Origin: Hornefia butyriciproducens
GTDB lineage: Bacteria > Bacillota > Clostridia > Peptostreptococcales > Anaerovoracaceae
Direction: 5' to 3'
Assembly: GCF_009695915.1 (NCBI RefSeq)
Contig: NZ_VUMZ01000001.1
Span: forward strand, 62,001 to 126,000
DNA: 64,000 nucleotides
The position numbers and the translations under genes are program-made. Position 1 is the first letter of the stretch, and the number at the start of each line of letters is the position of its first letter. The notes below the pieces were generated by a model, which saw nothing but the letters and a program-made list of their open reading frames with translations, did no database searches and was not told where the DNA came from. Shown piece by piece: positions 1 to 64,000 of this stretch.

Positions 1-179
1 TCTGTTTCCTTTTTCATCGGTGTGGATTCCACAAGCTTGCCGGCGCACAGATCACGCACAAGCTCCACATACAGCGTATAGCCCACTACTACATCGCTTT
101 CCGCGATGGCGGCTCCGGCCGCCGGCGTCATATACGCCGCCTCTCCCGGCCCTATACCCACAACAAATATTTTTTTCAA
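1..179 (-). CDS. cobJ: Precorrin-3B / cobalt-precorrin-3 C17-methyltransferase (partial, N-terminus only)
   Basis: The first 59 codons of a SAM-dependent methyltransferase of the corrin ring-contraction step, cut by the window edge. It opens LKKIFVVGIGPG, the glycine-rich loop of the tetrapyrrole methylase fold, and continues with an AAIAESDVVVGYTLYVELV stretch that fits the CobJ/CbiH branch. The start is TTG (complement of 177-179), overlapping the TGA of cbiG (complement of 176-178), so the two are translationally coupled. The family product ring-contracts precorrin-3 between CbiF and CbiG chemistry. Assignment to CobJ rather than another methylase rests on the opening motif plus the cbiD-cbiF-cbiG neighbours; no C-terminal half is available to confirm it. 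Confidence 0.8.
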   Translation of the reverse strand, partial: MKKIFVVGIGPGEAAYMTPAAGAAIAESDVVVGYTLYVELVRDLCAGKLVESTPMKKET

Positions 180-1201
180 AACCTGCACTTCCAATCTTTT
201 ACTGCCGCGGCCATGGTTATACCGTTTTCCGCGGTTCTCGGGATAAGCAGCCTTCCTTCCGCTGCCCGCACACAGCTGCGTTCGCAGATATTATCCGCTC
301 CTGTTATCTTCTCCACAAAATCTGAATGATGAAAGGCGCCCTCCGTCTCCATCAGCTCCCGGGCGGAAAAAATCCGCAGGGGTACATCGTGTCTCCGGCA
401 GAAGGCAACAAGCGCCGCCTCTTCCTTTTTCAGTTCGATCGTAGCGATCTGACGTACAGTACAGATATGAATGTGATGCTCTGCCAGAAACCTTTCCACG
501 AAATGCTCCAGACTCTGTTCCGGCGTGCTCCGACGGCATCCGATTCCCAGGGTGACGATGCGCGGAACTACCTTCATCGTATGCACGAAAGGCTCCGGTT
601 CGCCGGACAGACTCACGGAAACTCCGCACTCATACCGCTCTGCATCTTCCTCCGTCCGCACATCCGCAAGTTCCGGAGGAAGTTCACCCTCTAGGGGAAA
701 AGGCCCTCGCCATAGACCGATTCTGTCACCCCTCAGCACAGCTCCGGATACATACCGAATGGCATCCGTGTTCAAAACCCGGCATCCGCCCTCTGCAGCC
801 CAGACATCTGCAGCAAATTTTCCGTGCAGATCGGTTGCAGTGGTGATCACCGGCTGAGCTCCTGTCAACGCCGCCAGTTCCCTCGCGAATCGATTTCCTC
901 CTCCGATATGCCCGGAAAGCACCGGAATTACAAACTGCCCCAGTTCATCCATCACGACCACCGCAGGATCCCTGTCCTTTTTCTGTATATAAGGCGCGAT
1001 GAGACGCACACAGATCCCCGCTGCGCCGATGAAGAGGAAACGGTCGTATTCACGAAAATGCTCCTCGATAAATTCCCTCGCTGTTCCTCTGTCTCCGCGA
1101 AAGAGATCGACCGGTTCTGCGGAGGATTCGGAAGTCAGCGCCGCCTCCACCTTCCCGGCCAGCGCCCTGCCGGTATCCGTAAAGGCCAGGATTCCGATCA
1201 T
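176..1201 (-). CDS. cbiG: Cobalt-precorrin-5A hydrolase CbiG
   Basis: 341 residues. CbiG opens the delta-lactone of cobalt-precorrin-5A and releases acetaldehyde in the anaerobic B12 pathway. Visible marks are the N-terminal FIGAAGICVRLIAP block (about residues 57-70), the VIPVLSGHIGGGN loop (91-103), TTATD (120-124) and a C-terminal CbiG_C domain beginning LGIGCRR (218-224). Length is normal for the family. Its ATG (complement of 1199-1201) overlaps the TGA of cobM by four bases, and its stop overlaps the cobJ start, so it lies inside one operon transcribed from the cbiD promoter and under the same riboswitch. Confidence 0.93.
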   Translation of the reverse strand: MIGILAFTDTGRALAGKVEAALTSESSAEPVDLFRGDRGTAREFIEEHFREYDRFLFIGAAGICVRLIAPYIQKKDRDPAVVVMDELGQFVIPVLSGHIGGGNRFARELAALTGAQPVITTATDLHGKFAADVWAAEGGCRVLNTDAIRYVSGAVLRGDRIGLWRGPFPLEGELPPELADVRTEEDAERYECGVSVSLSGEPEPFVHTMKVVPRIVTLGIGCRRSTPEQSLEHFVERFLAEHHIHICTVRQIATIELKKEEAALVAFCRRHDVPLRIFSARELMETEGAFHHSDFVEKITGADNICERSCVRAAEGRLLIPRTAENGITMAAAVKDWKCRF

Positions 1202-1947
1202 TTTTCCGCCTCCCGGAACTGATGACTGAAGCCCGGATCATACAGCCTGGACCGCTCGTACCGGTCGCCCAGGAATCCTCCCACCAGAATCAGGGCCATC
1301 TTGTGAATTCCGTTCTCCTCTGCCGCACGGGGAATATTTTCCACGGTCGTACGAATCACCTTCTGATCCGGCCAAGTCGCCTTGTATACGATAGCCGCAG
1401 GGGAATCCGGCGCATAGCCGCCCTCGATCAATCTTCGGGAAAGTTCCTCCAGCATCGTTGATGTCAGGAAAACGACCATGGTCGCCCCGTGCTGCGCCAG
1501 CGAAGATATTTCCTCCTTCTCCGGAACCGGTGTCCGTCCTGCCATTCTGGTCAGAATCACTGTCTGACTCACATCCGGCAGAGTATATTCCGCATTCAGC
1601 GCGGACGCCGCTCCAATGAAGGAACTGACTCCCGGCACATAACTGTACTCGATTCCAAGCTCCTCCAGGCGGTCCATCTGCTCCCGTATCGCACCATAGA
1701 TACAGGGATCACCCGTATGAAGGCGCACCACACAGCGGTCCCTGCTGCTGTTCATCACCGAAATAACCTGCTCCAGCGTCATGCCGGCGCTGTCGTAAAT
1801 TTCACATTCCGGCTTCGCCCTCTTCAGCAGCGCCGGATTGACCAGCGACCCTGCGTAAATGATTACATCCGCCTCTTCCAGAAGCCGTGCGCCCCGGACT
1901 GTAATGAGATCTTCCGCTCCCGGACCTGCTCCGATAAAATAAATCAT
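1198..1947 (-). CDS. cobM: Cobalt-precorrin-4 C11-methyltransferase
   Basis: 249 residues, a complete tetrapyrrole methylase. It transfers a methyl group from S-adenosylmethionine to C11 of (cobalt-)precorrin-4; the anaerobic homologue is CbiF. The sequence has the GAGPG loop at residues 6-10, HTGDPCIYGAI (77-87), VPGVSSF (104-110), TRMAGRTPVPE (133-143) and YKATWPDQ (188-195), all hallmarks of the CbiF/CobM branch. It sits 52 bases downstream of cbiD and overlaps cbiG by four bases. With CbiD and CbiG beside it, the cobalt-early (anaerobic) substrate is the likely one. Confidence 0.95.
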   Translation of the reverse strand: MIYFIGAGPGAEDLITVRGARLLEEADVIIYAGSLVNPALLKRAKPECEIYDSAGMTLEQVISVMNSSRDRCVVRLHTGDPCIYGAIREQMDRLEELGIEYSYVPGVSSFIGAASALNAEYTLPDVSQTVILTRMAGRTPVPEKEEISSLAQHGATMVVFLTSTMLEELSRRLIEGGYAPDSPAAIVYKATWPDQKVIRTTVENIPRAAEENGIHKMALILVGGFLGDRYERSRLYDPGFSHQFREAEK

Positions 1948-1999
1948 ACATTTTCCTCCGCTCTCTGATATCCATACTCTTATACTATATACTCGATAT

Positions 2000-3163
2000 T
2001 CATGTCATACTGTCTACGCCCTGCTGCTGCCGAATCTCCCGTATCAGCCGGTCCGCACCGTCACTCTTTATCACCTCTCCGCCGATGGACGTGAACATGA
2101 CCGCCTCAATACGGACTTCCTCCCGCAGGCGAGCCCTCAGATGGTGCAGCATTCTGCCGAGAATCCGGCGTTTCAGCGCCTCATAATATTCCTCTTCCCG
2201 AACGATGCGGAAGGCTTCTTCTGTCGTTACGCATTCCAGGAGTTCCCCGACCGTGCGGGGCGATGCTCCCAGCGCCGCGGCGTGTGCCGCAATAACCTCC
2301 ATCCTGCAGTCCGCAACAGAGGAATGGGTGTTCATTACTCCGGCCGCGATTTTCACCAGTTTCCCGGCGTGCCCGACCAGAAGAACCTCTGAAAAACCTT
2401 TGTACCGTATATAGTCCAGCGATTCCCCCACATAATTGGAGATCTGCGCTGAACGGCCGATATCCAGCCCCAGCGTCTCCCTGCAGAATGTTCTTCCGTA
2501 ATTTCCCGGAGCAATAAGGATCCGTTCCGGATCCTCCGCGGCGCACCGGTCGATCTCCACATGAATCGAACCGATGAGCGCCTTCTCGCTCATGGGCTCC
2601 ACGATTCCCGTGGTTCCCAGGATCGAAATACCGCCCAGGATTCCAAGCCGGGGATTGAAGGTTTTCTTCGCCACCTCCTGTCCTCCGGGAACTGAAATCC
2701 GGATAAGCACCGGAGTTTCACACCGGCTGCGGTCCAGAATCCGTTCCACATTCTCCAAAATCATTTTCCGGGGTACGGGATTGATGGCCGGTTCCCCCAC
2801 TGCGCACGCAAGCCCCGGCTTCGTGACCCGCCCGACGCCCTCGCCGGCCTCCAGCATAATCTTTTGTTCCCCGGGCGACTTCCGCCAAGACGCCTCAGCA
2901 TAAATCGCAAGCCCCGTGGTGGCGTCCGGATCGTCCCCGCCGTCTTTTGTAACCGAGCACGCAACCCTGCCTTCCGTGATCTCGATGTTCTCGATGTCGA
3001 AAACCGCCCGCTCTCCGCCAGGGAGACGGATTCCGGCGTGAAGGACTGCCTGCCCCGACAAAAGCATTTCCACCGCGGCAGCCGCCGCAGCCGCAGCCGT
3101 GCTTCCCGTCGTGTACCCGCGTCGAAGCTTTTTCCCGTGCACTACGTCGTATTCTTCCTGCAT
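2000..3163 (-). CDS. cbiD: Cobalt-precorrin-5B C1-methyltransferase CbiD
   Basis: 387 residues from the ATG at complement 3161-3163, giving MQEEYDVVHGKKLRRGYTTG; the RRGYTTGSTAAAA segment is the family's conserved N-terminus. The frame stays open upstream to 3349, but that part lies in the riboswitch leader and is not expected to be translated. CbiD methylates C1 of cobalt-precorrin-5B and is diagnostic of the anaerobic route. A Shine-Dalgarno AAGGAG lies inside the hairpin just upstream (3169-3195). First gene of the cbiD-cobM-cbiG-cobJ transcript. Later segments such as ILGTTGIVEPMSEKAL and LVGHAGKLVKIAAGVMNTHS are also typical of CbiD. Confidence 0.95.
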   Translation of the reverse strand: MQEEYDVVHGKKLRRGYTTGSTAAAAAAAAVEMLLSGQAVLHAGIRLPGGERAVFDIENIEITEGRVACSVTKDGGDDPDATTGLAIYAEASWRKSPGEQKIMLEAGEGVGRVTKPGLACAVGEPAINPVPRKMILENVERILDRSRCETPVLIRISVPGGQEVAKKTFNPRLGILGGISILGTTGIVEPMSEKALIGSIHVEIDRCAAEDPERILIAPGNYGRTFCRETLGLDIGRSAQISNYVGESLDYIRYKGFSEVLLVGHAGKLVKIAAGVMNTHSSVADCRMEVIAAHAAALGASPRTVGELLECVTTEEAFRIVREEEYYEALKRRILGRMLHHLRARLREEVRIEAVMFTSIGGEVIKSDGADRLIREIRQQQGVDSMT

Positions 3164-3195
3164 AAAAAAACTCCTTCCAGGCAAATGAAGGAGTT
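3164..3195 (-). terminator. Hairpin with U-tract at the end of the B12 leader (expression platform)
   Basis: A 9-bp inverted repeat, AACTCCTTC (complement of 3187-3195) and GAAGGAGTT (complement of 3169-3177) with a 9-base loop, is followed on the minus strand by seven T (3164-3170) and then directly by the cbiD ATG. It has the form of an intrinsic terminator, and its right arm also contains the only ribosome binding site for cbiD. Ligand-bound riboswitch could therefore act by termination, by masking the ribosome site, or both; sequence alone does not decide. Confidence 0.75.
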
Positions 3196-3254
3196 GAATG
3201 TCCCGTATCCGAGCAGTATCAACCTGAAATTCATCGCCTGTGATTTTCTGGTTC

Positions 3255-3415
3255 AATACCGGCGTCATTGTTTTCCGACTCGGATCTCCGGCGTCTCTAT
3301 GCGCCTTCCCGGAGCCGCGCGCTCCAGTGACCGGGCTTTCCCCATGCATCAGACTCGACCCTCACGGCAGCAGGACTGTTCAGGATTCGCACCTGATTCC
3401 GCCGTCGATATCTCT
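3255..3415 (-). promoter_or_regulatory. Cobalamin (adenosylcobalamin) riboswitch
   Basis: On the minus strand the leader of cbiD shows the ordered consensus blocks of the cobalamin aptamer: GGAATCAGGTGCGAATCC (about 3399-3382), a CNGTCCTGCTGCCGTGAG block, GCCCGGTCACTGG (a GCCACTG-like element), GGGAAGGCGC (about 3310-3301), and a B12-box-like GAGTCGGAAAAC near 3280 followed by GACGCCGG. It lies between a consensus promoter and a terminator-like hairpin ahead of a B12 biosynthetic operon, which is the usual place for feedback control by cobalamin. Exact boundaries are approximate. Confidence 0.88.
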
Positions 3416-3419
3416 GTTT

Positions 3420-3448
3420 ATTATATGGTACACGGCGCGGTCTGTCAA
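3420..3448 (-). promoter_or_regulatory. Consensus sigma-A promoter of the cbiD operon
   Basis: Minus strand TTGACA (3448-3443), 17-base spacer, TATAAT (3425-3420). Both hexamers are perfect matches. Transcription would start just before the cobalamin riboswitch. Confidence 0.9.
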
Positions 3449-3696
3449 TTGTGCCGGGTCCCTGTTTCCTCCGACCGGGTAATTCTTCTCATCCGGCAGT
3501 TGCGCGAACCCCGCTCTGCGGTGTATAATTTAGTGGCTGCTCGTTGAGTCTCTGCCGGACTTAATGAGCGCCGGAAACAGTGAATCCGCAGTTCTGCAGT
3601 ATGTAATCCGACCATATTTTACGCCGGCATACATCAACCGCTGCAACTCATATTCTGAACAGCTGTCTCCGGAATGGAGAGAAGAGGTGAAATGGA
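3449..3696. other. Intergenic half of the cbiD/cobD divergent region
   Basis: The 530-base gap 3164-3696 holds the cbiD hairpin, riboswitch and promoter up to 3448. From 3449 to 3696, towards cobD, I see only a plus-strand TATAAT at 3534-3539 without a convincing -35 hexamer, and the cobD ribosome binding site at about 3678-3690. A stretch near 3570-3610 faintly resembles part of a cobalamin aptamer but lacks a B12 box. Confidence 0.5.
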
Positions 3697-4773
3697 TTGA
3701 AAATCGAAAAGCATGGCGGCAATATATACAAATACAAAGGCAGGGTTCTGGATTTCTCTGCGAATCTGAATCCTCTCGGAATGCCGCCGGAAGTAAAGCA
3801 GGCGGTTCTGGACGGGATCGACGAATATGAATGTTATCCGGATCCGGACATGCGGGAACTGAAGGAGGCTATCTGCAGGCGGACCGGCGTCAGCACAGAA
3901 CATATCTGCTGCGGGAACGGCGGCGACGATCTGATCTATCGCATCATCCTGGCCTTTCGACCGGAAAAGGCTCTTCTGGTGGTACCTGTCTTCAGCGAAT
4001 ATGAGGAAGCTCTTAAGCTTGCGGAATGTCAGATTGATTATTATGTTCTGAAGGAGGAGAACGGCTTTCATCTGGATGATGGCATCATCGGACAGATTGA
4101 AACCGGCGGATACGATATGGTGATTCTTTGTTCGCCCAACAATCCCACCGGAATTCCGGTCGAGCAGAAGAAAATCACCTCGATAATCTACGCCTGCCAC
4201 CGCAGCGGCGCACGCATGCTGATTGACGAATGCTTCATGGATTTTGTTCTGGGCGAGGAAAATTATACGGTGCTTCCCCGGATCGAATCTCTTCCCAACG
4301 TAATCATTCTGAAATCTTTCACCAAACTGTTCGCGATGGCAGGGCTCCGGCTGGGCTTCTGCCTGTGCGGAAGCCCGGAGGACGCCGAAGCAGTAAACGG
4401 ATGCATGCAGACCTGGCCGGTTTCCACGCCGGCGGCAAAAGCGGGAATTGCCGCTCTGACCCTTACAGATCTGGAGGATCAGACCCGGGTTCTCGTCGCA
4501 CTGGAGCGGGAGAAACTCATTTCTGCTCTTCTGGGGCTTGGCTTCAGAACCTACGACTCCCAGGCGAACTACATTTTCTTCCGCAGCGTCATACCACTTG
4601 ACGAGCTTCTGCTGAAGCATTCCGTGCTGATCCGCAACTGTTCCAATTACCGCGGACTGGAAGGATGCCCGGAACACGGCGAATATTTTTACCGCATCGC
4701 AGTACGCACTGAGGAGGAAAACCGGTACATCATCCGCGCCCTGACGGAGATTCTTTCTGCAGAACAGAAATAA
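3697..4773 (+). CDS. cobD: Threonine-phosphate decarboxylase CobD (aminotransferase class I/II fold)
   Basis: 358 residues. A PLP enzyme that decarboxylates L-threonine O-3-phosphate to (R)-1-aminopropan-2-ol phosphate, the linker of the B12 lower loop. The N-terminal HGGNIY (6-11) is the mark that separates CobD from the related HisC. SPNNPTG (146-152), IDECFMD (176-182) and SFTK with the Schiff-base lysine at 210 are all present. The start is TTG at 3697-3699 behind an AGAGAAGAGGTGA ribosome site; an ATG at 3693 opens a frame of only two codons (ATG GAT TGA) that overlaps it. Divergent from the cbiD operon across about 530 bases. HisC is the alternative, but the B12 context and HGGN favour CobD. 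Confidence 0.88.
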   Translation: MKIEKHGGNIYKYKGRVLDFSANLNPLGMPPEVKQAVLDGIDEYECYPDPDMRELKEAICRRTGVSTEHICCGNGGDDLIYRIILAFRPEKALLVVPVFSEYEEALKLAECQIDYYVLKEENGFHLDDGIIGQIETGGYDMVILCSPNNPTGIPVEQKKITSIIYACHRSGARMLIDECFMDFVLGEENYTVLPRIESLPNVIILKSFTKLFAMAGLRLGFCLCGSPEDAEAVNGCMQTWPVSTPAAKAGIAALTLTDLEDQTRVLVALEREKLISALLGLGFRTYDSQANYIFFRSVIPLDELLLKHSVLIRNCSNYRGLEGCPEHGEYFYRIAVRTEEENRYIIRALTEILSAEQK

Positions 4774-4940
4774 CCCGAAAAAATAACCCGCCCGGCTCCG
4801 CAAGACATTTTCGTCTCGCAAAGGCCTGACGGGTCTGAAACTCTGCTTCACTCCGTTTTTCCGGCTCTGATTCGTATTCTTGTCTGTGTTCTGCGATCCC
4901 GGTTAGTCACGGAGTCCCGGTGCCGGTCTGAAATCCCGGT

Positions 4941-5603
4941 TCAGGATTCCCTCCATTCCTCCATGACATCGGCAGCCGCGCTGCAGCCCAGACGGTCCGC
5001 GCCCGCATCGATAAGCTCTCCGGCCGCCGCCAGATCCCGAATGCCGCCGGCCGCCTTGATTTTCAGCCGGTCGCCGACCGTTTCCTTCATGACACGAACA
5101 TCCTCTGCCGCGGCGCCTCCCGTACTGAATCCTGTAGACGTCTTCACAAAGGCCGCTCCCGTTTCCATTACAAGTCTGCACGCCTCGCGGATCTCATCCT
5201 CATCCAGCAGACAAGCCTCAATAATCACCTTGACGATTGCTCCGCCCTTCGCTGCAGCGGAAACCACCTCACGGATGTCGTCTCTGGCGTCAATATGCCG
5301 GCCTGATTTGAAATAACTGATATTCATGACCATATCGATCTCATCCGCACCGTCCCCGACAGCCCGCTCCGCTTCATACGCTTTTACCGCTGTCGCGGAA
5401 TTCCCCAGGGGGAATCCGATGACGGTAGCGATCCTCACGTCACTTCCCCTCAGGATATCCCTCGCGAGACTTACATAGCAGGGCGGAATGCAGACCGCCC
5501 TGAACTTGTATTCCATCGCTTCATGACACAGTGCGGCGATCTGCGCCGCCGTCGCATCCGCCCGGAGAAGCGTGCTGTCAAGATATTCATTCAAATTCCG
5601 CAT
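4941..5603 (-). CDS. deoC: Deoxyribose-phosphate aldolase
   Basis: 220 residues. A class I aldolase that splits 2-deoxyribose 5-phosphate into glyceraldehyde 3-phosphate and acetaldehyde in deoxynucleoside breakdown. The Schiff-base lysine is K154 in AFVKTSTGF, the relay aspartate is in GADEIDMVMN (85-94), and the second lysine lies in LKIKAAGGIRD. LDSTLLRADAT at the N-terminus is the usual opening. It ends convergently with cobD about 170 bases away; nothing but short weak hairpins lies between. It stands 24 bases downstream of ilvE and may be read through from it. Confidence 0.96.
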   Translation of the reverse strand: MRNLNEYLDSTLLRADATAAQIAALCHEAMEYKFRAVCIPPCYVSLARDILRGSDVRIATVIGFPLGNSATAVKAYEAERAVGDGADEIDMVMNISYFKSGRHIDARDDIREVVSAAAKGGAIVKVIIEACLLDEDEIREACRLVMETGAAFVKTSTGFSTGGAAAEDVRVMKETVGDRLKIKAAGGIRDLAAAGELIDAGADRLGCSAAADVMEEWRES

Positions 5604-5627
5604 CTGTTTCCGTATCCTTATTGAATC

Positions 5628-6650
5628 TCATTTAATTTCGTGAATCCATCCTTCCGGAGCTTCAAGTCTTCCCATCTGAATACCCGTCAGGGTGTCATAC
5701 AGCTTTGAGAGAACCGGTCCCATCTTTTCCATTCCGCTCGGGAACGCGATTTCTCTGCCGTGATCATTGATTTTGCCAACCGGACAGATGACAGCCGCCG
5801 TTCCGACCAATCCGCACTCTGCGAAATCCGGAACCTCAGCTAGCGTGACTTCTCTCTCATCCACCTTCATTCCCAGGATGTCTCTCGCGACAACAACCAG
5901 GCTGCGGCGGGTGATGGAAGGCAGAATCGACGGGGATTTAGGCACAACCAGCGAACCGTCCTTTGTCACAAAAATCACGTTCATGCCGCCGGCCTCCTCA
6001 ATCTTGGTTCTCGTAGCGGGATCCAGATAAATATTCTCCGCGAATCCCTCCTCATGAGCCTTCATGCCTGCGTACAGGGACATAGCGTAGTTCAGAGCCG
6101 CCTTGATGCCGCCGGTTCCGTGGGGAGCCGCCCGGTCATAATCTGAGATCTTCACGACCACCGGCTTCGCTCCGCCCTTGAAATAAGGACCTACCGGCAT
6201 ACAGATCATCCGGAAGGTATATTCCTCCGCCGGAGCCACGCCGATAACCGGACTGCTGCCGTAAACATACGGACGTACATAAAGCGTCGCACCGCTTCCA
6301 TAAGGCGGAACCAGGTCTTTATTGGCACTTACCAGGGTGTCCAGCGCCTTCATAAACAATTCCTCCGGCACAGGCGGAATCTCCAGCCTCGCTGCGGAAT
6401 CCGACATTCTCTTCGCATTCAGATCCGGACGGAACGTCACAATCCTGCCGTCCTCCGTCTTATACGCCTTGAGGCCCTCGAAGCACGCCTGCGCATACTG
6501 AAGCACACCCGCGCATTCATTGATCATGAAATTTGGATCCTCGGACAGTCCGCCCTCGTCCCACTTTCCGTCCTTACAGGTTGCAACATAACGGTAGTCG
6601 GCCGGTGTATATTCAAAGCCGAGATTAGACCAGTCAATATTTTTAGCCAT
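5628..6650 (-). CDS. ilvE: Branched-chain amino acid aminotransferase
   Basis: 340 residues, fold-type IV PLP enzyme that interconverts leucine, isoleucine and valine with their 2-oxo acids. ACFEGLKAYKTEDG (55-68), the PLP lysine K183 in GTGGIKAALNYA, and EAGGMNVIFV (219-228) are visible. It belongs to the BCAT group of about 340-360 residues rather than the shorter E. coli-like group. The ATG is preceded by AAGGAG, and a good promoter lies at 6682-6710. Single gene or two-gene unit with deoC downstream. Confidence 0.95.
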   Translation of the reverse strand: MAKNIDWSNLGFEYTPADYRYVATCKDGKWDEGGLSEDPNFMINECAGVLQYAQACFEGLKAYKTEDGRIVTFRPDLNAKRMSDSAARLEIPPVPEELFMKALDTLVSANKDLVPPYGSGATLYVRPYVYGSSPVIGVAPAEEYTFRMICMPVGPYFKGGAKPVVVKISDYDRAAPHGTGGIKAALNYAMSLYAGMKAHEEGFAENIYLDPATRTKIEEAGGMNVIFVTKDGSLVVPKSPSILPSITRRSLVVVARDILGMKVDEREVTLAEVPDFAECGLVGTAAVICPVGKINDHGREIAFPSGMEKMGPVLSKLYDTLTGIQMGRLEAPEGWIHEIK

Positions 6651-6681
6651 TGTTTTTCTCCTTTCAAATGTTTCCTTTTAT

Positions 6682-6710
6682 GTTATACCACAAAAAACTC
6701 CATTTGTTAA
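6682..6710 (-). promoter_or_regulatory. Promoter of ilvE
   Basis: Minus strand TTAACA (6710-6705), 17-base spacer, TATAAC (6687-6682); five of six matches in each hexamer, about 30 bases before the ilvE ATG. Confidence 0.75.
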
Positions 6711-6769
6711 TGGTTTTTTATCACAAATTATAATCCGCAGCGCCTGACATCGCCGGCATTCACTCCGGC

Positions 6770-7585
6770 CTATGCCTCTATCCTGCGATCCTCCTTTTCA
6801 TACCGGTGAATCCGGGTAAAGGCCACGATGTCCAGCAGGATAACATAGAGCAGAAATATGCCGCTGGCCGCTCCGTTCCCGGAGGTGGCACAGAAGTCAT
6901 AAAATCCGTGCATCAGAACCGGCATGAGGATGCTTACCCGCTGATAAAGCCGCGCCCGTTCCGGTTCCCCGCGGACGGCAAAATGCTTTGCCGTTCCGTA
7001 GTAATACCCCATGAAAATGCCGAAAATGCAGTGTCCGGGAATCGCCGTGAGCGCCCGTCCCAGCGCCACGTTCAGTCCGTATGCGAACACATAGCCCACA
7101 TTCTCAAACGCCGCAAAGCCCAGAGCCGCCGCCACAGAATACACCACTGCATCGAACCGGTAGTCAAAGGCAGGATGGTTCCAACTACCTCGTTTCAGCG
7201 CGAAATGCTTGACTCCCTCCTCGGTCCAGCCCACCACAAGGAAATACAGCGCCAACCGATAGGCCAGCGAATTTTTGTAAAATACCGCCCGGAGCACGCC
7301 CTCGAAGATGCTCTCGAGCCCGCCCGCCGCTATAGCGGCGACAGCGCCGAACAGGAACAGCTTCAGAATCAATCCTCCCGGTTCTCTTTCAATCTTGTCC
7401 ATCCGGTATATCCGGATCATCAGAAAAATCGGCGAAAAAGCGCCGCAAACAAAATAATCGTCATCGATAAAATTCTCTCCATTCTGCCGCGGAACAGCCG
7501 AATCCCCGGTATCTGTGAGCATCTGAATGCCGGATACCATACCGCACAGGCGCCAGAGTACCGGTTCTTTTCTTCCGGGGTTCAT
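6770..7585 (-). CDS. PrsW-type intramembrane metalloprotease
   Basis: 271 residues, several hydrophobic segments. The PrsW/CAAX-protease signature is present: EEGVKH (122-127) with the paired glutamates, AFENVGYV (159-166), and PGHCIFGIFMGYYYG (183-197) with the conserved histidine. Members cleave membrane proteins; B. subtilis PrsW performs site-1 cleavage of the anti-sigma factor RsiW. Here no anti-sigma or sigma gene is adjacent, so the substrate is unknown. The ATG has GGAG nine bases upstream; a TATAAT at 7615-7620 (minus strand) could serve as its -10. Residues 1-45 are not typical of the family and precede the first clear membrane segment. Confidence 0.82.
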   Translation of the reverse strand: MNPGRKEPVLWRLCGMVSGIQMLTDTGDSAVPRQNGENFIDDDYFVCGAFSPIFLMIRIYRMDKIEREPGGLILKLFLFGAVAAIAAGGLESIFEGVLRAVFYKNSLAYRLALYFLVVGWTEEGVKHFALKRGSWNHPAFDYRFDAVVYSVAAALGFAAFENVGYVFAYGLNVALGRALTAIPGHCIFGIFMGYYYGTAKHFAVRGEPERARLYQRVSILMPVLMHGFYDFCATSGNGAASGIFLLYVILLDIVAFTRIHRYEKEDRRIEA

Positions 7586-7719
7586 ACAGAGACACTCCGC
7601 AGCGTGATACTGCCATTATACACGATTTTTCCGCCGTTCAACAGCAGAAATTCCGCCGTCCGGCGATTTCCCGCCATACATCGCCGCTCCGTGATCCCTG
7701 CCGTCCGGCAATTTCTCGC

Positions 7720-7757
7720 GACAAACTCGCACAAGTTCCGTGACAAACTCGCGCAAA
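7720..7757 (+). repeat. Direct repeat, 22-bp period, over the transporter promoter
   Basis: GACAAACTCGCACAA at 7720-7734 and GACAAACTCGCGCAA at 7742-7756 differ at one base. The second copy overlaps the putative -35 hexamer, a position expected for an operator. Confidence 0.55.
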
Positions 7758-7768
7758 TATGGTATATT
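7740..7768 (+). promoter_or_regulatory. Promoter of the queuosine-precursor transporter
   Basis: GTGACA (7740-7745), 17-base spacer, TATATT (7763-7768), followed within 20 bases by a preQ1-like aptamer. Confidence 0.6.
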
Positions 7769-7786
7769 AGGATTTGCAATTGCATA

Positions 7787-7830
7787 AGACAGTTCGGAAC
7801 CATCCTGTCTATAAACAAAACTACGGACTA
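7787..7830 (+). promoter_or_regulatory. preQ1-I type riboswitch
   Basis: AGACAG (7787-7792) pairs with CTGTCT (7805-7810) around a 12-base interior TTCGGAACCATC that starts with the conserved TTC, followed by the A-rich tail ATAAACAAAACTA. The stem size, 12-base loop and A-rich ACTA tail match the layout of the B. subtilis queC class I preQ1 aptamer as I remember it. A possible pseudoknot is GTTCG (7792-7796) with CGGAC (7824-7828). An intrinsic terminator follows, and the gene is a queuosine-precursor transporter, which strongly supports the reading. Confidence 0.68.
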
Positions 7831-7846
7831 AACGAGTATGATATGC

Positions 7847-7881
7847 CCGGCGTTTTTTGGTTCCCAGACGCCGGTTTTTTT
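7847..7881 (+). terminator. Intrinsic terminator in the preQ1 leader
   Basis: CCGGCG (7847-7852) and CGCCGG (7869-7874) form a 6-bp GC stem followed by seven T, located between aptamer and start codon. It is the natural expression platform for the riboswitch. Confidence 0.78.
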
Positions 7882-7903
7882 CTGCTCAGAAAAGGAGAAT
7901 GAA

Positions 7904-8632
7904 ATGCTGACAAATGAACTGATTCTGATTCTTACGCTTCTCGTCGAGTACAGTGCCGTCGTGGTCTGCTACCGTCTTTTGGGGAAGCACGGACTGTATA
8001 TGTGGATCGCACTGGCCACCATTGCGGCGAATATCGAGGTGCTGATTCTGGTCCGCGCTTTCGGAATGGAAATGACGCTGGGAAATATCCTATTCGCCTC
8101 CACATTCCTGGTCACCGACATCGTCAGTGAGATATACGGAAAGGAGGATTCCAAGCGGGCCGTCCGCATCGGGATAGCCACATCCCTGTGCTTTGTGGTC
8201 ATCTCCTCCTCCTGGCTCCTGTACACGCCCTCCTCCGGCGACTTCGCGATGCCTGCCATCAGAACGGTCTTTTCCCATACACCGAGGCTTATGGCTGCCT
8301 CACTCGCCGTATACATCATCGTCCAGTTCTTTGACGTATGGCTCTATCACAAATGGTGGGGCTTCACCGAAAAGAGATTTCACGACAGAGACAGTTTCCT
8401 CTGGCTGCGGAACAACGGTTCCACACTGGTTTCCCAGCTGCTGAACACCGTACTCTATCCGCTCTTCGCATTTGCGGGCACTTATCCTGCGGGGACTCTG
8501 GTTTCAATCATGATTTCCTCCTACGTGATCTTCATCGTCACCAGTCTTGCGGACACACCCTTCGTATACCTTTGCCGCCGGATTTCCCGCAGACAGACGT
8601 CTGCGGAGCAGACGGCGGAATCCGAAGCGTAA
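7904..8632 (+). CDS. Queuosine-precursor transporter, YhhQ/VUT family
   Basis: 242 residues from the ATG at 7904 with AAAGGAG six bases upstream; an upstream in-frame extension to 7838 would run through the terminator and is rejected. Six or so membrane segments. Family marks include NILFASTFLVTDIVSEIYG (about 63-81), DVWLYHKWW and NNGSTLVSQLLNTVLY. YhhQ-type proteins import preQ0/preQ1 or queuine for tRNA modification. The preQ1-type riboswitch in the leader agrees with this substrate. Three copies of CGGCGGAATCCG lie at and after its 3' end. Confidence 0.88.
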   Translation: MLTNELILILTLLVEYSAVVVCYRLLGKHGLYMWIALATIAANIEVLILVRAFGMEMTLGNILFASTFLVTDIVSEIYGKEDSKRAVRIGIATSLCFVVISSSWLLYTPSSGDFAMPAIRTVFSHTPRLMAASLAVYIIVQFFDVWLYHKWWGFTEKRFHDRDSFLWLRNNGSTLVSQLLNTVLYPLFAFAGTYPAGTLVSIMISSYVIFIVTSLADTPFVYLCRRISRRQTSAEQTAESEA

Positions 8633-8683
8633 TCGGCGGAATCCGAGACAGACGGATTGGCGCAAAGCAGACGGCGGAATCCG
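8608..8683 (+). repeat. Short imperfect repeats at the 3' end of the transporter gene
   Basis: CGGCGGAATCCG occurs at 8613-8624, 8634-8645 and 8672-8683; the outer two share a 17-base GCAGACGGCGGAATCCG. The stop codon is at 8630-8632, so one copy is coding and two are not. Confidence 0.7.
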
Positions 8684-8702
8684 GAGAATAACCGCAAACA
8701 GA

Positions 8703-8775
8703 AAGGAGCTGCGCACCCCCGGTCAGAGCATATCACTCTGATGCGGTTTAGCCGGTGCGGCAGCCCCTTTTTTGT
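8703..8775. terminator. Terminator between convergent transporter and pnp
   Basis: GGAGCTGCGCACC (8705-8717) pairs, with one bulge and one mismatch, with GGTGCGGCAGCCCC (8754-8767), followed by T-run 8768-8773 on the plus strand; a TTTC on the minus strand makes weak bidirectional use possible. An inner hairpin AGAGCATATCACTCT sits in the loop. Confidence 0.72.
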
Positions 8776-8782
8776 CTGAAAT

Positions 8783-10894
8783 TTATTTGTCCAGATCCGC
8801 ACGAACCAGATTGATCCGGTTCTGCTTGTCGATCTCGTAAACCTTGACCATGACTTTGTCGCCGATGTTCATCACATCTTCCACTCTCTCGACACGGCCC
8901 TTCGCCATCTTGGAGATGTGAAGCAGACCTTCCTTGCCGGGCAGAACCTCGATGAATGCACCGAAGTTCATGATGCGCATAACGGTACCCTCGTAGACTT
9001 CGCCGACCTCAACGTCCTTGGTCAGAAGTTCGATGCGTCTGCGGGCCTCTTCCGCGCCTTCCATGTTCTCGGAATAGATGGTGACCAGTCCCAGATCGTC
9101 TTCGTCAATGTCGATCTTGACATTGCATTCGTCCACGATTTTGTTGATGGTCTTTCCTCCCGGTCCGATGACGATGCGGATCTTATCCGGATCGATGGTC
9201 ATGGAGATGCAGCGCGGCGCATACTTGGACAGCTCCGGTCTCGGCTCCGCGATTTCCTCCTTCATGATTTCCATGATGTGCATTCTGCCTTCACGGGCCT
9301 GTCTCAGCGCCTGCTCCATGATTTCTTTGGAGAGGCCGTGAACCTTGATATCCATCTGCATGGCAGTGACGCCCACTTCCGTTCCGGTTACCTTGAAGTC
9401 CATATCGCCCATGAAATCTTCCATTCCCTGAATGTCGCTGAGAATTGCCATCTTGCTGGTTCCGTCCTCTTCCACGCGCTCAATCAGTCCCATGGCAATG
9501 CCCGCAACGGGTCTGCGGATGGGAACGCCGGCATCCATCAGTGCCAGACAGGATCCGCATGTGGAGGCCATCGACGTAGAACCATTCGAGGACAGGATAT
9601 CCGAAACCACGCGTATCGCGTAGGGGAATTCTTCTTTGTCCGGGAGCACCGGCAGCAGCGCTCTCTCTGCAAGAGCTCCGTGTCCGATCTCACGGCGTCC
9701 GGGGCTGCGGGGCGGCTTCGGTTCTCCGGTGGAATATCCGGGGAAATTGTAGTGGTGAATGTAACGTTTCTCCGTCTGCTCTGTCAGTCCGTCGATGCGC
9801 TGCACTTCGGAAAGAGGCGCCAGTGTACATGCGGACAAAGCCTGGGTCTGCCCTCTCTTGAACAGTCCCGTGCCGTGTACTCTCGGCAGCAGACCCGTCT
9901 CGCACCAGACCGGACGGATCTCGTCCAGTTTTCTGTTATCCACACGCACGCCCTCGTCCAGAACCATGGCGCGCATACATTCCTTTGTGATCTGGAACAG
10001 AATACTCGCGATATCTTTTTCGCCTTCCGGGAATTCCTCCGCAAAATGCTCCTGTGTCTCCACCTCGACGGCATCCATATTGTCCAGTCTCTCCAGCTTG
10101 TCGGGAGTATGCAGCGCGGTATTCATTCTGTCCGTGGCAAAGGCTCTGACTGCTGCTTCCAGTTCTTCCGGCGGTGTGATGAGATTGATGTCCATTTTCG
10201 GCTTTCCTACCTCGGCCACCACCTCGTCGATGAAGGCAACCAGTTTCTTGATTTCCTCATGAGCATAGAAGATGGCATCCAGCATAACGCTCTCCGGCAC
10301 TTCCTCCGCGCCGGCCTCTACCATCATGATAGCCTCGCCGGTTCCGGCTACCGTCAGATTGATATCGCTTACTTCTCTCTGCTCCAGCGTCGGGTTGATG
10401 ACGAATTCTCCATCCACCCGTCCCACGCGAACGGATCCGGTCGGTCCGTCCCACGGAATATCGGAAATCGCCAGCGCAACCGATGATCCGATCATAGCCA
10501 TGACGTCCGTCTCACAGTCCGGATCCACAGACATGACCGTCGCCACCACGCTGACGTCGTTATAGAAACCCTTGGGGAACAGCGGTCTCAGCGGTCTGTC
10601 CATCAGCCGGCAGCTGAGGATCGCTTTCTCGCTGGGTCTTCCCTCTCTGCGGATAAATCCGCCCGGAATCTTTCCCGCGGCGTACATTCTCTCCTCGTAA
10701 TCACAGGTCAGCGGGAAAAAATCCGCTCCCTCTCTCGGCTCCTTGGAGGCGCACACTGTAACGTTGACGACGGACTCCCCGTATCTTACCATAACCTGTC
10801 CGTTCGCCTGCTCACACACCTTGCCTATCTCAAGCTGAAGCAGCCTTCCGCCGATCGCCATCTTAAATGTTCTGTAATCTGTAAATCTTGCCAT
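8783..10894 (-). CDS. pnp: Polynucleotide phosphorylase
   Basis: 703 residues. A trimeric 3'-5' phosphorolytic exoribonuclease central to mRNA decay. Two RNase PH domains are seen (about 1-215 and 310-540, with the [12 protein letters not shown] and GKTINK regions intact), then a KH domain around [17 protein letters not shown] (about 560-620) and an S1 domain from [19 protein letters not shown] to the end. The protein ends soon after S1, without the acidic tail of some homologues. It lies 94 bases downstream of rpsO with a terminator hairpin between them, the usual rpsO-pnp arrangement. Confidence 0.98.
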
Positions 10895-10952
10895 TTCGAA
10901 TAAACAACTCCTTCCTGTTTATTGCTCGTTTTTTACCATATCTACAAAAATC

Positions 10953-10972
10953 GGCGGGGTAGTTACCCCGCC
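10953..10972 (-). terminator. Hairpin between rpsO and pnp
   Basis: Minus strand GGCGGGGT, loop AACT or shorter, ACCCCGCC, followed by GATTTTTG. It probably terminates part of the rpsO transcript; pnp is read through or from its own start. Confidence 0.7.
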
Positions 10973-10987
10973 TAAATTTTTCCAGTA

Positions 10988-11254
10988 CTACTTTCTCAAT
11001 CCTAAACGAGTGATCAGGCTTCTGTATCTTTCGATATCCGCTTCCTTCAGGTAGTTCAGAAGGTTTCTTCTCTTACCTACCATTTTCAGAAGACCTCTTC
11101 TGGAATGATGATCGTGCTTGTGCTCCTTCAGATGCTCGTTCAGCTCGTTGATTCTGGCTGTCAGAATAGCGACCTGAACCTCGGGAGAACCCGTGTCATT
11201 GTCCTTCGTAGCATATTCCTGAATAATCGCCTGCTTCTTTTCCTTTGTAATCAT
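10988..11254 (-). CDS. rpsO: 30S ribosomal protein S15
   Basis: 88 residues, normal length. S15 binds the central domain of 16S rRNA early in 30S assembly. The [51 protein letters not shown] core is intact; here shown only by its parts GSPEVQVA (22-29), HSRRGLL (about 51-57) and LLNYL. A promoter lies at 11347-11375, leaving a leader of about 85 bases that could host S15 autoregulation, though no specific structure was verified. Confidence 0.97.
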
Positions 11255-11346
11255 GTTTCTGTCTCCTTTCTGATGTCATACGCCTTCACTGAGTCACCGC
11301 CGGAGTCAGCGCGTAACCAAGCTGAAGGTAGTATTTCCGCCAATGT

Positions 11347-11375
11347 ATTTTACCATAGGCGTTACCCTATTGCAA
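11347..11375 (-). promoter_or_regulatory. Promoter of rpsO-pnp
   Basis: Minus strand TTGCAA (11375-11370), 17-base spacer ending ATGG (extended -10), TAAAAT (11352-11347). Confidence 0.65.
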
Positions 11376-11501
11376 GAACTTTTCGCGGCGCCGGAGTCTC
11401 ATTTTCACGACACCGCAGAAGGGTCTGCAACTCTGTCCGGAGGACTGATCCCGGCCGAGAATCACCACTCATCGGAATAGACGCCTGCCGGACAGCAGTT
11501 C

Positions 11502-12743
11502 CTAATACCGGTAATCGAAGACCCTCGTGGTCTTCTTCTCGCTCCTGGGCAGGTCTCCGATCTCCACCGCCTTAGGGATAACCGCCACACCGATACGGGA
11601 TTTGACGGTCGCCTTGATCTGCGTCTCCAGTTCCTTGTAGCCATCCTTTTCCAGCCCGGTTTCCACGAACAGAGTGATCTTGTCTCTCCCGTTTTCGTGA
11701 TCAATGAACACCTGATATTCACTGCTGGCGCCCTGAACCTCCTTCAGAGCGTCCTCGATCTGTCCCGGGAACATATTGACGCCGTGCACCTTGACCATGT
11801 CGTCCGTCCGTCCCAGAATCACATCTATGCGGGGCAGCGTCCGTCCGCAGGGGCAGGGAACGTCGTCCGGAATGATACGCGTCAGATCGTGAGTGCGGTA
11901 ACGGATCAGCGGAGCACCCTCCTTCTGCAGAGTTGTGATGACCAGCTCACCCAGCTCACCGTCAGGCAGATTCTTTCCGGTTTTCGGATCGATAATCTCA
12001 AAATAGAAAAAATCGTCGAAGTAATGCATGCCGGTATTATATTCGCAGTTGATCGCGATTCCCGGTCCGTAGACCTCAGTCAGTCCGTAGATATCATAGA
12101 GCTCCACCCCCAGCTCATGAGCGATGCGCTCCCTCATCTTGGAGCCCCAGCGCTCCGAACCGATGACGCCCTTCCGCAGACTGAGACGGTCCCTGACTCC
12201 ACGCTTCTCGATTTCCTCGGCGAGAAGCAGCGCATAGGATGAGGTGGCACAAAGCACTGTCGTATGCAGATCCTCCATGAACCGGATCTGTTTCGGCGTA
12301 TTGCCCGGCCCCATGGGAACCGCCATGGCTCCCAGCCGTTCCGCTCCCAGCTGGAATCCGATGCCGGCCGTCCACAGACCGTAACCCGGCGTAATATGGA
12401 TGCGGTCTTTATTCGTAATCCCCGCGATCTCATAACAGCGGCGGAACAGCTCCGCCCAGTCCTCCACGTCCTTCTGCGTGTAAGGAATGATGACCGGCGT
12501 TCCGGTGGTGCCGCTGGAGGAATGGATCCGGACAATCTTTTCCTCCGGAACCACAGAAAGGCCCAGCGGATAAGCGTCCCTCAGATCTGCCTTTTCGGAA
12601 AAAGGCAGCTTCTCAAAATCCTCCTGACTCCGGATATCCTCCGGCTCGACGCCTTCCAGCTTTTTCGCGTAGAAGCCCTTCGCTTCCTTCATTCTCTTCA
12701 TCTGCGCCCGGATCTGTTCCAGCGCTTCCTGTTTCATTTTCAT
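11502..12743 (-). CDS. paaK: Phenylacetate-CoA ligase (arylacetate-CoA ligase)
   Basis: 413 residues from the ATG at complement 12741-12743, which overlaps the iorB stop by four bases. An ANL-superfamily enzyme forming acyl-CoA from an aryl acid, ATP and CoA. SSGTTGTP (76-83), YGLTEVYGPG (219-228), YRTHDLT (282-288) and GRTDDMVKVHG (311-321) are the adenylation motifs. Following iorA-iorB it would activate, or in reverse make ATP from, the arylacetates or arylacetyl-CoA derived from aromatic amino acids. Reverse use for energy gain is known in archaea with IorAB-linked synthetases of a different family, so direction here is an inference. Confidence 0.9.
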   Translation of the reverse strand: MKMKQEALEQIRAQMKRMKEAKGFYAKKLEGVEPEDIRSQEDFEKLPFSEKADLRDAYPLGLSVVPEEKIVRIHSSSGTTGTPVIIPYTQKDVEDWAELFRRCYEIAGITNKDRIHITPGYGLWTAGIGFQLGAERLGAMAVPMGPGNTPKQIRFMEDLHTTVLCATSSYALLLAEEIEKRGVRDRLSLRKGVIGSERWGSKMRERIAHELGVELYDIYGLTEVYGPGIAINCEYNTGMHYFDDFFYFEIIDPKTGKNLPDGELGELVITTLQKEGAPLIRYRTHDLTRIIPDDVPCPCGRTLPRIDVILGRTDDMVKVHGVNMFPGQIEDALKEVQGASSEYQVFIDHENGRDKITLFVETGLEKDGYKELETQIKATVKSRIGVAVIPKAVEIGDLPRSEKKTTRVFDYRY

Positions 12744-13339
12744 AGCTGATTCATTCCTTCTGCTCCCATTATGAGAGCCTTTCTGTTCATCTCCAGCAGT
12801 GACGGTCTGAGACGGGTTTCCAGCGCCTTTTCCACATCCGGAACCGTCAGCGACATCGCGCCGGTTCCGGCCATCGCGCCCACGAGAGCTACATTGGTCA
12901 CCCTGGGAGAGCCGCACTCCCCGCAGATTCGTTCCACGTCTATGACAAAGCAGTGCGCAGCTTTCTGTTTCAGATACACCACCGCGTCTTCGCCCCGATA
13001 TCCACTCTGTCCCAGGGAAGCCGTAACAGGTCGTACCTCCTGCCCACAGACGATCACCACTCCGTCCGGCCGGAGATATCGGAGATTCCGCGCCGCCTCC
13101 CCGGGTTCAAATCCGATGAGCACATCTGCGCTTCCCTCCGGGACAAGCGGTCCGGTGACTTTTTCTCCCGGTACCTCTCCGATACGCACATGGCTGACCA
13201 CGCTGCCGCCTCTCTGCGCCATACCGATGGTTTCCGCCGTTCTTGCGTCCAGTCCCTTCGCCATGGCCGCCGCAGCGATAATCCGGGAAGCGAGCACCGT
13301 TCCCTGTCCGCCGACGCCGCACAAAAGACAATTCTTCAT
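12740..13339 (-). CDS. iorB: Indolepyruvate:ferredoxin oxidoreductase, beta subunit
   Basis: 199 residues from the ATG at complement 13337-13339, four-base overlap with iorA. The smaller, gamma-type subunit of the 2-oxoacid oxidoreductase superfamily: CGVGGQGTVLASRIIAAAA (about 5-23), the AQRGGSVVSHVRIG segment, and a Rossmann-like core. With IorA it converts arylpyruvates and CoA to arylacetyl-CoA, CO2 and reduced ferredoxin. An in-frame extension to 13408 has no ribosome site and would overlap iorA heavily. Confidence 0.92.
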   Translation of the reverse strand: MKNCLLCGVGGQGTVLASRIIAAAAMAKGLDARTAETIGMAQRGGSVVSHVRIGEVPGEKVTGPLVPEGSADVLIGFEPGEAARNLRYLRPDGVVIVCGQEVRPVTASLGQSGYRGEDAVVYLKQKAAHCFVIDVERICGECGSPRVTNVALVGAMAGTGAMSLTVPDVEKALETRLRPSLLEMNRKALIMGAEGMNQL

Positions 13340-15144
13340 GATTTGCTCACCTCCATTGTAATGCAGTCCGCCGGACAGAGCTGTGCGCACAGGCCGCACC
13401 CCGTACACAGGCTGCCGTCGATGAAGGCTGTGCCGTTCTTCATGAGTACCGCCGGACAGCCGATCTCATCGATACAGGTTCTGCATCCGATGCAGTCCTT
13501 CTCCCGGACCTCCATGCACCCCTTCGGTTTTGTGACAGCGATACAGGGCGATCGGAAAATAATAGCGCGCACGCCTTCCTCCTCAGAAGCCGCCCGGACC
13601 GCTTCCTCAGAAGCCTTCAGATTCAACGGATCTACTGTCCGCACACTGGTCACGCCGACGCCCCGGAGCACCTGCTCAATATCCACGGGGCGGCTCCGGG
13701 TTCCCATCATCGTAAGCCCGATTCCGGGATGGGGCTGATGCCCTGTCATCGCCGTAGTGGAATTATCCAGCACGGCGAGAATCATATCCGCCTGGTTATA
13801 CACTGCGTTGACCACACCTGTGATTCCGCTGGCGAAGAATGTGGAGTCTCCGACAAAGGCAAAGCACAGCGTATCAGGATCCACGTGCCGGATTCCCTGC
13901 GCCATGGTGATTCCGGCTCCCATGCACAAGCAGGTATCTACCATGTCCAGAGGAGCCGCATTCCCCAGGGTATAGCAGCCGATGTCGCCGCAGTATACCG
14001 ATTTTCTCCCTGCTGTCGCACGTTTCACCGCATAAAACGCTCCCCGGTGAGGGCAGCCCGCACAGAGCACCGGCGGCCGAACCGGCATCTCCGGCGCATC
14101 CGGAAATTCTCCCGGTTTCAGCGTTCCCCGGATTCCGAAGTTCTTCTCCAGGCACTGCTGAATCTTAAGGGCAGACAATTCTCCCGCCACAGGAACAGAG
14201 CCTGTCCGCTTTCCCAGAACCTTCCCTGTCCGCTGCCCGCTTCCGCACAGCTCCGTCAGCGCATCTTCAATATATGGATCCAGTTCCTCGAACACGATGG
14301 TCTGCTCCGTCGCATTCAGAAATTTTTCCGCCAGTTTCCGGGGGAACGGATATGGTGAAGCGATTTCCAGAAGAGTGAATTTCTCCTCATATCCTTCGAT
14401 TTCCGCAATCGCATCTCTCACATAGGCGCAGCTGATTCCGCCGCAGGCGATACCGATGGGGCCGGATCCGCTGATGCGGTTTTCCCGATATCCTGAAAAC
14501 TCCTCCTCAAGCAGCTTCTCCCGGGCAATCAGTTTCTTTTTGTTCTCATAGGAAAGCCGTGGGAAGATGACCCATCGCGGATCCTTCTCGAAGCCGGATG
14601 CTCCCCCGGGAGCATGAATTTCAGGAACATCGATGACCGCACATGAATGACAGACGCGGGTGGTGCTCCGCAGGATCACAGGGCAGCCTTTTTCCTCAGA
14701 GAGAACAAAGGCATCCTGTGTCAGGCGGAACGCCTGCTCCGGAGAATTGCAGTCCAGCACCGGAATATGGGCGAACCGTCCGAAGCTCCGGGTGTCCTGC
14801 TCCGTCTGCGAGGAAATCGGTCCGGGGTCATCCGCTACATAGATGACCATTCCGCCGCGAACCCCCAGATAATTGACACACATGACCGGATCCGCCGCCA
14901 CATTGAGCCCCATCTGCTTCATGGTGACCATAGACCGTGCTCCGCTGCAGGACGCACCCGCCGCGACCTCCGCGGCCGCCTTCTCATTTACCGACCACTC
15001 CACATAGACGCCGCCCGGATTCCTCTTCGCAACGGTTTCCAGTGCCTCAGTCGAGGGCGTGCCCGGATAGCCGCAGACCACCTGAACGCCAGCCGCCAGC
15101 GCTCCCAGCGCTACAGCTTCATTTCCCATCAGAAGTTCCTTCAT
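13336..15144 (-). CDS. iorA: Indolepyruvate:ferredoxin oxidoreductase, alpha subunit
   Basis: 602 residues from the ATG at complement 15142-15144; a GTG one codon earlier is possible, but GGGAGG lies seven bases before the ATG. The TPP-dependent subunit: pyrimidine-binding domain starting GNEAVALGALAAGVQVVCGYPGTPSTE (given here only as GYPGTPSTE, about 24-32), TPP/Mg site GDSTFFASGITG, CPHRGAFYAVKR, and two C-terminal [4Fe-4S] sets CIGCRTCIDEIGCP and CTGCGLCAQLCP. Oxygen sensitivity of this enzyme class implies an anaerobe. Oddly placed between ribF and rpsO. Confidence 0.95.
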   Translation of the reverse strand: MKELLMGNEAVALGALAAGVQVVCGYPGTPSTEALETVAKRNPGGVYVEWSVNEKAAAEVAAGASCSGARSMVTMKQMGLNVAADPVMCVNYLGVRGGMVIYVADDPGPISSQTEQDTRSFGRFAHIPVLDCNSPEQAFRLTQDAFVLSEEKGCPVILRSTTRVCHSCAVIDVPEIHAPGGASGFEKDPRWVIFPRLSYENKKKLIAREKLLEEEFSGYRENRISGSGPIGIACGGISCAYVRDAIAEIEGYEEKFTLLEIASPYPFPRKLAEKFLNATEQTIVFEELDPYIEDALTELCGSGQRTGKVLGKRTGSVPVAGELSALKIQQCLEKNFGIRGTLKPGEFPDAPEMPVRPPVLCAGCPHRGAFYAVKRATAGRKSVYCGDIGCYTLGNAAPLDMVDTCLCMGAGITMAQGIRHVDPDTLCFAFVGDSTFFASGITGVVNAVYNQADMILAVLDNSTTAMTGHQPHPGIGLTMMGTRSRPVDIEQVLRGVGVTSVRTVDPLNLKASEEAVRAASEEEGVRAIIFRSPCIAVTKPKGCMEVREKDCIGCRTCIDEIGCPAVLMKNGTAFIDGSLCTGCGLCAQLCPADCITMEVSKS

Positions 15145-16169
15145 CACCTGTCCTCCCGGTTCTCATCATCGTCCGGCATCGCTTTCTCTTTCCGCGCCGC
15201 CGCGGAAAATTCCTGCTCCTGCCGTTCCTGCTCCGCAAGCATCTCGTGGTATTCCTTCGCTTCCCTGCAGTCGCGGACGATCTGCTCTGAAAGTTCCTTC
15301 ACATCATCGAACCGGACCTCATCCCGGGTCTTCTTCAGGAACTCCACGATAATCTTTTTTCCGTACAGTTCGCGGTCAAAATCGAAGATATGCGTCTCCA
15401 CATTTTTTCCGTACCGCCCGATGGTCGGCTTGTTTCCCACATTCGTCACACTCGGATAGCGAACACCGTTGTAATCGCAGTAGGTCACATAGACGCCGTT
15501 GGGTGGCGTGACCATATCGGGATCGATGACGAGATTAGACGTCGGAAATCCCAGCTTGCGTCCGAGCCGGTTTCCAACAACGACCTCGCCTCCGATTTCA
15601 TAATTTCTGCCCATATAGGTTTTGCAGCGCTCCACCTGACCTGAAGCGATCATTGTCCGGATCAGCGAGCTGCTCACCACGTTTCCCTTAATCCTGTAGG
15701 CCGGCATCTCGTAAACCGTGAAGCCGCGGTCAATTCCGATGTTTTCCAGAACTCTCGGATTTCCTGCCGCCTCCTTACCGAACCGATAGTTAAAACCGCA
15801 GAACGCCGCTTTCATATGTAAACGGTTCAGCAGAATCTCCTCAATAAAGCTCACCGGATCCATATTCATAATCTCTTTGGTAAACGGGATGTTAATCAGA
15901 TAGTCCACCCCCAGTGATTCGATGATCTCCGCTTTTTCATTTTTGTACAAAATAGACTTTACTTTCTTCGCCTTAGGCAGCAAGTCTCTGGGATGATTGG
16001 AAAAAGTAAAGACCGCAGATTTCAGTTCTCTCTGCTTCGCACATTCCACCGCCTTGCTGATCAGCTTCTGGTGCCCCAGATGCACGCCGTCAAAATTTCC
16101 CAGCGCGACTGCCGCCGGCTCCATATCTCTGATCTCATCGAGTTCTTCAAAAATAATCAAATCAGTCAA
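15144..16169 (-). CDS. ribF: Bifunctional riboflavin kinase / FAD synthetase
   Basis: 341 residues. Makes FMN from riboflavin and FAD from FMN. N-terminal adenylyltransferase with GNFDGVHLGHQKLI (about 22-35) and C-terminal flavokinase with GRKLGFPTSNL and PPNGVY. The last 30 or so residues are a charged tail (RQEQEFSAAARKEK then DDDENREDR) beyond the usual end. Four-base overlap with truB upstream, and its stop overlaps the iorA start codons, so the operon is continuous into iorA. Confidence 0.96.
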   Translation of the reverse strand: MTDLIIFEELDEIRDMEPAAVALGNFDGVHLGHQKLISKAVECAKQRELKSAVFTFSNHPRDLLPKAKKVKSILYKNEKAEIIESLGVDYLINIPFTKEIMNMDPVSFIEEILLNRLHMKAAFCGFNYRFGKEAAGNPRVLENIGIDRGFTVYEMPAYRIKGNVVSSSLIRTMIASGQVERCKTYMGRNYEIGGEVVVGNRLGRKLGFPTSNLVIDPDMVTPPNGVYVTYCDYNGVRYPSVTNVGNKPTIGRYGKNVETHIFDFDRELYGKKIIVEFLKKTRDEVRFDDVKELSEQIVRDCREAKEYHEMLAEQERQEQEFSAAARKEKAMPDDDENREDR

Positions 16170-17146
16170 CCTCTCGTATAAAAAATCTTGTCTGCCTTTA
16201 CGTTCTCATAAGCTTCATCCGCAAATACCACGCCCAGGAAAGTCTTCTTTCCCTCCACCGGTCCGAACGCTCTGTAGGCCCGGCGGAATTCCGGGCGTAT
16301 CGGCAGCGGAAACTCTTTATTCCGGTATTCCGGCTCGCTTCCGAATGTGCAGTGATCGATCCATACCGGAAGCCCGTTAAGAAGACGTCTGGCGTCGTAT
16401 TCCTGTACCTCCAGTTCACCGAAATGGACCAGCGGATCCGGAATATTCAGCAGAAGCCGCTCCCGATGTTCTTTGTCCATCATCGCCAGCTCCGCCAGCT
16501 CTACCGCATCTTCAATTTTGAATGCACCGGAAGCCTCACGTATCAGCGCGGACATTGCTCCGTAAACGCCCAGGCGCTCTCCCGCCTCTTCACAGATGGC
16601 GCGGATGTACGTTCCTTTGGAGCACCTCACAGAAAAAGTCACGGTACTCTCGTATCCGCGACCCAGATCCATCGCCTCAATTGCAAGACGGTCGATATAA
16701 ATTTTCCTCGCTTTTACTTCTGCCGTTTCTCCGGCACGAGCGTACTCATACAGTTTTTTCCCATTCACACGTACCGCGGAATACATCGGGGGCGTCTGGG
16801 AAATCACGCCGTGAAAAGCTGCGAACGCCGCCTCCACGTCTTCCCGGCGAATCAGATTCACTCTCTCCGGAGAAACCCGCGCCGTTTCCTGCCCCCAGAC
16901 GTCCTGGGTATCCATTCTGCGGCCCAGCTTCATGCTGCAGCGGTACTCCTTCAGATCCAGATCCAGATATTCCATAATGCGGGTCGCCCGTCCCACGCAC
17001 ACCGGCAGAACCCCTGTCGCCATGGGATCCAGCGTACCTGTATGGCCGATCCTGCGAATACCGAAAATCCGGCGGACCTGTGCCACCACATCGTGAGAAG
17101 TCATATTCTGCTGCTTATTGATTATAATAATTCCGTCATTTGTCAT
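16166..17146 (-). CDS. truB: tRNA pseudouridine(55) synthase
   Basis: 326 residues from the ATG at complement 17144-17146, overlapping the nrnA end by 11 bases. Makes the pseudouridine of the tRNA T-loop. The opening NDGIIIINKQQNMTSHDVV and the catalytic loop HTGTLDPMATGVLPVCVG with its aspartate are intact, and a C-terminal PUA-like region is present. Normal length for the short TruB family. Standard member of the nusA-infB cluster. Confidence 0.96.
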   Translation of the reverse strand: MTNDGIIIINKQQNMTSHDVVAQVRRIFGIRRIGHTGTLDPMATGVLPVCVGRATRIMEYLDLDLKEYRCSMKLGRRMDTQDVWGQETARVSPERVNLIRREDVEAAFAAFHGVISQTPPMYSAVRVNGKKLYEYARAGETAEVKARKIYIDRLAIEAMDLGRGYESTVTFSVRCSKGTYIRAICEEAGERLGVYGAMSALIREASGAFKIEDAVELAELAMMDKEHRERLLLNIPDPLVHFGELEVQEYDARRLLNGLPVWIDHCTFGSEPEYRNKEFPLPIRPEFRRAYRAFGPVEGKKTFLGVVFADEAYENVKADKIFYTRG

Positions 17147-18116
17147 ATCGTTCAAGATTCTCCAGAGCCGCCGCGCGCATCTTTTCCTCTGCCTCACGCA
17201 GAGTGCAGTGCAGCGTGCATCCGGCCGCTTTTTTGTGTCCTCCGCCGTTAAACGCCGCCGCGATCTCCGCTACGTCCCCGACGCTCTTCGCCCGAAGACT
17301 GACCTTGCAGAGACGCTCTTCCTCTTCCTTGATGAAGACCGCGATCTGTACGCCGTCGATAGACCGCAGTTCTGCGACGACCCCTTCTGTCTCCTCCATC
17401 AGTGCGCCGGTTTCTTTCAGCATTTCCTGTGTAACAAAGCCTATGCAGAGACGGCCGCCGCCGTACAGTGTGATATTCTCCAGCACACGGGCCCGGATTT
17501 TCAGTTTTTCCAGTCTCACAGTCTCATAGATTTTCACGCTGACTCCGTTGGCGTCCAGTCCGGAGTCATACAGAGACGCCACGATCTCATGGGTTTCCTT
17601 TGTCGTATTGGAATACTGGAAATTTCCGGAATCCGTGGTGATAGCCGCAAACAGGGCTTCACCCGTTTCTCTGTCGATTTCCTGTCCCATCGCGCAGATT
17701 ACTTTATAGATCAGTTCCCCAGTGGCGCATGCTCCCGGGTCGATGAGGTTGTACCGGCAGAAGGGATCGGAGGTGGCGTGATGATCGATGCACATCGTCG
17801 TCTTTCCTCGCATAAACGCCTCCCTGCGTTTCGGGAACCGTCCGGCATCACCGCAGTCCACGCAGACGCACAGATCCGGTTCCCCGATCCGGTCAGCATC
17901 GAAGGTGCAGTATCCGCGGTCGAGAAATGCGAGATTGTCCGGAATTTTATCCTCCAGGAGCACAAAGGCTTCCCTGCCCATGCGCCGCAGCACATGGCAC
18001 AGCGCCGCAGCGGATCCCAGTGCGTCCCCGTCCATATTGATGTGGGGAAACAGGAGAATCCGCTCCGCGCCGGACAGAACCCCGCTGATTGTCTTCAGAC
18101 TGTCGTTATTCATCAT
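17136..18116 (-). CDS. nrnA: DHH/DHHA1 phosphoesterase, NrnA-type nanoRNase / pAp phosphatase
   Basis: 326 residues. Degrades 2-5 nucleotide RNAs and, in many members, 3'-phosphoadenosine 5'-phosphate. The DHH domain has HINMDGDALGS (about 25-35, with Asn-Met where Ser/Ala-Pro is commoner), VDCGDAGR, and the name motif IDHHATSD; DHHA1 has FNGGGHKKAAGC near residue 290. Start is the first of two tandem ATG codons (18116 or 18113), overlapping rbfA by up to 11 bases. Position between rbfA and truB is typical of Firmicutes. Confidence 0.92.
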   Translation of the reverse strand: MMNNDSLKTISGVLSGAERILLFPHINMDGDALGSAAALCHVLRRMGREAFVLLEDKIPDNLAFLDRGYCTFDADRIGEPDLCVCVDCGDAGRFPKRREAFMRGKTTMCIDHHATSDPFCRYNLIDPGACATGELIYKVICAMGQEIDRETGEALFAAITTDSGNFQYSNTTKETHEIVASLYDSGLDANGVSVKIYETVRLEKLKIRARVLENITLYGGGRLCIGFVTQEMLKETGALMEETEGVVAELRSIDGVQIAVFIKEEEERLCKVSLRAKSVGDVAEIAAAFNGGGHKKAAGCTLHCTLREAEEKMRAAALENLERYDK

Positions 18117-18483
18117 TATGCTCCAGTTCCCGGATTACTTCGTCTATGTGCCGTCCGTACTCCATGGACCGATCTATTTTGAAAATCAGCTCAGGCACAT
18201 GACGCAGCTTGATTTCCTTTCCGATTTCCCGGCGGATCAGTCCCCTGGCGCTTTCCAGTCCTTCAATCGCCTGTGCCTGACGTTCGTGTTCCCTTTCCTC
18301 ATCTCCGGAGGTATCCAGAATCGTCACGTAGCACGTGGCATAGCTGTTATCCCGGGTCACGTCAACGCCGGTAATACTGATCATGCCCGACAATCTCGGG
18401 TCCTTCAGCTCCCGGAGCAGCATCCGGCTGATGATTTTCCGTATTTCCTCACCGATCCGTCCCTGTCTGTAACCTTTTCCCAT
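18106..18483 (-). CDS. rbfA: Ribosome-binding factor A
   Basis: 125 residues from the ATG at complement 18481-18483, which has GGTGA seven bases upstream; a GTG at 18492 is an alternative. A KH-like cold-shock protein needed for 16S rRNA 5'-end maturation. RIGEEIRKIISRMLLRELKDPRL and ISITGVDVTRDNSYA segments are typical, and LRHVPELIFKIDRS is the conserved C-terminal core. Lies 73 bases after infB. Confidence 0.94.
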   Translation of the reverse strand: MGKGYRQGRIGEEIRKIISRMLLRELKDPRLSGMISITGVDVTRDNSYATCYVTILDTSGDEEREHERQAQAIEGLESARGLIRREIGKEIKLRHVPELIFKIDRSMEYGRHIDEVIRELEHNDE

Positions 18484-18515
18484 AATTATCACCGTTTATC
18501 TTCATCGTTCAATTT

Positions 18516-18568
18516 CCATCCGGCTGTCGTTCGATCACTGCCCGTCTGCCATCCGGCTATCGTTCGAT
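18516..18568 (-). repeat. Direct repeat at the infB 3' end
   Basis: CCATCCGGCTGTCGTTCGAT at 18516-18535 and CCATCCGGCTATCGTTCGAT at 18549-18568 (plus-strand reading) differ at one base, period 33. The second copy covers the last codons and stop of infB, so the spacer looks like a duplicated gene end. Confidence 0.7.
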
Positions 18569-21451
18569 TTCCACCATCGTAAAGCACTCGATGACATCAC
18601 CGATCTTCACGTCGTTATAGTCTTCGATACCGATTCCGCATTCATAACCCTGAGCAACTTCCTTCGCATCGTCCTTGAATCTCTTCAAAGAGGAAATCCT
18701 TCCCTCGTGAATGACGATACCGTCACGCACCAGACGGATATCCTCGTTCCGGACGACCTTGCCCTCCGTGATATAAGCTCCGGCCACAACGCCCACTCCG
18801 GGCACCTTGAACGTATCCCGGATCTCGGCCTTGCCCAGAACCTCTTCCCGGTATTCCGGATCCAGCATGCCCTTCATCGCGGCCTCCACATCGTTGATTA
18901 CATCGTAGATGACGCGGTAGAGACGAATCTCCACGCCCTTCTGATCCGCCATCGTGGTCACCGCAGTGCTCGGCCGTACGTTGAATCCGATAATGACCGC
19001 ATCGGAGGTTTCCGCCAGCATGATGTCGGATTCGGATACCGTGCCGACGCCGGAATGCACCACATTCACCTTGACATTCTCGTTATTCAGTTTCTCCAGC
19101 GAAGAATTCAGCGCTCCCACGGAGCCCTGGACATCACCCTTGATAATCAGGTTCAGTTCCTTGACATCTCCCTCCTGAATCTGGCTGAACAGTTTGTCCA
19201 GTGTCATTGAGGAATTCTTTGCAAGAACCTCTTCACGCAGTTTCTCCTGACGGCGGGCAGCGATCTCGCGCGCCACCTTGTCGTCACGAACCGCATTGAA
19301 TTCGTCTCCGGCCTGCGGCACATCGGTCAGACCCAGAATTTCCACCGCAGTGGCCGGGCCTGCCTTTTTAATGGCCTCTCCTTTGTCATTCACCATCAGT
19401 CTGATCCTTCCGGAGCAGGTTCCGGCAACGATGCTCTGACCCGCCTGAAGGGTTCCGTTCAGAACCAGCAGAGATGCAACAGGGCCCTTGGCTCTGTCCA
19501 GCCGCGCTTCGATAACCGATCCCATAGCCAGACGGTTCGGATTCGCTTTCAGTTCCAGAACCTCCGCCTGCAGCAGAATCATTTCCAGAAGGTTCGTGAT
19601 GCCCTCTCCGGTCTTGGCCGATACCGGCACGCTGATCACATCGCCGCCCCAGTCTTCAACCAGAACGCCGTGGTCAGCCAGATCCTTTTTGACAAGATCG
19701 GGATTGGCACCGGGCTTGTCCATTTTATTGATCGCGACAATGATCGGAACGCCCGCCGCCTTCGCATGGCTGATGGATTCAACCGTCTGCGGCTTGACGC
19801 TGTCATCCGCCGCGACAACCAGCACAGCAATATCCGTCACATGGGCGCCTCTGGCGCGCATGGCAGTAAATGCCTCGTGCCCCGGCGTATCGAGGAACAC
19901 GATCTTCTGACCGTTGATGCTGACCTCGGATGCACCGATCGCCTGTGTGATTCCGCCGGACTCAGTGGACGTGACGTTTGTCTTCCGGATCGCGTCCAGC
20001 AGAGAAGTCTTTCCGTGGTCGACATGGCCCATTACCGTAATAATCGGCGGACGCGGCTTCAGATCCTTCTCTCTGTCCTTGAAGTCCTCGATGCCTTCTT
20101 CTTTCTCTTCCTCTTCAACCTGTCCGACGACCACGCTGATTCCCAGGTCATCTGCCAGTACCATCAGAGTATCTTCATCGATATTCTGGTTGATATTAGC
20201 CATAATACCCAGCTTCATCAGCGTCATGATCACTTTGGATGTGGAGACTTCCGCCTGCTCGCAGAATCCGGCTACCGTGATCGGCACGTTCACACGGATA
20301 GTGCCCTCCGGCAGCGTTTCTTCGACGACCTCCTCGACCACTTCCTGTTTCGGCTTGGTGTATTTCTTTCTTTCCTTTTTCTCCAGCGATTTCTTCTCAA
20401 ACTTGGAGAATTTATTGCGATCGTCACGGCGTACGTGGCTGCGGCGGTCGTCACGACGGCCTTTTCCGCTCCTGCTGTCGCCGGTTCCTGCCGCCGGTGC
20501 GGCCGAACGGTTTCCTCCGCCATTGCGCTGCGGACGATTTCCTCCGCGGGAATCACGGCCTTCACCGCCTTCCGCGCCGCCTCTCCGGCGGTTTCCGCGT
20601 TCGTCACCGTTCTTTTTCGTCCGACGGTCGTTCTTTCTGTCATTTCCGGTCCTCCGGCCGCTGCGGTCGGAGGATTTGCGTCCGTCATCGCTCTTACGTC
20701 CGTCTGAAGACTTCTTCGCAGCCTCTGCCTTCTTCTGATCCTTCGCTCTGGAGATAATCTTGATGCGCGGCATACTTGCACGCTCTGACGCCACGGTCTT
20801 GACGACGTGCTCCTTCTTCACTTCTTTTGTCTCTGCGGGCGCCTTTGTTTCCTTTGCGTCCCCGGCTTCCGGATGTTCTGCCGCCTTCTTATCCTGTACA
20901 GCCTTAACGGCTTCCTTCTTTGCCGGCGCCTGCTTCTCTGCGGCAGGCTTTGCGGCTGCGGTTTTCTCTGCCGGTTTCTTTGCAGGGGCCGCCTTCTTCT
21001 CAGGTTCCGGCTTTTTCCCGGATTTCTTTTCCGGTTCTTTTTCCGGAGCTTTCTTCACCGAGGGAGTTTCCTTTGTATCCGCAGAATGTTTTTCGACAGA
21101 TGAATCCTCCACAACCGGCTTCACCGGGGCTGTATCCGTCTTACCCTCCGCCTTGGCCTTTTCCCTTCTGGCCAGCATTTCCTCGTTGACCAGCGGCTTC
21201 CCGACAGGGGGTTTCTTTTTGTTCGCCAGAAACTCTTCATCCACGATCGGGCGTCCCACCGGCACCTTGCGTCCGCTGGATGTGCTCTTTGCGGCAGGCT
21301 TCCCGGCCCCGCTCTTTATCTTATCTATATCGGCATCCGACAATGCACTCATGTGGTTTTTCACGTCGATGCCGAGGCTCTCCGCCTTTCCGATAAGGTC
21401 CTTGCTCGAGACACCCATCTCTCTGGCAAGTTCAAATACCTTTTTCGTCAT
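18557..21451 (-). CDS. infB: Translation initiation factor IF-2
   Basis: 964 residues. The GTPase that places initiator tRNA on the ribosome. An IF2_N domain is at 1-50, then a long low-complexity Lys/Ala/Glu/Pro and Arg/Asp/Gly-rich region (about 55-365), a second IF2_N around VNVPITVAGFCEQAEVSTS, and the G domain with GHVDHGKTS (about 476-484), DTPGHEAF and NKMD, followed by domains II-IV. The long N-terminus is usual in moderately GC-rich Clostridia. Its ATG overlaps the ylxQ TAA as TAATG, indicating coupled translation. Confidence 0.97.
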   Translation of the reverse strand: MTKKVFELAREMGVSSKDLIGKAESLGIDVKNHMSALSDADIDKIKSGAGKPAAKSTSSGRKVPVGRPIVDEEFLANKKKPPVGKPLVNEEMLARREKAKAEGKTDTAPVKPVVEDSSVEKHSADTKETPSVKKAPEKEPEKKSGKKPEPEKKAAPAKKPAEKTAAAKPAAEKQAPAKKEAVKAVQDKKAAEHPEAGDAKETKAPAETKEVKKEHVVKTVASERASMPRIKIISRAKDQKKAEAAKKSSDGRKSDDGRKSSDRSGRRTGNDRKNDRRTKKNGDERGNRRRGGAEGGEGRDSRGGNRPQRNGGGNRSAAPAAGTGDSRSGKGRRDDRRSHVRRDDRNKFSKFEKKSLEKKERKKYTKPKQEVVEEVVEETLPEGTIRVNVPITVAGFCEQAEVSTSKVIMTLMKLGIMANINQNIDEDTLMVLADDLGISVVVGQVEEEEKEEGIEDFKDREKDLKPRPPIITVMGHVDHGKTSLLDAIRKTNVTSTESGGITQAIGASEVSINGQKIVFLDTPGHEAFTAMRARGAHVTDIAVLVVAADDSVKPQTVESISHAKAAGVPIIVAINKMDKPGANPDLVKKDLADHGVLVEDWGGDVISVPVSAKTGEGITNLLEMILLQAEVLELKANPNRLAMGSVIEARLDRAKGPVASLLVLNGTLQAGQSIVAGTCSGRIRLMVNDKGEAIKKAGPATAVEILGLTDVPQAGDEFNAVRDDKVAREIAARRQEKLREEVLAKNSSMTLDKLFSQIQEGDVKELNLIIKGDVQGSVGALNSSLEKLNNENVKVNVVHSGVGTVSESDIMLAETSDAVIIGFNVRPSTAVTTMADQKGVEIRLYRVIYDVINDVEAAMKGMLDPEYREEVLGKAEIRDTFKVPGVGVVAGAYITEGKVVRNEDIRLVRDGIVIHEGRISSLKRFKDDAKEVAQGYECGIGIEDYNDVKIGDVIECFTMVEIER

Positions 21452-21780
21452 TAGAACACCTCTCTTTCTGATTGTATGCGGTCAATCTCCTGTCGGATCA
21501 CGCTGGCGAAATTGCTGTCTGTAATGGCGAACACACTGCTTTCGCCTCTGCCCGTGATCCCTGATAATTCTTTCTTTGTACCGAAAATTCTTACGTCTGT
21601 TCCATTCGTCCTGCATTTCTGAGACATTTTTTTCACGGTGTTCATCGATGAATCTTCCGCAACAATCAATAATCTGACTCGTCTCTTTTCAATCAGCGAC
21701 AGACATGTATTATATCCGGTCTGCAGCCTGCCTGCCTTTGTGGCAAACCCCAGATAACCGGACAGTTTATTGCTCAGCAT
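21451..21780 (-). CDS. rplGA: L7Ae-family RNA-binding protein YlxQ
   Basis: 109 residues of the L7Ae/L30e fold: NKLSGYLGFATKAGRLQTGY opening, VRLLIVAEDSS, and a GRGESSVFAITD segment near the C-terminus. The Bacillus member, YlxQ, binds K-turn RNA; its in vivo role is not well settled. Start overlaps ylxR by 14 bases and its stop overlaps infB by one. Fixed position between ylxR and infB supports the call. Confidence 0.88.
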   Translation of the reverse strand: MLSNKLSGYLGFATKAGRLQTGYNTCLSLIEKRRVRLLIVAEDSSMNTVKKMSQKCRTNGTDVRIFGTKKELSGITGRGESSVFAITDSNFASVIRQEIDRIQSEREVF

Positions 21781-22063
21781 TCAGCAGCTCCTCAAAAATC
21801 CGATCTATGGTTTCGCCGGAAAAATTCTGTTTGAAATTTCTCTGCAGTGCGTTTTTCTTTTTCGCCAGGGCAGCGCATTCTCTGTTGCGACAAAGGTATA
21901 CACCCCGTCCCTTTGCCTTTCCTCCCGGGTCCACGCTCAGCTCCCCTTCGTAAAAAGCTATGCGGATCAGGTCCTGCTTCGGCTTTGATTCCATGCACCC
22001 GATGCATCGGCGCATGGGCACTCTGTTCCTGTCGCTACTCTTCTTTCTGCTCAACCGTTTCAC
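21767..22063 (-). CDS. YlxR (DUF448) RNA-binding protein
   Basis: 98 residues if the GTG at 22063 is used; shorter versions from TTG 22054 or GTG 22021 are possible. The core MRRCIGCMESKPKQDLIRIA (17-36) and KGRGVYLCRNRECA (49-62) with paired cysteines are the YlxR signature. YlxR is nucleoid- or RNA-associated and reported to affect transcription and RNase P in Firmicutes. The first 29 bases overlap the 3' end of nusA, which has an acidic tail in the other frame. Confidence 0.88.
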   Translation of the reverse strand: MKRLSRKKSSDRNRVPMRRCIGCMESKPKQDLIRIAFYEGELSVDPGGKAKGRGVYLCRNRECAALAKKKNALQRNFKQNFSGETIDRIFEELLNAEQ

Positions 22064-23423
22064 CCACCTCTTCGTCAGGCTCTTCTACGGCCGCTGCGTC
22101 TTCAGCATCTCCGGGTTCCTCCGGTTCTGCGGCGTCTTCTGCTTCTTCCTCTGCCGGTTCGGCGATATCCTCCGGTTCCTCGTCAGGAGCCTCCGGCTCT
22201 TCATCTTCCGATATCTCAGTCGGCTCTTCCTCCGTAAGTTCTTCCTCATAATCCGCCGCCGGCACTTCCGGTGATTCCTCCTGCGGGAACTCCTCATCGT
22301 ACCCGGCCTCTTCCGGCTCTTCCTCGTACCCGGCCTCTTCCAGTTCTTCCTCGTATTCCGCCTCGGCAGCCGCAAGAGCCTCCTCATACTGCGTATGACT
22401 CATGATGTCTATTTTCCATCCGCTGACTTTCGCAGCAAGGCGCACGTTCTGCCCCTGCTTGCCGATAGCCAGAGAAAGCTGATAATCGGGAACGATCGCT
22501 GTTGCCGTCTTCTCTTCCTCGTCCTCGATGATCACTTCTTCCACCGTAGCCGGACTCAGCACATTGGCGATCAGTTCCTCCGGAGAATCGCTCCAGAAAA
22601 TGATGTCGATCTTCTCACCGTTCAGTTCATCCACAACGGACTGAACACGGCTGCCCCTGGTTCCGACGCAGGCGCCTACCGGATCGACGTTCTCATCCTC
22701 TGAATAAACCGCCATCTTGGTCCGTGATCCGGCCTCCCTGGCAATTCCTCTGATTTCCACTGTACCGTCCTGGATCTCCGGAACCTCCAGTTCAAACAGC
22801 ATCTTCACCAGTCCCGGATGCGATCTGGATAGGAATACCTGCGGACCTTTGGTAGTCTTCTTGACATCCATGATATAGACCTTCAGGCGCTGGTGTACCT
22901 TGAAATGCTCTCCGGGAACCTGCTCGTTCGCGGAAAGAATTCCCTCCGCACGCCCGATATTGATAAACATGGTCTCGCCGCTCTTTCTCTGAACGGTTCC
23001 TGTTATGATTTCTCCCTGACGGGTGATGAAATCGTCATACACCATGCCGCGTTCCGCCTCGCGGATTCTCTGAACCACCACCTGTTTGGCGGTCTGTGCG
23101 GCGATACGGCCGAAATCTCTGGGCGTCACGGCAAACTCGATCGCGTCGCCGATCTCATAGCGAGGGTCGATTTCATGCGCCTCTTCGAGAGACATCTGAA
23201 TCATATCGTCCTCGATATCCTCTTCCGCCACGATATCCTTCCGCATCAGCACCGCGATTTCACCGTCGTCCGGATCAATGACCACACGGACGTTCTGCGC
23301 CGTTCCGTAATTTTTTTTGTATGCGGAGACCAGCGCCGACTCAATGGTTTCCAGCAGGACATCCTTGGAAATGTGTTTTTCCTTCTCGAGCTGCTCCATG
23401 GCCTCGATAAATTCTCTGTTCAT
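22035..23423 (-). CDS. nusA: Transcription elongation factor NusA with long acidic tail
   Basis: 462 residues. Binds RNA polymerase and nascent RNA, affecting pausing, termination and antitermination. N-terminal NTD (1-~130), S1 domain (GEIITGTVQRKSGETMFINIG), KH1 (VGACVGTRGSRVQSVVDEL) and KH2 (LSLAIGKQGQNVRLAAKVSGW) are in order. After KH2 a 116-residue Glu/Asp/Ala/Pro tail begins about residue 347, with near-repeats EEAGYEEEP and EEAGYDEEF. Typical Firmicute NusA ends near residue 370-390, so the tail is an extension; in gamma-proteobacteria acidic repeats of a different sequence bind the polymerase alpha subunit. Confidence 0.96.
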   Translation of the reverse strand: MNREFIEAMEQLEKEKHISKDVLLETIESALVSAYKKNYGTAQNVRVVIDPDDGEIAVLMRKDIVAEEDIEDDMIQMSLEEAHEIDPRYEIGDAIEFAVTPRDFGRIAAQTAKQVVVQRIREAERGMVYDDFITRQGEIITGTVQRKSGETMFINIGRAEGILSANEQVPGEHFKVHQRLKVYIMDVKKTTKGPQVFLSRSHPGLVKMLFELEVPEIQDGTVEIRGIAREAGSRTKMAVYSEDENVDPVGACVGTRGSRVQSVVDELNGEKIDIIFWSDSPEELIANVLSPATVEEVIIEDEEEKTATAIVPDYQLSLAIGKQGQNVRLAAKVSGWKIDIMSHTQYEEALAAAEAEYEEELEEAGYEEEPEEAGYDEEFPQEESPEVPAADYEEELTEEEPTEISEDEEPEAPDEEPEDIAEPAEEEAEDAAEPEEPGDAEDAAAVEEPDEEVGETVEQKEE

Positions 23424-23447
23424 CTATGGTTACCTCCAATTAATATT

Positions 23448-23936
23448 TCAAAAGATCACGGCAAGGCTGGTCTTTGCCACCTGCTCCAGCGGAAAGGACA
23501 GTTCTGCGCCGTCTTCGGGCTGAATCGCAACGCATCCGTCCCTCAGGCCGAGCAGAACGCCCTGAAACTCTTTGCTTCCCTCAAAATTCCTGTACAGCTT
23601 CACATCGACGATCCGTCCCGCAAAGCGTTCATAATCCTTCTTCTCGAAGAGCTGCCGGTCCATCCCCGGAGAACTGACTTCAAGAATGTAATTCTGCTGA
23701 ATGGGATCTTCCTCATCCAGCCGGTCGGACAGGTAACGGCTGACCTTCTCGCAGTCGTCTGTACTCACATATACGTCCGTCCCATCCTGCTCTTTCTGCA
23801 GTTTATCGATATAGACCCGCAGGTACCAGTCATGGCCCTCCCTGCGAAATTCAACATTATACAGCTCCAGGCCCTGATCGGCCAGAAAGTCTGCCGTCAG
23901 CCGGCCGACGAGCTCTTTCATCGATTCCTTTGCCAT
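23448..23936 (-). CDS. rimP: Ribosome maturation factor RimP
   Basis: 162 residues from the ATG at complement 23934-23936, in place of a longer open frame that starts in the leader. Needed for 30S maturation. ADFLADQGLELYNVEFRREG, VSRYLSDRLDEEDPI and LEVSSPGMDRQL are the conserved blocks. First gene of the nusA-infB transcript; a hairpin and a promoter precede it at 23962-24044. Confidence 0.94.
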   Translation of the reverse strand: MAKESMKELVGRLTADFLADQGLELYNVEFRREGHDWYLRVYIDKLQKEQDGTDVYVSTDDCEKVSRYLSDRLDEEDPIQQNYILEVSSPGMDRQLFEKKDYERFAGRIVDVKLYRNFEGSKEFQGVLLGLRDGCVAIQPEDGAELSFPLEQVAKTSLAVIF

Positions 23937-23961
23937 TGATACTCCCTCTAACAAAATTGAA

Positions 23962-23982
23962 AGAGTGGGTTTCGCCCACTCT
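23962..23982 (-). terminator. Terminator-like hairpin in the rimP leader
   Basis: Minus strand AGAGTGGG, loop CGAAA, CCCACTCT, followed by TTCAATTTTG. It sits between promoter and rimP start, the place for an attenuator; NusA is encoded in the operon and affects such structures, so autocontrol is possible but unproven. Confidence 0.6.
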
Positions 23983-24015
23983 TGCTGCCTGCCAGTATAA
24001 AATTCCAGCACATTT

Positions 24016-24044
24016 ACCTTATCACAAATCCCGGTCCATGTCAA
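24016..24044 (-). promoter_or_regulatory. Promoter of the rimP-nusA operon
   Basis: Minus strand TTGACA (24044-24039), 17-base spacer ending TGA (extended -10), TAAGGT (24021-24016). The -10 is weak, offset by the TGn element. It lies within the intergenic repeat copy described nearby. Confidence 0.6.
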
Positions 24045-24049
24045 TGAAA

Positions 24050-24134
24050 ATACTGAAAATAACTGATTTTGCGGCGCCGCACAGCAAAATTCATGCTGAG
24101 CGGCGCGATGCCGACCCAGCGGCATATATACCGC
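24050..24134. repeat. Intergenic repeat, copy 1
   Basis: Contains GAAAATAACTGATTTT at 24055-24070 and the near-palindrome CGGCATATATACCG at 24120-24133, both also found in the same order at 26113-26164. About 50 bases of extra GC-rich hairpin sequence (GCGGCGCCGC) lie between the two blocks here. The copy follows the stop of the CAP-domain gene. Confidence 0.7.
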
Positions 24135-24194
24135 ATGACGCACAGCCGCGCTCCGGCAATTGCATGTTCCGTCCCCGCAAAGTGCCGGAGCGGG

Positions 24195-25937
24195 TTATCT
24201 GACCTTCACTTTCACCGAAATCCGTACTCCGTTCTGTGCATAAACATAAATATGACAGATTCCTTTACGTTTTCCCCTGACCACTCCCTTATTGCTGACA
24301 GAAGCCACGCCGGAATCAGATGATTCATACCGAAGGCCGCGATGAGTTTTCAGTCTCCGTTTTCCGGAGGCTCTGGTCTGATGAATTTTAAGTCTGTACT
24401 TTTTGCCGATCTTCAGTTTCTTCAGAGCGGTCTGAGTTTTCTTCGCGCTGACAAGTTTCAGCGATTTGACATTCGTATACTTTCCGCCTGCAGTACACAC
24501 ATGGACAGTTTTTGATGCCGCAAGGATATTATCATTCTGATCAGCTGCGAAAACAAGGAACTTGTACCAGGAGCCCTTCTTTATTTTTTTCTTCGCAGCA
24601 GAGTTAACCTTCAGGTCTGACCCTGATACAACAGCGATTTTTTTGTACCTGTATTTTTTTCCGCACCTGTTTCCGTAGATGATATATTTTTTCGCGCCTT
24701 TCATCTTTTTCCAGGAAAGCTTAACAGAGTGCCTGCTCTGAGACGTTGATTTAAACTGCAGGAGATGATACGGGGATCCTTTGAGTTCGTCGGAGCCGAT
24801 TTCGGCGACAGCCGCGTCCAGCTCTTCAGTGGTCAGCATTGTACCGGGCACTCCGTTTGCTCTTCCCGCATCATTATCCGAAGCCATGGAAGCTCCGGCC
24901 ATACCTGAACTGACGGCAGTCTCTTCAACAGCATCAAAAAAAGTCACGCTGTATCTGATTGTATCGTCAGCCGCCCCGGTAATCTCCACCATGTACCGAT
25001 CCCCGGCGTTATATCCTTCAACTCCGTCCGGGCGGAAAATGATACAGCCGGGTTTTCCATATTCATCATTATCGACGTTGAAATATTTTCCGGAATCCGA
25101 CGCCTCATATGCGTCAGTTCCCCTGAAGGTCCATACTTTCCCGTCGGAAATACGTGTCAGCGTGACTGCAACATTTTCCTTTGTAACCCTCTGTCCGACA
25201 GAAATGCTCCAGGGTTCGTCTCCATGAAAATACTCAACCGGCATATTCTGTGCCGGCCAGGCCACTCCGGTCTGCGTTCCGCGCCCGGACATATCCACAG
25301 CATACATCGCATAATAGCCGTCCGCAGTTCCGAATCCCGCAGTTCCCATCGACGGATTCAACAGCCACCTGCGGTGTCCCACCTTCGAAATATTCGATCC
25401 ATCACTGTCATCGCTCCATGCAAGCACAGCCGTATTGAGGCTTCCGTATCCGCACGCCAGGTTGGAAGAGCAGCAGCCCCGTACCCCGTCATTCCAGTCC
25501 GTGTCTGACATAGAGCCGGGCTTGCTTCTGTTCTCCGCCGGCGTGTGGGTCAGCTCCCCAATGGAATAACTGACAAAGGCCGCTGCCTGAGCCAGATTCC
25601 CCTGCTCATCGCTCAGCGTCACTTCATCCAGCCCCGCCGCATAACGCATGCTGTTCACCATTGCCAGCGCTGATCGTTTTCCGGCATCACTGAGGGCTCC
25701 CCGTTTCGTGTTTTTTACAGGCATGACATCAAATGCGGTTGGTATCGCAGCATATGCATTGTTTTTCCTTATGTATTCCCTGATTTCACTTTGTGTATGA
25801 ACAGTTACTTCAGGGCCTGTTTCAGCATACGCCGGCAGTTTACTGGCATTCATGAAAAAAAAGCACACCACTGCCAATATAGCAATGAAGAAGGCGGAAC
25901 TGCGCCCGCCGCAGATATTTCTTTGTTCGCTGTCCAT
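24195..25937 (-). CDS. Secreted CAP/SCP-domain protein with C-terminal Ig-like modules
   Basis: 580 residues from the ATG at complement 25935-25937, with GGAGG eight bases upstream. A signal peptide is visible (hydrophobic stretch FFIAILAVVCFFFM, cleavage near AYAETG). A CAP domain of the cysteine-rich secretory protein class follows: NSMRYAAGLDEVTL, GELTHTPAENR, VRGCCSSNLACGYGS and GHRRWLLNPSMGTAGFG with the conserved His-Arg-Arg-Trp. After a mixed region (about 200-360) come an Fn3-like module (VKLSWKKMKGAKKYIIYG) and a Big2-like C-terminus (YESSDSGVASVSNKGVV). Likely surface-exposed or released; no sortase motif seen. Function unknown. Confidence 0.8.
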   Translation of the reverse strand: MDSEQRNICGGRSSAFFIAILAVVCFFFMNASKLPAYAETGPEVTVHTQSEIREYIRKNNAYAAIPTAFDVMPVKNTKRGALSDAGKRSALAMVNSMRYAAGLDEVTLSDEQGNLAQAAAFVSYSIGELTHTPAENRSKPGSMSDTDWNDGVRGCCSSNLACGYGSLNTAVLAWSDDSDGSNISKVGHRRWLLNPSMGTAGFGTADGYYAMYAVDMSGRGTQTGVAWPAQNMPVEYFHGDEPWSISVGQRVTKENVAVTLTRISDGKVWTFRGTDAYEASDSGKYFNVDNDEYGKPGCIIFRPDGVEGYNAGDRYMVEITGAADDTIRYSVTFFDAVEETAVSSGMAGASMASDNDAGRANGVPGTMLTTEELDAAVAEIGSDELKGSPYHLLQFKSTSQSRHSVKLSWKKMKGAKKYIIYGNRCGKKYRYKKIAVVSGSDLKVNSAAKKKIKKGSWYKFLVFAADQNDNILAASKTVHVCTAGGKYTNVKSLKLVSAKKTQTALKKLKIGKKYRLKIHQTRASGKRRLKTHRGLRYESSDSGVASVSNKGVVRGKRKGICHIYVYAQNGVRISVKVKVR

Positions 25938-26000
25938 ATGTACTTCCTCCACAAACACTTATTCAGCATTGCCTCATGGTAATGCAGCTCCCTGAATAAA

Positions 26001-26029
26001 ATTTTATCGACAATTTCTCGTCAAGTCAA
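26001..26029 (-). promoter_or_regulatory. Promoter of the CAP-domain gene
   Basis: Minus strand TTGACT (26029-26024), 17-base spacer, TAAAAT (26006-26001), about 60 bases before the gene, in an AT-rich gap. Confidence 0.72.
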
Positions 26030-26112
26030 ATATATTCTTTGTATTATTGATATTTCAAGCATATTCAATAGCTGAGCACGCATTAATAAAAATATTCCCG
26101 CGCATTTTACAC

Positions 26113-26164
26113 GAGAATATTGAAAATAACTGATTTTCAGCGCACCCCGGCGGCATATATACCG
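26113..26164. repeat. Intergenic repeat, copy 2
   Basis: GAAAATAACTGATTTT (26122-26137) and CGGCATATATACCG (26151-26164), matching 24055-24070 and 24120-24133. It follows the stop of the cyclotransferase-like gene, so both copies lie at the same position relative to a minus-strand gene end. Confidence 0.7.
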
Positions 26165-26173
26165 GCCGGCCTG

Positions 26174-26749
26174 TCAACGTATACAGCGGCTCAGATAATC
26201 GCAGATTTCTTTTTCCGTCATCTCGGGAAAATGCTCCCGAAGCCCCGCCCGGAGAGTTTCAAGATAGGCCTCCGACGGCACATTGTAATTCTCCGTTTCT
26301 CCGTTCGTAATCGTAAGCACTTCATATCCGTCCATGATGCCTAGTGACACGACCGTATCATACCATCCCCGGCTGAATTCCGGAGGGCAGCCTCCGTTTT
26401 CCTGACAGGCAACATGACTGAACTGTTCCCGGGTAATCAGATAAGCCACGCCCTTCGCCCGGCCGGGCTTCATGATATCCAGAAACGACACGCCTCCGCC
26501 GTCCCAGGAGCAGGACGAATTTCTGAAATACATGTCATAGGGTATCTCACAGGCCCGAACTGCGCGCGGAGCCGACTTATCCTCACATGCCTCATGCCGG
26601 CTTCCTCCCCCTCTGAATTCTCCGCCGTCGATATAACTGGCGAATCTTTTCTCAAACATATTGCTTCCATAAGACATGTACCATACATAATCGCCGTCGA
26701 TTCTTCTATTGCTTCCTGTGTTTCCTGTTTCGCTTTTGTTCTTCATCAT
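26174..26749 (-). CDS. Gamma-glutamylcyclotransferase-like protein
   Basis: 191 residues from the ATG at complement 26747-26749 with GGAGGG just upstream. The N-terminal YMSYGSNMFEKRF (about 22-34 of the longer reading) is the YGSN substrate loop of the GGCT/AIG2 fold, and YNVPSEAYLETLRAGL near the end resembles its C-terminal helix. The catalytic glutamate is not obvious by eye; E in SRGWYDTVVSLG surroundings is absent, so activity is unclear. It stands alone between polC and the CAP gene, where related genomes have polC directly before rimP. Confidence 0.55.
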   Translation of the reverse strand: MMKNKSETGNTGSNRRIDGDYVWYMSYGSNMFEKRFASYIDGGEFRGGGSRHEACEDKSAPRAVRACEIPYDMYFRNSSCSWDGGGVSFLDIMKPGRAKGVAYLITREQFSHVACQENGGCPPEFSRGWYDTVVSLGIMDGYEVLTITNGETENYNVPSEAYLETLRAGLREHFPEMTEKEICDYLSRCIR

Positions 26750-26862
26750 ATGCACCCTCCTGTCTGTTTCCGTAAAGTTTATGCATAAATAATATCATCT
26801 TTACTTCTGCAGAACAGCACAACGGGTGCGCCGGTTTCACCCTGTTCAAACTTCCCGCAGGC

Positions 26863-29800
26863 CTACAGCGCCCAGCTGAGCTGATCAGTCTCCGGCAGAT
26901 CTCCGAACACTCCGTGCTCCTTCAGCACATCCACAACTGCTCTTGAAATCTTTGCCCTGTTCATGGCCTCTTCAATGGTGTCGAAAGGTTTTTCCTTATA
27001 AGCGTCTGCCAGCGATCGGGCAGCTGTCTCACCCACTCCGCTGAAGGCCGCGTAGGGCAGCAGCACCTCGCCGTCCTCCACCCAGAATTTCAGCGCTCTG
27101 GATGCGCCCAGACGCGCGTTCCGGAATTTGTAGCCCCGGGCGTACATTTCATAGGCGATCTCCAGCACCAGTTTCTCATCCTTTTCCTTGGCCGATGCGT
27201 TATTTCCCATTTTATCAATTTCATCCATCCGGTCCAGCACCGCCTGTTTTCCCCGCAGAATAACATCCGCATTAAAATTTGTGACATCACTGGAAAACAC
27301 TGTGGCATAGAATTCCGACGGATAATACACCTTATACCACGCCATACGGAAGGACATCATCACATATGCCACCGCATGCGCCCTGGGGAACATGTACTGA
27401 ATCTTGATACAGGAATCGATGTACCAGTCCGGAACACCGTGCTCCTTCATAACCTTCAGCTGCTCCGGTTTCAGCGGCCGGTTCTTCCGCACGTCCTCCA
27501 TTATTTTGAACGAGGTTTCGTTCTCGATCCCCTTGAGAATCAGATAGTTCATGATGTCGTCACGTGTCGAGATCACCTCGCGCATGGTGGCCACCCCCTG
27601 GCGGATGTAGTCCTGTGCGTTGTTCAGCCAGACATCGGTACCATGGGAAAATCCCGAGATCCGCACAAGATCCGCGAACTTGTCCGGCTTGGCGTCATCC
27701 AGCATCTGGCGGACAAAAGACGTCCCGAACTCCGGAATCGCATAACTCCCGTGGGTGAAACGATAGTCCGGATCTTTAATATCAAGCGCCTCTGTGCCGT
27801 TGAACAAAGACAGGACCTTCCGGTCCGACAGATCGACACTCAGAGGGTCTACGCCGGTCATGTCCTGAAGCTGACGGATCATAGAAGGGATATTGTGCCC
27901 AAGAATATCCAGCTTCAGCAGATTCTGATCGATTTTATGGTAGTCAAAATGAGTCGTCGTGATATCCGATTTCGAGTCATTTGCCGGACGCTGGACCGGG
28001 CAGAACTCATAGATTTCCCGGTCGTCCGGCACGATGACGATTCCTCCCGGATGCTGTCCGGTCGTCCGTTTGACACCTTCACATCCGGCGGCGAGGCGAT
28101 CGATTTCCACCTCAGTGATCTCCCTATTCGTCTCTTCCGCGAATTTGCGGACAAAGCCCTTCGCTGTCTTCTCTGCGATGGTTCCGACGGTTCCGGCCTT
28201 GAAAACATTCTTCTCTCCGAAGATTTCTCCGACGTACCGATGCGCTCTGGGCTGATACTCACTTGCAAAATTAAGGTCGATATCCGGTTCCTTGTCTCCC
28301 TTGAAGCCCAGGAATGTGGCGAACGGGATGGTGAAGCCGTCTCTGCGCATAACCGTGCCGCACTTCGGACAGTTCTTCTCCGGCATGTCTATTCCGCAGT
28401 CGTAGAGATCCATATCTCCCCACTCCAGATGCTTGCATTCCGGACAGATATAATGGGGGTTCAGCGGATTGACCTCCGTAATGCCCGCCATGGTGGCCGC
28501 AAGGGAAGAGCCGACCGATCCCCGGGAACCTACCAGATAACCGTCCTCCAGAGATTTTTTCACCAGCATCTGCGCTGACACATACATTACCGCATAACCG
28601 TTTTTGATAATCGCATTCAGTTCCGTGTCCAGTCTCTCCTGAATCGGCTCGGGCAGCGGATCCCCATAGATTTCATGGGCGCGGCTCATACACGTGGTCC
28701 GAAGCGTTTCCTCCGCCCCTTCGATTTTCGGCGGACACTTTTCCTTCGGCACCGGAAGAATATCGCTGTCGATCATTTCCGCGATACGGTTGCTGTTCTC
28801 CACTACAACTTCATACGCCTTCTCCTCGCCGAGATAGGAGAATTCCTCCAGCATCTCCTCCGTCGTCCGCAGATACAGTCCCTCGCCGTTTTCCGCATCC
28901 TTGAAGCCTTTACCCTTCATAATGATATTCCTGTAGATCGCCGATTCCGGTTCATCGTAGTGGGCGTCCGTCGTTGCTACCACAGGTTTCCCCAGTTTCT
29001 CACCCAGTGCGACAATCCGGCGGTTGATATTTCTCAGATCCTCCCAGTCACTGACCTGCGGATAGCGATCGTCGGAAATCATGAACTTGTCATTAATCAG
29101 CGGCTGGATCTCCAGATAATCATAGAAGGACGCAATCTTCTCCAGTTCTGCCTCCGGAAGTCCCTCCCGGACCGCCCGGTAGACCTCTCCCGCTTCACAG
29201 GCAGAGCCGAGAATAATTCCCTCTCGATACTTCTGAATCACAGACCTGGGAAGCCTCGGGCGGCGATAGAAATAATTAATATGAGAAGTGGAAACCAGCT
29301 TGTACATATTTTTCATTCCCGCCTGCGTCTTCACCAGAAGAATGATATGGCTGGTGCGGACAGGATCCTGTTTGGTTCCTTTGTAGTCGATGTTTCCATC
29401 TTCGTCGATACGGTCTCTGTCCTCGAAAACATATCCTTCCATACCGAAGATGACCCGGATCGGATTGCCGTTTTCCGTACAACTGTTCGCCGCTTTAAGC
29501 GCATCGGGATATCCCTGCACCACGCCGTGATCAGTGATCGCCACCGCCGGCTGTCCCCAGTCAGCCGCCGTCTTCACCAGTTTATCCACATCATTCAGGC
29601 CGTCCATATCGCTCATCTTGGTATGCGCGTGAAGTTCCACCCTCTTCTTTCCCGGGTAATTGTCCTGTCTGCGCGGAGCCTCTCCGATCTCAATCGCCCG
29701 GACCATCACGTCCAGACTGTGATCCCACCGGTTCCACTCCGTTTCTCCTGCTGCTGTGATGTACGTTCCCGCCTTCAGTTTATTGCCGATCTCCTCCCAT

Positions 29801-30642
29801 TCGTCGTTTTTTATGAAAAATTTCAGCTTGGCGGAGAATTCTTTGTCTGTGACCAGCAGCATGATCAGCGATTTATCGTTCCGGACCGGTCTTGTATCCA
29901 CATGAAAAATCGTACCGGCCACTGTCACTCTTCCGGTATCAGCCTGAAGATCTTTCAGGGGCGTCACAGTCCCGCCCAGATTTTTCGTCAGAAGCATGCG
30001 GCCTCCCCTGCGCCGATCTGTTTTCTTTTCAAGTGTAAAGGCTCTCGGCGCGGGTGCGGATTTCACTGCCTTCACGGCTTTCTCCGACCTTGCGGCGTGC
30101 TCCTTCATTTCTCTCCTGGCGTGCTGTTCCAGAGCTTTCTCCGCCTCGTCGTAACTCTCCTCGTCATTATAGAACAAAACGCGGTACTGCCGATTCATCG
30201 CACGGCGCACTTCACCCTCGAGTTCTCTCGCAGCGCAGCTGTTCAGGTGATCCGTCGCAATCCGTCCCAGAGCGCCGATACGTATGCAGTCCTCGTCGAT
30301 TTCGATGCTGCCCGCCCTCACTGCATTCGTCATCGAGGAATCACACCGCTCGATCAGAATCGGAATCAGGTCCCGAAGCGCGGTCATCCGATCCGTCGCC
30401 AGATTTTCCCAGTCATAATCATAATATACGTTCACCGAAAGTGCATCCGGTACCGCCATCGCCAGCAGATCCTTCACCTTTTTCTGTTCCTCTGCGGACA
30501 TAACAAAATTAAGACCGATTCTAACATTCAATCCATAGTCCTCGCCATGGACGAAAGCATCCTCGATCTCGCACCGGATCTGCTCCCGGTCTGTACCGGA
30601 GAACCGCTCCCAGTTGATGCTGTTTTCAAATAAACTGTTCAT
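26863..30642 (-). CDS. polC: DNA polymerase III PolC-type alpha subunit lacking the exonuclease insert
   Basis: 1259 residues; usual PolC is about 1430-1460. N-terminal domain (1-200), OB fold (about 216-325), PHP domain starting ELHAHTKMSDMDG (336-348), palm with PDIDLNF catalytic aspartates and FDYHKIDQNLLKLDILG, and a four-cysteine zinc site CPECKH...NCPKCG. In standard PolC a DnaQ-like 3'-5' exonuclease (FDxETTG motif) interrupts the PHP domain. Here the PHP halves join through a short segment, residues about 405-430 (EDRDRIDEDGNIDYKGTKQD), and no DEDD exonuclease motif is present. ATG overlaps the ispG stop by four bases with GGAGGGG upstream. Confidence 0.94.
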   Translation of the reverse strand: MNSLFENSINWERFSGTDREQIRCEIEDAFVHGEDYGLNVRIGLNFVMSAEEQKKVKDLLAMAVPDALSVNVYYDYDWENLATDRMTALRDLIPILIERCDSSMTNAVRAGSIEIDEDCIRIGALGRIATDHLNSCAARELEGEVRRAMNRQYRVLFYNDEESYDEAEKALEQHARREMKEHAARSEKAVKAVKSAPAPRAFTLEKKTDRRRGGRMLLTKNLGGTVTPLKDLQADTGRVTVAGTIFHVDTRPVRNDKSLIMLLVTDKEFSAKLKFFIKNDEWEEIGNKLKAGTYITAAGETEWNRWDHSLDVMVRAIEIGEAPRRQDNYPGKKRVELHAHTKMSDMDGLNDVDKLVKTAADWGQPAVAITDHGVVQGYPDALKAANSCTENGNPIRVIFGMEGYVFEDRDRIDEDGNIDYKGTKQDPVRTSHIILLVKTQAGMKNMYKLVSTSHINYFYRRPRLPRSVIQKYREGIILGSACEAGEVYRAVREGLPEAELEKIASFYDYLEIQPLINDKFMISDDRYPQVSDWEDLRNINRRIVALGEKLGKPVVATTDAHYDEPESAIYRNIIMKGKGFKDAENGEGLYLRTTEEMLEEFSYLGEEKAYEVVVENSNRIAEMIDSDILPVPKEKCPPKIEGAEETLRTTCMSRAHEIYGDPLPEPIQERLDTELNAIIKNGYAVMYVSAQMLVKKSLEDGYLVGSRGSVGSSLAATMAGITEVNPLNPHYICPECKHLEWGDMDLYDCGIDMPEKNCPKCGTVMRRDGFTIPFATFLGFKGDKEPDIDLNFASEYQPRAHRYVGEIFGEKNVFKAGTVGTIAEKTAKGFVRKFAEETNREITEVEIDRLAAGCEGVKRTTGQHPGGIVIVPDDREIYEFCPVQRPANDSKSDITTTHFDYHKIDQNLLKLDILGHNIPSMIRQLQDMTGVDPLSVDLSDRKVLSLFNGTEALDIKDPDYRFTHGSYAIPEFGTSFVRQMLDDAKPDKFADLVRISGFSHGTDVWLNNAQDYIRQGVATMREVISTRDDIMNYLILKGIENETSFKIMEDVRKNRPLKPEQLKVMKEHGVPDWYIDSCIKIQYMFPRAHAVAYVMMSFRMAWYKVYYPSEFYATVFSSDVTNFNADVILRGKQAVLDRMDEIDKMGNNASAKEKDEKLVLEIAYEMYARGYKFRNARLGASRALKFWVEDGEVLLPYAAFSGVGETAARSLADAYKEKPFDTIEEAMNRAKISRAVVDVLKEHGVFGDLPETDQLSWAL

Positions 30643-31694
30643 ACCCCTCCGTTTTCCCTGATCACACGGATCAGTTCCTCTGCCAGTTCATTCTCCGCGA
30701 CTGTGGCGATTACCTTTCCCTTTGCGATAATCAGGCCCTTCCCGTCGCCGCCGCAGCAGCCGAAATCAGCCTCCGCCGCTTCTCCGGGACCGTTCACCGC
30801 ACAGCCCATGACTGCGACCTTCAGACCGGACGGAAGATCTTCCATTGCTGAAAGCCTGCGGTCAACCTCTTCCGCAAGGCTTTCCAGATCAATCCCGGTA
30901 CGCCCGCAGGTCGGGCAGGACACCAGGTCATACCGGCTTTTCCGGATGCCCAGAGATTCCAGAAGTTCTCTGGCGAACACAACCTCCTCCACAGGATCTG
31001 CGGTCAGTGACACACGAACTGTATCTCCGATTCCCGCCAGAAGCAGACCGCCGATTCCGGCCGCAGATTTGATCTTTCCGCGGCGCACTGTTCCCGCCTC
31101 CGTGATTCCGATATGGAAAGGATGCTCCGTCCTCGCAGCGGCAATTCTGTGGGCTTCGTAATTCATCCGGACATCTGAGGCCTTCATGGAAACGACGATA
31201 TCGTCAAAATCCATATCTTCCAGACGTTTCACGTTCCTCAGAGCGCTTTCTGCAAGCCCCTCTGCCGTCACTCCACCGTTTTTCCTCACAATATCCTTCT
31301 CCAGGGAGCCGGAATTTACGCCGACACGGATGGGTATCCCGGCCGATTTCGCCGCCTTCACCACTTTTCTTACTCTGTCGTCGTCTCCGATATTCCCCGG
31401 ATTAATGCGAATCTTGTCCGCTCCGGCCCGGATTGCCTCGATGGCCAGCCTGTAGTCGAAGTGAATATCCGCAACCAGCGGTTTATCCGTTTTCCGTCGT
31501 ACTCTCGCAAAAACCTCCGCCGCCTCCCGGTCCGGCACAGCGATGCGTATGATATCACACCCTGCATCCGTCAGGCGGGCCACCTGCTCACAGATTCCCT
31601 TTTCATCCCGGGAATCCGCATTCGTCATTGACTGTATTGAAACCGGTGCACCGCCGCCCACTGCGACATCACGCACCATTACCTGCTTACTCAT
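30639..31694 (-). CDS. ispG: 4-hydroxy-3-methylbut-2-enyl-diphosphate synthase (flavodoxin)
   Basis: 351 residues. Penultimate step of the MEP isoprenoid pathway, an [4Fe-4S] enzyme. The N-terminal TIM barrel has VSIQSMTNADSRD and RINPGNIGDD; the C-terminal cluster ligands are in SCPTCGRTG and MGCAVNGPGEA. Short bacterial form. Overlaps rseP upstream and polC downstream by four bases each. Confidence 0.97.
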   Translation of the reverse strand: MSKQVMVRDVAVGGGAPVSIQSMTNADSRDEKGICEQVARLTDAGCDIIRIAVPDREAAEVFARVRRKTDKPLVADIHFDYRLAIEAIRAGADKIRINPGNIGDDDRVRKVVKAAKSAGIPIRVGVNSGSLEKDIVRKNGGVTAEGLAESALRNVKRLEDMDFDDIVVSMKASDVRMNYEAHRIAAARTEHPFHIGITEAGTVRRGKIKSAAGIGGLLLAGIGDTVRVSLTADPVEEVVFARELLESLGIRKSRYDLVSCPTCGRTGIDLESLAEEVDRRLSAMEDLPSGLKVAVMGCAVNGPGEAAEADFGCCGGDGKGLIIAKGKVIATVAENELAEELIRVIRENGGV

Positions 31695-32686
31695 GTCAGA
31701 AGCCTCTCAATATCATTCCATGTAACAAAGATCATCAGAAGCAGAAGAAGCGCCATCCCAGCACCGTGAACCGCTGCTTCCTGCCGGTCCGTAATCGCTT
31801 TTCCGGTAAAAAGCCGGATAATCACGAACAGGATCCGTCCCCCGTCCAGCGCAGGAAACGGAAGCATATTGAAAATCGCCAGATTCAGACTGATCAGCGC
31901 AACCAGATAGAAGAAATTAATCAGACCGGCCTTTTCCGTCTGGTGAACCAGCGAAACCATCCCGACCGGACCGGAAAGATCGTCCGCCTTCACGTGACCG
32001 GTCGCCAGCTGTTTCAGTGCGCCGAACAGACTGCGGGTCATCGACCAGGAGCCCGTGATTCCGTTTCTGACGGCGAGTAGCGGACTGTGTGTCACCATCG
32101 GCGTAATACCGATCACATACCGGCTGTCCTGCTTCACAGGCGTGACATAGAGCGTTTTCTCAGTTCCGTTCCGCGTCACAGTGATACTGCGCGTATCATC
32201 GCTCCCCGACAGTGCCGTGGAAAGATCACTCCACTTCTGAATCTCCCTGCCGTCTACAGAAACGATTCTGTCTCCCCGGGAGAGGCCGGCCTTTGCCGCC
32301 GGCATTCCCTTCTGCACCCGGTCGACGGTTGTCGTCGCCGCACCGATGACGCCGAACATTATGGACAGAACCAGAATCGCGATCAGCACATTCATCGCCG
32401 AGCCCGCCACGAGCACGGTGATTCTGGCCCATGCGGGTTTGTTGACAAATGCGTCTTCCTCGTCTGATTCCTCATTCTCCCCTTCCATCGCGCAATAGCC
32501 GCCGACAGGAAACGCCCGTATGGAATACAGCGTTTCCCGGCCCTGTTTTTTGTACAAAGCAGGCCCCATGCCGAAGGCGAACTCGTTGACGCGGACGCCC
32601 ACCGCCTTCGCCGCGACAAAATGTCCCAGCTCATGCGGGAATATTAAAAGCACGAATAAAACAATTGCCAGTATAATTGTCAGCAT
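31691..32686 (-). CDS. rseP: Site-2 intramembrane zinc protease RseP
   Basis: 331 residues. Cleaves transmembrane substrates such as anti-sigma factors and signal peptide remnants. Zinc motif HELGH at 18-22 in the first membrane helix, GGYCAMEGE, one PDZ domain (about 120-200, KAGLSRGDRIVSVDG), and the second zinc-ligand motif NMLPFPALDGGR near 280. Four membrane segments. Sits between dxr and ispG, the ordinary order; overlaps dxr by seven bases. Confidence 0.95.
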   Translation of the reverse strand: MLTIILAIVLFVLLIFPHELGHFVAAKAVGVRVNEFAFGMGPALYKKQGRETLYSIRAFPVGGYCAMEGENEESDEEDAFVNKPAWARITVLVAGSAMNVLIAILVLSIMFGVIGAATTTVDRVQKGMPAAKAGLSRGDRIVSVDGREIQKWSDLSTALSGSDDTRSITVTRNGTEKTLYVTPVKQDSRYVIGITPMVTHSPLLAVRNGITGSWSMTRSLFGALKQLATGHVKADDLSGPVGMVSLVHQTEKAGLINFFYLVALISLNLAIFNMLPFPALDGGRILFVIIRLFTGKAITDRQEAAVHGAGMALLLLLMIFVTWNDIERLLT

Positions 32687-33822
32687 ATGCTACTCTCTGT
32701 TTCTCTTCTCGTTTCCCCGTCGATTTCCAGAATCTCCTCCAGTTCAGGCTCCTCAACCCGTTCATGCCGATTCAGCATCCGTTCGATACCGTCGGCGATA
32801 TCGGTGAATCCGATCCTGCGGTCCAGAAACGCCTGAACCAGAACCTCATTGGCGGCGTTCAGCACCACCGGGCAGCTGCCGCCTGCCCGCGCAGCCTGAA
32901 TCGCCAGATCAAGACAGCGGAACACACGGGGATTCGGCCGCCGGAAGGTCAGCTCTGAAGCCGCTCCAAAGAAGTCCAGAGTTTCTCCTTTTGTTTCCAG
33001 ACGGTCCGGATATCCCAGCGCCACACTGATGGGGATCTTCATATCCGGAACGCCCATCTGCGCCAGAACAGAACGATCTGCGAATTCCACACCGGAGTGT
33101 ATAACGCTCTGCGGATGAATCAGCACCTGAATCTTATCGATTCCCACGCCGAAAAGCCACATGGCTTCAATCATTTCCAGGCCTTTGTTCATCATGGTCG
33201 CAGAATCGATGGTAATCTTCCGTCCCATGCTCCAGTTCGGATGCTGCAGCGCCATCTCCGGCGTCACATCCGCCAGTTTCTCCGCGGTCCAGTCCCGGAA
33301 AGGTCCCCCGGAAGCCGTCAGCAGGATCCTGCGGATCTTCTTGCCCCGGTTTCCCTCGAGGCACTGAAAAATCGCACTGTGCTCGCTGTCCACAGGAAGC
33401 ATCGCTACGCCGTTTTCCTCCACGGCGTTCATTATGACGGCTCCGCCGGCCACCAGCGTTTCTTTGTTCGCCAGCGCAATGTCATGACCCGCGGCAATGG
33501 CTCGATAAGTGGGAACGAGGCCCCGCATCCCCATCAGGGCGTTAAGCAGGATGTCACAGTCCGACACCGCAGCCTCCTCCAGTCCCTCTGCTCCGTAAAC
33601 AAAGGAAACTCCCGGAAATTCCCAGGCGAGCTCCGCCGCGTCCTCCCGGCGTTCACAGCAGGCAAGCCTCGGTTTATACTGTTCGATCTGCCGGCGGAAC
33701 AGTTCTGTATTGCGCCCGCAGGTCAGCGCCTCGACCTGAAAGAGTCCGGGGTTATCATCTATCACCGACAGCGCCTGTGTTCCGATGGAACCGGTGCTGC
33801 CCAGAATCGTTACCTTTTTCAT
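32680..33822 (-). CDS. dxr: 1-deoxy-D-xylulose-5-phosphate reductoisomerase
   Basis: 380 residues. First committed step of the MEP pathway, NADPH-dependent. LGSTGSIG (7-14) binds NADPH; ANKETLVAGG and VDSEHSAIFQCLEG carry the metal and substrate residues; GPFRDW and HPNWSMGRKITIDSATMMNKGLE are present. Full length. Lies 19 bases after cdsA. Confidence 0.97.
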   Translation of the reverse strand: MKKVTILGSTGSIGTQALSVIDDNPGLFQVEALTCGRNTELFRRQIEQYKPRLACCERREDAAELAWEFPGVSFVYGAEGLEEAAVSDCDILLNALMGMRGLVPTYRAIAAGHDIALANKETLVAGGAVIMNAVEENGVAMLPVDSEHSAIFQCLEGNRGKKIRRILLTASGGPFRDWTAEKLADVTPEMALQHPNWSMGRKITIDSATMMNKGLEMIEAMWLFGVGIDKIQVLIHPQSVIHSGVEFADRSVLAQMGVPDMKIPISVALGYPDRLETKGETLDFFGAASELTFRRPNPRVFRCLDLAIQAARAGGSCPVVLNAANEVLVQAFLDRRIGFTDIADGIERMLNRHERVEEPELEEILEIDGETRRETESSIC

Positions 33823-33841
33823 CGCTCACTCCTGTTTCATC

Positions 33842-34642
33842 TTATCCCAGCTGAAAATGAACCATTACAATGGCAATATAGTAATACACAAACGGCGCCG
33901 TAAAGAAGACGCTGTCAAACCGGTCCATTATGCCGCCATGCCCCGGGATCAGTTTGCCGTAGTCCTTGATCCCCATCTTCCTCTTATATGCAGAAGCTGT
34001 CAGATCTCCACACATGGAAACCGGCGAGCCGACAAACCCGATGATCAGGCAATGGATCAGATACTCCGGGCACAGGAAATATCCGAACAATCCGCATACC
34101 AGAACGCTTCCGATCACGCCGCCGGCCGCGCCCTCCCAGGTTTTCTTGGGGCTCAGATGCGGCGTCATCTTGTGTTTTCCCAGGAACACCCCGGTGAAAT
34201 ACGCGAAGATATCAGATCCGAAAGCGCAGAGAAGACAGAGCCATACCATAATCTGATAAGGACCGCTCTGATCGATCAGGACAAAATGATAAGAGAAAAA
34301 TTCGATATAGATAATTCCTATGATTGTTGCCATCGCATCCGTCGGCGTCCTCTTTTCCACATTGAACATATACAGGGAACCTGCCATGATCACTGCAGTC
34401 AGCCAACCCATGATCAGCACCGGCTGCCCCGGCCATAGTCCGTTGATCAGATACAGAGCGAACAGCGCGACGCCGGCGATGGGCATGGACGGATGGATGT
34501 CCATATTCCGAAATCCGTTGTAAAACTCCCTCACGCCGACAAAACCGATAAAGATGCACAGCGCGGCCAGCCAGTAACTCCCCAGATACACCAGGATCAC
34601 CAGCGGGACCATACAAAATCCGGATATGATTCTCGTCTTCAT
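33842..34642 (-). CDS. cdsA: Phosphatidate cytidylyltransferase
   Basis: 266 residues from the ATG at complement 34640-34642, one base after the uppS stop. Forms CDP-diacylglycerol for phospholipid synthesis in the membrane. About eight hydrophobic segments; the signature SPKKTWEGAAGG and the C-terminal GDLTASAYKRKMGIKDYGKLIPGHGGIMDRFDS are conserved (seen as IKDYGKLIPGHGGIMDR). Confidence 0.95.
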   Translation of the reverse strand: MKTRIISGFCMVPLVILVYLGSYWLAALCIFIGFVGVREFYNGFRNMDIHPSMPIAGVALFALYLINGLWPGQPVLIMGWLTAVIMAGSLYMFNVEKRTPTDAMATIIGIIYIEFFSYHFVLIDQSGPYQIMVWLCLLCAFGSDIFAYFTGVFLGKHKMTPHLSPKKTWEGAAGGVIGSVLVCGLFGYFLCPEYLIHCLIIGFVGSPVSMCGDLTASAYKRKMGIKDYGKLIPGHGGIMDRFDSVFFTAPFVYYYIAIVMVHFQLG

Positions 34643-34643
34643 A

Positions 34644-35366
34644 TTATTTTCGTCCTCCAAATCTTCTGTCACGGCTCTGGTACCGTTCAATCAGCGTTTC
34701 AAACTCCTCCGGCGTGAAATCCGGCCACAGCGTGTCCGTGAAGATGAACTCGCTGTAGGCGCTCTGCCACAAAAGGAAGTTGGACAGCCGCTCCTCTCCG
34801 CTGGTGCGGATGATCAGATCCGGATCCGGAACATTTCCGCATTCCTCTCCGGTATACAGACGTCGGCTGATCATTTCCTCTGTAACCTCTCCCTGAAGAC
34901 GACCTTCCCGAACATCCTGCACGATGCTGTTCACCGCCCTGGTGATCTCATTCCGGCTGCCGTAGTTCAGTGCGATGTTGAACTGCATTCCCGTGTTGTC
35001 CTTTGTGGTTTCCAGCGTGTCCTCCAGGCTTTTTTTCGCCGCCGCGGGAATTACGCTGTAATCCCCCAGAGCCCTGACCCTGACGTTTTTTTCGTCCAGT
35101 TCCGCAAGATCCAGCCGGACAAACTTCACCAGAAGTCTGAATATCCCCGAAACCTCCTCCTCTGACCGTTTCCAGTTTTCCGTGGAAAAGGCATATACGG
35201 TCAGATAGCGGATTCCAAGATCCGAAGCCCGGCGCACGATTTCCTTCATGGCGTTCATGCCGGCATTGTGCCCGCTCAGCCGGCTCACATTGTTTCTTTT
35301 CGCCCATCTGCCGTTGCCATCCATGATGACTGCGACGTGGGTCGGCATTCTGTCTAAATCCAGCAT
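34644..35366 (-). CDS. uppS: Isoprenyl transferase (undecaprenyl diphosphate synthase)
   Basis: 240 residues. Cis-prenyltransferase building the lipid carrier for cell wall synthesis. MDGNGRWAKRN with catalytic D16, LTVYAFSTENWKR, and the C-terminal DLIIRTSGEERLSNFLLWQ and DTLWPDF are all typical. A terminator hairpin at 35385-35408 separates it from frr, so some of its transcription may need another start or readthrough. Confidence 0.97.
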   Translation of the reverse strand: MLDLDRMPTHVAVIMDGNGRWAKRNNVSRLSGHNAGMNAMKEIVRRASDLGIRYLTVYAFSTENWKRSEEEVSGIFRLLVKFVRLDLAELDEKNVRVRALGDYSVIPAAAKKSLEDTLETTKDNTGMQFNIALNYGSRNEITRAVNSIVQDVREGRLQGEVTEEMISRRLYTGEECGNVPDPDLIIRTSGEERLSNFLLWQSAYSEFIFTDTLWPDFTPEEFETLIERYQSRDRRFGGRK

Positions 35367-35382
35367 TATTCTCCAATATCCG

Positions 35383-35408
35383 AAAAGCGCCGCCGCGAGG
35401 CGGCGCTT
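35383..35408 (-). terminator. Hairpin between frr and uppS
   Basis: Minus strand AAGCGCCGCC, loop TCGC, GGCGGCGCTT followed by TTCGG; a 10-bp GC-rich stem with only a short T-run, so a partial terminator or processing site. Confidence 0.65.
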
Positions 35409-35463
35409 CCAACATAAATCAATGTGGCTGCAACCGCAGCCACACCGAACCAGTTTTTGTTAC

Positions 35464-36018
35464 TTAAACCTCGAGGATCTCCCGATCCTTGGCCGTGACC
35501 ATCTCGTCGATATCGCTGACCGCCTGATCGATCTGTTTCTGAATCGCGTCCAGTTCCTCTTTCAGGTCGTCCTCAGTGATTTCGCCGGCTTTCTGCTGCT
35601 TCTTGAGCGCATCATTAGCCTCTCTTCTCAGGTTGCGAATGGCAACCTTGGCATCCTCTCCCATCTTGCGGGTGGTCTTGGTCAGTTCCTTTCTTCTCTC
35701 TTCTGTCAGCTGCGGAACCTCCAGGCGGATGTTCTTTCCGTCGTTGTTCGGCGTGATACCGATATTCGCCGCATTAATCGCTCTTTCCACATCACCCAGA
35801 GACTTGGGATCGAAGGGGGTGATCATCAGGATCCGCGGTTCGGGAACTGAAATGTTGCTGAGATTTTTCAGCGGTGTCGGTGTTCCGTAATATTCCACCA
35901 TTACTTTGTCCAGCAGCGCAGGATTGGCTCTGCCCGCCCTTACCGTGTTCAGTTCCTCCTTCAGAACGGACTTGGTTTTCTCAATTCTCTCGCCCATATT
36001 CTTCCGTGAATGACTCAT
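35464..36018 (-). CDS. frr: Ribosome recycling factor
   Basis: 184 residues, normal. With EF-G splits the post-termination ribosome. VRAGRANPALLDKVMVEYYG and the LTEERRKELTKTTRKMGEDAKVAIRNLRRE helix (seen as KMGEDAKVAIRNLRR) are the conserved parts. Sixteen bases after pyrH. Confidence 0.97.
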   Translation of the reverse strand: MSHSRKNMGERIEKTKSVLKEELNTVRAGRANPALLDKVMVEYYGTPTPLKNLSNISVPEPRILMITPFDPKSLGDVERAINAANIGITPNNDGKNIRLEVPQLTEERRKELTKTTRKMGEDAKVAIRNLRREANDALKKQQKAGEITEDDLKEELDAIQKQIDQAVSDIDEMVTAKDREILEV

Positions 36019-36034
36019 TGTCGTACCTCCAACT

Positions 36035-36739
36035 CTATTTGATCAAAGTGCCTATATTCTCGCCGCATACTGCGCGAACCATACTGTTTTCCTCCGCAAG
36101 GCCGAAAACCTGTATCCTCATATTATTTTCCATACAAATCGTAGCCGCCGTCAGATCCATGACCTTCAGTCCCCTGTCGATGACATCCTTCATGGCAAGA
36201 TCCGTATACTTCACCGCGTCAGGGTTCGTCTTCGGATCATCCGAATACACTGCATCGATGTTCTTCGCCAGAAGAATCATGTCTGCGCCGATGTTCACCG
36301 CCCGCAGAGCCGCCGCGGTATCCGTGGAGAAATGAGGTTCTCCGATTCCTCCTCCGAAGATCACGACCTCGCCTCTTCCCAGTTCCTTCAGAGCTCTGCG
36401 CCAGATATACGGTTCCGCGATCTTGCGCATCTCGATGGAGGTCTGCACTCTCGCCGGTACATCCTGCGCCAGAAGAGCGTCCTGCAGCGCCAGAGAGTTC
36501 ATCACCGTCGCCAGCATTCCGATATAGTCAGCTGTTTCCCGGTTCATATCCTTGCTGCTGCGGCCCCGCCAGAAATTTCCTCCGCCGACCACGATTGCAA
36601 CTTCTACGCCCAGATCGATCAGCTGTTTAATCTCTCGGGCCACCTTGTTGGTCATATCCTCGTTAATGCCGGTCCTCGTCTCTCCGGCCAGCGCCTCTCC
36701 ACTGATTTTCAGCAGTACCCTCTTGTATTTCGGTTCCAT
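36035..36739 (-). CDS. pyrH: UMP kinase
   Basis: 234 residues, hexameric bacterial UMP kinase of the amino acid kinase fold. [11 protein letters not shown] (8-18), GGGNFWRGR and TGNPYFSTD-like [13 protein letters not shown] are visible. Starts the pyrH-to-polC block. The rpsB and tsf genes that normally precede pyrH are not here; trxB is instead. A possible extended -10 promoter is at 36808-36813. Confidence 0.97.
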
Positions 36740-36807
36740 GTGCCCTTCCTCCGGTTCTTTCTGTCACCGGAATTCCGGCGATATGAAAAATGATAGTCGG
36801 TAAAGTC

Positions 36808-36816
36808 ATTATATCA
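36808..36816 (-). promoter_or_regulatory. Extended -10 promoter element before pyrH
   Basis: Minus strand TGATATAAT (TATAAT at 36813-36808) about 70 bases ahead of pyrH; no clear -35. Confidence 0.45.
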
Positions 36817-36873
36817 TATCCAGTACAAAAATTCACAGCTTAACTGCAAAAAGCATCGGAAAGTTGCCAAAAG

Positions 36874-37785
36874 CTACAGCGCATTCAGATAGGCCACCGC
36901 CGCCACACCGGCAACCGATCCGTCGGCGGCCGCAGTCGTCAGCTGACGCAGGCTCTTGGTTCTGCAGTCTCCGGCGGCAAACAGTCCCGCCGTCCTCGTC
37001 ATGCAGTCCTCACCGGCAACAATATATCCCGCGCGATCAAGCTCTGCCACATTGGAAAATGCCTGATTGTCCGGCTCCTGTCCAATGGCGACAAACACGC
37101 CGGCAACTTCCAGAACGCGATCCTCCCCGGTTCTCACATTCTTTACTGTCAGACTTTCCACCGCAAATCCGCCGTTTACGGACACCGGCACGCTCTCCAG
37201 AACGAACTCCACATTTTCGTGAGCCGCAAGGCGCTGCACCGTCGCAGCCGCGCCGCGAAAGGAATCCCGACGATGCACCAGGTATACCTTGCCGGCGATG
37301 CCGGACAGAATTTCAGCATCATCCAGTGCCGTATTTCCGCCGCCGACTACTGCCACATCTCTACCTCGAAAGAAGTTCCCATCGCAGGTAGCGCAGTAGG
37401 AAACGCCCGATCCGGTCAGTTTCGTCTCTCCGTCGATTCCCAGTGTCCGGTTTTTCGCCCCGGTCGCAAGAATCACAGCCGAAGCCTCATATTTCCCCGC
37501 ACCGGTAGTCACAGAAAAACCCGCTCCTGTCTTTGTAACAGATGTCACCCGCTCGACACGGAACTCCGCTCCCATCGCCGTCATCTGATCATACAGCGAT
37601 TTTCCGAAGTCTATTCCGCTGATCCTCGGAATCCCGGGATAGTTCTCCACCTCTCCTGCGTTGGTGATCTGACCGCCGTAGCCTTTTCCCTCCAGAACAA
37701 GTGCATGCCGTCCGGCTCGCTGCACATAGACGGCCGCCGTCATTCCGGCTGTTCCCGCTCCTATAATAATCACATCGTATTTCAT
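36874..37785 (-). CDS. trxB: Thioredoxin reductase
   Basis: 303 residues. FAD and NADPH-dependent reductase of thioredoxin. FAD loop GAGTAG (9-14), redox pair C131-A-T-C134 in SYCATCDG, NAD(P) loop VVGGGNTALDDA (147-158) and the C-terminal GLFAAGDCRTKSLRQ. Full length. Last gene of the mnmA operon, overlapping nudC by four bases. VHRRDSFR in the pyridine-nucleotide domain agrees with NADPH use. Confidence 0.95.
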   Translation of the reverse strand: MKYDVIIIGAGTAGMTAAVYVQRAGRHALVLEGKGYGGQITNAGEVENYPGIPRISGIDFGKSLYDQMTAMGAEFRVERVTSVTKTGAGFSVTTGAGKYEASAVILATGAKNRTLGIDGETKLTGSGVSYCATCDGNFFRGRDVAVVGGGNTALDDAEILSGIAGKVYLVHRRDSFRGAAATVQRLAAHENVEFVLESVPVSVNGGFAVESLTVKNVRTGEDRVLEVAGVFVAIGQEPDNQAFSNVAELDRAGYIVAGEDCMTRTAGLFAAGDCRTKSLRQLTTAAADGSVAGVAAVAYLNAL

Positions 37786-38612
37786 TTGATTTCTCCTTCC
37801 TTAAAAGCCCGTATCATTGCGCGGGTGAGGCTGATCCCATCATCTTCCACCGGAATTTCCTCACGTTCAAACCATTCTCCGGTCTCCAGCTCATCATGAT
37901 CCAGACGTATCTGATCGCTCCCGTCCAGATCGCAGAAATATCCCAGAAGCAGATCGCTGTCAACGCCCCAGGGCTGACTTTTGTAATAGCGTATGTTCCT
38001 GACTTTTAGGCCAACCTCTTCCATGACCTCCCGCTGCACGGTCTCCTCCGGAGTTTCTCCGATTTCGTTGAACCCCGCCACGAGAGCGTATCTTTTATAA
38101 GCTCTTCCGGCGTACCGGGTCAGCAGCAGACGGTTCCCGTCTTTCACTCCCACGATGACCGCCGGCGCGATTTTAGGATAGATCTCATTTCCGCAGTGAG
38201 GACATTTCAGCATCCGCATATCCGGAGAATGCTCCGTCCTTTTTCCGCACCGCCCGCAGTAGCGGTTATCCCTATACCATACATACAGCTGAAAACCCGT
38301 AGCGACAGCATAGCAGATATCCTTGTTCTTCTCCTGCCGGAGCTTTCTGACGCTTTCCACAGAATTCCGATACGCCCGGGGCATCTTCTCCAGATACAGG
38401 AAATATCCTATTCCGCTGATGTCAAACAGATAGCGGAAATCCTCATCTGCCGCATTCCCCAGATCTCCGCGTGAGGGGAGCCTCAGCTCCCCGTTCCCGC
38501 CGCGGAGCACCGCCACACTTTCTCCCTGATAGATCAGAACCTGGTCGTGAGGTCCCGGCAGCCGTCTTCGATATTGATTATGAAACGTCAGGGGCGCAAT
38601 ATCCTGAATCAT
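37782..38612 (-). CDS. nudC: NAD+ diphosphatase NudC
   Basis: 276 residues. Hydrolyses NAD(H) and removes NAD caps from RNA in E. coli. Zinc ribbon with C119, C122, C137 and C140; Nudix box GFNEIGETPEETVQREVMEEVG (180-201, shown in two parts here GFNEIGETPEE and REVMEEVG); and the NudC signature SQPW at 212-215, followed by GVDSDLLLGY where FPxS is usual. The variation after SQPW may alter substrate preference. Six bases after the aminopeptidase gene. Confidence 0.9.
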   Translation of the reverse strand: MIQDIAPLTFHNQYRRRLPGPHDQVLIYQGESVAVLRGGNGELRLPSRGDLGNAADEDFRYLFDISGIGYFLYLEKMPRAYRNSVESVRKLRQEKNKDICYAVATGFQLYVWYRDNRYCGRCGKRTEHSPDMRMLKCPHCGNEIYPKIAPAVIVGVKDGNRLLLTRYAGRAYKRYALVAGFNEIGETPEETVQREVMEEVGLKVRNIRYYKSQPWGVDSDLLLGYFCDLDGSDQIRLDHDELETGEWFEREEIPVEDDGISLTRAMIRAFKEGEIK

Positions 38613-38618
38613 CGTCCG

Positions 38619-40046
38619 TCACCCCTGTACCCTTTTCGCATTTCTGAGAAAGGCCACATATCCGCGCAAGGTTTCATATACGTCCGCCTTGCTGGTCGCT
38701 TCCCAGGGTGCATGCATATTCAGCACCGCGACGCCGCTGTCTATGACATTCATTCCATACAGAGCCAGAATGTATGCTATAGTTCCTCCGCCGCCCAGAT
38801 CCACACGGCCGAGCTCCGCCGTCTGGAAGTTCACCTTCTCCCGGAAGAAGATATCTCTCAGATGCGCGATGTATTCAGCATTCGCGTCGTTGGAGCCTGA
38901 TTTCCCGCGGGCACCGGTAAATTTATTGAACACCATACCGCCGCCCAGATACGCCACGTTCTTCTTATCAAAGCTTGATGCATAGGTCGGATCGAAAGCA
39001 CTGCTGACATCGGAGGAAAGCATGGTGCTGGCTGCCAGGCATCTCTTCAGCGTCAGTTCATTATAGCCGCCCATGAGTTCCAGCAGTTCCGCCACAGTGT
39101 TCTCAAAGAACTTCGACTGCATGCCGGTGGCGCCGACACTGCCGATTTCTTCTTTGTCCACGAGGATGCAGCAGGCCGTACGCGTCACCTCCGGGACCCG
39201 CAGCATAGCCTGATAAGAGGTATATGCGCAGACACGATCGTCCTGTCCGTAAGAGAGAATCATGCTTCGATCCAGACCGGCTTCCCGCGCCTTTCCGGCC
39301 GGAACAACCTCCAGCTCCGCAGAGACAAAATCCTCCTCATCGATGCGGTACTCATCCTTCAGGATCTTCAGAATCCCCTGCCTGACCGGATCCTTCTTCT
39401 CTTTCCTGCTGTCTTTATCGTCCTTTTTTTCCTCCAGCTTCAGCGGGCGATTCCCAACGATGATGTCCAGGGCCTCGCCCTCGATCACCTTCGTCGCCTT
39501 TTTTTCCATCTGCTCCTGCGCCAGATGAACCAGCAGATCAGAAACAAAGAACACCGGATCGCTGTCTTTCTCCCCCACCGCAATTTCAACGGTACTGCCG
39601 TCCCTGCGGACTACAATTCCGTGAAGTGCCAGCGGAAGCGCCACCCACTGATATTTCTTGATTCCTCCGTAATAATGCGTGTCCAGATACGCGAAGCCGC
39701 CGTCCTCGTACAAAGGATTCTGCTTGACGTCCATTCGCGGAGAATCAATATGTGCGCCCAGAATGTTCATTCCCTCTTCAACGGGCTCCTTCCCGATATG
39801 AAACATCACCACCGCCTTATTCATATTGACGCGGTAGACTTTGTCCCCTGCCTTCAGCGTTTCGCCGCGGTGGATCAGTTCGTCCATCGGCCGGTAGCCC
39901 GCCTCCGCAAGATCCTTCTCAATCTGCCTGACACATTCCCGCTCCGTCTTGCAGCGGCTCAGAAAGTCCATATAACCCTCGCAGAAGCAATCGCACTCTT
40001 CAATCTGTGCGTCCGAATACAGTTCCCATGAATTGTCCTTTTGCAT
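38619..40046 (-). CDS. M18 family aminopeptidase
   Basis: 475 residues. A dodecameric cytosolic zinc aminopeptidase of the aspartyl aminopeptidase/ApeA group. Metal ligands appear in GAHIDSPRMD (His), GQDDRV (Asp), DKEEIGSVG (Glu pair), SSDVSSAFDP (Asp) and NMHAPWE (His). An inserted charged segment KLEEKKDDKDSRKEKKD interrupts the middle. Removes N-terminal residues from peptides. Lies 17 bases after the GTPase-nuclease gene, in the same operon. Confidence 0.93.
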   Translation of the reverse strand: MQKDNSWELYSDAQIEECDCFCEGYMDFLSRCKTERECVRQIEKDLAEAGYRPMDELIHRGETLKAGDKVYRVNMNKAVVMFHIGKEPVEEGMNILGAHIDSPRMDVKQNPLYEDGGFAYLDTHYYGGIKKYQWVALPLALHGIVVRRDGSTVEIAVGEKDSDPVFFVSDLLVHLAQEQMEKKATKVIEGEALDIIVGNRPLKLEEKKDDKDSRKEKKDPVRQGILKILKDEYRIDEEDFVSAELEVVPAGKAREAGLDRSMILSYGQDDRVCAYTSYQAMLRVPEVTRTACCILVDKEEIGSVGATGMQSKFFENTVAELLELMGGYNELTLKRCLAASTMLSSDVSSAFDPTYASSFDKKNVAYLGGGMVFNKFTGARGKSGSNDANAEYIAHLRDIFFREKVNFQTAELGRVDLGGGGTIAYILALYGMNVIDSGVAVLNMHAPWEATSKADVYETLRGYVAFLRNAKRVQG

Positions 40047-40063
40047 TTTCGTCCTCCAGTCTC

Positions 40064-42688
40064 TCAGTTTACAGTGTTCATGACATCACGGATCGCCTGA
40101 TCGATGAGTCTTATTTCCTCAACAAACTCCCTCGATGATGTCCGTGTCGCGCCATGTCCCAATATGATCATCTGCTCCAGGCCGTCCGAAGTGACGACCC
40201 GCACGTCATTTTCCTTCGCAATCTCATGCGTCACCCTCTCGATGTACATATCCGCGGTTTCCGCTTCCTTTGTATAAATCACGTCGATGTTCCGCACCCG
40301 CTCCCGGGAACCGGTTCCTCCCCTGACCCGGTAGGCGTCAAAGACCACGATCACCTGGGCCTGTGTGAAACCCTGATAATTGCAGAGAATCTCGATCAGA
40401 CGGTCGCGCGATGCGCCGAAATCTGTTTTCGCCAGCTCCGCAAGTTCCGGCCAGGCGTGAATCAGATTGTAGCCGTCTACCAGAACAAACCGTCTCCGGT
40501 TTCCGGATGCCTTTACTTTTCTTACCTCTTTCTGCACCGGTTCAAACCCGGTCCGCTCCGGTCTTTTCCGGCGAGTCGCCCCCGGTGCGGTCAGGGGATT
40601 CTGTTTCACCGGACCATATGTCCGTTCAAAAATCGCCATCAGTTCCCGGTCGTCGGCCGCCCTCCGGCTGTATTCCCGCGCCATGACTCTCAGCTGCTCC
40701 GCCGCTGTACCCTGCGCATCCTGTCCTGCCGCTTTCTGTGCCAGAACAGGCGGAAGGTGCATATGCGCCGGTGCGTCCCTCCAGCTTACGATTTCACTGC
40801 CTCCATGGAAGCAGAACACGGAATCCGCCGTATTTTCCACATCCCGCTCCGGACAGTACCCCGCGGCTTCGATGATCTCTTTTTCATTATGACAGCGTTC
40901 GTACCCGGACAAAATACAGTTCAGCCGTCCTCTGCCTCCGGTGTAGTTCTGAAGTTCTCGGGAATATTCACTCATTTCAGAGACGGGTACCTTCCCCCGG
41001 AGCACCGTCATTTCCCCGGCGCGCTCCGGCTCCTGAAAACTTCCATGCATCCTCTTCACATCCGCCATGGCTCTCCCTGTATTTTCCGCGGGGACCTCCA
41101 GCCTGTACTCAAACCAGGGTTCCAGCAGACAGCAGTCCGCCTGCATCAGTCCCTGACGTACCGCCCGGTATGTGGCCTCCCGAAAATCTCCGCCCTCGGT
41201 GTGCTTCTGGTGACTTTTCCCCGCCGCAAGGGTAATCTTCAGATCCGTCACCGGTGCGCCGATCAGAACCCCGCGATGCTGCCGTTCCCGCAGATGAGTC
41301 AGAATCAGCCGCTGCCAGTTCCGATCCAGCTCATCCTCCGGACAGTCCGTGAGGAACGTCATGCCGCTCCCCCGCTCTCCGGGCTCCAGCAGCAGATGAA
41401 CTTCCGCGTAGTGGTGCAGAGGTTCAAAATGTCCGACTCCCTCCACCGTCTCCGCCTCCGGCATCATGGTTTCTTTATAGACAATTTTTCCGGAGTCGAA
41501 CTCCACGCGATAGCCGAACCGCTCCTCTGCAAGATGCGTCAGAACCTCCAGTTGCACCTGTCCCATCATCCGTATCGCAACCGCTCCCGCAGCCTCGTCC
41601 CAGCTGACGTCCAGCTTCGGATCCTCCTCCGCAAGCTGCCGGAAATCCTGCAGTCCGCGGTGCGCATCAACGCCGTCCGGAAACCTCACATGACAGGACA
41701 GAAACGGTTCCAGAATTTCCTCTCCGGCGTCCTCCTCCGCCCCCAGACCCATGCCCGCTTTCGTCAGGGTCAGACCGGTCAGTCCACAGATCATACCTGC
41801 CTCTGCCTGCTCCACCGTCCTGTATTTCATACCGGAATAGAGACGGATCTGATGGACTTTTCCGCCGTCCACCGTGTCCCTGACCGCCAGCCGACCGCCT
41901 GTGATCCGCACAAAGGTAATCCGCTCTCCGTTTTCATCTCTGGCAACCTTGAAGACCCTGGCGCCGAATTTTTCTCCCGCAGAGCGCGCCGGGGCGAATC
42001 TGACCAACCCGTCCAGCAGCGCATCGATCCCCTCACATTTCAGGGCAGAACCGAAATAGCAGGGATAAATCTCCCTTCTGGAAACAGCCGACGCAATTGC
42101 TTCATCCGACAGCGTCCCCTCTGTGAGCATCGCCTCGGTCAGCGCTTCGCTGTTCAGCGTCAGCGCATCCTCCAGCGCCTCCCGGCTCTGCATCCGGAAG
42201 TCCACGCAGCCGACGCCCAGCCGGGTCCGCAGTTCCCCGAGGATCTCCTCCTTCCGGTATATCGCAAGATCCATTTTGTTTACAAAGATAAATACCGGGA
42301 TCCTGTATCTCCGCAGCAGTTTCCACAGCGTCTCGGTGTGCGGCTGCACTCCCTCATTGGCGCTTATCACCAGAATCCCGCAGTCCACCGCAGACAGAGC
42401 CCGCTCCGTTTCCGCCGCGAAATCCACATGACCCGGCGTATCCAGCAGTGTGATGTCCGTCCCGTTCCGGGAAAGCCGCGCCTGCTTGGAAAAAATCGTA
42501 ATCCCTCTGCTTCGCTCCAGCGGTTCACTGTCCAGAAAGGAATCTCCGTGATCCACTCTTCCCGGCTTCCGGAGTTCCCCCGCCTTGTAAAGAAGCGCCT
42601 CCGACAGGGTAGTCTTACCGGCGTCCACATGGGCCAGCAGTCCCGCGCATATCCGTTTCACCGGCTCCGCATTCTTCGGTTCGTCCAC
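40064..42688 (-). CDS. Ribosome-protection-type translational GTPase fused to a YacP/Rae1-like NYN nuclease
   Basis: 874 residues from the GTG at complement 42686-42688, eight bases after AGGGGG; GTG 42697 has no room for a ribosome site. Residues 1-~660 are an EF-G/TetM-type factor: AHVDAGKTT (19-27), SRGITIF, DTPGHVDF, NKMD, then domains II-V. LMAIFERTYGPVK ends this part. After a basic linker, residues ~733-874 form a NYN/PIN-like domain: VLVDGYNLIHAWP, VVFDAYRV, AETADMYIERV and RVVTSDGLEQ, with acidic residues of a nuclease site. Its nearest named relative is YacP/Rae1, a ribosome A-site mRNA endonuclease of B. subtilis. Tetracycline resistance is possible but not the best reading. Confidence 0.88.
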   Translation of the reverse strand: MDEPKNAEPVKRICAGLLAHVDAGKTTLSEALLYKAGELRKPGRVDHGDSFLDSEPLERSRGITIFSKQARLSRNGTDITLLDTPGHVDFAAETERALSAVDCGILVISANEGVQPHTETLWKLLRRYRIPVFIFVNKMDLAIYRKEEILGELRTRLGVGCVDFRMQSREALEDALTLNSEALTEAMLTEGTLSDEAIASAVSRREIYPCYFGSALKCEGIDALLDGLVRFAPARSAGEKFGARVFKVARDENGERITFVRITGGRLAVRDTVDGGKVHQIRLYSGMKYRTVEQAEAGMICGLTGLTLTKAGMGLGAEEDAGEEILEPFLSCHVRFPDGVDAHRGLQDFRQLAEEDPKLDVSWDEAAGAVAIRMMGQVQLEVLTHLAEERFGYRVEFDSGKIVYKETMMPEAETVEGVGHFEPLHHYAEVHLLLEPGERGSGMTFLTDCPEDELDRNWQRLILTHLRERQHRGVLIGAPVTDLKITLAAGKSHQKHTEGGDFREATYRAVRQGLMQADCCLLEPWFEYRLEVPAENTGRAMADVKRMHGSFQEPERAGEMTVLRGKVPVSEMSEYSRELQNYTGGRGRLNCILSGYERCHNEKEIIEAAGYCPERDVENTADSVFCFHGGSEIVSWRDAPAHMHLPPVLAQKAAGQDAQGTAAEQLRVMAREYSRRAADDRELMAIFERTYGPVKQNPLTAPGATRRKRPERTGFEPVQKEVRKVKASGNRRRFVLVDGYNLIHAWPELAELAKTDFGASRDRLIEILCNYQGFTQAQVIVVFDAYRVRGGTGSRERVRNIDVIYTKEAETADMYIERVTHEIAKENDVRVVTSDGLEQMIILGHGATRTSSREFVEEIRLIDQAIRDVMNTVN

Positions 42689-42700
42689 AGAAACCACCCC

Positions 42701-43762
42701 CTAGATTATGGTTCCGCCGCCGACAACCACGTCGCCGTCATAGAGCACCACCGCCTGTCCGGGGGTAATCGCCCGCTGCGGCTCGTCAAACATGAGATGA
42801 ACCCGGTCCTTCCCCACAGGCGTCACGACTGCCGGCTGTTCCTTCTGATTATATCGGATCCGCGCTTTTACATGAAGCTCCGCCGGCGGCTCTTCGTATG
42901 CGATCCAGTTGAAGTCCTCTGCCTCCAGTTCCCGCCGGAACAGGTCTTCATTTTTTCCGAGAACCACTTTGTTTTCCCTCACGTTCTTCTCCAGCACATA
43001 CATCGGCGCCGGCAACGCCAGCCCAAGCCCCTTTCTCTGGCCGATGGTATAACTGATGATTCCTTTGTGGCTGCCCAGAACATTCCCCTGCACGTCCACA
43101 AAATCTCCGGGAGGATATTCCTTTCCCGTAAAGCGCCGGATCGCCGCGCTGTAGTCGCCGTCCGGAACAAAACATATATCCTGACTGTCATGCTTCTTCG
43201 CATTGATAAAGCCCTGCCTCTCCGCGATTTCGCGGGTCTGCGTCTTATGAAGCCCGCCCAGGGGAAACTGCGTATGAGCCAGCTGATCCTGCGTCATGGT
43301 GTACAAGACATAGCTCTGATCCTTGCTTTCATCAACAGCCTTTTTCAGTATCCAGCGAGTTCCCCGTCGCTCAATCTGTGCGTAATGCCCCGTCACGATC
43401 ACGTCACAGTCCAGGAGTTTCGCCCGCTCATACAGACGGTCGAATTTCAGGAATCGGTTGCAGTCGATGCACGGATTGGGCGTTCCTCCCTCTTCATAAC
43501 AGTGAATGAACCGGTCGATGACCTGCTTTCGGAAATCCGCGCGGAAGTTAAACACATAATGACGAATTCCTACATTATTACAGACATAACGGGCGTCCTC
43601 GGCGTCGTCCAGAGAACAGCAGGTCCGATCACAGGAAATCCCCGCCTCTTCATTATCAAAAAGGCGCATCGTAGCGCCAATGCATTCATATCCTTTGTTC
43701 TTCATCAGCCAGGCGGCTACACTGGAATCCACTCCGCCGCTCATCGCGATCAATGCTTTCAT
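42701..43762 (-). CDS. mnmA: tRNA-specific 2-thiouridylase MnmA
   Basis: 353 residues. Thiolates U34 of Lys, Glu and Gln tRNAs. PP-loop SGGVDSS (8-14), the catalytic cysteines in NPCIDCNRF and DICFVPDGD, GHYAQIERRG, and the SYTIGQRKGLGLA C-terminal block. Full length. First gene of the operon leading to trxB; 12 bases before the GTPase start codon chosen here. Two extra cysteine clusters, CDRTCCSLDDAEDA, are common in Firmicute MnmA. Confidence 0.96.
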   Translation of the reverse strand: MKALIAMSGGVDSSVAAWLMKNKGYECIGATMRLFDNEEAGISCDRTCCSLDDAEDARYVCNNVGIRHYVFNFRADFRKQVIDRFIHCYEEGGTPNPCIDCNRFLKFDRLYERAKLLDCDVIVTGHYAQIERRGTRWILKKAVDESKDQSYVLYTMTQDQLAHTQFPLGGLHKTQTREIAERQGFINAKKHDSQDICFVPDGDYSAAIRRFTGKEYPPGDFVDVQGNVLGSHKGIISYTIGQRKGLGLALPAPMYVLEKNVRENKVVLGKNEDLFRRELEAEDFNWIAYEEPPAELHVKARIRYNQKEQPAVVTPVGKDRVHLMFDEPQRAITPGQAVVLYDGDVVVGGGTII

Positions 43763-43841
43763 ACCATACTCCTGCTCTTAATATTCCGGTCCGGAAGACG
43801 CTCCGCGGAACATGCGGCCGTCTCTGTCGAACATGCCATAA

Positions 43842-43871
43842 ATTATACCCTTGCCTGCGCCGGGCTGTCAA
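43842..43871 (-). promoter_or_regulatory. Promoter of the mnmA operon
   Basis: Minus strand TTGACA (43871-43866), 18-base spacer, TATAAT (43847-43842); both hexamers perfect. Confidence 0.82.
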
Positions 43872-43972
43872 CCTCGGCGGGAAATTGACGGAGCCGGTTT
43901 TATCCCGAAACCGCGGTCTTTATCCGACCTGCAGAGACCTCAAAAAATATCTGTGGTTTTTTCATTTTCCTG
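43872..43972. other. Spacer between divergent mnmA and cysK promoters
   Basis: Holds no gene. It contains an ACCGCGGTCTTTATCCGACC segment that resembles the end of a T-box antiterminator, but no AGGGTGG box precedes it and it lies upstream of the cysK promoter. Confidence 0.5.
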
Positions 43973-44001
43973 TTGACAAAGCAATATACGCAGAGTATAA
44001 T
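43973..44001 (+). promoter_or_regulatory. Consensus promoter of cysK
   Basis: TTGACA (43973-43978), 17-base spacer, TATAAT (43996-44001); perfect hexamers. The transcript has a leader of about 200 bases. Confidence 0.88.
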
Positions 44002-44035
44002 CACATTAACATATCGGAAAGGTGGGTAATAAAAA

Positions 44036-44092
44036 ATGAATCGAATGCCGTTCCGCAACATGGAAGCGTATTTCCGATGTCGCAGCGTTTAA
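44036..44092 (+). CDS. Possible leader peptide upstream of cysK
   Basis: ATG at 44036 behind GGAAAGGTGGG opens an 18-codon frame, MNRMPFRNMEAYFRCRSV, ending TAA at 44090-44092. Its single cysteine codon (TGT, 44078-44080) abuts TTTCCGAT (44071-44078), which can pair with ATCGGAAA (44013-44020) ahead of the frame. Further hairpins, CCTGC/GCAGG and TGCGGC/GCCGCA, lie between the frame and cysK. The layout suits cysteine-dependent translation coupling or attenuation, but it could be a chance frame. Confidence 0.4.
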   Translation: MNRMPFRNMEAYFRCRSV

Positions 44093-44215
44093 CTGAATGG
44101 AACTGAATCTTTCCTGCCTTCGCAGGCAGATGGCCGGATGCGGCAGACATGCCGCACCGAAACAGAACATTTTTACACATAGGCAGATACTGCAGATAAT
44201 GCAAAGGAGAAAACA

Positions 44216-45148
44216 ATGGCAAATATTTACACATCCGCCGATCAGCTGATCGGAAAAACACCGCTTCTTGAGCTTGCAAACACTGAAAAGGAACTGAAAC
44301 TGGACGCTAGACTTCTGGCGAAGCTGGAATACTTCAATCCGGCCGGTTCCGTCAAGGACCGTATCGCGAAAGCGATGATCGATGACGCAGAAGCCTCCGG
44401 AAAACTGAAGCCGGGCAGCGTAATCATCGAGCCGACATCCGGAAACACCGGAATCGGACTCGCGTCTGTCGCCGCGGCGAGAGGCTATCGCATCATCATC
44501 GTAATGCCGGAGACCATGTCCATCGAAAGACGTCAGCTCATGAAGGCATACGGTGCCGAGCTGGTGCTCACAGAGGGTGCAAAAGGAATGAAAGGCGCAA
44601 TCGCCAAGGCCGACGAGCTGGCCGCGGAAACACCCGACAGCTTCATTCCCGGACAGTTCGTCAATCCGGCGAATCCGAAAGCGCACTATGAAACCACAGG
44701 TCCCGAGATCTACGAAGATACTGACGGAAAAGTCGATTACTTTGTCGCAGGCGTAGGTACCGGCGGAACTCTCACCGGCGTCGGAAAATATCTGAAGGAA
44801 AAGAATCCGGACGTGAAAATCGTCGCGGTCGAACCTGCCTCCTCCCCTGTGCTGTCGGAAGGTAAAGCCGGAAGCCACAAGATTCAGGGCATCGGCGCGG
44901 GCTTTGTTCCTGACGTACTAGACACCGGCGTCTATGACGAGATTATCACCGTCGAGAACGACGACGCATTTGAAGCCGGCAAACTGGTAGGCAGAAACGA
45001 AGGCGTTCTGGTCGGCATTTCCTCCGGCGCGGCAGTATGGGCGGGCGTTGAAATCGCAAAGCGTCCTGAAGCAAAGGGCAAGAATATCGTCGTGTTGCTG
45101 CCGGACACCGGAGACAGATATCTCTCCACGGCGCTGTTTCAGGACTGA
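44216..45148 (+). CDS. cysK: Cysteine synthase A (O-acetylserine sulfhydrylase)
   Basis: 310 residues. PLP enzyme that makes cysteine from O-acetylserine and sulfide. Schiff-base lysine K47 in [18 protein letters not shown] (about 76-83), [13 protein letters not shown] and the C-terminal GISSGAA and [15 protein letters not shown] lies seven bases before the ATG. Single-gene transcript with strong promoter and terminator at 45277-45304. Thiol-metabolism neighbours are absent. Confidence 0.96.
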
Positions 45149-45276
45149 ATGCGAACAAATAAAAGCAACGCTTAAGGCATTCGCTAAAGAGAAATGACTC
45201 ATATTTCTCTTACAAGCTTACACAGACATACATAGATTCACACAAACTCATAATAAATGACTCCTCAGAATGATGA

Positions 45277-45304
45277 CGAGGCTGCCTCCGGGCAGCCTCG
45301 TTTG
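45277..45304 (+). terminator. Terminator after cysK
   Basis: CGAGGCTGCC (45277-45286), loop TCCG, GGCAGCCTCG (45291-45300), then TTTG. The strong 10-bp stem may also stop the convergent ATPase transcript. The stretch 45149-45276 between cysK and this hairpin shows nothing else. Confidence 0.78.
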
Positions 45305-45360
45305 TTATGTACTTTGTTTATGCGTTTTCTGCAATATATTTTATCGCAGAAGATGACAGA

Positions 45361-45441
45361 CTACTGTTTCCTGTATCCCGTCAGAACGGTAAGAGAGAAG
45401 CAGATAATCGTCGCCATCGCGAAAAATTTATGCTTTTTCAT
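45361..45441 (-). CDS. Possible 26-residue hydrophobic small protein after the P-type ATPase
   Basis: ATG at complement 45439-45441, with GGAGG six bases upstream inside the ATPase gene, overlapping its end by 14 bases. The product begins MKKHKFFAMATIICFSL and ends TGYRKQ: a lysine-rich start, one membrane-length hydrophobic stretch and a basic tail. The good ribosome site and coupling to the ATPase stop favour translation; no family recognised. Confidence 0.45.
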   Translation of the reverse strand: MKKHKFFAMATIICFSLTVLTGYRKQ

Positions 45442-47536
45442 CTTCATCCTCCTTCAGCAGATTGCTCATGCTCCGGATTCCGGTCACGAGGGTCGAACCG
45501 TTATGCAGCAGCGCGGAGGTCGCCGGAGACAATATTCCCAGCACGCCGAATGCGATAAGGCTCGCGTTGAATCCGATTATGAACCGATAGTTCTCATTGA
45601 TGCGTTTCATCAGGGCCCGGCTGATTTTCCGCAGGGTCACAAGCTGCCACAGGCTGTCGGAAGAAATTGTTATGTCCGCGATTTCTCTTGCGATAGCCGC
45701 CCCGTCGCTGACGGCGATTCCCGCGTCCGCTTCCGAAAGCGCCGGCGTGTCGTTGACGCCGTCTCCGATCATGATGACCCTTCGCCCTTTTTCATGCTCC
45801 CTCTGAATGAATTCTGCCTTGTCCCGCGGCAGCACCTCCGCATGATATTCATCCAGATCCAGTTTTCTCGCAATTGCGGATGCCGTATGCTCATTGTCAC
45901 CAGTCATCATACAGACTTTGTTCAGTCCGAGCTTGTGAAACGCATCCACCACCTCTGCCGCTTCCCCGCGCAGGGGGTCAAAGATACATATCGCGGCCTT
46001 CAGACGCCCATCGATGGCCATGAACAGATGTGAATACTCTGTGGGAAGGCGGCGGAATTTCTCTGTTTTGTTTTCCGGAATCACGCAGCCTTCATCTTCA
46101 AAGACAAAATGATAGCTGCCGATGACTGCTTTTTCATGGCCCTCCAGCCTGCTGGAAATCCCGTGCGCCACTACATACTCTACCTTAGAGTGCATCTCGT
46201 CGTGACGTATTCCCCTTTCTCCGGCACATCTGACGATGGCGTTGGCAATCGAATGCGGATAATGCTCCTCCAGACAGGCCGCGATCCGCAGATCCTCCGT
46301 CGCATCCGTACCGTCAAAGGTCACGACATCGACAACCGAAGGAGTCGCGTGTGTCAGCGTTCCGGTTTTGTCGAAGACGATCGTCTTCGCCTCCGCCACA
46401 GCTTCCAGAAATTTTCCACCTTTTACGGAAATATCATGCTCCCCTGCCTCTCGTATTGCCGAAAGCACAGAAAGCGGCATGGACAATTTCAGTGCACAGG
46501 AGAAATCCACCATCAGAAAGGAAACCGCTTTGTCGATGTTTCTCGTCAGAAGCCAGGTCAGCGCCGCTCCGCCGAGGGAATACGGCACTAGGCGATCCGC
46601 CAGATGGAACGCCCTCTCCTCAGTGCCGGACTTCAACTTCTCAGACTCTTCAATCATCCTGACGATCTGATCATATCGTCCGCTGCCCGTCGCTCTGGTG
46701 ACTTCAATAACACAGCCGCCTTCCTCCACTATGGTGCCGGCATAGACATATCCGCCGGGTCTGCGGATCACCGGAACCGACTCACCCGTCATGGACGCCT
46801 GGTTGACAGAGGCTTCTCCCTCAACAACCCTTCCGTCCAGCGGAATCACGTTTGATGTCCGCACAACGATTCTGTCACCGGGCCGAATTACCGACACGTC
46901 AGTCAGCACGTCTCCTTCGTCAGTTCGTTTCCATACACGGTCAGCCTTCAGAGACATGGCGCCGGCAAGATCGTTCACAGATTTTCTGTGAGTCCAGTCC
47001 TCCAGAAGGTCTCCGGTCTGCAGCAGAAACATCACAGAAGACGCTGTGGAGAAGTCGCCCCGGAGCATGGAAGCCGCAATCGCCGCAGCGTCCAGCACCG
47101 AAACCTCCAGCCTCCCCCGCAACAGGGATTTCAGCCCCATACCGAGAAAGCGGACGCTCTTCCCGACCGTCCATACGATCTGCAGAGACTTTGGAAAGAA
47201 CAGACTCCGGAATACCCTCCCCAGAATCAGCGCCGTCATCTTCTCCTGATATCTGCGGTTCATCGCCCGGACAGAATGCTCCGGAGCGAGGGCAGCAATG
47301 CTCTCGTCAACAAAGGAAAATCTGTCCAGCGCTTTCAGCAACGCCGGCCGACCTGCGCCTTTGTTCACAAAGAACACAATCGCATCACCCGTGCGCTCAT
47401 GGACGCGGGCGCTCTTCACGAAGCTCAGACTGTTCAAATAAGCCTCTAGGATATCCGCCTCCCTGAGGGTCAGGTTCAGACGCGGAACGCGCAGACGCAT
47501 CCGCTGTCTCGATTCGTGAAGTATCAGATACTGCAT
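45428..47536 (-). CDS. P1-type metal-transporting ATPase with atypical membrane motif
   Basis: 702 residues. P-type ATPase of the heavy-metal class: a degenerate N-terminal HMA-like region (1-75, no CxxC), TGES (250-253), phosphorylation DKTGT (389-393), EEHYPHSIANAI with the His-Pro pair, MTGDN and GDGVNDTPAL. Where copper and zinc pumps have CPC in the sixth helix, this one reads FSCALKLSMP (345-354): the first cysteine and the proline are replaced. Metal is therefore uncertain; Mn, Zn or Fe are candidates. Start overlaps the upstream gene as TAATG. Confidence 0.88.
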   Translation of the reverse strand: MQYLILHESRQRMRLRVPRLNLTLREADILEAYLNSLSFVKSARVHERTGDAIVFFVNKGAGRPALLKALDRFSFVDESIAALAPEHSVRAMNRRYQEKMTALILGRVFRSLFFPKSLQIVWTVGKSVRFLGMGLKSLLRGRLEVSVLDAAAIAASMLRGDFSTASSVMFLLQTGDLLEDWTHRKSVNDLAGAMSLKADRVWKRTDEGDVLTDVSVIRPGDRIVVRTSNVIPLDGRVVEGEASVNQASMTGESVPVIRRPGGYVYAGTIVEEGGCVIEVTRATGSGRYDQIVRMIEESEKLKSGTEERAFHLADRLVPYSLGGAALTWLLTRNIDKAVSFLMVDFSCALKLSMPLSVLSAIREAGEHDISVKGGKFLEAVAEAKTIVFDKTGTLTHATPSVVDVVTFDGTDATEDLRIAACLEEHYPHSIANAIVRCAGERGIRHDEMHSKVEYVVAHGISSRLEGHEKAVIGSYHFVFEDEGCVIPENKTEKFRRLPTEYSHLFMAIDGRLKAAICIFDPLRGEAAEVVDAFHKLGLNKVCMMTGDNEHTASAIARKLDLDEYHAEVLPRDKAEFIQREHEKGRRVIMIGDGVNDTPALSEADAGIAVSDGAAIAREIADITISSDSLWQLVTLRKISRALMKRINENYRFIIGFNASLIAFGVLGILSPATSALLHNGSTLVTGIRSMSNLLKEDEDEKA

Positions 47537-47832
47537 TATGCTTCCGCTTCCTTCTCTTTATATGCGGCCAGAATCGCCTCAGCCTCCTGTACCTTTTGCT
47601 TCTCCGCATCGGCATAACGGGCATGATTGATATCCTCGGCATCGGCGTAAATGTCACCGCAGTTCTCCCGAATCGCGTCTCCTGTTTCCATAATGCAGTC
47701 TCTTCCACGAAGCACAGCAGCCGTGCAGTGCGTGTAAACCTTCTTCGCATCCCGGCTGGTCAAGATTGCTTTCCCAGCAGTTCCCAGAAGCAGTCCGCCC
47801 GCTCCCCATGCGATTTTTTCCAATACATTCAT
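47536..47832 (-). CDS. Small membrane-associated partner of the P-type ATPase (DUF6110-like)
   Basis: 98 residues from the ATG at complement 47830-47832 with AAAGGAGA upstream. An N-terminal glycine-rich helix, WGAGGLLLGTAGKAIL (9-24), looks like a membrane anchor; the rest is helical with a charged, Ala/Glu-rich end (AEKQKVQEAEAILAAYKEKE). It is TAATG-coupled to the ATPase. The arrangement recalls mycobacterial PacL proteins encoded before P-type metal ATPases; I recognise the family as one usually labelled DUF6110, function not established. Confidence 0.7.
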   Translation of the reverse strand: MNVLEKIAWGAGGLLLGTAGKAILTSRDAKKVYTHCTAAVLRGRDCIMETGDAIRENCGDIYADAEDINHARYADAEKQKVQEAEAILAAYKEKEAEA

Positions 47833-47857
47833 ATCTCTTCTCCTTTCCAAATGCACA

Positions 47858-47873
47858 GTTAGACATGACTAAC
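47858..47873. promoter_or_regulatory. Perfect 16-bp inverted repeat, possible metalloregulator operator
   Basis: GTTAGACATGACTAAC: arms GTTAG/CTAAC are perfectly symmetric and the centre is nearly so. TTAG...CTAA palindromes are typical of DtxR/IdeR-family operators. It lies 26 bases before the ATPase partner's start, downstream of the predicted promoter. Confidence 0.5.
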
Positions 47874-47879
47874 TTTGTC

Positions 47880-47911
47880 TCTTAAAGAAAGAAAGGTCCG
47901 AAATGGACCTT
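47880..47911 (-). terminator. Terminator-like hairpin in the ATPase leader
   Basis: Minus strand AAGGTCC, loop ATTTC, GGACCTT, followed by TCTTTCTTT. It sits between promoter and start codon, so attenuation is possible. Confidence 0.55.
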
Positions 47912-47932
47912 CCCGCTTGTTTTGTTTTATTA

Positions 47933-47962
47933 ATAATATAATACTTTTTCCGGATTAGTCAA
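47933..47962 (-). promoter_or_regulatory. Promoter of the P-type ATPase operon
   Basis: Minus strand TTGACT (47962-47957) with TATTAT (47938-47933) at 18 bases or TATATT (47940-47935) at 16. Confidence 0.65.
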
Positions 47963-48006
47963 CACAAACCTGCGAATCGGCGGATTCCACCTGCGGGCCG
48001 CAGCTC

Positions 48007-49188
48007 CTAATCGGCGAACTTCACGCCCAGATAGGAGCACATGCCCTTCGCCAGACCCTTTCCGTAGGCGTCGTGCTTCTTGAATTTCTTATAGTCCTTA
48101 CTGATGCTCCCTGTCTCAAAGATGCAGGCTGCCGGAGCCTTCGGCGCGCTCAGCTCATAAAGATCCCAGCGATAGCTCAGACCGCGGGTCGCAATGCTGA
48201 CATTGGAACGGACGCCCTTGTTCAGCGCCTGCGCGAGTTTTTTGTCCGCACTGCTCTTATACAGGGGCAGAGTTCCCGTCGGCGCGTAACGCCAGTCACA
48301 GTGAATGCTCATATAGGCACTGATCCGTTTCTTGTTCGCCCATTTGACGCAGGCCAGCATGTTCTTATTGTTGTTCGCGTCCGCATCTGTGTATACATAC
48401 ACTCCCGACGCCCGCAGATATTTAACCATTGATTTGGTGATGGGCAGCATCAGACCCGCTTCCGACATGCTTTTGTAGGTGCAGCCACTGTCCCAGGCGC
48501 CTAAAATATCGGTTCCGTGTCCGCAGGCGACAAACACCCGTGACACTGTCCTGAATTTCACTGCGGAGCAATATCGGGAATAGGTGTATTTCCCGCTCTT
48601 CCACTTCGCCGCTCTGACTTTATAATAGTAGGTTTTTCCGGAGGTGCCGCTGTAATCGGTGTAATACAGCTTGGAGCTGCTCGTTGTACCGATCCTGGAA
48701 TAGCTTCCTCCTGATGAGGTCGCGCGGTAAACGCGGTAGCTCGTGGCGCCGCTCACCGCCTTCCATTTCACTCTGCTTCCCGACTTATAAACCGCCACGG
48801 TTACCGCCGGTTCCGCGTCTGTAAACGATACCGACCTCGTTGCAGCCTTTACAGGTTTACAATATTTCTTTGAATATCTCACCCTCGCTTTATAGTAATA
48901 AGTTTTGGACGGCGACAGTCCCGTATCCGTATATTTGACAATCTTTCCCTTCTTCAGACCGGCGACCTTCTGATATGTGCCGTTTTTTGAGGAGGCGCGG
49001 TAAATATAGTATCCGTAGGCTCCGTTGACCTTCTTCCAGGACAGGCTCACAGAAGTCGTTGTTGCCGCAGTGACAGAGAGCTGACTCATTTCGAGATTTT
49101 TTGTCGCGGCAGACGCTGTCTCCGGGAGTACAAAAAACATTCCCAGACACAAAAATAGAACGATCGACACTACACTTCTTTTTTTCAT
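48007..49188 (-). CDS. Secreted N-acetylmuramoyl-L-alanine amidase with two Fn3-like modules
   Basis: 393 residues. Signal peptide MKKRSVVSIVLFLCLGMFF to about residue 28 (ASA-A). Two fibronectin type III-like modules follow (about 33-118 and 123-212), each with a SLSWKKV or VKWKAV strand and YYYKARV/YYYKVRA. The C-terminal Amidase_3 catalytic domain has VACGHG (zinc His), MSEAGL (zinc Glu), YMSIHCDW (zinc His) and IFETGSIS (catalytic Glu). Cleaves the peptide from the glycan of peptidoglycan. Order is unusual in that the catalytic domain is last. An extended -10, TGATAGAAT, is at about 49273-49281 on the minus strand. Confidence 0.88.
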   Translation of the reverse strand: MKKRSVVSIVLFLCLGMFFVLPETASAATKNLEMSQLSVTAATTTSVSLSWKKVNGAYGYYIYRASSKNGTYQKVAGLKKGKIVKYTDTGLSPSKTYYYKARVRYSKKYCKPVKAATRSVSFTDAEPAVTVAVYKSGSRVKWKAVSGATSYRVYRATSSGGSYSRIGTTSSSKLYYTDYSGTSGKTYYYKVRAAKWKSGKYTYSRYCSAVKFRTVSRVFVACGHGTDILGAWDSGCTYKSMSEAGLMLPITKSMVKYLRASGVYVYTDADANNNKNMLACVKWANKKRISAYMSIHCDWRYAPTGTLPLYKSSADKKLAQALNKGVRSNVSIATRGLSYRWDLYELSAPKAPAACIFETGSISKDYKKFKKHDAYGKGLAKGMCSYLGVKFAD

Positions 49189-49324
49189 TTGGTAAAACTC
49201 CTTTAATTATCCCCTGTTGTTTTTCCCATTTCGTTCAGCCAAAGTGCTTCAATCGCATATGATTTTGTAACCATTCTATCACAGATTATTGTAAACCTAA
49301 AGCCCTTTTTTAATTTTTTTATGC

Positions 49325-49330
49325 TATAAT
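49325..49330 (+). promoter_or_regulatory. Extended -10 element before the RNase Z gene
   Basis: ATGCTATAAT with TATAAT at 49325-49330 (TGn present); -35 not convincing. A leader of about 130 bases with a CCCGC...GCGGG hairpin follows. Confidence 0.45.
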
Positions 49331-49467
49331 CAGGATATACCCGCTAAGTCTCCATCAGACCTGGCGGGCGCTAACAAAGGATTTTTCGCAGCATCACGGC
49401 GCACTAAAGACTGCAGTATGCGCCGGTTGTCTGTTCGTCACACTGCCGATTGACTGGAGGTTTTCCA

Positions 49468-50391
49468 ATGCTGGATGTATGTCTGGCCGGCACCGGAGGC
49501 ATGAAACCGCTTCCCGGCCGGTGGCTCACATGTTTATACGCCAGATCAGAAGGTCATTCTGTTCTGATCGACTGCGGTGAAGGCACGCAGATTGCCCTGG
49601 CAGAGGCCGGGTGCAATCTGAAGCCCATTGATCTCATCTGCATCACCCACGTACATGCCGACCACGTTGCCGGACTTCCGGGACTGCTGCTTTCCATGAA
49701 CAACTGTGAGCGGACGGAGCCCCTGACCATCTGCGGCCCGGCGGGACTGTACCGGATACTCCAGGGCCTGATGGTGATCGCACCGGACCTTTCCTTCGAT
49801 GTCATGCTCAGCGAGATCAGCGGCGAAACAGAGCAGTTCCTCAGCGCCGGACCGATGCGGATCACTCCCTTTCCAGTGAAACACAGGATTCCCTGCCTCG
49901 GCTACTCTGTCTACGTCGGGCGCAGCGGCCGCTTTGACCCGCAGAAGGCTCGCGAGCTGAAAATCCCGGTAAAGATATGGTCTCATCTGCAGAACGGTTC
50001 GTCTATTGAAATCGGTCAGCGGATCATCACGCCGGAAATGGTCATGGGTCCGCCCCGCCGCGGAATCCGGGTCGTCTACGCAACCGACACACGCCCGACG
50101 GAATCCATCCGCGACTATGGCCGAGGCGCCGATCTCATGGTGCTGGAGGGGATCTATCCCGACAACGCCAAGCTTGACAAAGCGAAGGAGTGGGGGCATA
50201 TGACCTTTCCCGAAGCCGCCGCTCTGGCCGCGTCATGCGGGGCCGGAGAGCTCTGGCTCACTCATTACAGTCCATCTCTGACAGATCCGGAAGCTCAGAT
50301 TGAAAACGCCCGCTGTGTTTTCCCAAACTCCATCGCCGGACACTGCGGCATGAAAAAAAGTCTGCGATTTCCGGACGATCCCGCGAAATAA
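49468..50391 (+). CDS. rnz: Ribonuclease Z / metallo-beta-lactamase fold hydrolase
   Basis: 307 residues from the ATG at 49468 with GGAGG seven bases upstream. Matures tRNA 3' ends in bacteria. The zinc motif HVHADH is at 61-66; later His/Asp ligands are in KHRIPCLGY, ATDTRP, GHMTF and LTHYSP. LDCGEGTQ-like IDCGEGTQIALAEAG (34-48) is characteristic of RNase Z. Single gene between the amidase and a permease. Other metallo-beta-lactamase phosphodiesterases are less likely given these motifs. Confidence 0.88.
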   Translation: MLDVCLAGTGGMKPLPGRWLTCLYARSEGHSVLIDCGEGTQIALAEAGCNLKPIDLICITHVHADHVAGLPGLLLSMNNCERTEPLTICGPAGLYRILQGLMVIAPDLSFDVMLSEISGETEQFLSAGPMRITPFPVKHRIPCLGYSVYVGRSGRFDPQKARELKIPVKIWSHLQNGSSIEIGQRIITPEMVMGPPRRGIRVVYATDTRPTESIRDYGRGADLMVLEGIYPDNAKLDKAKEWGHMTFPEAAALAASCGAGELWLTHYSPSLTDPEAQIENARCVFPNSIAGHCGMKKSLRFPDDPAK

Positions 50392-50473
50392 CCGTTGCAG
50401 AACATCAGCACAATGAGTATAATATCTTCGAGTGTAAAAATACTGTGAGAATCTATTAAAGAACGGAGGATTT

Positions 50474-51760
50474 ATGAACGATTCCAAAATTATACAGGTG
50501 GAGGAAAGAGTCCCTCTGAAGCGGGGCATTCCTCTCAGCATCCAGCACACCTTCGCCATGTTCAGCGCGTCCGTGCTGGTACCATACTTACTCGGGATAA
50601 GTCCTGCCATCGCATTGCTGATGAACGGCGTTGGCACACTTATCTTTATTTTTGTCACAAAGGGGAAATCTCCCGCATATCTCGGCTCTAGTTTCGCCTT
50701 TATCTCTCCCGCTCTGCTGGTCATTAACAATCCTCAGCTTGGATACCAATATGCCCTGGGCGGGTTTGTTATAACCGGACTGATTTTCATCGCCGTCGCG
50801 GTTATCATCAAATTCGTCGGCGTTCGCTGGATCGACATCGTCCTTCCCCCCGCCGCCATGGGTCCGGTTGTGGCGTTGATCGGTCTGGAGCTGGCGAAGA
50901 ACGCTGCCCAGAACGGCGGAATCGTTGCCCCGGACGGCGCCAAAGATTTCAGCATAGACCCGAAGTTCGCCGCTGTCTTTCTGGTGACTCTTGCGATGGC
51001 GGTCTTCGGACAGGTTCTGCTCCGCGGATTCGCGGCGGCCATCGCCATACTGATTTCCATCATTGTCGGTTACTGTCTGGCTCTTGCGGTAGGCATCGTG
51101 GACTTCTCCAACGTCGCTCAGGCCTCTTGGCTCGCTCTCCCGAATTTCCTGTACCCCAAATTCAGCCTGCAGGCGATTCTGATCATCATTCCCGCATCCC
51201 TCGTGGTGATTTCCGAACACATCGGCCATCAGGTCGTAACCTCTGAAATCGTCGGCAGAAATCTGCTGGAGGACCCCGGTCTCCACAGCACCCTGCTTTC
51301 AGACGGAATCTCCACGACGCTGTCCGGTCTCTGCGGCTCCGTTCCGACCACCACCTACGGTGAGAACATCGGCGTCATGGCGATCACAAAGGTTTACAGC
51401 GTCTGGGTCATCGGAGGCGCGGCGGTGTTCTCCATCTGTCTGGCCTTCATCGGCAAGGCGTCCGGTCTGATTCAGACCATCCCCGCGCCGGTCATGGGCG
51501 GCGTAAGCTTCCTGCTCTACGGCATGATCGCGGCCTCCGGCATCCGGCTCATGGTGGATGAAAAAATCGACTACGCGCGTCCCCGCAACCTTGCCCTTAC
51601 CTCGGTCATCTTCATCACCGGACTCTCCGGCGCGTACATCCAGATCGGTTCCGTCAAGCTGACCGGAATGTGTCTGGCTACCGTCGTGGGCATGGCCATG
51701 GGACTGCTCCTGTACGTTCTGGACCACTTCCATCTCACCAACGATTACGAGGAGAAATAA
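50474..51760 (+). CDS. Uracil/xanthine permease (NCS2 family)
   Basis: 428 residues, about 12-14 membrane segments. A nucleobase:H+ symporter of the UraA/PyrP group: QHTFAMFSASVLVPYLLG (24-41), the Q-rich GLELAKNA segment, ISEHIGHQVVTSEIVGRNLL with the His-Glu substrate region, and CGSVPTTTYGENIGVMAITKVYS. Those motifs favour uracil over xanthine. Single gene ended by a strong terminator. No pyrimidine riboswitch or PyrR site was recognised in the short leader. Confidence 0.9.
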   Translation: MNDSKIIQVEERVPLKRGIPLSIQHTFAMFSASVLVPYLLGISPAIALLMNGVGTLIFIFVTKGKSPAYLGSSFAFISPALLVINNPQLGYQYALGGFVITGLIFIAVAVIIKFVGVRWIDIVLPPAAMGPVVALIGLELAKNAAQNGGIVAPDGAKDFSIDPKFAAVFLVTLAMAVFGQVLLRGFAAAIAILISIIVGYCLALAVGIVDFSNVAQASWLALPNFLYPKFSLQAILIIIPASLVVISEHIGHQVVTSEIVGRNLLEDPGLHSTLLSDGISTTLSGLCGSVPTTTYGENIGVMAITKVYSVWVIGGAAVFSICLAFIGKASGLIQTIPAPVMGGVSFLLYGMIAASGIRLMVDEKIDYARPRNLALTSVIFITGLSGAYIQIGSVKLTGMCLATVVGMAMGLLLYVLDHFHLTNDYEEK

Positions 51761-51799
51761 ACGCCGGCTCCGTTTTCCGGCCGGCGAACAAAAAATCAT

Positions 51800-51853
51800 C
51801 CCCGCACCGGGACGTCTTCCGTAAGGAAGACTCCCGCGCGGGGTTTTCTTTGT
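51800..51853 (+). terminator. Terminator after the uracil permease gene
   Basis: CCCCGC (51800-51805) pairs with GCGGGG (51838-51843), enclosing an inner GTCTTCC/GGAAGAC hairpin, followed by TTTTCTTT. Confidence 0.85.
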
Positions 51854-51882
51854 GCAGAGGAAAGGACACAGCGGTTCAGTCT

Positions 51883-54156
51883 TTAAAGCGAACAGACGCT
51901 GAAGGCAGCAAGGCGGCCCACGTTGTTGTTGGAGCCCATGACCCAGATCACATCGTCCTTCCGGATCGTCAGATGAGGATCCGGCATGACCACCGGATAG
52001 CCGTTCTTCTGAATACCCAGAATCATACAGTGCCCCTTGTTCAGAATCTGCGTATTCATAATCGACTGGCCGCAGTACGGCTCGCATCCGGTAACCTGAA
52101 TGGCCAGACATGCCAGCGCGTTCTCCGTGTCAGGATAATCGGTCTCCATGAAAGCCCTGAGCGTGCGGATCCTCCTGGGAGGATCGATGTCCAGTGCTTT
52201 GTGCAGGTTGCAGACAGCGGCGAGATTTCCAACAACGTACAGCTTATCCCCCGCCTGCACCTCCATACTCCCCTGCGGCAGAAGTATCGACCGCTCGCCT
52301 CTGCGGATCTTTACAACCAGCACGTCATAACGTCTCCCCCACTCCAGCTCACTCAACTGTTTCCCGATATACGGCGCATCCTCCGGAACATAATACGAGA
52401 AAATATTAATATCCTCATTCAGCCATTCCTGCTGACCGTTTTCCTGCTGGAGACGGTGAATGGTCTTTTCATTCAGATTCCGAAGGAACCGGGTCTCCAT
52501 CTCCAGATATGAAGTGGTAATGAAATCCGTTTTGCTCAGAACGAGTATCGCCACAAGGACCGCGATGAAGAGAATGGACCGGTGTGCACCGAACATCTGA
52601 TGAATCGGGTAGAACACAATGACGGAGATGAGGATCACCTTGATACAGATCAGGAGAACCATAGGCGGCCGGTTGGCTTTGCTGTCGAGCCACAGACGGG
52701 TGAATACTTTGTCGTGAAACTTCAGCATCGGGCGCAGGAACAGCGCGATGACCATGTAGATGCCCCCGCAGGAAATAACACCGGCCCAGATGCCATTTGT
52801 CAGGTTCTCCAATGCGGGTGCAGCCAGATGAACGCCGGCAACGGCCGCGACAAGCATTATCGTCCCGTACAGCAGCAGACTCTGAAAATACTGACGAAGC
52901 CACACGCCCCAGTCGGGGATTTTCTCTTCTTTATCCTGCTCGCTGGAGGAATATTGCGTCATCTTGTCCAGGACCTTTTCCGGCAGGTGTCCCCGCAGGA
53001 ACTCGGTAAACCTTCCGGAACTCCGGATCAGCACCGGCGTAATCAGCGTCGTCAGAACCGAAGCCGCCACGATCACCGGATACAGATAACTGTCCATCAC
53101 TCCCAGAGAAATTCCCAGTGATGCGATAATATAGGAGAATTCACCGATGGGTGCCAAACTGAATCCGCTGCGGATCGCCGTTCCAAGGCTCTGTCCGGAC
53201 AAAACCATCCCCAGCGATGCGAATATCAGTTTGGCCAGGATCGCGATAATCGCGATCGGGAGAATCGAGGTCCACTGTTCAGCGATTACAGACGGGTCCA
53301 CCAGCATTCCGACAGAAAGGAAGAAGATGACGGAGAACATGTCCTTTATCGCAGAGGTGGACTCCTCCACCTCTTCAGCGTGCTTTGTTCCCGCAAACAG
53401 CGACCCCGCCAGAAACGCGCCCAGCTCCACAGAGAATCCGAGCCTCCTGGCGATCAGCGCCATACAGAAACATATCCCCAGGGACAGCACCACCAGCATC
53501 TCCCGGTTCATCAGCGTCATAATCTTGTTCAGGAACGTCGGCAGCAGGAAAATTCCCAGCAGCAGCCAGACCACCAGATAGCATCCCATCAGTCCCAGAT
53601 GGATCATCAGCTCCGTCCCTCCTGTATTCTGCCTCACCGCGAGGGATGAGAGAATCACCATGATGAACACCCCGAACAGATCCTCCATGATCAGCGTGCC
53701 CATTACGAGAGACGTGTATTTTTCGCCGGCGACGCCCAGTTCATCGAAGGCCTTTCGAATCACCACCGTAGAACTGATGGAAAGCATCGCTCCCAGAAAG
53801 ACGCTGTTCATCCGCGACAGCCCGATCATCGTTCCGAAGCAGTACCCCACTGCGAGCACGCCGGACATCTTTACAATAGCGGTGACGATCGCAGTACTCC
53901 CGACACTCAGCAGTTTATGGAAGTCAAATTCCAGTCCGATGTGAAACAGGATGATGATCACGCCCAGTTCACTGAGAGTGCTGATGGTTTCCTGATCCTC
54001 TACATTGAAAAACAGAGGAAAATACGGGCTTGTAATAAAACCTGCCAGGATATAGCCCAGAATAACGGGAAGATTCAGTTTCCGGAAAATGATGCTGACG
54101 ATGCCTGCCACGATGAGCATCATCGCCAGATCCATAACCAGCGAAGGTATATGCAT
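51883..54156 (-). CDS. CPA2-family cation:proton antiporter with C-terminal RCK domains
   Basis: 757 residues from the ATG at complement 54154-54156 with AAGGGG upstream. The first ~390 residues are a Na+/H+ or K+/H+ exchanger module of about 12 segments (LGYILAGFITSP, ISSTVVIRKAFDELG, EFSYIIASLGISLG). A second hydrophobic block (about 425-570) follows, then a cytosolic tail with two TrkA_C-type RCK repeats (YIGKQLSELEWGRRYDVLVVKIRRG and MILGIQKNGYPVVMPDPHLTIRKDD; cited in part as GKQLSELEWGRR and PHLTIRKDDVIWVMG). Probably K+ or Na+ efflux gated by a nucleotide; ion not determinable. Confidence 0.85.
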   Translation of the reverse strand: MHIPSLVMDLAMMLIVAGIVSIIFRKLNLPVILGYILAGFITSPYFPLFFNVEDQETISTLSELGVIIILFHIGLEFDFHKLLSVGSTAIVTAIVKMSGVLAVGYCFGTMIGLSRMNSVFLGAMLSISSTVVIRKAFDELGVAGEKYTSLVMGTLIMEDLFGVFIMVILSSLAVRQNTGGTELMIHLGLMGCYLVVWLLLGIFLLPTFLNKIMTLMNREMLVVLSLGICFCMALIARRLGFSVELGAFLAGSLFAGTKHAEEVEESTSAIKDMFSVIFFLSVGMLVDPSVIAEQWTSILPIAIIAILAKLIFASLGMVLSGQSLGTAIRSGFSLAPIGEFSYIIASLGISLGVMDSYLYPVIVAASVLTTLITPVLIRSSGRFTEFLRGHLPEKVLDKMTQYSSSEQDKEEKIPDWGVWLRQYFQSLLLYGTIMLVAAVAGVHLAAPALENLTNGIWAGVISCGGIYMVIALFLRPMLKFHDKVFTRLWLDSKANRPPMVLLICIKVILISVIVFYPIHQMFGAHRSILFIAVLVAILVLSKTDFITTSYLEMETRFLRNLNEKTIHRLQQENGQQEWLNEDINIFSYYVPEDAPYIGKQLSELEWGRRYDVLVVKIRRGERSILLPQGSMEVQAGDKLYVVGNLAAVCNLHKALDIDPPRRIRTLRAFMETDYPDTENALACLAIQVTGCEPYCGQSIMNTQILNKGHCMILGIQKNGYPVVMPDPHLTIRKDDVIWVMGSNNNVGRLAAFSVCSL

Positions 54157-54315
54157 GTGTTCCCCTTCCTTCACAAAATCCGGCTCGCGCGCAGATCAGT
54201 TCCGCACGGCAGGCCGGTATATCCGCACTCTGCACATAACAGAACGGAATCGATTCAGCACAGGCGGAAGCGATGATCCTGCCGCGCTCCGCACCGGAAC
54301 CGGAGTACGGATCCG

Positions 54316-55704
54316 TTATGACCGCGAATATTTTTCTGCCAGCAGTCTGGCCACATAAACACCGGAGGCAGATGCCTGGGACAGAGAATGGGTGACACCC
54401 GAGCCGTCGCCAAGCGCATAGAGATTTGGAATCCTGGTCATCAGACGATCATCCACCTCCACTCTGGAATTGTAGAACTTAACCTCGATTCCGTACAGAA
54501 GTGTATCCTCATTGGCCGTGCCCGGTGCGATTTTGTCCAGCGCGTAAATCATTTCAATGATATCGTCCATCTGGCGCTTAGGCATCACCAGACTCAGATC
54601 TCCCGGCGTCGCGGCGAGAGTCGGCCGGGTGAAGCATTTCTCCATGCGCCGCTCACTGCTCCGCCTTCCCTTCACCAGATCGCCGAAGCGCTGCATCAGA
54701 ACGCCTCCTCCCAGCATATTGGAGAGGCTGGCGATCGCCTGACCGTATTCGTTGCTGTCGCGGAACGGCTCGGTGAATTTATTTGAAACCAGCAACGCAA
54801 AGTTTGTGTTTTCGGAGAGCAGCGACGGATCCGCATAGCTGTGTCCGTTCACCGTGACAATCCCGTTGGTGTTCTCCGAAACGACCTCGCCGTATGGATT
54901 CATGCAGAAGGTTCTCACAAGGTCGTTGTATTTCTCCGTTTGATAAACGATTTTGCTCTCATACACTTCGTCAGTAATGTGACGGAATATCTCTGCAGGC
55001 AGCTCCACTCGAACGCCGATATCGACCCGGTTCTTCTTCTGAGGCACCTGAAAATTGTCGCAGATCCTCTCCATCCAGGCGGAACCGCTGCGTCCGGTCG
55101 CCAGCACCACATCCTCTGCCAGAAACTGCTCTCCGGCAGATGTGGTCACCAGGAATCTCCCGTCTCCGTTCCGCTCGATGGAATCCACCACAGTATAGAA
55201 TTTCATATCGACACGGTCCCGGATATAATCGTAGATTTTCCCCAGTATGCGTACGTTGCGATCCGTTCCCAGGTGGCGCACACGGGCCTCCAGCAGATGA
55301 AGGTCGTATTTGAGACACTCCGTCTTCAGATCCGTACTCGCGGTGGAATACAGTCTGGCATCCTCGCCGCCCATGGAGCAGAGCACTTCATCCACGTATT
55401 CCATCAGTTCCATCGCCTTTTCCACGCCGATGTACTGATGCAGTTCTCCCCCGAACTGCGTCGTCAGATTATATTTCCCGTCGGACAGCGTTCCGGCGCC
55501 GCCGTAACCGTTCATGATGTGACAGGGATCGCATTTTACGCAGACCTTTGTTTTTCCCAGCTTAACCGGGCAGATTCGCTTCTCCAGCGGCGCACCGCGA
55601 TCCAACATCAGAACCCGGGCATTATTATCAAGCTTCGTCAGTTCATAGGCCATAAATACGCCGCTGGCACCGGCGCCAACGATAACGATATCATAATTTT
55701 CCAT
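54316..55704 (-). CDS. FAD-dependent oxidoreductase (uncharacterised dehydrogenase type)
   Basis: 462 residues. Rossmann FAD loop VGAGASG (9-15), LDRG at the end of strand 2, VVLATGRSGSAWMERI and a C-terminal NLYALGDGSGVTHSLSQASASGVYVARLL. KVCVKCDPCHIMNGYGGAGTLSDGK contains a CxxCxxC-like cluster near residue 55 typical of the COG2509-like flavoprotein group. No partner redox protein is adjacent, and the substrate is unknown. Divergent from the small gene at 55762. Confidence 0.85.
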   Translation of the reverse strand: MENYDIVIVGAGASGVFMAYELTKLDNNARVLMLDRGAPLEKRICPVKLGKTKVCVKCDPCHIMNGYGGAGTLSDGKYNLTTQFGGELHQYIGVEKAMELMEYVDEVLCSMGGEDARLYSTASTDLKTECLKYDLHLLEARVRHLGTDRNVRILGKIYDYIRDRVDMKFYTVVDSIERNGDGRFLVTTSAGEQFLAEDVVLATGRSGSAWMERICDNFQVPQKKNRVDIGVRVELPAEIFRHITDEVYESKIVYQTEKYNDLVRTFCMNPYGEVVSENTNGIVTVNGHSYADPSLLSENTNFALLVSNKFTEPFRDSNEYGQAIASLSNMLGGGVLMQRFGDLVKGRRSSERRMEKCFTRPTLAATPGDLSLVMPKRQMDDIIEMIYALDKIAPGTANEDTLLYGIEVKFYNSRVEVDDRLMTRIPNLYALGDGSGVTHSLSQASASGVYVARLLAEKYSRS

Positions 55705-55761
55705 TTTCTATCGCTCCAATCTGTGATATACTTGAGTTGAAATTATTTAAAGGAGTTTTCT

Positions 55762-55932
55762 ATGTTTTACAAAAAAGAATTCTGGTTCGGGATCAGTTTC
55801 GTCGTCTTTGATCTTGCGCTTCTAAGTCTGCTTGTCAGAGGCCATCACGATTCCTATGTATTCTGCGGACTTGCCCTTTGTACATATTTTTCCTGGCTGT
55901 TTCTGAGACAGGTATTCCGCAGGCGAAAATGA
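55762..55932 (+). CDS. Small two-helix membrane protein
   Basis: 56 residues from the ATG at 55762, with AAAGGAG eight bases upstream, ending TGA 55930-55932. Begins MFYKKEFWFGISFVVFDLAL and ends FLRQVFRRRK; two hydrophobic segments separated by RGHHDSY, with basic ends. A TATACT at about 55728 could be its -10. No family recognised; it is too short for most gene callers' default. Confidence 0.6.
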   Translation: MFYKKEFWFGISFVVFDLALLSLLVRGHHDSYVFCGLALCTYFSWLFLRQVFRRRK

Positions 55933-56009
55933 CGGTCATGCATCAGACTCTCCAACACAACAGAATGCACCTGCGTATCGCGGGTGCATTCTGTACGTTG
56001 AAGCTCGTC

Positions 56010-56312
56010 CTATTCCTCGCTTTCCTCCGGATCCTGCATAATGGATTCGAATTCCTTGGCAACCGCCTCGAACAGCTTGTCATCAGTAATATCGATGAGT
56101 TCGAATGCGCCTTCCTCGTCCTCTTCGTATCCGTAGATCCATACATCGTCCGTTCCGTCGTCCGGAATCAGGGCCACGTAGTCCTTACCATTGTAATCGA
56201 AGATTCCCATAATCTCGCAGTCCGCCTTCTCACCGTCGTCAAACTCCAGAGTGATGACCTCCATCTCTTCCTCTTCCGGCGCCTGCGTGTTATTCTTTTT
56301 ATTTTCAGCCAT
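56010..56312 (-). CDS. DUF1292 domain protein
   Basis: 100 residues from the ATG at complement 56310-56312, eight bases after GGAGG. Highly acidic. VITLEFDDGEKADCEIMGIFDYNGKDYVAL then DVWIYGYEEDEEG (seen in part as EIMGIFDYNGKDYVALIP) is the DUF1292 core, which has an unknown role and often lies near yrrK/mltG or uvrC-type genes. It follows 56 bases after nothing on its strand but precedes the end of uvrC by 74 bases, so it may be read with uvrC. Confidence 0.85.
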   Translation of the reverse strand: MAENKKNNTQAPEEEEMEVITLEFDDGEKADCEIMGIFDYNGKDYVALIPDDGTDDVWIYGYEEDEEGAFELIDITDDKLFEAVAKEFESIMQDPEESEE

Positions 56313-56385
56313 ATCAGTGTCCTCCAAAATTTATGCATATGAATACATTTTAACTATAACATTTTCCGACGGAAGACGCAAGAAT

Positions 56386-58236
56386 TCAGTGAAAATATTC
56401 ATAGATGTTTCTGGCAACCTGCTCTGTGACCGAAGGGACCCGGCGCAGCTCCTCCTCCGTCGCGCCGCGAATCGCGTCGATGGTTTTGAAGTGGTACAAA
56501 AGCTCATTTCGCCGTTTCGGACCCACTCCCGGAATGTCATCCAAGGCCGAATGCATGGAATTTTTCCCATGCAGCTGATGATGATAGTCGATGGCAAATC
56601 GGTGCACCTCTTCTTGAATCGTTCCGGCGTACCGGAACAGCACCGGATGCTGCCGCAGATCCATTTCGTCACCATCTCCGAACACCAGAGCCCTCGTCCG
56701 GTGATGGTCATCCTTGGCCATCCCCACCACCGGAATATCCAGCTTCATGGCATTCAGAACCGTCTGTGCGGCATGGACCTGTCCCAGTCCGCCGTCCATC
56801 ATGATGATATCCGGCAGGCGGATAAAACCCGGATCGCCGTCCACTGCTCTTTTGTATCGCCTGTACAAAACCTCCTGCAGACTGCCGTAGTCATCCGGTC
56901 CCTCCACAGTCCGCACCTTGAAGCGCCGATAATCCCGCCGTATCTTATCTATCCCGCTGAAGACAACCATCGCACCGACGCTGTCAACTCCGTTGGTGTT
57001 GGAAATATCATAGGATTCAACACGGATCGGTTCATTTCTGTTCTGCCGCGGATTGCCCGCCGCCTCAAGGACAGAATCCATCTCCCGCCGCACCGCGTCC
57101 TGCCGTTCTCTCTTTGTTTCCGCACGGACCGCCAGCGTCTTGGTCATCTCCGCAACATCCCTGCGGGTCAGATTCAGTAGCGCTCTTTTGTCTCCCCGCT
57201 TGGGAACCGTGAGATGCACCCGCCGCCCTTCTCTGCTCAGGAATTCCTCCAGCAGCGCATGCTCCGGCAGTTCTTCCTCGATCAGGATCTCCGGCGGAAC
57301 CACCGCCCACTGGCTGTAATACTGCTTGATGAATTCTGCCACCATATCTCTGCGTGTGTCCTCCGCATCGGTCTGAATCTGAAAGGTCTCCCTGCCGCTG
57401 AGTTTTCCGTCCCGCACCGGAAACAACACAACAAAAGACCGCTCTTCGTCCTTGACTGCCAGAACAACATCCATATCCTTATCTGTAATCATCGTCACGC
57501 GCTGCGTCTCTGATAAGGCCTTCACCGCGCGAATGGCGTCCCTCCATCGGGCAGCCTCCTCATAGTTCATGGTTTTCGAGGCCGCCTGCATCCTGTCTGT
57601 CAGTCTTCGGAGCAGCGGTTTGTCCTTTCCTGACAGGAACTGAATGATCTCATCGATGTTCTTCATGTACTCTTCCCGGTTCACCGCATGTTCCTCGGGG
57701 CAGCACATCCCCCGGCACTGACCGATGAAGTAATTCAGACACGGCCTGTGGCCCTTCGGAAACTTCTGCGCCGGACACCGTTTCAGAGTATAGGTGGAAT
57801 TGAACAGATCCACGATCTCATTCACCGCGCCCGCATCGCTGTACGGTCCGAAATACCGGTTGCCGTCTTTGCGAATGCGTCTGGTCTTCACCACGCGGGG
57901 ATATGTCTCGCCTGTGGTAACCATAATGTATGGATAGGTTTTATCATCCCGCAGAAGTACATTGTATTTCGGCATGTACTTCTTGATCAGGTTGCATTCC
58001 AGAATCAGCGCTTCCATCTCGCTGGAACAGGTAATATACTCGAACTCCGCGATGTTCGCCGCCAGCGCCCGGACCTTGGGGCTAGTGCTCTGATAGGATT
58101 TCTGGAAATACTGACGCACCCGGCTGCGCAGCGAAACCGCCTTTCCGACGTAAATCACCTGACCCAGTCTGTCCTTATGCATATAAACTCCCGGGGAGTC
58201 CGGGAGTTTTTTTAGATTTTCCCTGATGTCAAACAT
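56386..58236 (-). CDS. uvrC: Excinuclease ABC subunit C
   Basis: 616 residues. Makes both incisions in nucleotide excision repair. GIY-YIG domain (PGVYMHKDRLGQVIYVGKA, 15-33), a CPAQKFPKGHRPCLNYFIGQCRGMCCPEE cysteine region (cited in part as IGQCRGMCCPEE), UVR motif around residue 205-240, RNase H-like domain with SYDISNTNGVDSVGAMVVF, and C-terminal helix-hairpin-helix (DDIPGVGPKRRNELL). Full length. Starts 18 bases after the carboxypeptidase stop. Confidence 0.97.
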   Translation of the reverse strand: MFDIRENLKKLPDSPGVYMHKDRLGQVIYVGKAVSLRSRVRQYFQKSYQSTSPKVRALAANIAEFEYITCSSEMEALILECNLIKKYMPKYNVLLRDDKTYPYIMVTTGETYPRVVKTRRIRKDGNRYFGPYSDAGAVNEIVDLFNSTYTLKRCPAQKFPKGHRPCLNYFIGQCRGMCCPEEHAVNREEYMKNIDEIIQFLSGKDKPLLRRLTDRMQAASKTMNYEEAARWRDAIRAVKALSETQRVTMITDKDMDVVLAVKDEERSFVVLFPVRDGKLSGRETFQIQTDAEDTRRDMVAEFIKQYYSQWAVVPPEILIEEELPEHALLEEFLSREGRRVHLTVPKRGDKRALLNLTRRDVAEMTKTLAVRAETKRERQDAVRREMDSVLEAAGNPRQNRNEPIRVESYDISNTNGVDSVGAMVVFSGIDKIRRDYRRFKVRTVEGPDDYGSLQEVLYRRYKRAVDGDPGFIRLPDIIMMDGGLGQVHAAQTVLNAMKLDIPVVGMAKDDHHRTRALVFGDGDEMDLRQHPVLFRYAGTIQEEVHRFAIDYHHQLHGKNSMHSALDDIPGVGPKRRNELLYHFKTIDAIRGATEEELRRVPSVTEQVARNIYEYFH

Positions 58237-58254
58237 TTGTGTATTCCAGTCTCT

Positions 58255-59598
58255 TTATATATTCCAGTCTCTTCGGTTCCTTTCCTGTTCTCTTCTCAGT
58301 TCCTCTTCCGCCATTCTCATGACCCTGCGCCGGTGCAGCTCTCTCCGGCGGCGTCTGGCTCTGGCACGCATACACGCCGCCCAGATCAGAAATGCGATTA
58401 TCCCCAGCAGCACCGCTCCGATAATCATACTGGCTCTGTTGGAAATTCCGATGTAAGACGGGAACCAGCCCTCTTCCACCGACTCCCGTACCACCAGCGG
58501 AACCTTGTTTACCACATCTTCTCCAACGTAGATATTATAATACCCGACGACCTGCCCCGCCTTTACCGGTGCCTGGACATTGCTCTTCATCACCGTCTTC
58601 GTGCTGATCAGTGATTCGGAACCCTCCTTCGGCAGATAGGCGTATCCCCGCTCAGCAGTATAAGTCTGCAGACGGGTGACCGCGCCGTGCCGGATCCTGA
58701 CCTTGCCGGTTTCCTTCCCGGCCTTCACCACCTGTATTCCCTGAACAGAGTTTTCCGCATACTGAATCAGCTTTTTCAGGTCATTAGTACGTTCAGCCTC
58801 CGTGTCCTTCAGCAGTACGATGAACAGCTGCAGTCCGTTTTTCTCATACCCCACCGCAAGTGTGCAGTCATCGGTCTGCCACAGCCCGGTCTTTCCCGCG
58901 TAAACGCCGGAATTCTCCGTGTTCACCAGCGGAACGTGAGTTTTCATGGTACGCGCCTTGCTTTTGTTCGTCGCGTCCATCCTGTAGACCCGGGTTCCCG
59001 CCACCTTGCGGATCGTAGAGTTGGACAGCGCCACCCTCGTAATCTGCATGAAATCCGCCGCCGTCGTATAATGTCCCGCCGACTGTATGCCTGTGGCGTT
59101 CTCGAAATGCGTGCTTCTGCAGCCGATATTCCGGGCGGTCTTGTTCATCAGTCTGACGAAATCCGTCATATTTCCCGAAACAGCTTCCCCCAGAGCGTAG
59201 GCCGCGTCGTTTCCGGAAAGCAGCAGCGCACCGTACAAAAGCTGTTCCACCGTGACCTTCTCGCCCTTCACCAGATCCATTGTGGATTCGCCCTGAGCCG
59301 CCGCTTTCTCCGAGACCGTCACAGTCTTGTCCAACGGCAGATGCTGCACGGCCAGAAGTGCCGTCATCAGTTTGGTGATGCTGTAGGGATCGTATTGCCG
59401 CTTCGCGTTCTGTGAGAAGATCGTCTCTCCTGTATTCTCACAATATACCACCGCACCGCCGGCGTAAACCGTCGGCTTCTCCACTTTTTCTGTTTTTGCC
59501 GCAGAGGGATCCACCGCGGACAAAAGCAACGCCGCCGCGATTATGACAACCAGACAAATTCTTCCGATCCTGCCGCTCCGGATGGTGTATTGATTCAC
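58255..59598 (-). CDS. dacA: D-alanyl-D-alanine carboxypeptidase (PBP5/DacA type)
   Basis: 447 residues from the GTG at complement 59596-59598, which has AAGGAG ten bases upstream; ATG 59625 has no ribosome site. Signal peptide ICLVVIIAAALLLSAVDPSAA. Trims the last D-Ala of peptidoglycan stems. Catalytic S73xxK76 in YSITK, SGN in LLLSGNDAAYA and KTG in GVYAGKTGLW. A C-terminal PBP5_C domain is followed by a membrane anchor (MIIGAVLLGIIAFLIWAACM) and an unusual cytosolic tail of nearly 40 residues rich in arginine (RARARRRRRELHRRR). Confidence 0.92.
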   Translation of the reverse strand: MNQYTIRSGRIGRICLVVIIAAALLLSAVDPSAAKTEKVEKPTVYAGGAVVYCENTGETIFSQNAKRQYDPYSITKLMTALLAVQHLPLDKTVTVSEKAAAQGESTMDLVKGEKVTVEQLLYGALLLSGNDAAYALGEAVSGNMTDFVRLMNKTARNIGCRSTHFENATGIQSAGHYTTAADFMQITRVALSNSTIRKVAGTRVYRMDATNKSKARTMKTHVPLVNTENSGVYAGKTGLWQTDDCTLAVGYEKNGLQLFIVLLKDTEAERTNDLKKLIQYAENSVQGIQVVKAGKETGKVRIRHGAVTRLQTYTAERGYAYLPKEGSESLISTKTVMKSNVQAPVKAGQVVGYYNIYVGEDVVNKVPLVVRESVEEGWFPSYIGISNRASMIIGAVLLGIIAFLIWAACMRARARRRRRELHRRRVMRMAEEELRREQERNRRDWNI

Positions 59599-59693
59599 TG
59601 CCTCATCTCTCCTTTTCGGTATCATGTTGGATAAAAGCTTATTTTTCCTTATTTTACAATACCGTCGCTGAAATAGCAACCGACAGAACGGCG

Positions 59694-59724
59694 AAAAAAC
59701 GCTCCCGGTTCTTCCGGAAGCGTT
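59694..59724 (-). terminator. Terminator after serC
   Basis: Minus strand AACGCTTCCGG, loop AAGAA, CCGGGAGCGTT with one mismatch, followed by six T (59699-59694). Confidence 0.8.
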
Positions 59725-59761
59725 CTCTGTCAGAATTAATCTGGTCTGCCACGGGTGGCTC

Positions 59762-60853
59762 TTATTTCTTCGATTCCTCGAATTTCTTCATCAGCGCAAT
59801 CAGCGCGTCCACGCCTTCCTCAGGCATCGCATTGTAGATGCTGGCCCGCAGTCCGCCGACCGTGCGATGTCCTTTCAGGTTGATCAGACCGTTTTCCTTC
59901 GCCATCGCGATGAACTCCGCATCCATGTCTTTGTCGCCGGTAACAAAGGTAACGTTCATCAGGGAACGATCCTTCTCTCTGACGGTTCCCCTGAAAATCG
60001 GGCTGGCGTCGATGGCCGCATAGAGTTTCTCTGCTTTTCTGACGTCCTTCTCGTGCATTGCGGCTACTCCGCCGTTCTCCAGCAGATACTTGAACACTTC
60101 TCCCGCCACATAGATAGACCAGCACGGCGGAGTGTTGTACATGGAATCCTTCTCTGCGTGGGTTTTGTAATCAAGGTAAACCGGCGTATCCTCCGGTGCG
60201 AATCCGATCAGGTCTTCCCGGATGATGACGATGGTCACACCCGCCGGAGCGACATTTTTCTGCGCACCTGCCCAGATCACGCCGAATCTGCTGACATCCA
60301 CTTCCTCACTGAGAATGCAGGAGGACATATCCGCAACCAGCGGAATATCTCCGGTATCCGGAATATAAGGGAATTTGGAGCCGTAAATCGTGTTGTTATA
60401 GCAAATGTACACATAGTCCGCATCCGCTCTGAAATCTTCTCTGCTGACTTCCGGGATGTAGCTGTAGGTGTCCTCCTCGGAGCTGGCAACACATTTGATG
60501 TCGCCGAATTTGCAGGCTTCCTTGTACGCCTTCTTCGCCCACTGCCCGGTTACAATGTAGTCTGCCTTTTTGGATTTTCTCAACAGATTGAGCGGAATCA
60601 TGGAGAACTGCAGTGTACCGCCGCCCTGCAGGAACAGGACTTTGTAGTTATCCGGAATGTTCATCAGTTTACGCAGATCCGCCTCGGCGTCTTCAATAAT
60701 CGCCTTGAACTCCGCTGACCGATGGCTCATCTCCATGACAGATTCTCCGGTACCCTTGTAATTCAGAAGATCCTTCTGAACGTTTTCCAGCACCTCCAGC
60801 GGAAGCATTGAAGGCCCGGCGGAAAAGTTATATACTCTCTCATATTTGCTCAT
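59762..60853 (-). CDS. serC: Phosphoserine aminotransferase
   Basis: 363 residues from the ATG at complement 60851-60853. PLP enzyme making phosphoserine from 3-phosphohydroxypyruvate and glutamate. YNFSAGPSMLPLEVLE opening, the PLP lysine in AGAQKNVAPAGVTI, and the RASIYNAMPEEGV end. Divergent from serA, the preceding pathway step, across a 250-base gap with a promoter for each. No serB is in the window. Confidence 0.96.
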   Translation of the reverse strand: MSKYERVYNFSAGPSMLPLEVLENVQKDLLNYKGTGESVMEMSHRSAEFKAIIEDAEADLRKLMNIPDNYKVLFLQGGGTLQFSMIPLNLLRKSKKADYIVTGQWAKKAYKEACKFGDIKCVASSEEDTYSYIPEVSREDFRADADYVYICYNNTIYGSKFPYIPDTGDIPLVADMSSCILSEEVDVSRFGVIWAGAQKNVAPAGVTIVIIREDLIGFAPEDTPVYLDYKTHAEKDSMYNTPPCWSIYVAGEVFKYLLENGGVAAMHEKDVRKAEKLYAAIDASPIFRGTVREKDRSLMNVTFVTGDKDMDAEFIAMAKENGLINLKGHRTVGGLRASIYNAMPEEGVDALIALMKKFEESKK

Positions 60854-60908
60854 TTGACTTATCCCCCATACTGTAAGATTATCTAAAAAATAACGATTCT
60901 TTGGGTTT

Positions 60909-60937
60909 ATTATAGCACCCGGTTCCCTGAAAGTAAA
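60909..60937 (-). promoter_or_regulatory. Promoter of serC
   Basis: Minus strand TTTACT (60937-60932), 17-base spacer, TATAAT (60914-60909). Confidence 0.68.
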
Positions 60938-61029
60938 GATTTCCGGCTGTATACTTGCATGGTATCTGCTATGGTTTTTTCGCAGATCTGCCATTCAGTT
61001 TCCGATGATCCGGAATGTCGTTCAGAATC

Positions 61030-61058
61030 TTGAAACATCGGGATATAAATGATATAAT
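61030..61058 (+). promoter_or_regulatory. Promoter of serA
   Basis: TTGAAA (61030-61035), 17-base spacer, TATAAT (61053-61058). Confidence 0.75.
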
Positions 61059-61102
61059 TTTATATTAATAACTGCAACAAAGAGTCAATGGAGGTATGCA
61101 AA

Positions 61103-62236
61103 ATGTACAATATCGCAACTTTGAACAAGATCTCTCCGGTGGGTCTTGCGCATCTGTCCGATGCCTACGCGGTCATCGACGATACCGCTGCGGCAAACGG
61201 AATCCTCGTCAGAAGTCAGGATATGCACGAGATGGAGTTCGGCAAAGATCTCCTTACCATTGCGAGAGCCGGCGCCGGCGTAAACAATATTCCACTGGAT
61301 AAATGCGCTGATCAGGGCATCGTCGTCTTCAACACTCCGGGCGCGAACGCAAATGCTGTGAAGGAGCTTGTGCTGGCAGCACTTCTTTTGTCCGCCAGAA
61401 ACATCCCTGCCGCTCTGTCATGGGCCGCGACCCTGACCACCGATGTCAGCAAGGCCGTTGAGAAAGGCAAGAAGCAGTTCGCCGGTACTGAAATTAAAGG
61501 AAAGACTCTGGGTGTCTACGGTCTGGGCGCTATCGGTGTGATGGTGGCGAACAGCGCTGCAGATCTGGGGATGAAGGTGGTCGGCTATGACCCGTTCTTC
61601 AGTACAAAATCTGCCCATGCGCTCTGCAGCTGCGTCGATGTTGTGGACGATCCCTCGGAAATGCTGCCGAAATGTGACTATATAACGATTCACGTTCCTG
61701 CGTCTCCGGCGACCAACGGAATGTTTAATGCAGATGTATTCAGTCAGATGAAGGACGGAGCCGTTCTTCTGAATTTCTCCAGAGACAAGCTGATTAACGA
61801 AGCCGATATGCTGGCCGCACTGGAAGGCGGAAAACTGAAAGAGTACCTGACGGACTTCGGAACCGACGGTCTGGTCGGCAAGGAAGGCGTCGTCCTTCTT
61901 CCTCATCTTGGCGCTTCCACAGCAGAAGCCGAAGACAACTGTGCAACCATTGCGGTAACGGAGATCATGGACTACATTGAAAACGGAAACATCACCAATT
62001 CGGTGAACTTCCCTGCAGTCAGACTTCCGAAAACCGAAGGTGAAACCAGAATTGCTCTGCTGACCAAGGGTGTCGAAAATCCCGTGGATGCGGCGATCAA
62101 CGGGCTCGGCGTTGCCGTCAGCGGCGCTGCGGGAGGCGTTCGCGGCGACTATGGCTACGCCCTGATCTCCACCAGAGACGACATCGCAGAGATTCCTGCG
62201 ATTACGGGTGTGGTACGCTCCAGAATCCTGAAGTAA
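61103..62236 (+). CDS. serA: D-3-phosphoglycerate dehydrogenase (short type)
   Basis: 377 residues from the ATG at 61103 with GGAGG eight bases upstream. NAD-dependent 2-hydroxyacid dehydrogenase. RAGAGVNNIPLD (55-66), NAD loop GVYGLGAIG (137-145), NFSRDKLINE with the active arginine, and PHLGAST with the catalytic histidine. At 377 residues it has only a small C-terminal region (ALISTRDDIAEIPAITGVV) rather than the full ACT domain of long enzymes, so serine feedback may differ. First step of serine synthesis; serC is divergent. Confidence 0.93.
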   Translation: MYNIATLNKISPVGLAHLSDAYAVIDDTAAANGILVRSQDMHEMEFGKDLLTIARAGAGVNNIPLDKCADQGIVVFNTPGANANAVKELVLAALLLSARNIPAALSWAATLTTDVSKAVEKGKKQFAGTEIKGKTLGVYGLGAIGVMVANSAADLGMKVVGYDPFFSTKSAHALCSCVDVVDDPSEMLPKCDYITIHVPASPATNGMFNADVFSQMKDGAVLLNFSRDKLINEADMLAALEGGKLKEYLTDFGTDGLVGKEGVVLLPHLGASTAEAEDNCATIAVTEIMDYIENGNITNSVNFPAVRLPKTEGETRIALLTKGVENPVDAAINGLGVAVSGAAGGVRGDYGYALISTRDDIAEIPAITGVVRSRILK

Positions 62237-62272
62237 AAGTCCCGAAAAAGGCCCGGGGATGCGGGCATGTGA

Positions 62273-62311
62273 AACGGCGGTTTCCTGAGATCAGAGATTC
62301 CGCCGTTTTTT
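62273..62311 (+). terminator. Terminator after serA
   Basis: AACGGCGG (62273-62280) and CCGCCGTT (62300-62307) around a 19-base loop, followed by TTTT. Confidence 0.75.
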
Positions 62312-62400
62312 CGCACATTCGTCTCACACATACCGCCCGAAAACATTCCATTCTGTTATCTGATTGCGCTCCGCTCATCCCGGCATTTGACACAGAGCCG

Positions 62401-62432
62401 AAAAAATCCGCAGTTTTCCGACTGCGGATTTT
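62401..62432 (-). terminator. Terminator after the DUF975 gene
   Basis: AATCCGCAG (62405-62413) and CTGCGGATT (62422-62430); on the minus strand six T follow, on the plus strand TT only, so it mainly serves the minus-strand gene. Confidence 0.78.
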
Positions 62433-62474
62433 AGCATTCAATCATCAACGGTCAGCACCGTACGCTGCTGATGT

Positions 62475-63596
62475 CTATTCAGTTTTTATCGGATGTTCTG
62501 CCGGCGAGGGCTGTTCCGTCTGTGCGGGCTGTTCTGCCGGTGCGGGATGTTCCGCCGGCGCTGTCGGCTGTTCTGCCGGTGCGGGATGTTCCGCCGGCGC
62601 TGCTGTCCACGAATCCTGTTCCAGCGGACGCATTGATGGTGCCCCCTGTGGTTGCTGCGGCACTCCCTGCGGCTGCTGCGGCACTCCCTGTGGCTGCTGC
62701 GGCACTCCCTGTGGCTGCTGCGGCACTCCCTGCGGCTGCTGCGGCGTCCCCGCTGCTTGCCGATATCCGTTGTCTCCGTTTCCGGACGAACCGTTTCCTC
62801 CACCATTATTCCAGTAATAATCAGCCTCATTAAACGGCCTGTGCGATGTTCCGTCCGCCGCTCTCATATGTCCGGTCAGCATTTCATAGAAAATCGTATC
62901 CGCCGTCTGCATATATGCAATCGGGAAATATACAGGAATCATGCCGACAAACATGATCACGAAATACGATATCGTATTATCGTCTGGCTGGAGTATTCCC
63001 ATCAGAACCGCCATAGGAATCGAAGACAGCAGAAGCCATCCGATGAATGACAGATCCAGCAGGAACAGCTTCATTTTGTTCCCCGTCATCATCTGCTTAC
63101 TCTCATTAATGCACTGCATAATGCCTTTTTTCGGATCGTCCGCCAGAACATAGAAACACTGGCTGTACCGGAACGCTGCGATTATTCCGGGGACGATCAG
63201 CAGCAACGTCCACAAAAAGATGAATACGCACATGACAATCATCAGAAGCAGTGTCTTCAGGTAGTATTCAAATCCATTGAAAATGTATCCCGGATTGATA
63301 TCCCTGAGCCTTACAAAATATAAAAGAAAAGAGCAAAGTCCTGCGACGAACACGCCGGAGAAGAACATCTGATAGAACGCCGCGATTACTGAAATCGTCT
63401 GGTTCTGCTGCAGATATCCGTTCCACTGTGTAATTGCCCCGAAGGAAACGCAGTTCTGAAAAAATTCCGGCACCATGACCAGCAGCACATAATACAGCGC
63501 CACCCCCAGCACGACCTGAATCCAGTTGTTGTTCATAAGCTGCCTTGCGTTCGCCCGAATGGCGCCGCAGGGCTCATTGATAATGTAATAATTCAT
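62475..63596 (-). CDS. DUF975-like membrane protein with repetitive Pro/Gln tail
   Basis: 373 residues. The first 240 hold about six membrane segments and segments typical of DUF975 proteins (IRANARQLMNNNWIQVVLG, LIVPGIIAAFRYSQCFYVLADDP and MMTGNKMKLFLLDLSFIGW). Beyond residue ~265 the tail is low complexity: a GNG-rich linker, five tandem PQQPQG-V/A heptads, and PAEHPAPAEQP repeats. The tail is probably extracytoplasmic or an unstructured cytosolic arm; role unknown. Terminator at 62401-62432. Confidence 0.75.
   Translation of the reverse strand: MNYYIINEPCGAIRANARQLMNNNWIQVVLGVALYYVLLVMVPEFFQNCVSFGAITQWNGYLQQNQTISVIAAFYQMFFSGVFVAGLCSFLLYFVRLRDINPGYIFNGFEYYLKTLLLMIVMCVFIFLWTLLLIVPGIIAAFRYSQCFYVLADDPKKGIMQCINESKQMMTGNKMKLFLLDLSFIGWLLLSSIPMAVLMGILQPDDNTISYFVIMFVGMIPVYFPIAYMQTADTIFYEMLTGHMRAADGTSHRPFNEADYYWNNGGGNGSSGNGDNGYRQAAGTPQQPQGVPQQPQGVPQQPQGVPQQPQGVPQQPQGAPSMRPLEQDSWTAAPAEHPAPAEQPTAPAEHPAPAEQPAQTEQPSPAEHPIKTE
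62531..62750 (-). repeat. Tandem repeats in the DUF975 gene tail
   Basis: A 21-bp unit (GGCTGCTGCGGCACTCCCTG plus one base) is repeated five times at about 62652-62750, and a longer GGATGTTCCGCCGGCGCTG unit twice in 62547-62601. Such arrays vary in copy number by slippage. Confidence 0.8.
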
Positions 63597-63799
63597 TCCT
63601 GTACCCCCATTTCAAATACTATTGCCATTATATACGAAAACCTTCTTGATGTGAACAGTTTTTTATAATTCGTTCATTTTATTTTTATACATTTTGTTCA
63701 TCATTTTGCGGATGCAGTGGATAAAAAAGTGGAAAGAGAAATTGTTTTACATCATTATCCTAATGTGAATCGTACTATTCCGTAATAAATTCCGTAAAA

Positions 63800-63834
63800 A
63801 GTCGCATAAAGTCGCAGAAAGTCGATTTTAGTCG
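63800..63834 (+). repeat. Four AGTCG motifs at 10-bp spacing
   Basis: AGTCG at 63800-63804, 63810-63814, 63820-63824 and 63830-63834, each 10 bases apart and preceded by A/T-rich pairs. They lie 11 bases before a possible -35. The regular spacing places them on one helix face, as for a cooperative activator. The rest of 63597-63799 is AT-rich with nothing else recognised. Confidence 0.65.
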
Positions 63835-63844
63835 GTAAACGGTA

Positions 63845-63874
63845 TTGGACACAAGCTCCGACATATTGTAGAAT
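63845..63874 (+). promoter_or_regulatory. Possible promoter of the thiamine pyrophosphokinase gene
   Basis: TTGGAC (63845-63850), 18-base spacer, TAGAAT (63869-63874); the -35 is weak, which would fit activation through the AGTCG array. Confidence 0.45.
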
Positions 63875-63894
63875 CATAAGTGAAGGAGCCTGCA

Positions 63895-64000
63895 ATGAAA
63901 AATTTTCTGATCATTACCGCCCATGTTGAGGGACTTAATTACATCGATATCTGCCAGAATCAATATGACTGCGTTATCTGTGCAGACGGCGGTCTGGAGA
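63895..64000 (+). CDS. thiN: Thiamine pyrophosphokinase (partial, N-terminus only)
   Basis: The first 35 codons, cut by the window edge. ATG at 63895 with GAAGGAG seven bases upstream. The opening MKNFLIITAHVEGLNYI and VICADGGLE, with the conserved DGG that binds the pyrophosphate, fit thiamine diphosphokinases. No TPP riboswitch is seen in the leader. Call rests on a short segment. Confidence 0.6.
   Translation, partial: MKNFLIITAHVEGLNYIDICQNQYDCVICADGGLE

Follow-up and report, generated by a model that had tools for sequence, protein, structure and literature searches.

A GTPase-tethered YacP/Rae1-type nuclease domain in Hornefia butyriciproducens, a candidate successor to free YacP in many Clostridia

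Introduction

Two kinds of bacterial protein are the closest described relatives of the gene considered here. The first comprises the tetracycline protection proteins TetM, TetO and TetW, which share its EF-G-like domains I–V and fall in a sister clade, but differ in having another domain IV tip, no NYN domain and an established role in resistance. Such Tet-type factors use the ribosomal A site, and are described as appearing to depart upon GTP hydrolysis (PMC8161019). The second is Bacillus subtilis Rae1/YacP, a free-standing protein of ~180 aa from the same NYN family, with the same acidic residues and core motifs in sequence, whereas the NYN domain of the fusion is tethered to a GTPase and relaxed at two positions, R852 and E857. 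In Bacillus, YacP activity is reported as a translation-dependent destabilization of mRNA (PMC10100781).

The union of the two has a precedent. A 2015 survey of translational GTPases reported that the Tet proteins of ten Clostridiales species had acquired an NYN domain, and that these may show a new resistance mechanism (Atkinson, PMC4342817). The proteins described in its text, a Tet-like GTPase followed by a C-terminal YacP-like NYN domain, are very likely the same as the family analyzed here, the match being one of architecture and not of individual sequences. The architecture is thus already known, and it is the identity and role of the fusion that are newly argued. Whereas the survey text speaks of ten species and of resistance, what is new here is the placement of the GTPase in a clade outside the Tet proteins, the commonness of the fusion in the class (130 of 393 sampled genomes), its exclusion with free YacP and link to the loss of that gene, and the fit of the GTPase tree to a single fusion. 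A search of the open-licence literature, with subscription papers and preprints outside its scope, found no functional study of the fusion, in agreement with the initial annotation of this DNA, which knew of none.

The fusion gene and its parts

The gene lies in a 64,000-nucleotide stretch of the H. butyriciproducens genome, referred to as the window. Its open frame (40064..42697, minus strand) comprises 877 codons counted from the first GTG. The sequence GGGGGTGG (42701-42694), whose first base is the final base of the mnmA stop codon, sits 5 bases ahead of the GTG at 42688 and overlaps the earlier GTG at 42697. Judged by this fit, the GTG at 42688, which the initial annotation had taken as the start, looks the better candidate, and the product is probably 874 aa long; residue numbers follow the 877-aa frame throughout. 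The gene begins 12 bases past the mnmA stop, with an M18 aminopeptidase gene coming next, and so probably shares a transcript with both. Its parts are as follows.

40064..42688, minus strand: whole fusion gene, 874 codons plus stop from the likelier GTG; frame open from GTG 42697
41990..42646, minus strand: GTPase domain I, residues 18-236 (Pfam GTP_EFTU, 173 bits)
41753..41968, minus strand: EF-G-like domain II, residues 244-315 (Pfam EF-G_D2, 33.4 bits; cut-off 27)
41498..41710, minus strand: EF-G-like domain III, residues 330-400 (Pfam EFG_III, 25.7 bits, just below the cut-off of 27)
41138..41491, minus strand: EF-G-like domain IV, residues 403-520 (Pfam EFG_IV, 65.9 bits)
41180..41212, minus strand: domain IV tip, residues 496-506, H-x-KHTEGGDFR (from the family alignment and alignment with Tet proteins and EF-G)
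40880..41128, minus strand: EF-G-like domain V, residues 524-606 (Pfam EFG_C, 72 bits)
40757..40879, minus strand: C-terminal extension, residues 607-647, SVFCxHGxxxxVxW, common to fused and unfused members
40487..40756, minus strand: variable linker, residues 648-737 (mean column identity 0.47 in the family alignment)
40613..40651, minus strand: linker motif, residues 683-695, D-x-EL-x-x-IFE-x-TYG (nine positions kept in 75-79 of 79 aligned proteins)
40085..40486, minus strand: YacP/Rae1-type NYN domain, residues 738-871 (Pfam NYN_YacP, 164 bits; cut-off 24.6)

The initial annotation had read the gene as an EF-G/TetM-like GTPase joined to a Rae1-type NYN domain and had proposed a domain search as a check. 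That reading holds: the Pfam models for domains I–V are matched in order, domain III marginally, and the EFG_IV and NYN_YacP matches named in the proposal were both recovered. Nor is the fusion an assembly artefact, since 129 other genomes of the class carry NYN_YacP within a similarly long frame (618-1190 aa).

Conservation was read from a whole-protein alignment of 79 proteins, the window's own and 78 of the best 80 loci among 593 matches; the two left out were L064, which has an in-frame stop, and L081, omitted by choice. As only the best 80 of the 593 matches were drawn upon, the figures lean to close relatives and are somewhat overstated. With that proviso, the G motifs of domain I (AHVDAGKT, RGITI, DTPGH, NKMD and GSALK) are essentially invariant, most of their positions being kept in 79/79. 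Conservation peaks in domain IV, whose mean column identity is 0.83, and in its tip H496 and each residue from K498 to R506 are kept in all 79. The NYN domain, at 0.73, is conserved to a degree similar to that of the GTPase domains (0.67-0.83). Both halves, by this pattern, look active.

The flanks of the gene are less informative. No conserved operon around the fusion was found, the most frequent flanking cluster (an ABC transporter by eye) occurring at 10 of the 92 loci compared. This comparison kept the longest of overlapping frames and, for the window, took an antisense frame in place of the fusion gene, so that its silence on the window's neighbours is weak evidence. Among the 18 commonest flanking clusters no defence genes were seen by eye, and PADLOC returned only LeoA at a weak 17.5 bits; the defence role that had been entertained for the gene finds no sign here.

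A conserved YacP-type active site

The NYN part matches two solved YacP chains, 5mq8 and 5mq9, which we take to be B. subtilis Rae1, at E = 5e-28. TALE matches from the same structure-chain search were set aside as chance matches to repeats. The motifs VLVDGYN, VVFDAY, ETADMY and VTSDG are all present in the domain. The acidic site, on whose presence the initial annotation had staked its nuclease reading, is conserved at the sequence level: D741, N744, D787, D816 and E820 occur in 149/149 distinct fused domains and 30/30 distinct free ones, and D838 in 148/149 and 30/30, respectively. By hand count from the YacP alignment, D741, N744, D787, D816 and D838 correspond to chain positions D7, N10, D53, D81 and D104. 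An inert C-terminal tail is rejected on this conservation of the active site across 149 distinct fused domains. Elsewhere the fused domains have loosened: R852 is found in 30/30 free YacP domains versus 108/149 fused ones, and E857 in 29/30 versus 93/149. The variability at these two positions suggests that the substrate or the binding mode may differ from that of free YacP.

Fused and free YacP exclude one another

Among 393 sampled genomes of the class, NYN_YacP is present in 250 and was found in none of the other 143. The domain is in fused form only in 129 genomes (the window's included), in free form only in 112, in both forms in 1, and unclear in 8, where seven frames measure 295-501 aa and the eighth is a 27-aa end piece. 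These calls were made from open-frame length (618-1190 aa for fused, 160-226 aa for free), without alignment of each GTPase, and one genome (G209) is tallied as free although its NYN domain is of the fused type. Under independence, with kinship ignored, 38 genomes would be expected to carry both forms, against the 1 observed. The exclusion persists in family f23, where fused and free members are mixed, and in f28, where one free member stands among fused ones. In a broader phylum sample of 398 genomes, with three candidates scored per genome, the GTPase was found at E <= 1e-100 in 37, 30 of them fused and 7 unfused (651-674 aa). None of 20 fused genomes checked alongside carries a free YacP, whereas 4 of the 7 with an unfused GTPase do and 3 have no YacP of any kind. 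Fused and free-standing YacP therefore exclude each other near-completely, though the pattern can reflect descent instead of replacement.

The record titles of the best 80 loci (of 593 matches) name Clostridia wherever a group below phylum is given, the rest being uncultured-bacterium or Bacillota entries. A phage-borne gene was considered and rejected: the fusion does occur on two unverified scaffolds from faeces titled "Bacteriophage sp.", but judged by eye the rest of their frames appear bacterial.

The genomic context of free yacP adds a local view of this pattern. Free yacP adjoins rlmB and sigH at the loci read, with the order rlmB-yacP-sigH in three order-mates of the window's genome (L017, L020 and L025), the identities of RlmB and SigH being confirmed for L020; the fusion gene, in contrast, sits elsewhere. 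(The name mrnC was given by eye, and an NCBIfam search returned no match for it.) Within the window's taxonomic family, sigH could be located in 21 of 26 genomes; rlmB is its immediate neighbour at all 21 loci, and no yacP match separates the two. This includes the window's own genome, in which RlmB passes its cut-off, SigH just reaches one, and the only NYN_YacP match is that of the fusion gene. Four genomes of this family (G412, G413, G414 and G448) have neither operonic yacP nor the fusion, so loss of the operonic gene need not follow from fusion. The sole genome with both forms (G284) keeps yacP between rlmB and sigH and carries the fusion elsewhere, as would an intermediate.

This evidence bears on what the fused nuclease cuts. 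One alternative is a ribosome-associated nuclease for tRNA on stalled ribosomes, rRNA or an assembly intermediate, for which the GTPase would be a delivery or timing device. The positions that are fixed in free YacP and relaxed in the fusion would suit such a change of target, and rRNA and tRNA maturation has been proposed for this NYN class, as quoted in the survey (PMC4342817). However, the domain has the acidic site and core signature of YacP, known in the Bacillus work for translation-dependent mRNA destabilization (PMC10100781), and the replacement pattern points to the job of Rae1. We regard a target other than mRNA as unlikely.

The two halves travel together

In the 99 genomes of the window's taxonomic family, 58 have the NYN domain, 57 have the GTPase and 41 have neither. 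The two halves are thus jointly present or absent in 98 of 99; the exception, G424, carries an open frame just 372 aa long. The 41 genomes without either half indicate that the protein is dispensable; genomes that retain it retain both halves.

The history of the joining was read from two trees. On the GTPase tree the fused label changes twice, which we interpret as a single gain and a single loss, and the tree fits a single fusion. The unfused Ligilactobacillus salivarius protein (L150) nests inside the fused clade and by this position has probably lost its NYN domain. Together with seven unfused proteins from the phylum sample, it belongs to the same GTPase subfamily, with an HTxGG tip, an SVFC-type extension and 38-47% identity to the window's GTPase, yet unlike the fusion these relatives have no NYN domain. 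The NYN tree, which drew on 75 of the 148 distinct fused domains and on 31 distinct domains labelled free, has few columns and gives three label changes and not one; a fragment at a contig edge (L131) accounts for one of these, and the free NYN domain of fused type in G209 (L027) for another.

These observations weigh on the reading that the protein houses two loosely coupled functions, the GTPase having a ribosome role of its own and the NYN domain acting as Rae1 does, independently of GTP or the GTPase. The stretch from W639 to D741 is indeed long and variable (83-117 residues across the 79 proteins), three of the seven unfused-GTPase genomes do without any YacP, and G209 has its fused-type NYN domain as a free protein. 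Against this, the halves are kept or lost jointly almost without exception in the family, and the linker carries a conserved motif, D-x-EL-x-x-IFE-x-TYG, unseen in the unfused members, whose proteins end before it. Loose coupling is accordingly judged improbable.

By sequence, the GTPase half is not a Tet protein

The fusion scores 413 bits against the NCBIfam model tet_protect, below the curated cut-off of 775 that TetM (879) and TetW (852) pass; three other family members also fall short (L150, 379; L152, 397; L151, 389). Against the EF-G model TIGR00484 it reaches 281 bits, under the cut-off of 659. Its GTPase is 29% identical to that of TetM and 31% to that of TetW, 38-47% to the eight unfused members and 51-61% to nine fused ones. 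In a 68-row tree with EF-G, TypA and LepA as outside groups, the family, represented by 50 fused and 8 unfused rows with the window's gene entered twice, forms a single clade with support 100/99, sister to the six Tet-type proteins (100/99), three of which are predicted resistance genes; the program issued long-branch warnings for this tree.

The tip of domain IV tells the two clades apart. In the alignment, all six Tet-type rows carry SPVST or APSST in loop III and none of the 12 family rows does, and the SVFC-type extension is in the family rows displayed and absent from all six Tet-type rows. Where the Tet loop III would be, H-x-KHTEGGDFR is by alignment the family's own signature; its H496 aligns with the histidine in the EF-G tip SYHDVDS and with a tyrosine in TetM. 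TetM Pro509, reported to overlap bound tetracycline (PMC7456112; PMC8161019), aligns with K498 of the fusion. As the TetM S508A/P509A/V510A protein is reported active (PMC4750697), drug release may tolerate a differing tip. Family membership as a plain tetracycline-protection protein is rejected on the tet_protect score, the GTPase tree and loop III, and by the sequence tests run the GTPase half is its own subfamily beside the Tet proteins. The class label "ribosome-protection" of the initial annotation does not survive this comparison, while its suggestion of a distinct activity in place of plain tetracycline resistance is favoured by the separate clade, the tet_protect miss and the missing Tet loop III.

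That the family might still protect against tetracycline or another A-site drug with an RNase added, along the lines of the 2015 suggestion, is very improbable, because the sister position, the shared EF-G-like domains, the automatic annotation of L150 and L151 as TetM/TetW/TetO/TetS and the permissive TetM tip mutant must be set against the model score, the loop III difference, the lysine at the Pro509 column, a separate TetM/W-class gene already in the window's genome (1285 bits; cut-off 1100) and the near-absence of the fusion from plasmids, where at least 80% of the query is covered in only 2 of 72,556 records.

Proposed role and mechanism

The preferred reading is that the fusion is a GTPase-tethered stand-in for Rae1 that would cut mRNA on stalled ribosomes, a proposal whose chances we consider evenly balanced. 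On the same footing, with the scales about level, the protein may be described as a chromosomal ribosome-associated RNA endonuclease that has succeeded free Rae1/YacP in many Clostridia. In either wording, ribosome recruitment, GTP gating and cleavage are inferred.

A sequence of events can be sketched on this basis. The GTPase half in its GTP form would enter the A site where a ribosome has stalled or slowed, and the KHTEGGDFR tip would probe that site. Domain IV and the NYN domain could hardly share the A site, which suggests sequential use: probe, hydrolyze, withdraw, cut. GTP hydrolysis would pull domain IV out, and the tethered NYN domain would dock in the emptied site and, in the manner proposed for Rae1, cut the codon there. 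The length of the W639-D741 stretch allows such a hand-over from domain IV to the NYN domain, and the linker motif may serve as a docking element. In this way the fusion would couple ribosome sampling to mRNA cleavage, doing the job of Rae1 in Bacillus. This fully GTP-gated version, in which a dedicated GTPase samples A sites with a tip of its own and, on hydrolysis, gives way to a codon-cutting NYN domain, is offered tentatively, as a somewhat unlikely elaboration of the reading above.

Implications

A TetM/TetW-type resistance label for members of this family is not supported by their sequences. Since at least two public records (L150 and L151) bear TetM/TetW/TetO/TetS names yet fall below the Tet cut-offs, resistance-gene counts in gut samples may be inflated. 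Beyond the Bacillus and E. coli models, little has been learned of how bacteria rid stalled ribosomes of their mRNA, and the distribution of YacP as fused, free or missing amounts to a natural experiment in the swapping of such a factor. With a ribosome GTPase and an mRNA-type endonuclease in one chain, GTP use, docking and cutting should be separable by point mutants. If the gated mechanism is true, the GTP-gated nuclease would amount to a single-chain bacterial machine for no-go decay, carried as a matter of course by many gut-type Clostridia and often filed under a tetracycline-resistance name.

Unfused family members, a TetM/TetW-class gene and a free-standing NYN domain

Members of the GTPase family without the NYN domain also occur. 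One, encoded at 5998-7932 (+) of locus L150, a plasmid of Ligilactobacillus salivarius, is placed within the fused clade of the GTPase tree; its domain IV tip reads NVHTVGGDFR and differs from the family form, it is annotated as TetM/TetW/TetO/TetS, and an rpsN gene adjoins it. One genome, G432, carries two copies (C25 and C16), a fused protein of 882 aa and an unfused one of 649 aa, the latter at 40% identity. The source genome itself holds, outside the window, a TetM/TetW-class gene separate from the fusion (G000, contig C24, 148419-150335, +), which scores 1285 bits against a curated cut-off of 1100.

An NYN domain of the fused type is encoded free-standing in genome G209 (locus L027, 1486-2055, -). 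A search of 3.5 kb of G209 sequence found no match to rlmB, sigH or the GTPase near this gene, which is possibly a product of fission.

Plasmid-listed replicons and phage-labelled scaffolds

The fusion is located on two large replicons recorded as plasmids (L151 and L152):

Agathobacter rectalis, 252 kb
Monoglobus pectinilyticus, 518 kb

It is also present on two unverified faecal scaffolds labelled 'Bacteriophage sp.' (L155 and L156; MT835563 and MT835514), whose remaining frames, judged by eye, look like bacterial chromosome.

Other open frames in the window

40154-43888, +, antisense open frame of 1244 aa spanning the fusion gene and mnmA
45428-47536, -, frame of 702 aa with DKTGTLT

The antisense frame is probably a shadow of codon bias. 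The 702-aa frame, inspected by eye, looks like a metal-transporting P-type ATPase.
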